A stretch of DNA of 33,511 bases from Candidatus Roizmanbacteria bacterium RIFCSPHIGHO2_02_FULL_38_11 (GTDB lineage: Bacteria; Patescibacteriota; Microgenomatia; UBA1406; GWC2-37-13). Below, piece after piece: positions 1 to 33,511 of this stretch. Both the position numbers and the translations under genes were made by a program. The notes beneath the pieces were generated by a model. It did not search any database and was not told the origin of the DNA. It saw only the letters and a program-made list of their open reading frames with translations. The stretch lies in NCBI GenBank assembly GCA_001788015.1, contig MFZO01000019.1, forward strand, positions 1-33,511, read 5' to 3'. How positions within the stretch are numbered: the first letter of the stretch is position 1; each line of letters begins with the position of its first letter.

Positions 1-100
1 TTGTGGGTAAAATTCGGTGGTTTAGATTTTCTTCTTAAGCTAAAGTCTTTCTAAAACCTGTGGCACATGTTTTTCTTCTAGTTATGGGATAAACAAAACA

Positions 101-145
101 AGGACGGTTACACTGAAATTACTTGTTATCAATTGCAACCGTCCT
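101..145 (+). promoter_or_regulatory. Hairpin abutting the transposase start codon
   Basis: A perfect 9-bp inverted repeat, AGGACGGTT at 101-109 and AACCGTCCT at 137-145, ends exactly one base before the ATG at 146. In RNA read into the element from outside, the stem would cover the initiation region. Insertion sequences often use such stems to block translation from external transcripts; that role here is inferred. Confidence 0.5.
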
Positions 146-1354
146 ATGTGGAATTTTAGCAAACTTTTAGGTTGTTCAGGATTTTCAGTTGTTAAATGTA
201 GTTCTGATGATAAGCGTGTATTCTTCCATCTTAAACGGCGAAGGAATACCGCCGTATGTCAAAAGTGTTCAAAACGAACAAAAATCATCTACGATCAAAC
301 ATCTGAAAGAAAGTTAAAACATGGAACAATATTGGGTAAAATCTGTACGATATTTTTTCGTACAAGAAGATTTTACTGTGTTTACTGTAAGGTGGTATTT
401 GTTGAGGAGACAAATATCGCTTCAAAGTATCAACGAGCAACATTAAAACACAAGAAAGAAGTAGTTTTTAATCTTTCTGATAGATCATTTCTGTCTGGAA
501 CCAGAAAGTACAACGTCTCTTATCATACCCAGAGAAAATGGCTTAATGAGGTTGTAAAAACTGAGGTCTTTAATTTTTCTGAGGAGGAAAAAGAGGCAAC
601 TCCCTTTGTTTTGGGTATTGACGAGGTATCGTTCTCAGGCCACAAGATGCTGACGACAGTTGGGAACATTTCAAAACACAGATTAAAAGGAGTGATGACC
701 TCAAAAAACAAGACAGACCTTAAAAAACTCTTACGATCTCTGTCTCCGACTGTGAAATCGATAATTTCCGAGGTTGTTATCGATATGTGCGATCTCTACT
801 TGTTTACAGTACGGGAAGTACTACCCGAAGCTTCAGTTGTCGTTGACCATTTCCACGTTATCCAGGACGCCAACCGTAGACTTGATGAGGAGAGAAGATT
901 ACTTCAGGATATTTACAAGAAACCAATCAAACGCTACATTCTGACTAAAAACAAAGAGGACTTAAAGTACTGGCAGGTTTTAGAGCTTGAGAATATTATG
1001 AAGCACTATCCGGAGCTTAAGATGTATTGGGAAACAAAGGAGAGGCTAAGAACCATGTACAAAGCAAAAACAAAAGAGGAGGCTGAGGAAAAACTAAGAC
1101 TCGTCATCTCCACTCTCTCCTCAACGGATGACGGAGAATTAATTACTTGGGGAAATACTTTGTCCCGCTGGAGGGAATATATCCTGAACTATTTCAACAA
1201 CAAGTCAACCAATGGGTATATGGAGGGGATGCATAACAAAATTAAGCTCATCAAAAGAATTTCGTTCGGATTTAAAAACAAAGAAGTGTTTATTCAGAAA
1301 GTAATGCTATCGGTTTTAATTACAACCCTATTGTTACCACAACTTTTATCATAG
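146..1354 (+). CDS. ISL3-family transposase
   Basis: DDE transposase of the ISL3 family, 402 residues, a normal full length. The N-terminal part carries the zinc-finger-like CQKC...CVYC pairs (about residues 38-41 and 77-80) of the zf-ISL3 region. The catalytic core shows the family signatures in order: a first acidic motif GIDEVSF (about residue 157), VVDHFHVIQDANRR (about 232-245), and the C-terminal NGYMEGMHNKIK motif with the catalytic Glu. No frameshift or internal stop is seen, so the enzyme may be active. The start ATG at 146 directly follows a hairpin arm and has no Shine-Dalgarno sequence. No accessory gene lies in the visible element. Family assignment is secure; the ends of the element are not. 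Confidence 0.95.
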   Translation: MWNFSKLLGCSGFSVVKCSSDDKRVFFHLKRRRNTAVCQKCSKRTKIIYDQTSERKLKHGTILGKICTIFFRTRRFYCVYCKVVFVEETNIASKYQRATLKHKKEVVFNLSDRSFLSGTRKYNVSYHTQRKWLNEVVKTEVFNFSEEEKEATPFVLGIDEVSFSGHKMLTTVGNISKHRLKGVMTSKNKTDLKKLLRSLSPTVKSIISEVVIDMCDLYLFTVREVLPEASVVVDHFHVIQDANRRLDEERRLLQDIYKKPIKRYILTKNKEDLKYWQVLELENIMKHYPELKMYWETKERLRTMYKAKTKEEAEEKLRLVISTLSSTDDGELITWGNTLSRWREYILNYFNNKSTNGYMEGMHNKIKLIKRISFGFKNKEVFIQKVMLSVLITTLLLPQLLS

Positions 1355-1367
1355 AACCAAAAGCTGC

Positions 1368-1396
1368 TTGACTTTATCGACTTAATAATTTATATT
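1368..1396 (+). promoter_or_regulatory. Promoter of the DsbA-like gene, leaderless geometry
   Basis: TTGACT at 1368-1373, 17-bp spacer, TATATT at 1391-1396, then only 7 nt to the ATG at 1404. The expected +1 falls on or next to the A of the start codon. The -35 box lies within the possible right end of the insertion sequence, so the IS may supply part of this promoter. Confidence 0.6.
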
Positions 1397-1403
1397 TTGG
1401 GAT

Positions 1404-2114
1404 ATGCAAAAAAAAGGAAACACTCTGCTAGTCGTACTTCTCCTTGTCGTCTCGTTCTTTGCAGGCTATCTTTTCTTTAAAGTTAAAAACCTCGAACAAG
1501 GTAAAACGCTTGGAACAGCTCAACAAAATCAACCTACACAAACACCACAAAGACCGACAGAATTAAAAATCAAAAAACCAGAGCCAAATGAACACTGGAG
1601 GGGAGACAAAAATGTACGATTTGTTTTGGTAGAGTATTCTGATATGGAATGTCCGTTTTGTAAACAATTCCATCCATCTATGCAAAAACTATTAAATGAT
1701 TACGGCGGTAAAATTGCCTGGGTCTACAGACAGCTTCCTTTACCATTTCATTCTAAAGCTCAGAAATCAGCAGAGGCAACGGAATGCGCTGCAGATCTTG
1801 GGGAAAACGATGCTTTTTGGAAATTGTTAGATCTCATCTTCGAAAAAATGCCGGATATGGAGCTATCACAATTGCCGTCTTTAGCTTCAGAAATAGGGCT
1901 TGACGAATCAAGCTTCAGCGAGTGCTTGGATAGCGGAAAGTTTGAAAAAAAAGTCAAAGATCAGTTGGCTGAAGGAGAAAAAGCCCAAGTACAAGCGACT
2001 CCGACAAGCGTAATCTATGATCTGAAAACTGGAAAAACGAAACTCGTTGAAGGTGCTGTCCCTTATGAGAGTTTGAAACAATCGCTCGACGACTTCATGA
2101 CTCAAAACAAATAA
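1404..2114 (+). CDS. Membrane-anchored DsbA-like thioredoxin-fold protein
   Basis: Extracytoplasmic thiol-disulfide oxidoreductase of the DsbA/Thioredoxin_4 type, 236 residues. An N-terminal anchor (about residues 8-26, LLVVLLLVVSFFAGYLFF) is followed by a Gln/Thr/Pro-rich linker to about 55 and then the thioredoxin fold. The active site is CPFC at 83-86, after EYSDME. The cis-proline loop is ATPTSV (Pro 200). Two further Cys, 128 and 174, could form a structural pair. The fold has the helical insertion typical of DsbA-like proteins. Such proteins are common in compact CPR-type genomes, where they probably fold secreted proteins. There is no DsbB-like partner in the window. The start is supported by the leaderless promoter directly upstream. 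Confidence 0.9.
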   Translation: MQKKGNTLLVVLLLVVSFFAGYLFFKVKNLEQGKTLGTAQQNQPTQTPQRPTELKIKKPEPNEHWRGDKNVRFVLVEYSDMECPFCKQFHPSMQKLLNDYGGKIAWVYRQLPLPFHSKAQKSAEATECAADLGENDAFWKLLDLIFEKMPDMELSQLPSLASEIGLDESSFSECLDSGKFEKKVKDQLAEGEKAQVQATPTSVIYDLKTGKTKLVEGAVPYESLKQSLDDFMTQNK

Positions 2115-2165
2115 CCACTCGTTCTTCTTTACATAAAGAAATTCAAAATAAAGGAAAAAATTGAA

Positions 2166-2198
2166 CGTGTTGAAAGTATAACACGCATCTTATAGAAT
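2166..2198 (+). promoter_or_regulatory. Promoter of the TPR gene with an inverted repeat in the spacer
   Basis: TTGAAA at 2170-2175, 17-bp spacer, TAGAAT at 2193-2198; +1 expected near 2205, 13 nt before the ATG. A 6-bp inverted repeat CGTGTT (2166-2171) / AACACG (2180-2185) overlaps the -35 and spacer and could be an operator; that is speculative. Confidence 0.45.
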
Positions 2199-2217
2199 AA
2201 AGAAAATTATTTCCTTC

Positions 2218-3519
2218 ATGCCCACCAAAAAACAGGGAAAGAAAATGTCTCAAGCAGAAGCTACTTTAGTAAATGCCAAAAATGCTCTCATTGGAGCAGT
2301 TATCGCAGCTATTATTGGTGGAATATTCATCCTATTAAATGGATACATAAATAAAAACACTCCCCAGGTAGAAATTATTGATAAAACTGGATCTGCAGCC
2401 AGTAGCAGTGGTAATCTTGGCACAGATAATTTCGGACAAAGTTTTACACAAAGTAATATTTTCTCTCCGGGAAATAACGACAATCCTGAAAACCAATCGG
2501 CTCTGGGCTTTTTTAAAGCCGCACTCCAATATCAATCAGAAAAAAACTGGAAAGCTGCACGCCAAAGCTATGCTAAGGCCGAGGAACTCTATAAAAAAAT
2601 CAACGATATCGTCTCTCTAGGTCATATTAAAAATAATCTGGGCAATATCGAAACTAACCAAAACAATATGGGATCGGCTCAGGAACATTATAACGAAGCT
2701 ATCAATTTATATCAGAAAGCCATTGACCAAAGCAATAAAGCCGATGACAAAAAAAGGTACCGCCATTTGCAGGCAAGTACTTACTACAACCTGGCACTTT
2801 TGTATCGAAATAATATCAAAGATGATGATAAAGCCTTTGAATTCTGCCAAAAGGCCGCCGATACGATCGATACAACAGCCAAGGAACGATTACCCGGAAG
2901 GATTTACTTTACGATGGGCATGATAAAATTTGACAAAAAGGACTATAAGGCAAGCGTCGAGTATTTTAAAAAATCATCGCAATACTATAAAAATCTACAA
3001 GCGGACGATTTAATGGCAGAATCCTTTTACTTTCTTGCCCGATCGTATAACGATCTCTTTAAACAGGCTAAAAACAATCAAGAAGAAGTCTCTTTTGCTA
3101 AACAGGCTATCGAAGCCTATAAAGTGGCTCTTCCTCTTTTTGAAAAAAACCAGGACGACAAGAAGGTTTATACCCTTTTCGAGTTGGGCAACTTAGAAGA
3201 ATTCCTGGGAGAGTATAAAGAGAGCGTTGCCTACTTTACACAAGCTGCCTATTTGTATCAACTGATGAAAGAGGATTATAACGAGGGAGTTTCTTGGGAA
3301 CGTACTGGCCTAGCCTACCAACAGATTGAAGACCACCATGAAGAGAACTGTTACAATGCGCATGAAAGTTGGCGAAAAGCTCTTATTTTATACAAAAAGG
3401 AAAAAAAAGAGAAGGATATGGACGATATACTCTCTCAAGTCGTACCTCAAGTTGGTGGTGGTATGGTCTGCTGGGATGAAGAAGTCGCACAAGAATTTAA
3501 AGCAATTCGAGGAAAATAG
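2218..3519 (+). CDS. Membrane-anchored tetratricopeptide-repeat protein
   Basis: A 433-residue protein with one N-terminal membrane segment (about residues 23-44, ALIGAVIAAIIGGIFILLN) after a short basic start, a low-complexity Ser/Gly/Asn linker to about residue 92, and then helical repeats to about 410. The repeats show TPR character: a WKAARQSYAKAEELYKK helix pair, then GHIKNNLGNIETNQ, YNLALLYRN, and YKASVEYFKKSSQYY. The repeat domain is predicted outside the membrane. TPRs are scaffolds for protein contacts; no catalytic motif is visible. The tail, GGGMVCWDEEVAQEF, is not TPR-like. No specific function can be assigned. A second Met at residue 10 is an alternative start. Confidence 0.85.
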   Translation: MPTKKQGKKMSQAEATLVNAKNALIGAVIAAIIGGIFILLNGYINKNTPQVEIIDKTGSAASSSGNLGTDNFGQSFTQSNIFSPGNNDNPENQSALGFFKAALQYQSEKNWKAARQSYAKAEELYKKINDIVSLGHIKNNLGNIETNQNNMGSAQEHYNEAINLYQKAIDQSNKADDKKRYRHLQASTYYNLALLYRNNIKDDDKAFEFCQKAADTIDTTAKERLPGRIYFTMGMIKFDKKDYKASVEYFKKSSQYYKNLQADDLMAESFYFLARSYNDLFKQAKNNQEEVSFAKQAIEAYKVALPLFEKNQDDKKVYTLFELGNLEEFLGEYKESVAYFTQAAYLYQLMKEDYNEGVSWERTGLAYQQIEDHHEENCYNAHESWRKALILYKKEKKEKDMDDILSQVVPQVGGGMVCWDEEVAQEFKAIRGK

Positions 3520-3537
3520 TTTATATCTTATTTTTTG

Positions 3538-3611
3538 TGGCGCGTACCGGATTCGAACCGGTGATCTGAACGTTGAGAACGTCCTGTCCTGGGCCGCTAG
3601 ACGAACGCGCC
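3538..3611 (-). tRNA. tRNA-Glu (anticodon CUC)
   Basis: On the minus strand a complete cloverleaf folds: acceptor GGCGCGT/ACGCGCC, D-arm with GTCTAGCGGCCCAGGAC typical of tRNA-Glu, anticodon stem GGACG/CGTTC with loop TTCTCAA giving anticodon CTC, and T-arm ACCGG-TTCGAAT-CCGGT. The discriminator base is A. CCA is not encoded. A CUC isoacceptor reads GAG only, so another tRNA-Glu(UUC) is expected elsewhere. It lies convergent to the TPR gene and divergent from greA. Confidence 0.95.
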
Positions 3612-3625
3612 TACTTTAAATATAT

Positions 3626-3654
3626 TTGACTTTCGTCCTTTAATTTAGTAGTAT
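3626..3654 (+). promoter_or_regulatory. greA promoter
   Basis: TTGACT at 3626-3631, 17-bp spacer, TAGTAT at 3649-3654. Transcription should start near 3661, immediately before the leader hairpin at 3664-3703. Confidence 0.5.
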
Positions 3655-3663
3655 TTTATCACC

Positions 3664-3703
3664 AATCCCCTAACAGTACAAGGCTGTACAGAAAGAGGGG
3701 ATT
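3664..3703 (+). promoter_or_regulatory. Leader hairpin of greA (attenuator or SD-sequestering)
   Basis: AATCCCCT (3664-3671) pairs perfectly with AGGGGATT (3696-3703); inside it GTACA-AGGC-TGTAC forms a second stem (3676-3689). The 3' arm contains the only purine-rich ribosome-binding candidate, AGAGGGG, 11 nt before the ATG at 3712, and is followed by the T-rich TTGTTGTTT. The structure could terminate transcription, hide the ribosome-binding site, or both. In E. coli greA also has a short leader terminated early (GraL RNAs), a known parallel. Confidence 0.6.
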
Positions 3704-3711
3704 TGTTGTTT

Positions 3712-4170
3712 ATGAAAAAAGTTCAATTAACAAAACAAGGTTACGAAAATCTGCAAAAGGAATACGAGCAACTGACTAAAGTAAAGAGAGCCCATGCGGT
3801 TCAGAGATTGCATGACGCAAGAGCCATGGGTGATCTGTCAGAAAACAGCGAATATTCGGCGGCTAAAGAAGAACTTGCTTTTATTGAAGGAAGAATACAG
3901 GAAATTGAGGAGCTTCTCAAAAACGTTGAAATCGTTCAAAACAATTCACACGGCAATAGAATAACTTTGGGCAACCATGTTACTGTCCAAGTAAACAATC
4001 AGACGGAATTACTCCAAATAGTTGGCGAATTTGAGGCCGACCCGTTGAATAAAAAACTCTCTTCGCTATCACCCATTGGCAAAGCTTTGATAAATAAACA
4101 AGTCGGCGAAGAAGTGGAAATACAAGTCCCAGACGGAAAATTAAAATACAAAATACTTGAAATCAGCTAA
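3712..4170 (+). CDS. greA: Transcription elongation factor GreA
   Basis: GreA rescues backtracked RNA polymerase by stimulating transcript cleavage. The protein has 152 residues from ATG 3712 (family about 155-160). The N-terminal coiled coil includes the signature MGDLSENSEYSAAKEELAF (about residues 38-56) with the acidic tip residues that enter the RNAP secondary channel. The C-terminal FKBP-like domain holds PIGKALINKQVGEEVEIQVP. I chose ATG 3712 over an upstream in-frame TTG at 3703, because the TTG lies inside the hairpin arm only 2 nt after AGAGGGG. The gene is preceded by its own promoter and hairpin leader, and its 3' end carries the -35 of the next promoter. Confidence 0.97.
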   Translation: MKKVQLTKQGYENLQKEYEQLTKVKRAHAVQRLHDARAMGDLSENSEYSAAKEELAFIEGRIQEIEELLKNVEIVQNNSHGNRITLGNHVTVQVNNQTELLQIVGEFEADPLNKKLSSLSPIGKALINKQVGEEVEIQVPDGKLKYKILEIS

Positions 4171-4184
4171 TTTTAGTGTAAAAT
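4157..4184 (+). promoter_or_regulatory. Promoter of the T-box/lysW operon
   Basis: TTGAAA at 4157-4162 (overlapping the last codons of greA), 16-bp spacer, TAAAAT at 4179-4184. The predicted start near 4191 coincides with the first base of the structured T-box leader. Confidence 0.55.
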
Positions 4185-4190
4185 TATCTT

Positions 4191-4412
4191 GTTAAAAGCG
4201 CTTTAATAGAGACCCCCGCCGAGGCGGGGCAAGACTCTATGAGCTTCGGGAAGAACCCCCGCCAATGGCGGGGGAATAGAACCCGACGGGAAAGCCCGTT
4301 AACGCTTCGAATGAGTCCTGATTGAATCAGGAGAAACAAGGTGGTACCGCCCTTATTTATAAAGAGCCCTTGTTAAATCGTCGGAATAGACGGTTTGACA
4401 AGGGCTTTTTTT
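4191..4412 (+). promoter_or_regulatory. T-box leader (tRNA-sensing riboswitch), probably tRNA-Lys
   Basis: The T-box core is clear: AAGGTGGTACCGC at 4338-4350. The antiterminator folds as AACAAGG (4335-4341), the bulge UGGUACC, GC, a loop, GC (4366-4367) and CCTTGTT (4368-4374). It shares CCTTGT with the terminator stem, so the two are mutually exclusive. Stem III is CCTGATT/AATCAGG just upstream. The UGGU bulge would pair with an ACCA tRNA end. Upstream lies a short Stem I candidate: ATAGAG (4206-4211) with CTCTAT (4235-4240), and an inner GC-rich stem. Its 3' internal loop is CAAGA and contains AAG (Lys) at 4231-4233; AGA (Arg) overlaps it. Usual AG-bulge/GNUG distal features are not visible, so this would be a short-Stem-I variant. 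The downstream lysine genes and LysRS favour Lys. The specifier assignment is inference. Confidence 0.85.
4365..4412 (+). terminator. Intrinsic terminator of the T-box
   Basis: AGCCCTTGT (4365-4373) pairs with ACAAGGGCT (4398-4406), with an inner CGTC/GACG stem, followed by seven T. It excludes the antiterminator, as expected for a transcriptional T-box. Confidence 0.9.
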
Positions 4413-4420
4413 ATACTCTC

Positions 4421-4573
4421 AGAGCCTGTTTGAAAACTAGCTTTTTTGTCATTTCGACCGAAGCAAACGAAGTGAGCGAAGTGGAGAAATCTCTCTACAA
4501 AAGCCTGTAAGAGATTCCTCGACTCGTTTCACTCGCTCGGAATGACACTGTTAGGAGTTTTCAAACAGGCTCT
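4421..4573. mobile_element. MITE-like palindromic element
   Basis: Terminal inverted repeats of 18 bp, AGAGCCTGTTTGAAAACT (4421-4438) and its complement (4556-4573), enclose an inner TGTCATTTCG...CGGAATGACA palindrome. CTCAG occurs directly at 4418-4422 and 4572-4576 and could be a target duplication, although it overlaps the last bases of the repeats, so the boundary is ambiguous. There is no coding capacity. Removing the element with one CTCAG joins ACTCTCAGT to a hairpin whose other arm, ACTGAGAGT, lies at 4596-4604. This supports insertion into a pre-existing stem-loop between the T-box and lysW. Confidence 0.75.
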
Positions 4574-4674
4574 CAGTTCCCGATTCATCGGGATTACTGA
4601 GAGTAAACCCGTCCGAAGCCAACATTCGGCTGCGTGGATGTAAACCACGAGACTAATTTGAGCGGAGGCGGGTT
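4570..4674 (+). promoter_or_regulatory. Second structured leader upstream of lysW
   Basis: Two structures follow each other. The first is CTCTCAGT (4570-4577) / ACTGAGAG (4596-4603) around CCCGAT/ATCGGG. The second is a multi-branched fold: AACCCG (4606-4611) with CGGGTT (4669-4674) continued by TCCG/CGGA across a GG bulge, enclosing an AGCC/GGCT hairpin and CGTGG-ATGTAAA-CCACG (4633-4649). The last helix is followed by TTGTTAAAAG, which is only weakly terminator-like. I do not recognise the fold as a named riboswitch. It sits 22 nt before the lysW ATG. Confidence 0.5.
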
Positions 4675-4695
4675 GTTAAAAGTTATTTTTAATTT

Positions 4696-4872
4696 ATGAA
4701 AAAATCTCTTTGCCCTGTCTGTGATGTTGAGGTGACTCTCGAAAATAATACCGAGGAGTCAGAAATTATCAGTTGTCCAGAATGCAAAACTAGGCTTGTC
4801 GTAACAAGCTTGAAAATGAAAAGCGCGATTCTTGAAGAAGCCCCAAAAATTGAGGAAGATTGGGGAGAATAA
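4696..4872 (+). CDS. lysW: LysW amino-group carrier protein
   Basis: A 58-residue acidic carrier for the LysW-mediated lysine/ornithine pathway; the alpha-amino group of the substrate is attached to the gamma-carboxyl of its C-terminal Glu. Two Cys pairs, CPVC (6-9) and CPEC (27-30), form the zinc ribbon. The protein ends in the diagnostic EDWGE, with the terminal Glu as attachment site. It is first in the operon, 4 nt before lysX, and downstream of the T-box, the MITE-like element and a second structured leader. The start ATG 4696 fits the family length (about 54-58). No Shine-Dalgarno sequence is visible. Confidence 0.95.
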   Translation: MKKSLCPVCDVEVTLENNTEESEIISCPECKTRLVVTSLKMKSAILEEAPKIEEDWGE

Positions 4873-4876
4873 AAAT

Positions 4877-5725
4877 ATGGTTACAATCGGACTTTTACAC
4901 ACGACTATCCGTGGAGATGAAAAACTTATCTTAGAAGCAGCAAAAAAAAGAAACGTAAAAGTAAAGCTCATTGATGTTAGGGAAGAAATTTTTAATCCGA
5001 AAAATTATAAAATCGACTTTGATCTTGCTTTAGAACGTTGTGTATCGACAGTTAAAGGAATGCAGGCCACCCGCTTTTTTGAATCCTTAAATGTTCCTGT
5101 CATCAATAGCTCCGCAGTCGCTGCAATTTGTGAGGATAAGTTTATTACCTCGCTCATCCTACAAAAAGCAAAAGTGTCCACTCCCGAATTTGCTTTAGTA
5201 TTTAACACCAAACAGGCCTTAAAGGCGGTCGAACAAATGGGTGGATTTCCAATTGTGATTAAGCCGCCTCTTGGTTCATGGGGAAGGCTTTTAGCTAAAG
5301 TTAATGACATCGATGCGCTTGAAGCAATTCTTGAACATAAAGATGTTTTAGGCTCACCATGGCAGAAAGCATACTACTTACAAAAATATGTGAAAAAGCC
5401 AGGCCGGGACATCAGGGCCTTTGTGATTGATGGAAAAACAATATGTGCCATCTACAGGCATTCTCCTCATTGGATTACCAATACGGCAAGAGGTGGCATT
5501 GCAAGCAATTTTCCAGTGACTAATGAATTAAGTAAGCTCGCCAAAAAAGCCTCCGATGCAGTTGGCGGCGGTATATTATCACTCGATATATTTGAAACAG
5601 ACCATGGGTTAGAAATAAATGAAATCAATCATACGACTGAGTTTAAAAACTCGGAGAGACCAACCGGAGTCAGCATATCTGGGACAATAATTGATTATTG
5701 TATTGGAAAAGTAAAAAAACTATGA
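4877..5725 (+). CDS. lysX: LysX/ArgX-type LysW-amino acid ligase (ATP-grasp)
   Basis: ATP-dependent ligase joining LysW to alpha-aminoadipate (lysine route) or glutamate (arginine route), a RimK-related ATP-grasp enzyme. It has 282 residues from ATG 4877, normal for the family. Visible ATP-grasp features are FPIVIKPPLGSWGRLLAKV (nucleotide-binding Lys and glycine loop), the LQKYVKKPGRDIRAFVI strand, and the metal-binding tail DIFETDHGLEINEINHTTEF. The Asn-His-Thr-Thr segment is the region linked to substrate choice. I cannot decide Lys versus Arg from it alone; the neighbouring LysRS and possible AAG specifier argue for lysine. A longer start at 4832 would overlap lysW and is less likely. The stop overlaps the lysY start as ATGA. 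Confidence 0.93.
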   Translation: MVTIGLLHTTIRGDEKLILEAAKKRNVKVKLIDVREEIFNPKNYKIDFDLALERCVSTVKGMQATRFFESLNVPVINSSAVAAICEDKFITSLILQKAKVSTPEFALVFNTKQALKAVEQMGGFPIVIKPPLGSWGRLLAKVNDIDALEAILEHKDVLGSPWQKAYYLQKYVKKPGRDIRAFVIDGKTICAIYRHSPHWITNTARGGIASNFPVTNELSKLAKKASDAVGGGILSLDIFETDHGLEINEINHTTEFKNSERPTGVSISGTIIDYCIGKVKKL

Positions 5726-6762
5726 TAAAGGCATCGATATACGGAGCTTCGGGTTATGCGGGAGGAGAGATCCTTCGCCTTCTTCTTTCGCATCCAAAAG
5801 TTGTTGTTGCGCAAGCAACGTCAAGACAATTTGCCAATGAACCGATCTCATTAATTCATCCAAATCTTAGGAAAAAAACTGCCCTTAATTTCTCTCATCC
5901 TGATGATTTAAAAAAATGCGATATTCTTTTTGTGGCTTTGCCAAATGGCAAGTCGATGTATCTTATGTCTAAATTAAAAAAGTTAGCTGAAAAAATTATT
6001 GATCTCGGCGCTGATTTCCGCCTTCACAAACAAAGCGCCTTCGAACATTGGTATGGTTATAAACACGAAAATCCAAAATTACTATCTGATTTTATATACG
6101 GTATAGCAGAACTGCACCGTGAAAAAATAAAAAAATCAGCCTGCGTTGCTTGCGCCGGATGTGAAGCCACAGTCTCTATATTGGCTCTTTACCCTCTGGT
6201 GAAACATAATATTATTGAAGAAAAAATCATTATCGATGCAAAAATGAGCAGTTCTCAAGCAGGTTTAAAACCGTCTCTTTCCTCCCATCACCCAGAGCGG
6301 GCCGGAGTTGTTCGATCATATATGCCCACAGGTCACAGACATACAGCCGAAATTATTCAAGAGCTATCCCCTTTCAATAAAAACCTTGACGTGGCGATTT
6401 CTGCAACCGCACTAGACATGGTCCGCGGCCTGCTTGTAACTATCCATGCTATCCCCAAACAAGAAGTGACGGAAAAAGATATCTGGAAAGCTTATCGAAA
6501 CGAATATCAGAATGAGCCGTTTATAAGAATTGTCAAAGAACGACAGGGAATTTACCGCTATCCTGAACCTAAGATTCTACAGGGCACTAATTTCTGTGAT
6601 ATTGGTTTTGAGAAGGACAAAATTACCAACCGCTTGGTTATAATCGCAGCTATCGATAATTTGGTCAAAGGTACAGCCGGCCAAGCTGTTCAAGCTATGA
6701 ATTTAATGTTTGGTTTCCCAGAAACCATGGGATTAGAATTTACCGGTTTACATCCAATATAG
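5722..6762 (+). CDS. lysY: LysY, LysW-phosphate semialdehyde reductase (ArgC-like)
   Basis: NADPH-dependent reductase that turns the acyl phosphate on LysW into the semialdehyde, homologous to ArgC; 346 residues. The N-terminal Rossmann motif is YGASGYAGGEILRLL (about residues 7-21). The catalytic Cys lies in CAGCEATVSIL, where ArgC has GCYPT. A later SSHHPERAGVVRSYMPTGHRHTAEI segment carries the conserved active-site His region, and KGTAGQAVQAMNLMFG ends the fold. Start ATG 5722 overlaps the lysX stop by 4 nt, indicating translational coupling. It acts after LysZ in the pathway. Confidence 0.94.
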   Translation: MIKASIYGASGYAGGEILRLLLSHPKVVVAQATSRQFANEPISLIHPNLRKKTALNFSHPDDLKKCDILFVALPNGKSMYLMSKLKKLAEKIIDLGADFRLHKQSAFEHWYGYKHENPKLLSDFIYGIAELHREKIKKSACVACAGCEATVSILALYPLVKHNIIEEKIIIDAKMSSSQAGLKPSLSSHHPERAGVVRSYMPTGHRHTAEIIQELSPFNKNLDVAISATALDMVRGLLVTIHAIPKQEVTEKDIWKAYRNEYQNEPFIRIVKERQGIYRYPEPKILQGTNFCDIGFEKDKITNRLVIIAAIDNLVKGTAGQAVQAMNLMFGFPETMGLEFTGLHPI

Positions 6763-6768
6763 TTTTCT

Positions 6769-6813
6769 ACACCCTCAGGGTGCGTATTTATTGACTGCGC
6801 ACCCTGAGGGTGT
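6769..6813. repeat. Perfect 16-bp inverted repeat between lysY and lysZ
   Basis: ACACCCTCAGGGTGCG (6769-6784) and CGCACCCTGAGGGTGT (6798-6813) form a perfect stem with a 13-nt loop. Each arm is itself nearly self-complementary (CCCTCAGGG, CCCTGAGGG). No T-tract follows, so it is not a standard terminator; it may stabilise or process the operon mRNA, or be a REP-like repeat. Confidence 0.75.
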
Positions 6814-6824
6814 AATTCCTGAAT

Positions 6825-7628
6825 ATGATTATCATCAAAGTCGGAGGCGGAAAATCAATCAATTGGGATTTTATCGCTCAAGACTTAATTTCTTTACAAA
6901 AAAAAGAAAAACCGATCATCGTTCATGGCGCCAGCGTCAAACGTGACGAAATAGCTAAAAAATTGGGTCACCCAACAAAAGTTATTACTTCCCCCACTGG
7001 GATCGATAGCGTCTATACCGACGGTGTAGCTCTGGATATTTTTCTTATGGTCTATTCTGGTTTGGTCAACAAAAAAATCGTTGCACTTCTTCAAAAATAT
7101 GGCCTGAATGCTGTTGGTTTATCTGGAGTTGACGGAAAACTCTGGGAAGCAAAAGCAAAAAAAGAGTTATTGGTAAAAGAGGGAAAAAAAATAAAACTAA
7201 TCAGAGATAACAAGACCGGTCGTGTTGAAAAAATAAATACAAAATTAATTAATATCCTTTTAAAAAACAATTATATTCCTGTGATATCTGCGCCGGCCTT
7301 GAGTTTCGATAATGAAATTGTCAATACAGACAATGATTGGGCAGCAGCTGTCATGGCCGGTATTTTAAAATCACAATTCCTGGTTTATTTATTCGAGGCG
7401 CCGGGTATGCTAGAAGATTTTTCCGATCCGAGAACTCTTATCAAAAAAATTTCTCAAGAAAAATTAATTAATTATTTACAATATGCCAAAAGTAGAATGA
7501 AGAAAAAACTTCTTGCTGGCAAAAAAGCTCTGGATATGGGGGTAGAAAAAATATATTTTGGCGATGGAAGGATAAAAAATCCAGTCGCTTCCGCTTTAAA
7601 AGGCAATGGGACAATTATTACCCGATAA
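6825..7628 (+). CDS. lysZ: LysZ, LysW-amino adipate/glutamate kinase (ArgB-like)
   Basis: Amino acid kinase that phosphorylates the side-chain carboxyl of the LysW-bound substrate; 267 residues, normal for the family. The N-terminal MIIIKVGGGKSIN carries the phosphate-binding Lys and Gly loop. The following IVHGASVKRDEIAKKLG corresponds to the HGGG-type substrate loop, here HGAS. The NTDNDWAAAVMAGIL segment (about residues 165-180) matches the conserved N-D-A stretch. The C-terminal MKKKLLAGKKALDMGVEKIYFGDGR is the usual end of LysZ/ArgB. It follows lysY after a 62-nt gap filled by an inverted repeat, and precedes lysJ by 4 nt. Confidence 0.92.
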   Translation: MIIIKVGGGKSINWDFIAQDLISLQKKEKPIIVHGASVKRDEIAKKLGHPTKVITSPTGIDSVYTDGVALDIFLMVYSGLVNKKIVALLQKYGLNAVGLSGVDGKLWEAKAKKELLVKEGKKIKLIRDNKTGRVEKINTKLINILLKNNYIPVISAPALSFDNEIVNTDNDWAAAVMAGILKSQFLVYLFEAPGMLEDFSDPRTLIKKISQEKLINYLQYAKSRMKKKLLAGKKALDMGVEKIYFGDGRIKNPVASALKGNGTIITR

Positions 7629-7632
7629 AAGT

Positions 7633-8799
7633 ATGAAAGACTATAACTTTTTACAACAAAAATACATTCTCAATACCTACCCAAATCGAGGTTTAACTCT
7701 GATAAAGGGAGAAGGTGTATATCTTTTTGCTACCGACGGAAAAAAATATCTTGATATGATGAGTAACTATGGAGTTAATATATTCGGTTATAAGCACCCA
7801 ATCATAACGCAATCTCTTATATCCCAGACAAAAAAACTTACCAATCTGCACGGTAGTTTTAATAACGATATTAGAGCTCTTGCGGCAAAACAATTGATTG
7901 AAAGATGCGGAAATAAATTTACCCAACTGTACTTTGCCAATTCTGGTGCAGAGGCGATAGAAGCAGCTTTAAAGTTTATCATCGTTGCTTCAGGAAAGAA
8001 AAAAATCATTGCCTGTGAAAATAGTTATCATGGAAAAACCCTTGGAGCATTGTCAGTAACTTACGGAGAGAAATACCGCAAACCATTCGAGCCGTTTTCG
8101 TTGGACGTGACTTTCATAAAATTCGCCGATCCGCTTTCATTGGAAAAAGCAATCGACAAAAATACCGCTGCGTTTATAGTTGAACCCATACAGGGCGAGG
8201 GTGGATTGAATGATCCAAAAAAAGGGTACCTCGAGCAAATAAAAAAAATCTGTGTAGAAAATAATGTAATCCTCGTTTTTGACGAAATCCAATCAGGTAT
8301 AGGTCGGACAGGGAAATTTTTAGCAAGTCTCTGGGATAATGTAACCCCAGATATACTTTGTCTTGGCAAAGGACTGGCAGGAGGGTTACCAATCGGTGTT
8401 ACTCTGGTCAACAAATCAATTGCTGCAAAAATTAGCAAAAATATTCATACATCGAGTTTTGGCGGCAACCCCTTAACCTGTGCTGGAATTTTGGCGACGT
8501 TAAAACTATTGGACGAAAAACGACTAGACCATATTAAACTTATGGGTGATTATTTTTTTAACAAATTGGCCTCCATCAAATCTAATCTTATCGCTGGGAT
8601 TCGAGGTAAAGGCCTTATGCTTGGCATCAAAATAAAAAATAACGAAAGAAATAAAGTCTTAAAGTTATTACAGAATGAAAGTGTTTTAGCTATTCCTTCA
8701 GGAGACGACGTTGTTCGTTTTCTACCGCCATATATCATCCAAAAAGAACACATCGATGAAGTAGTTGAGAAATTAGAAAAAGTTATGAGATTGTTATAA
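7633..8799 (+). CDS. lysJ: LysJ, LysW-semialdehyde aminotransferase (ArgD-like)
   Basis: PLP-dependent class III aminotransferase that makes LysW-lysine (or LysW-ornithine) from the semialdehyde; 388 residues. Visible motifs are NSGAEAIEAALK (103-114, cofactor phosphate contact), SYHGKTLGALS, FDEIQSGIGRTG (216-227, with Asp 217 contacting the pyridine nitrogen) and LCLGKGLAGGLPIG, where Lys 246 is the Schiff-base lysine. An in-frame ATG at 7606 lies inside lysZ; I prefer 7633, which leaves a 4-nt gap. LysK, the hydrolase that releases the product from LysW, is not in this window and must be elsewhere or replaced. Confidence 0.94.
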   Translation: MKDYNFLQQKYILNTYPNRGLTLIKGEGVYLFATDGKKYLDMMSNYGVNIFGYKHPIITQSLISQTKKLTNLHGSFNNDIRALAAKQLIERCGNKFTQLYFANSGAEAIEAALKFIIVASGKKKIIACENSYHGKTLGALSVTYGEKYRKPFEPFSLDVTFIKFADPLSLEKAIDKNTAAFIVEPIQGEGGLNDPKKGYLEQIKKICVENNVILVFDEIQSGIGRTGKFLASLWDNVTPDILCLGKGLAGGLPIGVTLVNKSIAAKISKNIHTSSFGGNPLTCAGILATLKLLDEKRLDHIKLMGDYFFNKLASIKSNLIAGIRGKGLMLGIKIKNNERNKVLKLLQNESVLAIPSGDDVVRFLPPYIIQKEHIDEVVEKLEKVMRLL

Positions 8800-8800
8800 A

Positions 8801-8868
8801 TGTCATGCTGAATTAATTTCAGCATCTGTATTTAGCGATTATAGATTCTGAAACAAGTTCAGAATGAC
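8801..8868. repeat. GTCATGCTGAA...TTCAGAATGAC repeat
   Basis: Two adjacent hairpins, ATGCTGAA-ttaa-TTTCAGCAT and ATTCTGAA-acaag-TTCAGAAT, make up a dispersed palindromic repeat. A related copy lies at 9534-9658, so the amidotransferase gene between them is flanked by the pair. Confidence 0.7.
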
Positions 8869-8879
8869 AATAAAATCTT

Positions 8880-9503
8880 ATGTGTCGTTTTTTATTAGCC
8901 AAATCAAAAAAATTAATTAAGCCATATCAACTGCTCCACTCATTTTCTCTAATGGCTAAAAATAGTAAGGCCTTCGACGGAGACTGGCAAGGCGATGGTT
9001 GGGGTATCGCCTGGCTTGAAGCTAAATCCTGGAAATTATACAAATCTCTCTCCCCAATTTGGGAAGAGTTTGGGAAATTTAATAATTTTCCTAAAACTAA
9101 TTTATTTGCTATTCATGCCCGTAGCGCTTCTTTTTCCAAACATAAAAATAACATCGACTACAACCAACCTTTTATCGCTGACTCGAGGATTTTTGTATTT
9201 AATGGTTTTTTAAAAGGAGTCAGATTCCCCTATCAAATTCCCGGCGATATTGGAGCACAAAAAATTTGGTATCTTTTACAAAAACAGCTTAAGACTGTTA
9301 AACCAGTCACCGCACTTAAAAATATAAAACAACTTTTGAAAAATAACACTAAAGAAATTCAAGCTCTAAATATTGGCTTAGCTGATATTAATAACATCTA
9401 TTCGCTTAATTACTACACAAAACATCCCGATTATTATCAGCTTTTTCATTACCAAAGTGAAAATATAGAATTAATTTGCTCTGAACGTATCGGAGTGGAT
9501 TAG
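8880..9503 (+). CDS. Class II glutamine amidotransferase domain protein (YafJ/EgtC-like)
   Basis: An N-terminal-nucleophile glutamine amidotransferase domain, 207 residues, with no attached synthase domain. Cys 2 directly after the initiator Met is the nucleophile. GDWQGDGWGIAWL (about residues 35-47), the arginine-containing IHARSASFS (about 78-86), NQPFI and FNGFLKG are the conserved glutamine-binding elements of the YafJ/EgtC/GlxB-type group. The acceptor of the ammonia is unknown. It lies on the same strand between lysJ and lysS, 80 nt after lysJ, and is bracketed by related palindromic repeats, so it may belong to the operon or be a separate insertion. No RNA-binding or kinase domain is visible. 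Confidence 0.85.
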   Translation: MCRFLLAKSKKLIKPYQLLHSFSLMAKNSKAFDGDWQGDGWGIAWLEAKSWKLYKSLSPIWEEFGKFNNFPKTNLFAIHARSASFSKHKNNIDYNQPFIADSRIFVFNGFLKGVRFPYQIPGDIGAQKIWYLLQKQLKTVKPVTALKNIKQLLKNNTKEIQALNIGLADINNIYSLNYYTKHPDYYQLFHYQSENIELICSERIGVD

Positions 9504-9533
9504 TTATAATGTTGAATATCAACTAGATATTAT

Positions 9534-9658
9534 TGTCATGCTGAACTTGTTTCAGCATCTTATCGTCATTCTGGGGAGGAACGAAGTGACGACTCCAGAA
9601 TCGTTGTTATAGACTACGATTCCGGACAGGACGTCAGACGTCCACAAGCCGGAATGAC
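9534..9658. repeat. Composite palindromic repeat downstream of the amidotransferase gene
   Basis: Successive modules TGTCATGCTGAA..TTTCAGCATC, GTCATTCTGGGGAGG..CTCCAGAAT, and GATTCCGG..CCGGAATGACT; the last contains a nested GGACGTCAGACGTCC hairpin. ACGTCAGACGT recurs inside the repeat at 23785-23869. Confidence 0.7.
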
Positions 9659-9663
9659 TTTTT

Positions 9664-9690
9664 ATGTTTCATGTTACATGTTTCATGTTT
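9664..9690 (+). repeat. Tandem ATGTT(T/A)C heptamer array before lysS
   Basis: Four consecutive units, ATGTTTC, ATGTTAC, ATGTTTC and ATGTTT, lie immediately before the lysS start. No function is evident. Confidence 0.7.
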
Positions 9691-9698
9691 TATAACTT

Positions 9699-12008
9699 AT
9701 GATTTGGGTTGATCGCGAAGCAAAAAAAATAAAGCAAAGAAATCTTACCCTTGAATGGGTGGATGATATGAAGACGCCATCTGGGCGGGCTCATGCCGGA
9801 TCTCTTCGTACAATTGTTATTCATGATATTGTATATAAAGCGTTATTAGATCTTAAGGTCAATACAAAATTGACTTATTTTTTCGACGATCACGACCCAA
9901 TGGACGGCATGCCTGTTTATCTTGAAAAAAACAAATGGCAAAAATATATGGGTATGCAGTTGTACAGAATTCCTTCACCTGAACCGGGTTATAAAAATTT
10001 TGCCGAATACTACGCAAAAGACTTTCAGAGTGCTTTTGAAAAAATTAATTGTCATCCAGAAATTATTTGGTCTTCAGAACTCTACAATTCTGGACGTATG
10101 AATAAGGTTATAAAAGAAATTTTAGACAATACAGATGTCATAAGAAAAATTTATAAAATTATCACAAAAAAAGAGCCACAAAAAGACTGGACTCCTTTTA
10201 ACCCTGTTTGTCAAAACTGTAATAAAGTTGGCACTACAAAAGCATATAAGTGGGATGGGGAGTTTATATATTATCGCTGTATTCCTGATGTAGTTGAATG
10301 GGCTAAAGGATGCGGATACGAAGGAAAAGTATCTCCATATAATGGTAAAGGTAAACTTCCGTGGAAAATAGAATGGGCGGCAAAATGGAAAGTTATTGGT
10401 ATAACCGTTGAAGGAGCAGGAAAAGATCACATGACTAAAGGTGGATCACACGATATTGCTTCTGAAATTTGTAGAAAAGTATTACATTACCCTGTTCCAT
10501 ATGCATTCGCTTATGAATTTTTCACAATAGGAGGAAAGAAAATGTCCTCATCTAAAGGAGCCGGAATATCGGCAAAATTATTAAGCGAGATATTACCACC
10601 TGATATTTTGCGTTTTTTAATTGTAAGAACACCAATAAAATCTCACCTTGATTTCGATCCGTATGCCGATACACTACTTAATCTTTTTGACGACTATGAT
10701 CGATGTCTTAACGCATATTTTTTAAAAATAGAAAATAAAATACCCGAAAAAAAAGCAGGCGAAGTGGCTTTAGACTTTGCGAGAATAATTGAACTGTCCG
10801 AAGTTAAACCTCTGCCAAAAAAAAGATTATACCTTCCCCGTTTTAGAACAGTAGCAAATCTTATAAAAGCTAACAATAAAAATCTTGTTTCTTTTTTTGA
10901 ACAGCAAAAACAAGAAAAATTAAATATAGAGGAAAAAGAGATATTAGAAGAAAGAATCAAATACGCAAAAATCTATCTGGAAAATTATGCGGAAGAGAAA
11001 AACCTGACGCTTGACACTAAACCCCCAACAGTAAAGACAACTCAGAAACAAAATGAGTTTCTCAAAATACTAACTAAACACCTGCAAAATCAAAATGAAG
11101 TTCCTCAAAAGATTGTCTTTGACAGTATCAAGGAAGCAAAAATTCAGCCGAGAGAAGCATTTACAGTTTTTTATAATACTTTAATAGGAAAACCTTTTGG
11201 CCCAAAAACCGGTGATTTAATTAAACAATTAGGTAAAGATGAGGTTGTAAAATTACTTGGTGAATCAGTTCAAACAAAAGATTCAAATAAGACAAACCTA
11301 TTCCCGGACTTGAAGGATTCTAAAATATTTTCTATCAGTCCTGAGATGGCACAAAAATATCCTTCTCTTAATATCGGCATTGCCATCATTAAAGGAGTAA
11401 ATATCAAGAAAAATAATCCTGAGTTAAGCAAAGAAATAGAATTATTTACTAAATCTCAGGATGGCTTGAATAACGAAATTATAAGTTCGTATCCGGAAAT
11501 CCAAAGTTATAGAAAAATTTATAAAGAAATGGGGATCGATTGGCATTCAAAAAGGCCATCGCCTGAAGCTCTATTACGTAGAATAGCCCTTAAAAAAGGA
11601 CTCTACAATATTAATACGTGTGTTGACGCTTACAACTTAATTGTCATGAAACATCGTGTTTCTTCAGGCGCTTTTGATCTTGATCAAGTGAAACTTCCAA
11701 CTGTCTTAAGATTTCCAAAAGAGGGTGAGGAGATTTTACTTTTAGGTGATGATCAGCCGACTAAATATAAACTCATCGATCTAGCTTATTTCGACCAGAT
11801 AGGTGGATTCAATATTTACTTTAATTACCGTGATGCGCAAAGAACTGCGATAACCGAAAAAACCTCAAATATATTGTTAAATATCGATGGCATCTTTAAC
11901 ATTACCCGGGAACAGGTGGAACTTTCCTTAAAAGAAAATATCGAGATCATTACTAAATATTGCGGAGGTAATGTCGAATTCGCCGGAATTGTTTCAGGAA
12001 AGAAATAA
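9699..12008 (+). CDS. lysS: Class I lysyl-tRNA synthetase with C-terminal B3/B4 domain
   Basis: Charges tRNA-Lys with lysine; class I LysRS, the type mainly of archaea and some bacteria. The 769 residues exceed the usual 510-550. The Rossmann catalytic domain has PSGRAHAGSLR (HIGH-like, 28-37), paired Cys (171/174, then 194 and 205) of a zinc knuckle, and KMSSSK (281-286). The helical anticodon-binding region ends near 525 with GKPFGPKTGDLIKQLG. Residues about 545-765 form an extra domain resembling the B3/B4 tRNA-binding/editing-like domain of PheRS beta: IAIIKGVNI, WHSKRPSPEALLRRI, YNLIVMKHRVSSGAFDLDQV, YFDQIGGFNIYFNYRDAQRTAIT. Freestanding B3/B4 proteins exist. It is last in the T-box operon, which fits tRNA-Lys control. 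Function of the fusion (editing or tRNA binding) is inference. Confidence 0.93.
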   Translation: MIWVDREAKKIKQRNLTLEWVDDMKTPSGRAHAGSLRTIVIHDIVYKALLDLKVNTKLTYFFDDHDPMDGMPVYLEKNKWQKYMGMQLYRIPSPEPGYKNFAEYYAKDFQSAFEKINCHPEIIWSSELYNSGRMNKVIKEILDNTDVIRKIYKIITKKEPQKDWTPFNPVCQNCNKVGTTKAYKWDGEFIYYRCIPDVVEWAKGCGYEGKVSPYNGKGKLPWKIEWAAKWKVIGITVEGAGKDHMTKGGSHDIASEICRKVLHYPVPYAFAYEFFTIGGKKMSSSKGAGISAKLLSEILPPDILRFLIVRTPIKSHLDFDPYADTLLNLFDDYDRCLNAYFLKIENKIPEKKAGEVALDFARIIELSEVKPLPKKRLYLPRFRTVANLIKANNKNLVSFFEQQKQEKLNIEEKEILEERIKYAKIYLENYAEEKNLTLDTKPPTVKTTQKQNEFLKILTKHLQNQNEVPQKIVFDSIKEAKIQPREAFTVFYNTLIGKPFGPKTGDLIKQLGKDEVVKLLGESVQTKDSNKTNLFPDLKDSKIFSISPEMAQKYPSLNIGIAIIKGVNIKKNNPELSKEIELFTKSQDGLNNEIISSYPEIQSYRKIYKEMGIDWHSKRPSPEALLRRIALKKGLYNINTCVDAYNLIVMKHRVSSGAFDLDQVKLPTVLRFPKEGEEILLLGDDQPTKYKLIDLAYFDQIGGFNIYFNYRDAQRTAITEKTSNILLNIDGIFNITREQVELSLKENIEIITKYCGGNVEFAGIVSGKK

Positions 12009-12011
12009 AAA

Positions 12012-12033
12012 AATTATAAGAAATGTTATAATT
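12012..12033 (+). promoter_or_regulatory. Extended -10 promoter with overlapping palindrome (DUF6922/AbiEii pair)
   Basis: TGT-TATAAT (12024-12032) is an extended -10 box; ATG 12039 follows 6 nt later, so the mRNA is probably leaderless. AATTATAA (12012-12019) and TTATAATT (12026-12033) form a perfect 8-bp inverted repeat covering the -10, a likely autoregulatory operator. Confidence 0.55.
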
Positions 12034-12038
12034 CTAAT

Positions 12039-12365
12039 ATGCCAAACCATCCGCCAAAAAGCCTCCAGGCATACCTCTGGTCTGTTGATACGAATGCCAT
12101 TGACCTTCAGCAAGATAAAAATTATATTATTCATCAACTTCTTGCCTTTGGAGGAATCCCACAGTGGCAATGGTTATTTGAAAAATATTCGTTTCAAACC
12201 ATACTTGATGTCTTTCTCAGTAAACCGGCCAAAATCTATCGTCCCGAGACATTTAATTTTGTAAAAAATATCCTCCTTAATCTTGAGAAAAAAAATTTAG
12301 TCAAGGAATACTATGTCGTTAATACACCTCGAATTATTAGACGAAAAAAGTCGTTCAGCTCTTAA
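12039..12365 (+). CDS. DUF6922-like protein, putative antitoxin partner
   Basis: A 108-residue helical protein. The pattern YLWSVDTNAIDLQQDKNYII..LLAFGGIPQWQWLFEKY, followed by RPETFNFVKNIL, resembles the DUF6922 family, whose genes often precede AbiEii-type nucleotidyltransferases. The gene overlaps its partner by 53 nt, which implies translational coupling and strict co-expression. The start is supported by an extended -10 promoter 6 nt upstream and by a palindrome consistent with repression by the product or the complex. An alternative frame from 11971 lacks support. The antitoxin role is inferred from position. Confidence 0.75.
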   Translation: MPNHPPKSLQAYLWSVDTNAIDLQQDKNYIIHQLLAFGGIPQWQWLFEKYSFQTILDVFLSKPAKIYRPETFNFVKNILLNLEKKNLVKEYYVVNTPRIIRRKKSFSS

Positions 12366-12954
12366 AAAGCTTTCAGTTTTTAAGAAAGAGGGAATACTAG
12401 CAGGTGGAACTGCTTTGATGCTCCAGATTGCCCACCGTTATTCTTTTGATTTCGATGTTTTCTTTCAAAGACCGCTCGAAGATGCAGATTATAGAAAACT
12501 GCAAAGTCTTTTTGACGTAGAGCAAACTCGGGTTAAAAACCAGGATTTATTCATTCTTATGACAAAAGATGGTATAGAGATAAATTTTGTTCATTATTAT
12601 TTTCCTTCACTTTTTAAAGCAATCCCAGCTAAACATCTCAACATATATGATATAAGGGACATCGCCGCAGATAAAGCTATAACCTTAGGCAGAAGAGCTA
12701 CCTGGAGAGATTACTTTGATATTTTTTATTTTCTATATAAAAAAATATTTACACTTAATCAAATAATCGAACTTGCCGAAAGAAAATTTAAAGTCGAGTT
12801 TAATCCTGTTTTACTTTTAGAGCAACTCGTCTACTATGATGATATTCAAGACCAAAAATTATCTTTTTATAAAGAAAAATTTACGTCAGAATTTATTAAA
12901 AAATTTCTCTTTGAAACCGTAAAAAGATATCGCCAAAAAATCATCGTAAAATAA
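12313..12954 (+). CDS. AbiEii/AbiGii-type nucleotidyltransferase, putative toxin
   Basis: A 213-residue protein of the DNA polymerase beta-type nucleotidyltransferase fold found in AbiEii and MenT-like toxins. The active-site pattern is GILAGGTALMLQIAHRYSFDFDVFF: GG at 31-32 and the metal-binding Asp 46 and Asp 48. A third acidic position may be in GIEINFVHYYFPS, and the DIAADKAITLGRRATWRDYFDIFYFL segment is the conserved AbiEii core, with Lys and Asp residues. Type IV-like toxins of this fold transfer nucleotides to tRNA ends or other targets; the substrate here is unknown. It overlaps the DUF6922-like gene and ends 12 nt before the PNP-like gene. Confidence 0.85.
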   Translation: MSLIHLELLDEKSRSALKKLSVFKKEGILAGGTALMLQIAHRYSFDFDVFFQRPLEDADYRKLQSLFDVEQTRVKNQDLFILMTKDGIEINFVHYYFPSLFKAIPAKHLNIYDIRDIAADKAITLGRRATWRDYFDIFYFLYKKIFTLNQIIELAERKFKVEFNPVLLLEQLVYYDDIQDQKLSFYKEKFTSEFIKKFLFETVKRYRQKIIVK

Positions 12955-12966
12955 TTATCTCACTTT

Positions 12967-13974
12967 ATGAAAGCCATTCTGAAAACCAAATCTCTTCAAA
13001 TCAAAGCAGCAAAATTTAATGATGTCTATTATCAAGCTTGTCTTCAATCTAGAAATTTCCTCCGCAAAGCAATTGGACCCAGACAGCCTCATTTACTTTT
13101 AGTATTAGGAAGTGGATTAGGGAGATTTGCTAATAGCCCCAAGCTCAAAAATAAAATAGAAATTCCTTACAAAGATATACCAAATTATCCAGTTACCGGT
13201 GCTCCGGGTCATGATGGCTTGCTCATTTTTGGAGACATCGGAGATAAACGAGTAATGATTCAAAGAGGACGAGTTCATCCCTATGAAGCTTTAGGTTGGA
13301 ATATGGCACCGGCAAGAGCGTTGAAGCTTATGACTCTCCCGCTTGTTGTTGCTAAAGGCCTTGGAGTTAAAGCTATAGTCACTTCTCACGCATCAGGCGC
13401 CGTAGATAACGGCTATGTTAAAAAAGGCCACGTTGTAGCTATTGTCGATCATCACAATCAACTTCCCTTTAGTCCCCTAGTGGGACCAAACGATCCCAGG
13501 TTGGGAAAAAGATTTCCCAGCAAAAAACAAATTTACGATCAAAAATTACTTGAACTCTTTGCTAAATGTTTACCAACGGATCGGTTCTGGCACGGTGAAT
13601 ATACCACAGCTGGCCAGATGCCCGAATATGAGGGAGTTGGAGATCTCGATTCAGCTCCGTACCACATCTCCTCCGATCCAAAGTTTGTTTATTTATGGGG
13701 CATGTCATACGGGCCTGAATGTGAGGTAATCAACCACTATAACGATATTCCTTCCGATGTCAACGGATTTGATAGACAAGTAAGACACTTGGGATTATCC
13801 CTTGCAACTAATATCATCCCAAGAAGTCCTATTCCCTCTTTACGAAATCTTTTGAAGGGAAAAACAGTTGAAGGAAATCCCACAAGCGAGGAAGAAGTAA
13901 TTCAAGCAGGCAGAGAAGCCGAACCCCACTTTATCCCAGCAATAATAAAGTTTATCTCACTACTTTCCAAATAA
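12967..13974 (+). CDS. Divergent purine-nucleoside phosphorylase
   Basis: PNP family (trimeric PNP/MTAP type): phosphorolysis of purine nucleosides to base plus ribose-1-phosphate. Recognisable parts are LVLGSGLGRFA (46-56, phosphate loop GSGLG), YPVTGAPGHDGLLIFGDI (GH pair 81-82), QRGRVHPYEALGWNMAPARALKLM (the RxHxYEG motif, here with Ala), VTSHASGAV in place of the usual ITNAAGG-like strand, and GMSYGPECEVINHYND in place of GMSTVPE. At 335 residues it is longer than typical PNPs (270-290), with a 40-residue N-terminal extension. Substrate choice may differ from classical PNP. It lies directly after the toxin gene. In the same frame after the TAA another 31 codons remain open (see 13975-14070). 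Confidence 0.8.
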   Translation: MKAILKTKSLQIKAAKFNDVYYQACLQSRNFLRKAIGPRQPHLLLVLGSGLGRFANSPKLKNKIEIPYKDIPNYPVTGAPGHDGLLIFGDIGDKRVMIQRGRVHPYEALGWNMAPARALKLMTLPLVVAKGLGVKAIVTSHASGAVDNGYVKKGHVVAIVDHHNQLPFSPLVGPNDPRLGKRFPSKKQIYDQKLLELFAKCLPTDRFWHGEYTTAGQMPEYEGVGDLDSAPYHISSDPKFVYLWGMSYGPECEVINHYNDIPSDVNGFDRQVRHLGLSLATNIIPRSPIPSLRNLLKGKTVEGNPTSEEEVIQAGREAEPHFIPAIIKFISLLSK

Positions 13975-14070
13975 TTTTACTCCCTCACCCACAAAGCAGC
14001 GGATTTTATTTTGGAGATTAGTTTGAAAAAAACAATTGAAGTAATTAATGATTTTGTAAACTTAACTTAA
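13975..14070 (+). pseudogene. In-frame open extension after the PNP stop codon
   Basis: Directly after the PNP-like TAA (13972-13974), the same frame continues for 31 sense codons to the next TAA at 14068-14070. The predicted tail is an amphipathic helix-like peptide containing KAADFILEISLKKTIEV. It may be the remnant of a longer ancestral C-terminus cut by a nonsense mutation, a stop readthrough product, or chance. Confidence 0.35.
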
Positions 14071-14077
14071 AAATAAA

Positions 14078-14815
14078 TCAAAAAGTATGTGCGTTATATT
14101 CTCCATGCTGACAAAAGTCTATTAGATTTCTAATTCTTCTCACCGATTCACGTGCAAGTAGTTCACTTTCTGGAATTTTTTTCCAATCTAAAACTTCACC
14201 CGAAAACAACAGATGCATTGATCTTTGTGTTATCTGGGATCGCATTCTTTCTTCACCATCTTCCACGATCAAACCCCATGGTCCTTGCTCAACATATAAA
14301 TATGGAATTCCATTAAATCTTCCTGATAGGTTTGTTATAAAGGCGAAGTCTGGCGCAGGTATTATATCATAGGGATAAATCTCATCAGATCCTAAGCCAC
14401 CATTTAACATATATTGCATCCACGCAATTACATCAACTTTCTCTAAACCTCCATAAGCATGAAAGTGAGCATGATATACAGACTGCACGTTATTTCCCGG
14501 TTGAAGACCTCCGTGCTCAAATACCACTAAAGGTCCAAATTTTTGTTCCAAATCATAAGTTAACCTACCAACTTCGTCAGAATGTCCCACTAATCCAGCG
14601 TGATTATAAACATGTCTTTTCGGATGAACTAAGACGTGTCGTCCATCAGAATTTCCTGGCAAAATATCAGGTTTTACTAAAAAGTTATCTGTTTCTGCAA
14701 CAACAAACCTTGATAAATTATCTTGCCCATATCTTTCATAATGAGGAAATGCTTGATTATTATAATTACAAAAAGCACAATTTAGATCCGCAGAATTTAA
14801 ATTTTTTTCCGCCAT
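14078..14815 (-). CDS. Large HIT-family protein with C-terminal module
   Basis: Histidine-triad nucleotide hydrolase/transferase family, 245 residues. An N-terminal CAFC pair (13-16) suggests the zinc-binding HIT type. The core follows with LVHPKRHVYN (about 62-71), FEHGG, and the triad YHAHFHAYG (His 115, 117, 119). Beyond the core it has about 120 extra residues, including IPYLYVEQGPWGLIVEDGEE, SQITQRSMHLLFSG, VLDWKKIPESE and RRIRNLIDFC. The same module is in the HIT protein at 22158-22895, so the two are paralogues. It is the second gene of the operon with the small HIT gene at 14892, 76 nt downstream. HIT enzymes cleave nucleoside phosphoramidates, dinucleoside polyphosphates or AMP-like adducts; the substrate here is unknown. 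Confidence 0.85.
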   Translation of the reverse strand: MAEKNLNSADLNCAFCNYNNQAFPHYERYGQDNLSRFVVAETDNFLVKPDILPGNSDGRHVLVHPKRHVYNHAGLVGHSDEVGRLTYDLEQKFGPLVVFEHGGLQPGNNVQSVYHAHFHAYGGLEKVDVIAWMQYMLNGGLGSDEIYPYDIIPAPDFAFITNLSGRFNGIPYLYVEQGPWGLIVEDGEERMRSQITQRSMHLLFSGEVLDWKKIPESELLARESVRRIRNLIDFCQHGEYNAHTF

Positions 14816-14891
14816 GTAAAGTAAATTTTCTTAACGGATAACAACCACTTTTTAGAAAATCTAGCTCTTTTTACTCCTACTATTGGTCTGT

Positions 14892-15344
14892 TTAAAATCC
14901 GGGCGTATAAAGTGTGAAGTAGCCCCGGATATATTTTTTTTTAGGATTATAATAATTCTTCTTATTGAAATACTCAAAATAAAGGTAAGGAATGCTAGGA
15001 TTTTTTGTGACTACTCCATACTGTTTTAAATCTTTCTCAATTGACTTGTTGGTTGGAAGTAAATGTAGATGCGCATGCATTACTGTTTGTCCAGCAATTC
15101 CGTGTTCAAAAATTACCGGTTGACTGTATTTATCTTTTAGGAAATTTATAGCACCTTTTTTAAATAAATTAAACTCTCTTAATAATTTTTTATCTAGGTT
15201 AGAATAGCAATCTACGTGCTGTTTTGGTATTAGCAACAAATGACCCTCTAAGAGTGGATATCCATCGTATAATAGATAAAAATTATCTGTTTGGTCTAGT
15301 ACTTGATGGTCTAACTTCTTTTCTATTTGACAAAAAATGTCCAT
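14892..15344 (-). CDS. Small HIT-family protein
   Basis: HIT-domain protein, about 150 residues. The core has HLLLIPKQHVDCY, VIFEHGIAGQ and the triad MHAHLHLLPTN. The tail IPYLYFEYFNKKNYYNPKKK contains the PYLY motif seen in the two large HIT proteins, so it is a shorter relative. I prefer ATG 15344. An in-frame TTG at 15356 would directly abut the stop of the leader mini-ORF (TAATTG), which could allow coupled re-initiation. First structural gene of an operon with the large HIT gene at 14078-14815, and preceded by promoter, mini-ORF and terminator-like hairpin. Confidence 0.85.
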   Translation of the reverse strand: MDIFCQIEKKLDHQVLDQTDNFYLLYDGYPLLEGHLLLIPKQHVDCYSNLDKKLLREFNLFKKGAINFLKDKYSQPVIFEHGIAGQTVMHAHLHLLPTNKSIEKDLKQYGVVTKNPSIPYLYFEYFNKKNYYNPKKKYIRGYFTLYTPGF

Positions 15345-15356
15345 ATATTTTCTCAA

Positions 15357-15440
15357 TTATTTAAAAACCTTTTTAGCTTTCAAAAAACCCGCGGAATGCG
15401 GGTTAGGTTTTAAAAAAATAAGAAACTTTCGTTTCTCCAT
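15357..15440 (-). CDS. Leaderless mini-ORF (27 codons) running through the attenuator, HIT operon
   Basis: A 27-residue basic ORF starting MEKRKFLIFLKPNPHSAG and ending AKKVFK. Its ATG is 5 nt after the -10 box, so initiation would be leaderless. It first crosses a hairpin AGAAAC-GAAA-GTTTCT followed by TATTTTTTT, then passes through the GC-rich terminator-like hairpin at 15386-15404, and stops just before the HIT gene in the same frame. Ribosomes translating it would disrupt the terminator. The role as a leader peptide is inference. Confidence 0.5.
   Translation of the reverse strand: MEKRKFLIFLKPNPHSAGFLKAKKVFK
15380..15404 (-). terminator. Intrinsic terminator/attenuator in the HIT operon leader
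   Basis: On the minus strand, AACCCGC-ATTCC-GCGGGTT (15386-15404) is followed by a T-run. It lies between the promoter and the HIT start, inside the mini-ORF, so it would end transcription before the structural genes unless disrupted. Confidence 0.75.
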
Positions 15441-15445
15441 GAAAA

Positions 15446-15474
15446 AGTATATAGACTCTGTCGAAAAAAATCAA
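15446..15474 (-). promoter_or_regulatory. Promoter of the small HIT/large HIT operon
   Basis: Minus strand TTGATT (15469-15474), 17-bp spacer, TATACT (15446-15451), then 5 nt to the mini-ORF ATG at 15440. Confidence 0.65.
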
Positions 15475-15499
15475 TAGATCAAAGTAGATCAATTTTTCG

Positions 15500-15970
15500 T
15501 TAGTGTTGTATAGCAGCTAAGAAGATCAATCCCATTCCGCTTACTGCGTAATGATATGTGTCTATTCCAATTGCAGAGCCGTCTCTGTTTTCGCTTAAAT
15601 CAACTGGCTCTTCAACAATTACTCTGGTTCGGGCTCTGGTTGTGGCAACTATTTTTTGTCCTTGCCACTGGTTAACTCTTCTTCGTTCGTGATCTAAACC
15701 ACATATCACTGTGGAATCTGTTCCATCAGCTAAGGCTAATAAAGCTAGTGATTGTGGTAGTGTAAATCTAGCGCTTCTCGGAACAAGCAGTAATTCGCCA
15801 CATTCTAACGGATCAACGGGCCTTATTTGAGCATTGTAGTTTTTTGTAGCTATGGATATTGTATTGAGTACGACATTCAAAAAATCTAAGGAGAAAGTTT
15901 TTCTTCCTGTTTCTACTAAAGTATCTTTATATAGCGGATCTAAACCTGCTTCAGTTGGATTGATGGGCAT
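15500..15970 (-). CDS. Protein of unknown function, 156 residues
   Basis: I do not recognise the family. No signal peptide, clear membrane segment or Cys pairs are seen. It reads as a mixed alpha/beta soluble domain: a helical start DPLYKDTLVETGRKTFSLDF, a LLLVPRSARFTLPQSLALLALADG segment, a Arg-rich CGLDHERRRVNQWQGQKIVATTRART strand pair, and an unusual hydrophobic Gly-rich end YHYAVSGMGLIFLAAIQ. It has more Arg, Val and Gly than the Lys-rich proteins around it. It is preceded by its own promoter and a 36-codon mini-ORF, and sits upstream of the HIT operon on the same strand, which suggests a link to nucleotide metabolism, but this is guilt by association only. Confidence 0.8.
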   Translation of the reverse strand: MPINPTEAGLDPLYKDTLVETGRKTFSLDFLNVVLNTISIATKNYNAQIRPVDPLECGELLLVPRSARFTLPQSLALLALADGTDSTVICGLDHERRRVNQWQGQKIVATTRARTRVIVEEPVDLSENRDGSAIGIDTYHYAVSGMGLIFLAAIQH

Positions 15971-15983
15971 AGTTATTTACTTC

Positions 15984-16094
15984 TTAATTCTTAATTTTTA
16001 ATTGGGTAAAAGGTTTTTTCAGCCAGCGTGGAGTCTTGTTTATTTTGGAAGTAAGAGTCTGCCGAGCCTGTAAAGTATCTTTAATAAATCCCAT
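15984..16094 (-). CDS. Leaderless mini-ORF (36 codons) before the unknown gene
   Basis: A 36-residue basic ORF beginning MGFIKDTLQARQTLTSKIN and containing TPRWLKKPF. Its ATG lies 5 nt after a TATAAT box, so a leaderless start is expected; the stop is 13 nt before ATG 15970, in another frame. No terminator hairpin is visible in this leader, unlike the other three. It may be a small protein gene rather than a regulatory peptide. Confidence 0.5.
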   Translation of the reverse strand: MGFIKDTLQARQTLTSKINKTPRWLKKPFTQLKIKN

Positions 16095-16099
16095 AATAA

Positions 16100-16127
16100 A
16101 TTATAGCAAGATTTTTCTTAAAATCAA
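16100..16127 (-). promoter_or_regulatory. Promoter of the mini-ORF/unknown-gene unit
   Basis: Minus strand TTGATT (16122-16127), 16-bp spacer, perfect TATAAT (16100-16105), ATG 16094 after 5 nt. It diverges from the toxin-antitoxin promoter. Confidence 0.7.
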
Positions 16128-16163
16128 GCGGCTAAAGTTTATCAAAATAATGTAAAAATTTGT

Positions 16164-16192
16164 TTGACTTTTGCTGACTTATGCTGCATAAT
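16164..16192 (+). promoter_or_regulatory. Toxin-antitoxin promoter with palindromic operator
   Basis: TTGACT (16164-16169), 17-bp spacer, CATAAT (16187-16192), ATG at 16199 after 6 nt: leaderless geometry. A perfect 13-bp palindrome TTATGCTGCATAA (16179-16191) overlaps the -10 and is a good candidate site for the ribbon-helix-helix antitoxin. GACTT also repeats at 16166 and 16176. Confidence 0.7.
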
Positions 16193-16198
16193 AAGTGT

Positions 16199-16483
16199 AT
16201 GAAAAAAACAAATCCACAAAGCCTTCAGATCAAGCTAGCTCTTGATGAAGGTTTAAAAAAGACCTGGCTTCAATTAAAACAAGAGTACCAAGCTCTGGAT
16301 AAAGCCAGCATTGTTAGGCTCGCACTAAATAATCTAGCGAAAAGATCAACAACAAAGGAATACAAAAAATACCTAGATAATTCTTTAGATGAAATATTAA
16401 GAGAAATTGAATCTAGAGAAGACGGGATGACAGAACGAGAATTTTTTGAATGGTGGAACAAAAACAAGCCTTTCACTAAATAA
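16199..16483 (+). CDS. RHH-type antitoxin (VapB-like)
   Basis: A 94-residue protein. The N-terminus SLQIKLALDEGLKKTWLQLKQEYQALDKASIVRLALNNLAKRS fits a short DNA-binding beta strand followed by two helices of the ribbon-helix-helix fold, although the spacing is loose. The acidic C-terminus YLDNSLDEILREIESREDGMTEREFFEWW would wrap the toxin. I chose ATG 16199, 6 nt after the -10, rather than ATG 16181, which lies inside the promoter. It precedes the PIN gene by 5 nt. Expected roles are neutralising the PIN protein and autorepression at the palindrome in the promoter. Confidence 0.75.
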   Translation: MKKTNPQSLQIKLALDEGLKKTWLQLKQEYQALDKASIVRLALNNLAKRSTTKEYKKYLDNSLDEILREIESREDGMTEREFFEWWNKNKPFTK

Positions 16484-16488
16484 CCCTC

Positions 16489-16914
16489 ATGAAAATTATT
16501 TTAGATACTTCAGTTATTATTGCCTTTTTACTTTCTAAAGGCTCCACTAATCTAGCTGAAATTATAAAATTAGCAAAAACTAAGAAGATTGCTCTACTGG
16601 TTTGCAAAGAAATATTTTTAGAATTGCAAAATACTCTTCACCTAAAGAAAATAAAAAAAACTTCAAGCTATAAATCAGTTATTATTGCTAGATTTATCGC
16701 CTGGTATAAATACAATGCCGTATTTGTTAGTTTAACAAAGCTTGAACAAATAAAACTTGCAAGAGATTGGAATGATAATATCTTTATCCAACTATCAATC
16801 CAAACTGATGCTGACTACTTAATTTCTGTTGACAAGGATTTATTAATCTTAAAAAAAGCAGGTAAAACCATAATTGTAACTCCTGAACAATTTTTTAAAG
16901 ATATTCGAAAATGA
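16489..16914 (+). CDS. PIN-domain ribonuclease toxin (VapC-like, COG1569 type)
   Basis: A 141-residue PIN domain. The first catalytic Asp is in ILDTSVIIAFLL (Asp 6), a conserved Glu is in CKEIFLELQNTL, and the downstream acidic cluster is RDWNDNIFIQLSIQTDADYLISVDKDLL, which matches the D-x-x-D/N pattern of PIN nucleases. The closing VTPEQFFKDI is typical of the COG1569 group of putative toxins. It forms an operon with the RHH antitoxin. Target RNA is unknown. A repeat element follows at 16947. Confidence 0.88.
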   Translation: MKIILDTSVIIAFLLSKGSTNLAEIIKLAKTKKIALLVCKEIFLELQNTLHLKKIKKTSSYKSVIIARFIAWYKYNAVFVSLTKLEQIKLARDWNDNIFIQLSIQTDADYLISVDKDLLILKKAGKTIIVTPEQFFKDIRK

Positions 16915-16946
16915 ACTACGCCGCAGCAGAGCTGCGAGGTATCCGA

Positions 16947-17023
16947 TTGTCATCCCTGCGCAGGCAGGGATCCAGTCTTTTGATATTCAATAATGTCTGG
17001 ATTCCCGCCTTCGCGGGAATGAC
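16947..17023. repeat. TGTCAT...ATGACA palindromic repeat
   Basis: Contains ATCCCTGCgcagGCAGGGAT and ATTCCCGC-cttc-GCGGGAAT hairpins, the second matching the motif embedded in rdgB. It fills the gap between the convergent PIN and guaA genes. Small extra hairpins flank it: GCAGC-aga-GCTGC near 16922 and GAAGT-gaa-ACTTC near 17037. Confidence 0.75.
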
Positions 17024-17068
17024 AGCAGTTACCCCGAAGTGAAACTTCGAGGAATTCTTTTGATTAAA

Positions 17069-18625
17069 TTATTCCCACTCCATCGTTGCCGGCGGCTTGG
17101 TAGTAATGTCGTAGACCACACGTGAAACTTCCGGCACTTCGTTGACAATCCGCGTTGATATGTGCTGTAAAACATGGAAAGGGATCTTCGCCCAATCGGC
17201 GGTCATTCGATCTTTTGTCGTATACGCTCTTATTGCCACGATCTCACCGTAAAACCTGCCGTCTCCTTTTATTGCAGTACTTTTAGTGCTTGTGAGGATG
17301 GCAAAATATTGAAAAATCTTATTTTTTAAACCCGCTCTTTCTATTTCATCCATCACAATTCCGTCTGCCTGTTTTAACTTATTTAATCTCTTATCCGTAA
17401 TTTTCCCCAATATTCGGACTGCAAATCCGGGACCAGGGAAAGGTTGTTGATAGATTACCTCTTCCGGAAGTCCTAACTTTTTCCCAATATATCTGACCTG
17501 ATCTGTGTAAAAATAGCGGATCGGCTCAAGCAACTTCAGCTTCATTTTTTTAGGCAGCCCGCCTACATTATGATGCGATTTAATGAGCGCCGCATGTTTG
17601 GTGCTTTTACTGTGAATGAAATCGGCGTAAGTCGTGCCCTGTCCAAGAAATTCAACATTTTTTTGCCTTTTGGCTACTTTTTCGAACAGTCGGACATAAA
17701 GCATCCCTATTGCCTTTCTCTTTTTTTCCGGATCTATAATGTTTTTTAATTTTTTTAGGAAAACATTTTTTACTTTTAACACTTTTGGTTTCATACCAAA
17801 AAGTTTGGGAAAAACCTGGGTTACGTTTTTCAAAGCGTCATCTCTCATCAGTCCGGAATCAACATAAACCGGAATTAGATTGCGATTGATTGACCTGGCG
17901 ATCAAGGCGGCAGCAACAAACGAATCAGTGCCGCCGGATAATGCCATGACTACCTTTTTGTCGCCAACTTTTTCTTTGATGTCATTAACTAAATCTTTGA
18001 TATTGATCTCTCGACTTTCAGGATTTTCCTGGCAGATATTAAGGAAGTTTTTAAGAATTTCCGTTCCGTAGTCGGTGTGCTGGACTTCGGGATGGAATTG
18101 GACTCCGTAGATATTTCTTTTTTCGTCGCCGACAGATGCCGCTTTTATATTTTCACTCGTCGCTAGATAACGAAAACCCGGTGGTATTTTTATTACTTCA
18201 TCACCATGACTCATCCACACTTTAAATTTATCCGGGATATTAACAAATAAGGCAGGCTTAGCCTCGCCGTAGTAAGACGAAGTTCGACTTCGTTCTTTCA
18301 ACTTCGTCGAAACGAAGGCGGGGCCGTACTCTTTGATTTTTGCGGCTATAACTTCTCCTCCCAGCAAATGTACGAGTAATTGCTGCCCGTAACAAATACC
18401 AAGTACGGGGATTTTCAACCCGAATATTTTTTTATCAACGGTTGGAGAATTTTTCCCGTAAACCGATGCCGGTCCGCCTGATAGAATGATTCCTTTTGGC
18501 CGAAGTTTATTTATTTGGTTTATCGCGTCCTCGGGGTCGATAATTGTGCTTTTTACTCCCATCTCGCCCATTCTACGGAATATGAGATGAGTCGTTTGTG
18601 AACCGAAGTCGATGATTATGATCAT
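17069..18625 (-). CDS. guaA: GMP synthase (glutamine-hydrolysing)
   Basis: Converts XMP, ATP and glutamine to GMP. It has 518 residues from the ATG at 18625, which overlaps the upstream stop as ATGA; an in-frame upstream start at 18658 is less likely. The class I amidotransferase domain comes first: GICYGQQL with Cys 78, and FHPEVQHTD with His 178 and Glu 180. The ATP pyrophosphatase domain has the P-loop ALSGGTDSF (about 229-236), and the C-terminal dimerisation/XMP-binding domain ends TTKPPATMEWE, the normal terminus. Between EYGPA and ALFVNIP (about 103-123) a Lys/Arg/Ser-rich stretch is encoded by a palindromic DNA sequence and looks like an in-frame insertion. Operon with the Xpt-like gene. 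Confidence 0.97.
   Translation of the reverse strand: MIIIIDFGSQTTHLIFRRMGEMGVKSTIIDPEDAINQINKLRPKGIILSGGPASVYGKNSPTVDKKIFGLKIPVLGICYGQQLLVHLLGGEVIAAKIKEYGPAFVSTKLKERSRTSSYYGEAKPALFVNIPDKFKVWMSHGDEVIKIPPGFRYLATSENIKAASVGDEKRNIYGVQFHPEVQHTDYGTEILKNFLNICQENPESREINIKDLVNDIKEKVGDKKVVMALSGGTDSFVAAALIARSINRNLIPVYVDSGLMRDDALKNVTQVFPKLFGMKPKVLKVKNVFLKKLKNIIDPEKKRKAIGMLYVRLFEKVAKRQKNVEFLGQGTTYADFIHSKSTKHAALIKSHHNVGGLPKKMKLKLLEPIRYFYTDQVRYIGKKLGLPEEVIYQQPFPGPGFAVRILGKITDKRLNKLKQADGIVMDEIERAGLKNKIFQYFAILTSTKSTAIKGDGRFYGEIVAIRAYTTKDRMTADWAKIPFHVLQHISTRIVNEVPEVSRVVYDITTKPPATMEWE
18261..18324. repeat. Palindromic element inside guaA
   Basis: Outer arms GCCTCGCC (18261-18268) and GGCGGGGC (18317-18324), with one G-T pair, enclose two hairpins, ACGAAGT-tcg-ACTTCGT and CTTCGT-cgaa-ACGAAG. 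It encodes about 20 residues in a loop of the amidotransferase domain that is not conserved in GuaA. The reading frame is intact. Confidence 0.6.
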
Positions 18626-19365
18626 TGTGTTAACCCATTTTTTCTTAAAGACAACCAATGGGGAATCCCTTTAATCTGTATTCTACCTGGTTGCATATTT
18701 TCGATATCCAAAACTGGATGAACACGAAAAACACCCGCACTTAACACCTGATTACGACCTCCATACTTTGATTTTTCAATAGCGTAACCAAATCCTACTA
18801 AACTGGACCCTGCTTGTTGTGTGATTGCTATTAAGTTTTGACTTTTTCTACCAGTATCTAAAAAGTCATCAATAGCAACACCTCGTTGATCAGCTGGTAT
18901 ACAGTTTCCTGATGCTGTCATCGGTTCTGCTTTACCGGTAGTATAAGAATATGAAGCTGTAGTCAAAATCGGTGCATCATTAAAAGTAATAGGTGCAGTT
19001 CTTTGGGTATAGATTAACGGAATATTTCCAAGATGGATAGCTACGGCAAATGCTGGACTTATGCCTGAACTTGGCGCAGTCAAAACAAATTCTGGTTGTA
19101 GATCACGTACTGCATTAGCTATCTCTTCACCAATTATCATCATTAGTGAAATGTCGACTCGGTGGTTTAAGAACTGCTTTACGTCTAAAACCATCACTTC
19201 ACCAGATTCTGTCTTTATAGCGAATACTCTTCCGTAACGAATTATATTTTCAGTTAATAAACGCGCTGCTGGAGTTAATGCTTCATTTCCTATAACAAAA
19301 TCCAATGAATCTTCCAAACTAAGTATTGTGCCTGGTTGAATAACTTTTGTTTCGTCTCCTCTCAT
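18622..19365 (-). CDS. Xpt-like purine phosphoribosyltransferase
   Basis: Type I phosphoribosyltransferase, 247 residues, similar in layout to Bacillus xanthine phosphoribosyltransferase: VLDVKQFLNHRVDISLMMIIGEE (about 59-81), APSSGISPAFAVAIHLG, IPLIYTQRTAP, and the PRPP-binding motif VAIDDFLDTGRKS (163-175), then IEKSKYGGR. It probably converts xanthine (or another purine base) with PRPP into the nucleotide. It is about 55 residues longer at the N-terminus than Xpt. It overlaps guaA by 4 nt; XMP made here would be the substrate of GuaA, a strong functional link. The leader carries a consensus promoter, a 15-codon mini-ORF and a terminator. No purine riboswitch aptamer was recognised. Confidence 0.85.
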   Translation of the reverse strand: MRGDETKVIQPGTILSLEDSLDFVIGNEALTPAARLLTENIIRYGRVFAIKTESGEVMVLDVKQFLNHRVDISLMMIIGEEIANAVRDLQPEFVLTAPSSGISPAFAVAIHLGNIPLIYTQRTAPITFNDAPILTTASYSYTTGKAEPMTASGNCIPADQRGVAIDDFLDTGRKSQNLIAITQQAGSSLVGFGYAIEKSKYGGRNQVLSAGVFRVHPVLDIENMQPGRIQIKGIPHWLSLRKNGLTQ

Positions 19366-19390
19366 ATTTTTGATTTATAAATAAAGTACA

Positions 19391-19417
19391 TAAAAAAATC
19401 GGCCGCAGAGGCCGATT
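19391..19417 (-). terminator. Intrinsic terminator/attenuator before xpt-guaA
   Basis: Minus strand AATCGGCC-tctgc-GGCCGATT (19397-19417) followed by a run of T. It lies downstream of the xpt promoter, 26 nt before the start codon. The mini-ORF stop overlaps its first bases. Confidence 0.8.
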
Positions 19418-19463
19418 AGATTTTATAGAAAAAATAATTCGCAAGGATTTTAATCCTTACCAT
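19416..19463 (-). CDS. Leaderless mini-ORF (15 codons) before xpt-guaA
   Basis: Encodes MVRIKILANYFFYKI. The ATG is 5 nt after the -10 box, and the TAA stop (19416-19418) overlaps the 5' base pairs of the terminator stem. A ribosome at the stop would cover that arm and favour read-through. The mini-ORF contains its own hairpin AAGGATT-AA-AATCCTT and a T-run. Leader-peptide function is inferred from position only. Confidence 0.5.
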   Translation of the reverse strand: MVRIKILANYFFYKI

Positions 19464-19468
19464 GTTTT

Positions 19469-19496
19469 ATTTTATATATTTAACAAATCGTGTCAA
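19469..19496 (-). promoter_or_regulatory. Promoter of the xpt-guaA operon
   Basis: Minus strand perfect TTGACA (19491-19496), 16-bp spacer, TAAAAT (19469-19474). It starts directly after the stop of the upstream kinase gene and upstream of the terminator, so the hairpin is within the xpt transcript. Confidence 0.75.
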
Positions 19497-19518
19497 TATG
19501 TTAAAGTGGATCAAAAGC

Positions 19519-20121
19519 TCACTTATATCTCCTTTTTAACTGAATCGGATTAAAACTAAACGGTATGATCACATCTGCAAATTTTTTCATTGGCTCAATA
19601 TGTTTATAATAATTTCTTTCGGCATGAACAAAATTAGACATTATCTCAAGTTTTGTCCTTCCCTTTCTCTTAACATCTCTGATCATCCGCCGAGCAACTC
19701 TGATCTCGGTTGGGGTATCCAAAAAAATTTTAATGTCAGCCAATTCCCTAAGCGGTGAATAAAAGGTAAAAATACCTTCAACAATAATAAATTGGACCTT
19801 TTTAGTTAATTTAACTTCTCTTTTTCCTACCCTTTCGGATAATATCATATCGTATCTTGGAACCATCGCCTTTTTCTTTTTGAGCAATTTTTTAATTGTC
19901 TCGGCACATTCCTCGATATCTACTGCATTCGGATGGTCAAAATTATAACCCCATTCTTTATCCTTCGGCACCTGGTCCTTGGGTTTATAAAAGCTATCAA
20001 GCTCGATCACAACAGCATGCTTGAACCACCTGGTAAACTCAGACTTCCCAGATCCCGAACCACCTGTTATAAGTATAACTGCCGGTTCTTTTTGACTAGA
20101 TTCTCTTTTTAACTTCGTCAT
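19519..20121 (-). CDS. Uridine-kinase-like P-loop kinase
   Basis: Nucleoside kinase family (Udk/PRK-like), 200 residues from ATG 20121. The Walker A loop is ILITGGSGSGKSEFT. Then follow VIELDSFYKPKD, the NFDHPNAVDIEE segment typical of uridine kinases, the FIIVEGIFTFYSPL strand, and the lid arginines RVARRMIRDVKRKGRT. It would phosphorylate uridine/cytidine or a related small molecule. I prefer the start at 20121 (26-nt overlap with the APH-like gene) over 20184. It is the second gene in the pair, so the two kinases may act together or the proteins may interact. Confidence 0.85.
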   Translation of the reverse strand: MTKLKRESSQKEPAVILITGGSGSGKSEFTRWFKHAVVIELDSFYKPKDQVPKDKEWGYNFDHPNAVDIEECAETIKKLLKKKKAMVPRYDMILSERVGKREVKLTKKVQFIIVEGIFTFYSPLRELADIKIFLDTPTEIRVARRMIRDVKRKGRTKLEIMSNFVHAERNYYKHIEPMKKFADVIIPFSFNPIQLKRRYK

Positions 20122-21112
20122 AAGCTTCTTTAAGTAAAATATAACTCCTTTGCTGTCTACGCGGCTGCCCCCTAAGTTTAGCAAGTCTTAAAAAATTTGT
20201 GCGCCTATAAACTTCTGAAAAAAGCACAAAAAGAGCATTGCTCTCTTTTATTGCTTCAAGATCCTTATTATTTATTCCATTCTGTCGAGTTAATTCCAAA
20301 AAAACTACTTGATAAGCGATCAACAGTTCTTCCGCCTCATTAAAGTATCCCGCTGTTCTCAAATCTTCTATCAGAAAAAAAATATCCATAAACGGGTCAT
20401 TTATTTTCCACTCATCTTTTGGAGCAGGATCATCTACTATCAACCCCCTCTTCTCTGACAATGCCAGGTTAATAAGTTCAAAGTCTCCATGAGTATCTAA
20501 CGGGTAACCTGTTATTTTGTGTCTTTTATTTATGATACCAGCGTAAACAACAATGAATTCTTGAATAATTCTATCCATTTTAATTATCTCTCCTCTTTTT
20601 TCCGGATATGCTCGAATCAAAAGACGTGCCTCTTCATTCATTAATTCACTGAGAAATCTAGCGTAATTTCTAATCGGAGCAGTCCCAACCAAATCCCTAT
20701 TAAAATGAAAGTCGGCAACGCGAACACCAATTCTAGTCCAAATACCTATAGGCAAATCTCCATCCTCAATTCGTATGTTTAAAAAATCACCTGGCCTGAT
20801 TAAAGGTTTTATGAGAGCTGTATCTTCTCCTTCCTGATTAGAAAATTGAACCGCTCGTATATCGACCGGATAATTATCTGAAAGAGCTGTTGCAAAAATC
20901 CTCTCTGTTCTTAGTATTCCAGACCTTACCGGCTCTTTCTCTAAATGAAGATCTATAGACGCAATATAATCGTGAGAATATATTTTTGCTAAATGTCCTG
21001 GCATTCCCCTAATCGAAAAAAAAGTTGCTTGATAAGAAGGAAATGGAAGTTTGTCCTCAAGAGTCAAAACGCCAATTGGGCGCACTTCTTCTAGAAGTAG
21101 TTTTTCAACCAT
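20096..21112 (-). CDS. APH-like (aminoglycoside phosphotransferase-fold) kinase
   Basis: A 338-residue protein with the catalytic signature of the APH/choline-kinase fold: THGDFELINLALSE (His 208, Asp 210, Asn 215), then VDDPAP (227-232) and NDPFMDIFFLIEDL. The N-terminal half, with FFSIRGMPGHLAKIYSHDYIASIDLHL, could hold the ATP-binding Lys. Substrates of this fold are diverse (antibiotics, choline, sugars, nucleosides), so function is open. Bifunctional proteins with an APH-like N-terminal part and a P-loop kinase C-terminal part are known; here the same order exists as two overlapping genes, so they may be a split version. It is divergent from the histidine phosphatase gene. Confidence 0.72.
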   Translation of the reverse strand: MVEKLLLEEVRPIGVLTLEDKLPFPSYQATFFSIRGMPGHLAKIYSHDYIASIDLHLEKEPVRSGILRTERIFATALSDNYPVDIRAVQFSNQEGEDTALIKPLIRPGDFLNIRIEDGDLPIGIWTRIGVRVADFHFNRDLVGTAPIRNYARFLSELMNEEARLLIRAYPEKRGEIIKMDRIIQEFIVVYAGIINKRHKITGYPLDTHGDFELINLALSEKRGLIVDDPAPKDEWKINDPFMDIFFLIEDLRTAGYFNEAEELLIAYQVVFLELTRQNGINNKDLEAIKESNALFVLFSEVYRRTNFLRLAKLRGQPRRQQRSYILLKEAYDEVKKRI

Positions 21113-21176
21113 ATTTAAAAGATTTTGACTATTTTAGCATATAATAAGAAAACTAGAATTATTCAATTTCTTTAAA

Positions 21177-21776
21177 ATGAATACAACAAATATCTATTTA
21201 GTTCGACACGGTGAATATAAATCCATGGGTATCATGGCCGGCAGGCTGCCGGGATTTGAACTTTCGGGCAATGGTATCAACCAAATAAAAAAAACAGCGG
21301 ATTTTCTAAAAAATAAAGGAATTACGCATATTTACTCAAGCCCTTTGCTTCGAACCAGACAAACCGCTAACATCATAAAACAAGACCTCGATCTAAGTTT
21401 TCTTTCATTTTCCAAATACATAATCGAAATTAAATCTTCGCTTGACGGCTATTTAAGATCGACCCTTCTAAAAACCAATTTCGATTTTTATTCTGATCAC
21501 TATCGAAAAAATGGGGATGAGACAATGGACCAAATCAGCAACAGAATGTTTACATTTATAAATAAAGTCAAAAACAAACACAGAGGTAAAAATGTAATTG
21601 CCGTTTCTCACGGCGATCCGATAATGATTGTTCGAGCAGTCATTTTAAAACTTCCCCTCGTACTCAACTCAATTCGAGATCCTGAAAACCCTTTCATGAA
21701 GTGCGGTGAGATGTTTAAAGTCACAATTGACTCGTCTGACAAATTCACCATCCAAAAATCATTTACTCTCGACTAA
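21177..21776 (+). CDS. Histidine phosphatase family protein
   Basis: Phosphoglycerate-mutase-like phosphatase of 199 residues. The N-terminal YLVRHGEYKSMG holds the phospho-acceptor His (residue 11) and Arg of the RHG motif. SSPLLRTRQTANII contains the second conserved Arg. DQISNRMFTFINKV precedes VSHGDPIMIVRA with the second catalytic His. Small-molecule phosphatases of this type act on sugar phosphates, nucleotides or cobalamin intermediates; the substrate is unknown. It lies divergent from the kinase pair, and a TATAAT at about 21139 may serve as its -10 box. Confidence 0.88.
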   Translation: MNTTNIYLVRHGEYKSMGIMAGRLPGFELSGNGINQIKKTADFLKNKGITHIYSSPLLRTRQTANIIKQDLDLSFLSFSKYIIEIKSSLDGYLRSTLLKTNFDFYSDHYRKNGDETMDQISNRMFTFINKVKNKHRGKNVIAVSHGDPIMIVRAVILKLPLVLNSIRDPENPFMKCGEMFKVTIDSSDKFTIQKSFTLD

Positions 21777-21810
21777 GTTTATTTCTGATATTTGTTCTGC
21801 AAGCTATTTC

Positions 21811-22161
21811 CTAACTTATTTCTCTTAGAGCCTTATCAATACCCAAAATTCCGAATCTTTTTGGAATTAGATGTATATGAAGATGGTTAACTGATTGATC
21901 ATTTTTATTATTTATAAATATTAGGGGCGTTTGTTTATATTTTTTTTTAAGATGACTGGATGCTTTTTTTATCGTAAGCAAAAGATCATTAAATAGTAGC
22001 GAACTTAGAGCATTAATTTCACGTATGTGCTTATAAGGAATAATGAGAATATGACCTCTTGAGATTGGTTTGATATCTTTTATACAATAGAAATTTTTTG
22101 AAGTAAAAATTACTTCGTTAGTTTTGATCAATTCTTGAAAATTACAAAAAGGGCATTTCAT
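21811..22161 (-). CDS. Small HIT-family hydrolase
   Basis: A compact HIT protein, 116 residues. It starts MKCPFCNFQE with the zinc-type Cys pair (3-6), continues ISRGHILIIPYKHIREIN, and has the triad VNHLHIHLIPKR. It is close to classical Hint/Fhit-like hydrolases. The ATG overlaps the stop of the large HIT gene by 4 nt (ATGA), so the two are co-translated. This mirrors the other HIT operon, which also pairs one small and one large member, in the opposite order. Confidence 0.93.
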   Translation of the reverse strand: MKCPFCNFQELIKTNEVIFTSKNFYCIKDIKPISRGHILIIPYKHIREINALSSLLFNDLLLTIKKASSHLKKKYKQTPLIFINNKNDQSVNHLHIHLIPKRFGILGIDKALREIS

Positions 22162-22895
22162 ATCCTACATCTGGAAACTAGACTCATTATTCTTTGAGCT
22201 GAAAATCGGGCCATTTGGCTATTTTGTGGAATCGTCTTCCAGTCAACTTCTGGACCGTAAAATCTACTCAAATTCCTTTGAGTAATTTGTGAAGGATATA
22301 TATCTCCATTATCTTCGACCCATAATCCTCTTCTCCCTAATTGAAAATATAAATAGGGGTGGCCAGTATAAAATTGAGCGACTTCGGTTGCAGGATTCTC
22401 GTCACTATCAACATTACCAGTCATCTCCAAAATACCTTCATTTACCCGCAAAGCATCTTCCATATATCGAATAAGATCGAATCCGTCTGCGCTCACTAAG
22501 TGTGCATGTAAGTGATAGACAGATTGAACTTTAGATTCCTCATAGCCTAATTCCGGCAATCCTCCACCGTGTTCGGCATAAAGAAATTTAGTACCAAATT
22601 CCTGCTCTAATCTACGCATAATCCACCCTACATCATGAACAAGTTGCAAAGATCCGTTGGCAGCTTCACCGTATGCCAGTTTGTGATCTTTTGGAATCAT
22701 TAAAAAATGTAATCCTCCTGGGTGAACAGGTACTAAGTCGGGTTTAACTAATAAAGTCTCCGTTTCGATAACAGGCATTAGATCTAAACGGGAAGGCAAT
22801 CCGTAGTCTGGAAAATGTCGCGTGTACTCTTCTGGAAGATTTTCAGGATGACAGAATAAACAACCTCCTATTTCACTTTTACCTCTATTAGACAT
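22158..22895 (-). CDS. Large HIT-family protein, paralogue of 14078-14815
   Basis: 245 residues, the same length as its paralogue. The N-terminal CLFC pair is followed by a long ~50-residue segment, HFLMIPKDHKLAYG, YAEHGGGLP and the triad YHLHAHLVSAD. The C-terminal module GHPYLYFQLGRRGLWVEDNGDIYP, SQITQRNLSRFYG, VDWKTIPQNS and AQRIMSLVSRC matches the other large HIT protein block by block, so the module is conserved and likely functional. First structural gene of an operon with the small HIT gene; the leader has promoter, mini-ORF and terminator-like hairpin. Substrate unknown. Confidence 0.87.
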   Translation of the reverse strand: MSNRGKSEIGGCLFCHPENLPEEYTRHFPDYGLPSRLDLMPVIETETLLVKPDLVPVHPGGLHFLMIPKDHKLAYGEAANGSLQLVHDVGWIMRRLEQEFGTKFLYAEHGGGLPELGYEESKVQSVYHLHAHLVSADGFDLIRYMEDALRVNEGILEMTGNVDSDENPATEVAQFYTGHPYLYFQLGRRGLWVEDNGDIYPSQITQRNLSRFYGPEVDWKTIPQNSQMARFSAQRIMSLVSRCRI

Positions 22896-22917
22896 CTAAT
22901 TGGTTCATAAATTTTAT

Positions 22918-22948
22918 ATAAAAAAACCGCCCGAATGTTTGGGCGGTT
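22918..22948 (-). terminator. Intrinsic terminator/attenuator before the large HIT gene
   Basis: Minus strand AACCGCCC-aaacattc-GGGCGGTT (22925-22948) followed by TTTTTTTATA. It lies between the mini-ORF and the HIT start at 22895. Confidence 0.8.
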
Positions 22949-22973
22949 GATTGATTAATAATTTCTATTAATC

Positions 22974-23045
22974 TTAAATAAAAAAATAAATTTTATCTTG
23001 GTATTCATAATTTTTTTTAAAAAAATACTCCAACTTCTGGAGCAT
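22974..23045 (-). CDS. Leaderless mini-ORF (23 codons) before the large HIT gene
   Basis: A 23-residue ORF, MLQKLEYFFKKNYEYQDK followed by a hydrophobic IYFFI end, rich in Tyr and Phe. ATG 23045 is 7 nt after the -10 box. It contains an early hairpin CTCCA-gaagt-TGGAG followed by TATTTTTTT. It ends about 25 nt before the terminator hairpin at 22925-22948. Whether it is translated is unproven. Confidence 0.45.
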   Translation of the reverse strand: MLQKLEYFFKKNYEYQDKIYFFI

Positions 23046-23052
23046 TTTAAAA

Positions 23053-23080
23053 AGTCTAACAAAATAACTTACAAAGTCAA
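23053..23080 (-). promoter_or_regulatory. Promoter of the large HIT/small HIT operon
   Basis: Minus strand TTGACT (23075-23080), 16-bp spacer, TAGACT (23053-23058, 4 of 6 consensus bases), mini-ORF ATG 7 nt later. Divergent from rdgB. Confidence 0.5.
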
Positions 23081-23117
23081 CAATATTTACCATATCATAA
23101 TATATCTAGTAATGGCG

Positions 23118-23126
23118 TGTTATAAT
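23118..23126 (+). promoter_or_regulatory. rdgB extended -10 promoter
   Basis: TGT-TATAAT, ATG 11 nt downstream at 23138; no convincing -35. Very short leader. Confidence 0.5.
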
Positions 23127-23137
23127 TTGAAAAGTTT

Positions 23138-23779
23138 ATGAAAAAAATTCTCATCGCTACTCAAAACAAGGCAAAGCTTAAAGAATTAAAATTTGGCCTA
23201 CAAAATTTAGAAAAAAGCGGAGTTAAAATTGTATCTTTAGCTGATTTAAGAATTGCCTCCGAACCGCATGAAACTGGAAAAACCTTCCAGGAAAATGCTG
23301 AAATTAAAGCTCGATTTTATGGAGGGTTAACAAAATTGCCAGCAATTGCTGACGACGGTGGTTTGGTTATCCCCTATTTGAATAATGGGCCAGGAGTAAA
23401 GTCGCGACGCTGGCTTGGCCGCGAGGCAACAGACGAAGAGTTGATCCAACACACTCTTTTATACCTTAAAGGTGTACAAAAGACCGACAGAACAGCCTAT
23501 TTGCAAACATGTGTTTGTTTTTATTATATAGATTCCCGCTTTCGCGGGAATGACAAACCTGTGACGATTTGCGAATCTGAAAAAATAGAAGGCCACATCG
23601 CCGAAACAGCAAACCCTCGCCGAATCAAGGGGTTCCCCTACCGTGCACTTTTTATCGTTGATAAATTTAATAAATACTATGACGAATTGACTGATGAAGA
23701 ACACAAAAAAATAAACCACCGGCTAAAAGCTTTAAAAAGATTAGTTAAAAGAATTAAGAAATATTTGATAGAATTGTAA
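23138..23779 (+). CDS. rdgB: RdgB/HAM1 non-canonical purine NTP pyrophosphatase
   Basis: Hydrolyses ITP, dITP and XTP to monophosphates, keeping deaminated purines out of nucleic acids. 213 residues. The N-terminal IATQNKAKLKELK matches the (S/T)xNxxK motif; FQENAEIKARFY and PAIADDGGLVIPYLNNGPGVKSRRW are the conserved helix and metal-binding/catalytic segment, with GPGVKSRRW in place of PGVYSARY. The late RRIKGFPYRALFI replaces the usual GFGYDPIF, a divergent substrate loop. Residues 131-139 (IDSRFRGND) are encoded by the palindromic repeat at 23531 and appear to be an in-frame insertion. It fits the purine-salvage theme of the window. Confidence 0.87.
   Translation: MKKILIATQNKAKLKELKFGLQNLEKSGVKIVSLADLRIASEPHETGKTFQENAEIKARFYGGLTKLPAIADDGGLVIPYLNNGPGVKSRRWLGREATDEELIQHTLLYLKGVQKTDRTAYLQTCVCFYYIDSRFRGNDKPVTICESEKIEGHIAETANPRRIKGFPYRALFIVDKFNKYYDELTDEEHKKINHRLKALKRLVKRIKKYLIEL
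23531..23555. repeat. Palindromic repeat embedded in rdgB
   Basis: GATTCCCGC-tttc-GCGGGAATGAC, the same motif as the intergenic repeats at 16947-17023 and 23785-23869, lies in frame and encodes IDSRFRGND. Confidence 0.75.
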
Positions 23780-23784
23780 ATTAA

Positions 23785-23869
23785 TGTCATTCCCGATCTA
23801 ATCGGGAATCTATTTAATTTGCTGGATTCCCGCTTTCACCACGTCAGACGTGGCTTTCGCGGGAATGAC
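23785..23869. repeat. TGTCAT...ATGACT palindromic repeat between rdgB and serS
   Basis: Modules ATTCCCGAT-ctaatc-GGGAAT and GATTCCCGC...GCGGGAATGAC. The second is split by a nested CCACGTCAGACGTGG hairpin. It extends the serS frame upstream artificially. Confidence 0.8.
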
Positions 23870-23879
23870 TCTACATATT

Positions 23880-25133
23880 ATGTTGTCAATAGGATACATT
23901 CGTCAAAATAAACAAAAAGTAATTGAAGCCGCAAAAAACAAAAACCGCGAAGTCGATATTGAAAAAATCATAAAACTCGACGATCAACGCTTAGTGCTTA
24001 TACACCAAACACAAAGTTTGCGCGAAGAGAGAAATAAACTCGCTAAAGAAAAAATTACTGAAGCAATAAAAACCAAAGGTCGCGAGTTAAAAAATAATCT
24101 AAAAAAACTCGAGGATCAATTAACGGTAATCAATCAACAATTAAATGAGTTGCTATCTTATGTTCCTAACGTTCCTCTAGATGAAGTTCCCATTGGCAAA
24201 GATGCTTCAGGCAATAAGGAAATCAAAAAATGGGGGACTATCCCTAAATTTGATTTCCAACCTAAATCGCATATTGAATTAGGTAAATTATTGGACTTAA
24301 CTGATCTTGAACGAGGAGCAAAAATTGCCGGTTTTCGGGGCTATTTCTTAAAAAACGAGCTTGCTCTTCTCCATTTTGCTCTTATTTTTTATGTTTTCAA
24401 TAAATTGGTAAAAAAAGGCTACACGCCGATTATCGCTCCGGCGGTTATCAAGGGTTTTACTCTATTTGGCTCGGGTCAATTTCCTTGGGGCGAGCAGGAT
24501 GTCTATAAATTAAACGATGACGATGCCTATCTTGCCGGTACTGCTGAACAACCGGTAACTGCTTATTATTCCGGAGAAATCTTGAATGAAAAAGATCTGC
24601 CAAAAAAGTTTGTAGCCTTTTCGCCATGCTTTCGCAAAGAAGCCGGCGCTTATGGAAAAGATACTAAAGGTTTGTATCGCTTACATGAGTTTTGGAAAGT
24701 TGAGCAGGTTATTATTGGAAAAAATGATGTAGATGAGGCACGAAAACTCCATGAGGAACTACAGAAAAATTCCGAGGAAATACTTCAGGATTTAGAATTA
24801 CCTTACCGTGTACTTTTAATGTGTACCGGAGAAATGGGAGAACCGCATATCAAAAAGTATGATACAGAGACCTGGATGCCGTCACGCAATGCCTATGGCG
24901 AAACGATGTCCAATTCGATAATGGGAGATTTTCAAACCAGAAGACTTAATATCAAGTATCATAAGAATGATGGTAAAACAGAATTTTGTTTTTCGCTAAA
25001 CAATACCGCTCTCGCCTCACCCAGAATTTTAATTGCAATTCTCGAAAACTACCAGCAAAAAGATGGTTCAGTCCTAGTCCCCAAAGTCCTCCAACCCATG
25101 GTCGGCTTCAACCAAATTAAGCCGCGCCTTTAA
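23880..25133 (+). CDS. serS: Seryl-tRNA synthetase
   Basis: Class II aminoacyl-tRNA synthetase for serine, 417 residues from ATG 23880 (MLSIGYIRQNKQKV, the usual SerRS start). An earlier in-frame ATG at 23850 lies inside a palindromic repeat and is rejected. The N-terminal tRNA-binding coiled coil runs to about residue 100. The catalytic core shows TAEQPVTAYY (variant of TSE), motif 2 in FSPCFRKEAGAYGKDTKGLYRLHEFWKVE, and motif 3 in LNNTALASPRILIAILENYQ. The SCSNFQDFQARR-type segment reads SNSIMGDFQTRRLN. It is a stand-alone housekeeping gene. Confidence 0.96.
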   Translation: MLSIGYIRQNKQKVIEAAKNKNREVDIEKIIKLDDQRLVLIHQTQSLREERNKLAKEKITEAIKTKGRELKNNLKKLEDQLTVINQQLNELLSYVPNVPLDEVPIGKDASGNKEIKKWGTIPKFDFQPKSHIELGKLLDLTDLERGAKIAGFRGYFLKNELALLHFALIFYVFNKLVKKGYTPIIAPAVIKGFTLFGSGQFPWGEQDVYKLNDDDAYLAGTAEQPVTAYYSGEILNEKDLPKKFVAFSPCFRKEAGAYGKDTKGLYRLHEFWKVEQVIIGKNDVDEARKLHEELQKNSEEILQDLELPYRVLLMCTGEMGEPHIKKYDTETWMPSRNAYGETMSNSIMGDFQTRRLNIKYHKNDGKTEFCFSLNNTALASPRILIAILENYQQKDGSVLVPKVLQPMVGFNQIKPRL

Positions 25134-25149
25134 GTTCAATCTTACTCAA

Positions 25150-25275
25150 TTATTTTTTGTTTCCCTTGTTGGGTTTTTTGATGAAGGCAATATAGAATAA
25201 TAGAAATGCAATAGCAAGTAGTGCGCCAGCTATTTGGGTTCCCGTAATAGCTTTTAGAAAATCAAAGTTATTCAT
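25150..25275 (-). CDS. 41-residue single-pass membrane microprotein
   Basis: Starts MNNFDFLKAITGTQ, then one hydrophobic segment IAGALLAIAFLLFYIAFI, then a basic tail KKPNKGNKK. The ATG overlaps the last 8 nt of the upstream small membrane gene, which supports translation by coupling. The positively charged C-terminus suggests the tail stays in the cytoplasm. I do not recognise a family; it could be a subunit or regulator of its neighbour. Confidence 0.65.
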   Translation of the reverse strand: MNNFDFLKAITGTQIAGALLAIAFLLFYIAFIKKPNKGNKK

Positions 25276-25465
25276 ATATTATTTTTTCTTCGATTTTAAC
25301 TGCTAAAGCAAAATAAAGTATAGCATTGCCGAGATAAATAATCACATTTATAAACTGATTATTACTTATAAATCCAACAGTTACAGCCGCCAACATAAAG
25401 TAAGCAACAGAAACATTTATGAAAAAATTTGATAACAATCTTAGATTGTATACCGAGGTAAACAT
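25268..25465 (-). CDS. 65-residue two-pass membrane protein, unknown function
   Basis: A small membrane protein starting MFTSVYNLRLLSNFF, with two hydrophobic segments (about 15-33, INVSVAYFMLAAVTVGFIS, and 38-57, FINVIIYLGNAILYFALAV) and a short charged tail EEKIIYE. No family recognised. It has the best promoter of the window: TTGACA-17-TATAAA, ATG after 6 nt, so leaderless. It overlaps the 41-residue microprotein gene by 8 nt; the two form a micro-operon between serS and ychF. Confidence 0.75.
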   Translation of the reverse strand: MFTSVYNLRLLSNFFINVSVAYFMLAAVTVGFISNNQFINVIIYLGNAILYFALAVKIEEKIIYE

Positions 25466-25471
25466 GATACT

Positions 25472-25500
25472 TTTATAGTTAACTTATTTTCTAATGTCAA
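25472..25500 (-). promoter_or_regulatory. Consensus promoter of the small membrane protein pair
   Basis: Minus strand TTGACA (25495-25500), 17-bp spacer, TATAAA (25472-25477), ATG 25465 after 6 nt. Confidence 0.8.
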
Positions 25501-25536
25501 TGGATTATATGCTACAAAGAAGTGTATTTAGAAAAT

Positions 25537-26685
25537 CTAAACGCCTACTTTAAAGTCAACTACATCCCCTTCTTTCATAACGTATTCCTTTCCTGCGCTT
25601 AAAACTTTTCCTAATTCCTTTGCTTTTATCCAACCATCTGCTTTTACAAAATCATCATAAGTTATTATGTCAGCCTTGATAAAATGCTTTTCAAAATCGG
25701 TATGGATGACGGCCGCTGCTTGTGGAGCGAATGTTCCTCTTTCGATTGTCCAGGCTCTTACTTCTTTTTCACCGGCAGTTAAAAATGAAATTAAACCCAA
25801 AGTTTCATAAGCTTTTTTAATCAGGCGGTTTAGTCCTGTTTCCTCGAGGTTAAATTGTTTTAAATATTCCTTTTGTTCTTCTTCAAAAAATGTCAAGACA
25901 TCTGTTTCAAGTTTAGCATTGAGATATAAATACGGCGAACCGTCATTGCGAGGAGCCGGAGGTGCCGAAGCAATCTCTTTTTGAGATCGCTTCGCTTTGC
26001 TCGCGATGACACTCAACCATTCATTTATTTTCTTTTCTGTTTCTTCTTTATTCTCCAACTGTTTTTCAGACACATTAAACAAATAAATAACCGGCTTCAT
26101 CGTCAACAAGTTCAATCGATTAATCGATTGTTCATTTTCTTTTGTTAAATTTAAATTTCTTACAGGAATACCTTGGTTTAATTTTTCCTTGACAATTTTT
26201 ATTACTTCATACTGCTCTTTTTCTTCCTTACTCGCGTTACTTCTAGGCTCCTGTTGTTTGCTTAAAGTTTCCAGATCAGCAATCATCAGTTCGCTTTCAA
26301 CCGTTTCGATATCACCTTTCGGATTTACTTTATTGGAAACATGAATAACATCTCCGTCTTCAAAAAGTCTGACTACGTGAACAATGACAGAGACTTCGCG
26401 AATATGGGAAAGAAATTTGTTCCCCAATCCCTCACCTTTTGAAGCTCCTTTGACTAATCCGGCTATATCATAAAACTCAATAACTGCAGGGATTATTTTT
26501 TGCGTATTAACTATTTTTGCCAAAACAGGCAGCCTTTTATCCGGAACTTCAATAACTCCAACATTCGGATCAATTGTGCAGAAAGGATAATTCGCCACAT
26601 TAGCGATTTGCTTTTTTAGTAGCGCGTTAAATAACGTACTTTTTCCTACATTTGGAAGTCCAACAATCCCTACTAAAAGTTTCAT
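25537..26685 (-). CDS. ychF: YchF/OLA1-family ATPase
   Basis: Obg-related P-loop ATPase that binds ribosomes and responds to stress; 382 residues. Walker [10 protein letters not shown] (9-17), switch/G3 in [20 protein letters not shown] (73-92), and NVSE (204-207) in place of NKxD, which is the basis of ATP preference in YchF. The C-terminal TGS-like domain has [33 protein letters not shown] and ends [12 protein letters not shown]. Residues about 226-249 ([20 protein letters not shown] region) are encoded by a palindromic repeat inserted in frame between a helix and a strand. The start is preceded by an extended -10 box at 7 nt. Confidence 0.96.
25941..26011. repeat. Palindromic repeat inserted in frame in ychF
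   Basis: CGTCATTGCGAGGAGC...GCGATGACAC with inner CGAAGCAATCTC/GAGATCGCTTCG arms. It is the same family as the intergenic repeat at 32002-32086. The encoded insert is about 24 residues (72 nt), so the frame is kept. Confidence 0.85.
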
Positions 26686-26692
26686 GTTTGGA

Positions 26693-26701
26693 ATTATAAC
26701 A
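26693..26701 (-). promoter_or_regulatory. ychF extended -10 promoter, leaderless geometry
   Basis: Minus strand TGT-TATAAT (26693-26701), ATG 26685 after 7 nt. No clear -35 box. Confidence 0.55.
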
Positions 26702-26721
26702 AAAAATGCAGATTGAATAAT

Positions 26722-28953
26722 TTAGTCCTTTTTTGGAGTTGGAGACGTTTTCAATAAACTATCCTTACAAGATACAGAATTCTCTGTCCCTTGCAAAAAA
26801 TATTCCACTCTGCCAAAATAACAAGTTCTCTCGACAACATTTTCAGGTTTTGAATACCAAGTATTGCCATTTCCATAATTATTCAAAAGATAAGTCATCA
26901 TTTTATTCCAGATCGGTGCAGCTCCTGTTACGCCTGAAGTCAAATATGGATTCATCGGCGCGTTGTCATTATTTCCGACCCATACCGCAACTAAAAACTC
27001 CGGATTATAACCGATTGTCAAATTGTCTTTTTTCTCATCGGTTGTCCCTGTCTTTACGGCAACTCTATAGCCCGGTATCTCAAGAAGAGATCCTGATCCA
27101 AATGCCAACTGTCTGGAGAAATTATCAGACAAAATGTCGGAAACAATATAGGCTATTCCCTCATTCAAAATTTTATTTCTTGAGTTATTCGCTTCGAGAA
27201 TAATATTCCCAGAAGTATCTTCAACTTTCATAAAGGGAGTAAGGTTTACTTTGTATCCTTGATTCGCCAATACTCCGTAAGCGGTCGCCATATCCACCAG
27301 TTTTACCTCACCGCCTCCCAGCGTTAAAGCCAGTCCAAACCTGGAGGGGTCATTCCAGGTACCGATGCCCATTTTTTGTCCCTGGCGGATAAAGTTGTCG
27401 ACGCCAACAGTATTCAAAACCTTGACCGCTGGGACATTGAATGAATTTGCCAGCGCCAGCCTCAATGTAACCCTGCCATGAAAACGCCCGTCGTAATTCA
27501 CCGGCTTGTATGATTGTCCGCCGCCTAATTGAAATGTAACCGCCGAATCATCGATGATCGTCGCTGCAGTATAATTTCTGTCAAGAGCCAGAGAGTACAT
27601 TATTGGTTTGATTGAACTACCTGGCTGTCTTAAGGCTGTTGTAACGTTAAAAGCGCCAAAAGGTGTAGTATGGTAATCTATCGAACCCACCATAGCCAGG
27701 ATTTCTCCGCTTTTTGGCCTTGTGATAAGAATTGCTCCGTTCGTTACATTGAGATGCCTGATCTTCTCCAATTCTTCCCTTAAGATTTCCTCGGCTTTAT
27801 TTTGAATATCTAAATCTACTGTTGAAACAACTTTGAAGCCTCCTTCTTCTACTTGTTTAATTCCGAAAAAATCCTCGAGCTCTGATTTAACATAATATAC
27901 AAAGTGGGGAGCGGAAATTTTTGTTTCTAAAGGAACTATATTCACCTCCTCCTTTATGGCTTGTGCCATCTCGTCGTCACTTATATATTTAAGCTTCTTC
28001 ATAAGACGCAATATATCGTTTCTCCTTGAAACTGCCTTGTTTGGATTGACGTAAGGAGAATATAAGGTGGGCGCTTGGGGTAGTCCGGCAAGAAGCGCGG
28101 CCTCGGACAGAGTCAAGTCTTTTGCCGGCTTGCCAAAATAGGTCTTTGCCGCCTCCTCTATCCCGTAGGAAGATCCGCCATAAGGCACTTGATTGAGATA
28201 CATCTCCAAAATCCGGTCTTTGCTGAAAATCCTTTCTGTCCAAAGGGCGAGAATTATTTCTCTAAATTTTCTTTTTATCGTTCGTTCAGATGTTAGCAGA
28301 GACGATTTTACCAACTGCTGAGTGATCGTGGATCCTCCCTGTAAGTCGCCCTCTACAGCCGTATCTTTCAATGCTCTTAGTATCCCTCCAATCGGAGAAA
28401 CACCGTTATGCTTATAAAAATCTTTGTCTTCTACGGCGATCGTCGACTCTTTTACGTAGGAAGGAAGTTCTTCGATTCGTATGGGTGTTCTATTTTGGTC
28501 CCGGTATACTTCGTAGAGAAGCTTTCCATTCCTATCATAGATATGCGTCGAAAGAGGGAAGTTAACTTTCCCGATATTTTGAGGCGAAGGTAAACTTTTG
28601 ACAAACACGTAAGACTGATAAAAGAACAATATGATCAACGTCAGAAGCGAACCGAAAAAAAGATAACGCAACTTTATAGATAAATAGTCAAAAAACCTTG
28701 AACGGACCTTTACTTTTGCAATTTTAACCTTGGGCAATTTCCGCGGTTTAAACTTTGGCAACCTTATTTTTCTTACCAGCCTTACAATTAAACGTATGAA
28801 ATTGAGAACTAGATTTGCAAAAAATGTTACTATTTTTCTTGTCGTTTCACCAATCAAAACCAGGAGATTAACAAAAAAATACAACAATTTGAAGAAAGTA
28901 TCTAATAGTGAGGATAGCAAAAGCCCAGACAAGTTTATTTTGCCTTTTTTCAT
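26722..28953 (-). CDS. Class A penicillin-binding protein (PBP1A-type)
   Basis: Bifunctional peptidoglycan synthase: glycosyltransferase plus transpeptidase, about 743 residues from ATG 28953. The N-terminal part is long: hydrophobic and amphipathic stretches (about 8-60), a Lys/Arg/Pro-rich segment (about 62-85) and a membrane anchor (about 97-118). The GT51 domain has AVEDKDFYKHNGV (catalytic Glu), LQGGSTITQQLVK and RKFREIILALWTERIFSKDRILEMYLNQVPYG. The transpeptidase has the SxxK serine in RQPGSSIKPIMY, SFN in ANSFNVPAV, and KTG in VAVKTGTTDEKKD. An upstream Met at 28989 is possible, but the promoter favours 28953. It starts an envelope-related cluster. Confidence 0.95.
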   Translation of the reverse strand: MKKGKINLSGLLLSSLLDTFFKLLYFFVNLLVLIGETTRKIVTFFANLVLNFIRLIVRLVRKIRLPKFKPRKLPKVKIAKVKVRSRFFDYLSIKLRYLFFGSLLTLIILFFYQSYVFVKSLPSPQNIGKVNFPLSTHIYDRNGKLLYEVYRDQNRTPIRIEELPSYVKESTIAVEDKDFYKHNGVSPIGGILRALKDTAVEGDLQGGSTITQQLVKSSLLTSERTIKRKFREIILALWTERIFSKDRILEMYLNQVPYGGSSYGIEEAAKTYFGKPAKDLTLSEAALLAGLPQAPTLYSPYVNPNKAVSRRNDILRLMKKLKYISDDEMAQAIKEEVNIVPLETKISAPHFVYYVKSELEDFFGIKQVEEGGFKVVSTVDLDIQNKAEEILREELEKIRHLNVTNGAILITRPKSGEILAMVGSIDYHTTPFGAFNVTTALRQPGSSIKPIMYSLALDRNYTAATIIDDSAVTFQLGGGQSYKPVNYDGRFHGRVTLRLALANSFNVPAVKVLNTVGVDNFIRQGQKMGIGTWNDPSRFGLALTLGGGEVKLVDMATAYGVLANQGYKVNLTPFMKVEDTSGNIILEANNSRNKILNEGIAYIVSDILSDNFSRQLAFGSGSLLEIPGYRVAVKTGTTDEKKDNLTIGYNPEFLVAVWVGNNDNAPMNPYLTSGVTGAAPIWNKMMTYLLNNYGNGNTWYSKPENVVERTCYFGRVEYFLQGTENSVSCKDSLLKTSPTPKKD

Positions 28954-28960
28954 GGCCCTC

Positions 28961-28989
28961 ATTTTAACATATATTATAGGGTTAGGCAA
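28961..28989 (-). promoter_or_regulatory. Promoter of the penicillin-binding protein gene
   Basis: Minus strand TTGCCT (28984-28989), 17-bp spacer, TAAAAT (28961-28966), ATG 28953 after 7 nt. A TATAAT immediately upstream is an alternative -10. Confidence 0.45.
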
Positions 28990-29014
28990 TAATTATCTTA
29001 TATCTTACATAGGA

Positions 29015-29764
29015 TTAGTTTTTCATAGGCAGTTTTGTCAATTTTGCCCGCAATACCAGTCGTTTCCAGTAAGTTCCCGGTGGGACACAAGTAATCAAGG
29101 TTAAGTACGAAGCGTCATTAGACTGTTCGAGAACCGACACTTCTTCGGGATTAACTACAAAAATATCATAAGTTTCGTACTCGTATTCTTCTTCGCCTAT
29201 TCTAACTTGTATCTTATCTCCTTTCTCCATAGAAGGCAGATAAGTAAAGATAGTTGTGTAATTTTTTGGGTTGTAAAGTTGAGGAAGGGTCGAGTGTCCA
29301 AAGATAACAACATTGCCAAACTCTCCCGGAAGAGATTGGGGTAAATAATGTACCAGGCTTTTTTTTAAATCCTCACCTCCGACGACCACATGAGCATCTC
29401 TTATATTGAGTTTTGGAATTGAGAGCGAGTACTCTTTAATTTTCAAGTTTTTTGCCTCTTGTGATTGAGGCTTTGTCGGAAACCAAAGGCTGACTTGAGT
29501 GAAATCTCTTAAATTATTAGAAAAAACATTGTAACCTCCAAGGACTGAATTTGCCTTCTGCAGCGACGACGCTATTTGGGATCGTGGAATTGGGCTGCTA
29601 AAATGTTGTTGAATAAAAATTCTTGAATATATCTCAAAGGAAATTACAGGATAAAGAGACCAGAATAAAAGCAAACACCCCAAGGTAAGAGAAATATAAG
29701 AAGAAAAATGTATTATTTTCTTTTTTTGAGAATATATTTCTTTTTTATAAATATATAAGGCCAT
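29015..29764 (-). CDS. Sortase-family transpeptidase
   Basis: Membrane-anchored cysteine transpeptidase that attaches surface proteins; about 249 residues from ATG 29764. The N-terminus is basic (YIYKKEIYSQKKK), followed by one membrane segment (about 23-43). The sortase beta-barrel contains the catalytic His in NVVIFGHSTLPQL, Cys in YLTLITCVPPGT (the TLxTC motif) and Arg in WKRLVLRAKL. A longer frame to 29845 begins in low-complexity DNA and would place odd hydrophobic residues ahead of the basic N-terminus, so I reject it. No LPxTG-type substrate is encoded in this window. Confidence 0.9.
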   Translation of the reverse strand: MALYIYKKEIYSQKKKIIHFSSYISLTLGCLLLFWSLYPVISFEIYSRIFIQQHFSSPIPRSQIASSLQKANSVLGGYNVFSNNLRDFTQVSLWFPTKPQSQEAKNLKIKEYSLSIPKLNIRDAHVVVGGEDLKKSLVHYLPQSLPGEFGNVVIFGHSTLPQLYNPKNYTTIFTYLPSMEKGDKIQVRIGEEEYEYETYDIFVVNPEEVSVLEQSNDASYLTLITCVPPGTYWKRLVLRAKLTKLPMKN

Positions 29765-29787
29765 ATTAAAATTAAACTCAAAACCTA

Positions 29788-29934
29788 CAAATAACCAAAT
29801 CCCAATTTCCAAGAAACAAATAATATCCAAATAACAAATTATCAAATCTCAAATAATAGTTAGTTTGAAGTTTTTTTAAATTTGAATATTGGAATTTGTT
29901 TGGAATAACTTGTAAGTTGGAATTTGGAATTTTT
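29788..29934. repeat. Low-complexity TTGGAATTTGGAATT-type spacer in inverted orientation
   Basis: Left part is A/C-rich (AAATCCCAATTTCCAAG, ATATCCAAATAACAAATT), right part is its T/G-rich counterpart (TTTGAATATTGGAATTTG, AAGTTGGAATTTGGAATT), about 150 bp in all. The two halves are diverged inverted copies of a short TTGGAATTTG-type unit. No gene is seen in it. Confidence 0.6.
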
Positions 29935-31966
29935 ATAAGCTAGAAATTTCTAAGCTGATATTTTGTTCAAAAAACGGCATCCAATTTTGAATGATAGGAA
30001 GTTTTGGTTCTATGTCAAACTCAAATCCTTGAACTTTGAAATTATCTTTAAGCAAGGTTTCAAGTCCGCCAATACTCCTCCCTCTAACCTTATTAACAAT
30101 CTCACTCTTTGCTACATCTTTAACGGCTTTACCATTCGCAGCTATCGTCATTGAAATTTTACTGCCTTTTTTTTCTGCACCCTCAACTTTATAGGTCAAC
30201 TTATCTTTTTGCAGAGCAAATCCCTTTTCTAATTCTCTGGAAAGAGTTTTAGCCACAAGGTCTTTCAACTCTTTTTCTTTATAAAAGTATATCGTTGCAC
30301 GAACCTTCGCTTTGAGATTTAACACTTCCGTCTCTTCACCTAATTCTTTGTCAAATTTTGCTTCAGTTAATTCTGTCTCAGTTAACTTTTCAATTGTCTT
30401 TTTGTCTGGATTTTTATCGTCAGCCGAGTCTAACTTCTGTTTTTTCGCAAGCTCTTGCAGACTTTTTTTTAAATCTTCCATATCTTTACTGGCTACGGTT
30501 TTCACTTCCCTTTTTGTCCCGCCTGTGAAAGCGCTTTCATTTAATCCAAAATATAGATTTGTGGAAAAATCACCAATTTTAAATTGTTTACCACTGGGTA
30601 TGTTGCTCTGGGGACCTAACTCCACTGCAGTGGCGCTCACCTTCGCCTTTCCCGGCTGTTTAACCAAGCCGCCGCTTATTGTTACGACGCTGGCTGAAGC
30701 CACTTTCACCTCTTGGTCTAAACTAAATTTCAAACCTCCGCTTTCAAGAACAGTTCCTTTAACCAAGACATTTTCCTTATCGTCAAAATTATGTACAGTA
30801 ATTGATCCACGGGCTTTTTCACCAATCTCTTTCTTTCCAGTCGCAGGTTTGGATTCTGTCAGATCTGACGTTTTAGACGTCGTTTCTATACCTAGATCAC
30901 CCGAAGTTAGCTCGAGATCTTTCTTAATAGTTTGAGAGGGAAGAAATAAAGTTATAGTAGCTTTGTGAAAAAGATATTCGTTTAATAAAAGACCGCTAAC
31001 GACTAAAACGATGCCAATAACCGCTGTCCACTTTTTATTGAAAATCTGCGGAAGTGAAGTTACGCTCTTTGTAAGTACTTTTATTTTATTGAAAATTCCT
31101 GTAAGTGAGAAATGCTGCTTGGGGACAACAGTATCTTTTGCAGAATTTGAGGTTTTTGCCTCTGCGACATCTCCTCCTATCACAAACCCCAAAACTTCAT
31201 TTTTAGGTTTTTCTTCCACAATTTTTACAGCCGAAGTCTTCCGTGTAAACTGCTCTCCAAAAACACCAAGCAATCCTTGAATAAGTTCGTGTTCCTTTAT
31301 GACTTCAACTCTTGGAAGTTGGACAAATAATTCCTCGCTCCACCGATAGGTAACAATTTCTGTTGACTCCTTATCTAGATCTTTTGAATTGTAGAGAATT
31401 ATTCGTGATGGTAACAAAAATTTTCCCTTTATTTCCAAAAAGCTCGTCAGTAGATCGTCAATGAAATTATCCGTATGAGCTAAAATTTTTGAATAAGTTA
31501 ACTCGCCTCGTTTGAAAACGAAGACCGAAAGATTTGAATAATCTAATTCCAATAAAACAGCGGTAAGTGGAAGTTCTTCCTTTTTTTCAAGATAATGAAT
31601 AATTGCTTCATAACATTCGATATATCCCAAGGCTTTGAGATTTAGTTTGTTAACAAGATCTTTAATTTTTTGAAGATAAGGTTTTCTAATCTCCTTTGTT
31701 TTTTGATCGATAAAATGCGAGTAGACAAAAAAGATTGTTTCATGCAATTGTTTTTTTGAATGTTGTTCTAATTTAAGAATAAGTTCGTCGATATCCTCAT
31801 ATAGATTCTCCCATCCGTTAGAATACGTAAATTTTTCCTGGTCAACCAGAATTACATTTGAATCTTTCACTCTCATCAGGAGTCCGACACCCTCCTTTTC
31901 TTTTAGAAATATTCCAAAAAAAAATTTGCCTTCGTTAGCGTTATTTGTAAAAAACGGAAGTTTCAT
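29933..31966 (-). CDS. PilM-like/baseplate-J-like membrane protein
   Basis: A 677-residue single-pass protein. Residues about 12-240 look like an actin/PilM-type fold: GIFLKEKEGVGLLMRV, TIFFVYSHFIDQK, LKALGYIECYEAIIHYL, LTAVLLELDYSNLSVFVFKRGELTYSK, and SRIILYNSKD. A variable linker precedes the membrane segment at about 313-331 (TAVIGIVLVVSGLLLNEYL). The external part (about 370-640) has the beta-rich pattern of Baseplate-J-like domains: GSITVHNFDDKENVLVKGT, SGGLKFSLDQEVKVASAS, GPQSNIPSGKQFKIG. The combination suggests a cytoplasmic ATPase-like module coupled to an external scaffold, as in type IV pilus PilM/PilN, but here in one chain. Function unknown; domain calls are by eye. Confidence 0.65.
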   Translation of the reverse strand: MKLPFFTNNANEGKFFFGIFLKEKEGVGLLMRVKDSNVILVDQEKFTYSNGWENLYEDIDELILKLEQHSKKQLHETIFFVYSHFIDQKTKEIRKPYLQKIKDLVNKLNLKALGYIECYEAIIHYLEKKEELPLTAVLLELDYSNLSVFVFKRGELTYSKILAHTDNFIDDLLTSFLEIKGKFLLPSRIILYNSKDLDKESTEIVTYRWSEELFVQLPRVEVIKEHELIQGLLGVFGEQFTRKTSAVKIVEEKPKNEVLGFVIGGDVAEAKTSNSAKDTVVPKQHFSLTGIFNKIKVLTKSVTSLPQIFNKKWTAVIGIVLVVSGLLLNEYLFHKATITLFLPSQTIKKDLELTSGDLGIETTSKTSDLTESKPATGKKEIGEKARGSITVHNFDDKENVLVKGTVLESGGLKFSLDQEVKVASASVVTISGGLVKQPGKAKVSATAVELGPQSNIPSGKQFKIGDFSTNLYFGLNESAFTGGTKREVKTVASKDMEDLKKSLQELAKKQKLDSADDKNPDKKTIEKLTETELTEAKFDKELGEETEVLNLKAKVRATIYFYKEKELKDLVAKTLSRELEKGFALQKDKLTYKVEGAEKKGSKISMTIAANGKAVKDVAKSEIVNKVRGRSIGGLETLLKDNFKVQGFEFDIEPKLPIIQNWMPFFEQNISLEISSL

Positions 31967-31982
31967 AGATTAGAACCTGTTG

Positions 31983-32100
31983 CAAAACCTTATACTTTAG
32001 CTTGTCATTGCGAGGCCGAGGACTCGGCCGAAGCAATCTCCGTCATAATTGAGATTGCGTCGTCGCTACGCTCCTCGCAATGACAAATATTAAGGTTTTG
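31983..32100. repeat. Nested palindromic element with GTCATTGCGAGG core
   Basis: Outer inverted repeat CAAAACCTTA (31983-31992) / TAAGGTTTTG (32091-32100); inner perfect 13-bp arms TTGTCATTGCGAG (32002-32014) / CTCGCAATGACAA (32074-32086). The core is the same family as the insertion in ychF, and the outer/inner layout resembles the MITE-like element at 4421-4573. Confidence 0.8.
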
Positions 32101-32108
32101 AAAAACTT

Positions 32109-33511
32109 CTACTCAATTTTATATTTTGTAAATACCTGGTCCACTCCTTTTTTTGCGGTCCTTAATGCATCGGCGTATGCTACACCTTGCACTGTCGCAT
32201 TAATCGCATTTTCTAAATACTGAATGATTTCATCGTTCATACCATTATCAGACGTTTTGGAAATAAGCGGAAGAGACTCATAGAAATCTGCTTGCTTTAT
32301 GACTGCTCCCACGTATTCATTTTGAGCTAAAAGTGAACCCAAGTCAACCCGTGAATACGGCTCTCCAAAAAGCCTAAGCTTGCTTTCGGTCTCATAAAGT
32401 TTCGTCAAATTATCCTTCTCAACCAAAAAGCGCAAAAATTTCCATGCCTCGAGTTGATTTTTACTGTAGCGGGATACCCCCTCTACCCAATAATTAGCAA
32501 TAGACACCGGAGATCCTCCGGGAACAGAAGGGACAGGAACTACTTTTAACTGTAAATCGGGGTTAAGACTTTTGATGGTTAAGATTTCCCAGGATGGAGC
32601 AAATATCATAGATACCTTTTCTTGAGTAAAGGCCGTCACCGAGTTTGGCATAAACTCATCCCAAAAATTATTGGGAGGCTCGGCAAAACGGCGGTAACTT
32701 TCCAGCGCTCCAACCGCCTCGACTTGATCAAGAGTTTTTAAGCCGGCGCCATTTTGGAGAATCATAAGACCAAAGATGTCTGAAAAGTGATCCACATTAG
32801 AAGCCAGTCCTAAGGCGATTCCTGCTGTAATCAGCTGACCGTTTGTATCCTTTACCGTCAGCTTGACCACTGCGTCCGTAAGATCATCCCAAGTCAAAGG
32901 AGGTGTAGCTATGCCTGCTTTTTTAAAAAGGCTTTCATTGTAAATCAATACCAGTCCATCAATGTAAAGAGGAATACCATAATAAAAATCTCCAATCTTT
33001 AAATCCTTTTGCTGAATTTTATAAAACGTTTTTTCAAATTCGCTATTGCTCATGACTTTCTCCTGAAGGGGTGAAGCAATATCTTTTATTTGAGGAAGCC
33101 AAGTATTGTGAAAGCGGAAAATATCCGGTCCTTCTCCGTTTTTGCCTCGAGCCAGTAGCTTATCCCTATAATCTTGCGGAGACATTTTTTGATAGTCAAT
33201 CTTAATTGCGGGATTTTTACGCTGGTAGTCTTCGATTAACGGAACAAACACTTCCTTCTCTTCCCACAATCCCCAGTAAGTCAATTTAACTTCCGTGATG
33301 GGACCTTTTCCTCTAAAAATCAGGCGTAGAAAAATTATGAGTATTATCAAAAAGAATATTGCTCCGCCAGCGATGATAAAATACCTATTTTTGTTTTCTT
33401 CGTAAACCATCGGTGGTACGTCTGACGGAATTTCTGACCCGGGGCTAGCTACAGGAGTTACCTCTTCTCCGGAGGGTGCAGATACCTCGGGCGCCACTTC
33501 TTCAGGCTTTA
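32109..33511 (-). CDS. Membrane-anchored extracellular solute-binding protein (family 1), 5' end outside window
   Basis: ABC-type sugar-binding-protein fold. The frame stays open to the window edge, so the true start lies beyond; a GTG at 33497 is possible but not needed. The visible N-terminus is a Pro/Glu/Val-rich tail (EVSAPSGEEVTPVASPGSE), followed by a membrane segment (YFIIAGGAIFFLIILIIFLRLIF) and the binding domain: VKLTYWGLWEEKEVFVPLIEDYQ, NPAIKIDYQKMSPQDYRDKL, GPDIFRFHNTW, YGIPLYIDGLVLIYNESLFKKAGI, and AWKFLRFLVEK. It is anchored by a signal-anchor helix, not as a lipoprotein, with the Pro-rich tail probably in the cytoplasm. Ligand unknown; permease genes are not in the window. Confidence 0.88.
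   Translation of the reverse strand, partial: KPEEVAPEVSAPSGEEVTPVASPGSEIPSDVPPMVYEENKNRYFIIAGGAIFFLIILIIFLRLIFRGKGPITEVKLTYWGLWEEKEVFVPLIEDYQRKNPAIKIDYQKMSPQDYRDKLLARGKNGEGPDIFRFHNTWLPQIKDIASPLQEKVMSNSEFEKTFYKIQQKDLKIGDFYYGIPLYIDGLVLIYNESLFKKAGIATPPLTWDDLTDAVVKLTVKDTNGQLITAGIALGLASNVDHFSDIFGLMILQNGAGLKTLDQVEAVGALESYRRFAEPPNNFWDEFMPNSVTAFTQEKVSMIFAPSWEILTIKSLNPDLQLKVVPVPSVPGGSPVSIANYWVEGVSRYSKNQLEAWKFLRFLVEKDNLTKLYETESKLRLFGEPYSRVDLGSLLAQNEYVGAVIKQADFYESLPLISKTSDNGMNDEIIQYLENAINATVQGVAYADALRTAKKGVDQVFTKYKIE

Follow-up and report, generated by a model that had tools for sequence, protein, structure and literature searches.

How members of the Candidate Phyla Radiation (CPR) regulate their genes is little known, and most of them lie beyond ordinary genetics. 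The xpt-guaA locus raises the question of whether such a bacterium controls nucleotide genes through a very short reading frame that opens next to a promoter and closes on a terminator. The window, that is, the whole stretch of 33,511 nucleotides analyzed here (positions 1-33511), lies on contig 19 of a genome of 1.24 Mb on 51 contigs. Genes of this genome were called by script on all contigs, and the scan of the relative G037, used for comparison, covers 714 kb.

Architecture of the xpt-guaA leader

All elements of the leader lie on the minus strand. A -35 hexamer TTGACA (19491..19496) and a -10 hexamer TAAAAT (19469..19474), separated by a 16-nt spacer, match 11 of 12 consensus bases; the scanned half contains two promoters that match this well. 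Five nucleotides (aaaac) after the -10 hexamer, an ATG (19463-19461) opens the leaderless mini-ORF MVRIKILANYFFYKI, which has 15 codons (19416..19463). Its TAA stop shares 2 nt (stop position +2) with the stem of an intrinsic terminator, AATCGGCC-tctgc-GGCCGATT (19397..19417; dG about -12), and the stem is followed by a U-tract (19392..19396). Since the stem itself ends in TT, the terminator has a run of 7 T, two of them within the stem. The first structural gene, xpt (18622..19365), starts at ATG 19365, 26 nt downstream of the T run, and encodes a xanthine phosphoribosyltransferase-like protein of 247 aa (NCBIfam; best match the XPRT structures 2fxv/1y0b, 6e-26). It is accompanied by guaA (17069..18658, minus strand), whose identity as GMP synthase is certain (NF000848, 645.6 bits). 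The coordinates of promoter, mini-ORF, terminator and structural gene in the initial annotation hold throughout, and the overlap of stop and stem supports its proposal that a ribosome at the mini-ORF stop would occupy the terminator arm.

Two further elements lie inside the mini-ORF. A small hairpin, GTAAGGATTAAAATCCTTGC, directly follows the ATG (19441..19460, minus strand; -9.6 kcal/mol, z = -3.2) and is a possible pause or loading gate. Between this hairpin and the terminator lies a U-rich stretch, ATTATTTTTTCTA (19426..19438, minus strand), a candidate UTP-sensitive pause. U-runs reach 6 (P = 0.09) and 5 (P = 0.03) in the two xpt leaders, those of the window and G037; they are modestly enriched among leaders of the same plan and missing from some of them.

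An operator-like element, TTGATCcACTTTaAcaTATTGACA, overlaps the xpt -35 hexamer (19491..19514, minus strand). Its pattern, TTGATCyaCTTTrAycTaTTGACA, spans the -35 of xpt (19491-19514), of the HIT-1 operon (15469-15492) and of a gene for a secreted-protein-like product (C39 77174), and each of these promoters is followed by a leader terminator. These are the three matches with at most 3 mismatches in 1.24 Mb, and the element is not conserved in the G037 xpt leader; a shared operator was therefore rejected as the key to these leaders. A purine riboswitch was rejected as well, since no Rfam family matched at gathering score in the window, a permissive scan of the leader returned sub-threshold matches to other families, and the leader is too short to house both a purine aptamer and an expression platform.

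Conservation of the xpt leader

The xpt gene is rare in this lineage. It occurs in 2 of 83 genomes of the order, with distant versions in 2 more among 380 genomes of the phylum, and scanning 84,980 species by pattern returned only G037 plus one distant xpt match. The phylum sample yielded only distant PRTases, none with a comparable leader. The sole close orthologue found, in G037, shares 60% identity, and its leader retains both the ORF and the terminator hairpin whose comparison had been suggested: TTGACA-17-TACCAT-atctc-ATG ATT TGG CAA ACA AGG TAA, after which AATCGGCC-ttaac-GGCCGATT-TTTTA forms the terminator immediately upstream of xpt. The promoter and the ATG are kept, as are the 5-nt spacing and a stem identical to that of the window, while the ORF has 6 codons, stops at -8 relative to the stem and encodes another peptide, MIWQTR. 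The small 5' hairpin is missing from the G037 leader. In the two xpt leaders, the AUG lies 29-46 nt from the terminator.

Leaders of the same plan at other operons

According to the initial annotation, the same plan recurs at two HIT operons of the window. Both leaders exist, but their geometry differs. At HIT-1 (minus strand; promoter 15474), the leaderless mini-ORF MEKRKFLIFLKPNPHSAGFLKAKKVFK (27 codons, 15357..15440, ATG at 15440) crosses the terminator AACCCGCATTCCGCGGGTT (15386..15404), which lies inside it, and ends 12 nt before the HIT-1 ATG (15344). At HIT-2 (minus strand; promoter 23080), the mini-ORF MLQKLEYFFKKNYEYQDKIYFFI (23 codons, 22974..23045, ATG at 23045) starts 7 nt past the -10 and stops 25 nt short of the stem of the terminator AACCGCCCAAACATTCGGGCGGTT (22925..22948). 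Both terminators were identified in the terminator scan.

Outside the window, the plan is kept in the orthologous leaders of HIT-1 in G004 (L157) and of HIT-2 in G047, G044, G082 and G002 (L093, L094, L096 and L098). In all five genomes, the HIT leader consists of a -10, exactly 5 nt, an ATG, a short ORF and a terminator. A UPRTase-like gene, present in the own genome and in G003, also follows the plan, with 12 nt between -10 and ATG. With two G037 leaders added, UMP-kinase-like and rplC, the class comprises 13 leaders. The distance from -10 to ATG is 5 nt in 8 of the 13; among 51 ordinary short-UTR genes, 2 show this distance (P = 1e-5, with relatedness ignored). In 11 of the 13, the ORF closes at most 14 nt ahead of the stem (stop positions from -12 on) or runs past it, where shuffles expect 8.0 (P = 0.04, again ignoring relatedness), so the openness of the mini-ORFs up to the terminator is only weakly above that of shuffles. 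A small hairpin like that of xpt is present in the HIT-1, HIT-2 and rplC leaders (strong in four leaders) and missing from others; a universal 5' hairpin was therefore rejected as a hallmark of the class and not made a defining feature.

Several HIT leaders have additional features. In the HIT operons of G044, G002 and G004 (L094, L098 and L157), a putative second, tandem attenuator is found, whose ORF ends with Pro-stop about 6 nt before the terminator; the three share a block, CCCGTA(G/A)AGCGCACCCGCC, which resembles a tRNA D-arm/anticodon-arm stretch. Past the HIT-2 terminator of the window, a 6-codon ORF encoding MNQLDV (22888-22908, minus strand) overlaps the annotated HIT-2 start (ATGTCTAA), an arrangement that possibly reflects termination-reinitiation coupling. 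In G082 (L096), the stop of the leader ORF and the start of HIT share an ATGA.

Leaderless starts as the genomic default

The initial annotation regarded a leaderless leader ORF, on which the ribosome loads at +1, as a sign of a different mechanism. The genomic context does not support this. TATAAT-like boxes are most frequent 6-7 nt upstream of the ATG in both the own genome and G037, and Shine-Dalgarno motifs are enriched in neither, though both carry the anti-SD GGATCACCTCC. In a blind promoter search, 51 of 121 divergent genes with strong promoters had their ATG 4-14 nt past the -10. Leaderless or near-leaderless starts are, as judged from these sequence features, the default in this genome, so a leaderless mini-ORF is the expected form of a leader ORF here and its start type is not exotic; the canonical His attenuators of the clade are leaderless too. 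The xpt mini-ORF AUG lies at the expected 5' end of the transcript or 1-2 nt from it.

Canonical amino-acid attenuators of the clade

The genome-wide terminator scan showed that many intergenic terminators of the own genome and of G037 sit in 5' leaders. Some belong to textbook attenuators with leaderless or near-leaderless ORFs, which contain the codon runs HHH, HYHH, VLLI and FFFF in the own genome and VIGILLI, FYFYFY and ETFFFSS in G037. The HHH leader (C31 48161, L062, in the own genome; also L147 and L149-L155) precedes a DapF/histidine-racemase-like gene, assigned by its structure relatives, and is kept in 9 of 9 orthologous loci for which upstream sequence is present. The His codons form the C-terminus of a small, presumably TrpR/YerC-like upstream protein in G035 and G037. 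In these canonical leaders, the ORF stops 21-53 nt before the stem, and the 5' arm of the terminator has a region 2 that pairs with it over 5-8 bp (13 of 17 leaders with P <= 0.014). Two paralogous proteins of 477 and 479 aa (C31 33084 and 38519, L061) carry a VLLI leader on one gene and an FFFF leader on the other, both with antiterminators; the proteins have no Pfam match and no relatives in the order.

The S10-operon leader

The S10-operon L3 gene, rplC, served to test how widely such leaders occur, and it has a leader terminator in 22 of 31 loci. The conserved leader was noted in the own genome (L059, on the minus strand of C19 at about 95.1-95.3 kb, beyond the window), in G037 (C8 130621) and at L188-L217. 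The terminator core, CCCCAATCTGGGG / CCAATCTG, is conserved, as is an upstream C[AG]GATTGG that can pair with the core; no Rfam family matched this leader. The leaderless ORFs are mostly of 10-18 codons and unrelated in sequence across loci. Nevertheless, they stop 3-17 nt before C[AG]GATTGG in 17 of 18 cases, where 3.75 are expected (P = 2.6e-11, relatedness ignored). The stop lies about 20-50 nt before the terminator. By its layout, the rplC leader looks like a ribosome-sensing attenuator. The rplC leaders are also the best evidence that leaderless mini-ORFs of this clade are probably translated and would matter by position rather than by peptide.

A model for the xpt-guaA leader and its alternatives

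We lean, by a modest degree, towards the view that translation of the leaderless mini-ORF controls transcription attenuation in the xpt-guaA leader: a prompt ribosome would block folding of the terminator. The parts, their order, spacing and conservation are read from the sequence; the events that would connect them are as follows. The transcript would begin at the A of the mini-ORF AUG. A ribosome would load on the emerging 5' end and translate 6-27 codons, depending on the leader, close behind RNA polymerase. At the stop, or in crossing the stem, it would cover the terminator arm, allowing the polymerase to enter xpt-guaA; failing timely translation, the hairpin would fold and an RNA of about 70 nt would be released. 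The small hairpin and the U-rich stretch may provide a pause for the ribosome to catch up within 46 nt. That the plan is kept in relatives makes it look like a switch that needs immediate ribosome loading.

The amino-acid identity of the peptide would not be the signal. Likely signals would be those that set ribosome loading or polymerase pausing: initiator tRNA, ribosome supply, ppGpp or, as in pyrBI, NTP levels. An NTP signal would fit the gene set (xpt, guaA, UPRTase-like and UMP-kinase-like genes), and initiator tRNA and ppGpp would agree with what is known biochemically about initiation on leaderless mRNAs (PMC9031893).

Translation would turn these genes on, the opposite sign to that of the canonical attenuators of the clade and of the S10-operon leader. 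In Escherichia coli, shifting the stop from 28 to 5 bp before the terminator cuts termination from about 90% to less than 10%, and a stop more than 27 nt before the terminator gives full termination (PMC4824070). Given this distance effect, opposite signs are expected for the xpt class, whose stops lie mostly on or past the stem, and for the canonical leaders, whose stops lie 21-53 nt away.

Several observations speak against the blocking model. In the window HIT-2 and G037 rplC leaders, 25-28 nt separate the stop from the downstream stem, a distance at which, judged by the E. coli data, a ribosome would not block it. The weak excess of open mini-ORFs over shuffles and the lack of peptide conservation also count against it. 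A spacing of 5 nt between -10 and ATG is at the short end, and a +1 at the usual 6-7 nt would fall on U or G and remove the AUG. Moreover, the AUG-to-terminator distance of the xpt leaders is merely 29-46 nt, hairpin and U-run are not universal, and there is a single close orthologue.

The strongest competitor, to which we give a minor but appreciable chance, is a translation-independent leader. It would yield a short RNA (an sRNA or premature transcript), readthrough would be governed by an RNA-binding protein or by NTPs acting at initiation or pausing, or be constitutive, and the ATG would be an initiator sequence or an accident. The promoters at C39 77174 and C47 89524, which have the same or a similar operator-like element and then a terminator but no ATG, are consistent with this reading, as are the rpoB and typA leaders of G037, which have terminators without a mini-ORF, and the strength of the small 5' hairpin of xpt. 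However, the 5-nt ATG recurs in several families and genomes and would be needless for an initiator, and the His and rplC mini-ORFs of the clade are clearly placed for translation.

It is less probable still that the terminator closes the uridine-kinase operon upstream and that xpt has its own leaderless promoter downstream. A udk-like gene does end 102 nt upstream on the same strand, and a TATAAA at -14 of xpt sits where the leaderless -10 boxes of this genome sit. This box has no -35, however, and the gap of 8-31 nt between stem and structural-gene ATG in many class leaders leaves too little room for a promoter. Furthermore, the genes upstream of G037 xpt and of HIT-2 are divergent; the G037 terminator thus cannot serve an upstream operon and can act only on a transcript begun there, and the HIT-2 terminator can act only on a transcript from the intergenic region.

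A classical attenuator that senses Phe/Tyr through YFFY codons is very improbable. YFFY does occur within MVRIKILANYFFYKI, YFF occurs twice in the HIT-2 peptide, and the genome has real FFFF and HHH leaders, yet AT-rich DNA yields F/Y codons by chance. MVRIKILANYFFYKI and MIWQTR have nothing in common and no conserved run of regulatory codons. In neither xpt leader does any segment pair with the 5' arm of the terminator over more than 4 bp (P = 0.38 and 0.28), no region-2 complement to this arm was found in the class leaders (P = 0.21-1.0), and the stop is too near the terminator. Because the peptide is not conserved and an antiterminator is missing, the leader is not a classical amino-acid attenuator, and a Phe/Tyr-sensing leader is largely refuted. 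The earlier proposal of a leader-peptide attenuator thus survives as an attenuator-like leader with a leaderless mini-ORF, but not in its classical, peptide-sensing sense.

Chance juxtaposition of promoter, ORF and terminator, to which the frequency of promoter-like matches in the region (54 vs 51 in shuffles) would lend itself, is for practical purposes refuted by the G037 xpt leader. Across the xpt and HIT leaders, promoter, spacing and stem are kept across genera, and in the blind search most leaders with a strong promoter have an ATG 5-14 nt downstream of its best match. As had been argued from the recurrence, the plan at HIT in five other genomes and at the UPRTase-like pair and its preferred 5-nt spacing also speak against chance.

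Beyond the blocking model for xpt-guaA, we tentatively propose a broader scheme, which we hold to be rather less probable than that model. This Roizmanbacteria-type order of Patescibacteria may use leaderless AUG mini-ORFs without conserved peptide as ribosome gates of two signs, open for xpt-guaA, HIT and UPRTase-like genes and shut for rplC, where a ribosome finishing the mini-ORF would cover the antiterminator and turn the operon off. The two would form a joint system that directly senses ribosome or initiation capacity, alongside the canonical amino-acid attenuators, which are leaderless too.

Comparison with known systems

The xpt gene of Bacillus subtilis is controlled by a purine riboswitch and PurR. 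The same gene family would be regulated here, with no riboswitch match at gathering score in the leader. Like trp/his-type attenuators, the xpt leader places a promoter, a short leader ORF and an intrinsic terminator before an operon; unlike them, it has neither sensor codons nor a region 2:3 antiterminator, and its stop lies on the terminator, whereas theirs is placed well upstream.

Leaderless polycysteine sORF attenuators are known from mycobacteria (Canestrari 2020, as cited in PMC9031893 and PMC13236596). As far as these citing accounts describe them, they resemble the present leaders in placing a leaderless short ORF, as a regulatory element, ahead of an operon, in organisms where leaderless mRNAs are common. 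They differ from the xpt leader in that their Cys codons sense and downstream translation is controlled, whereas the xpt leader has no codon run and an intrinsic terminator.

The closest plan is that of E. coli pyrBI, where a short ORF also runs into or through a terminator before nucleotide genes and a close-following ribosome prevents termination; the U-rich stretch upstream in pyrBI has a candidate counterpart in the xpt leaders. The pyrBI attenuator has an SD-led ORF of about 44 codons, and the leaders described here are leaderless and have 6-27 codons. The likeness is drawn from the sequence plan, and a UTP response like that of pyrBI may apply to the xpt leader. The pyrBI leader gene measures 135 bp (PMC4824070).

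Leaderless regulatory ORFs (in mycobacteria) and ribosome-blocked terminators (in E. coli) are thus already known, and our search, which covered part of the literature, found no description of such leaders in CPR bacteria. The xpt leader is real and conserved, but of greater interest than this single case is the broader group of leaders to which it belongs. If the model is true, these bacteria, which show no Shine-Dalgarno preference, run transcription attenuation from leaderless mini-ORFs, which would provide a direct read-out of translation capacity and turn ordinary MAG leaders into testable regulatory modules. A leaderless start need then not prevent ribosome-polymerase coupling, even within 50 nt of the promoter.
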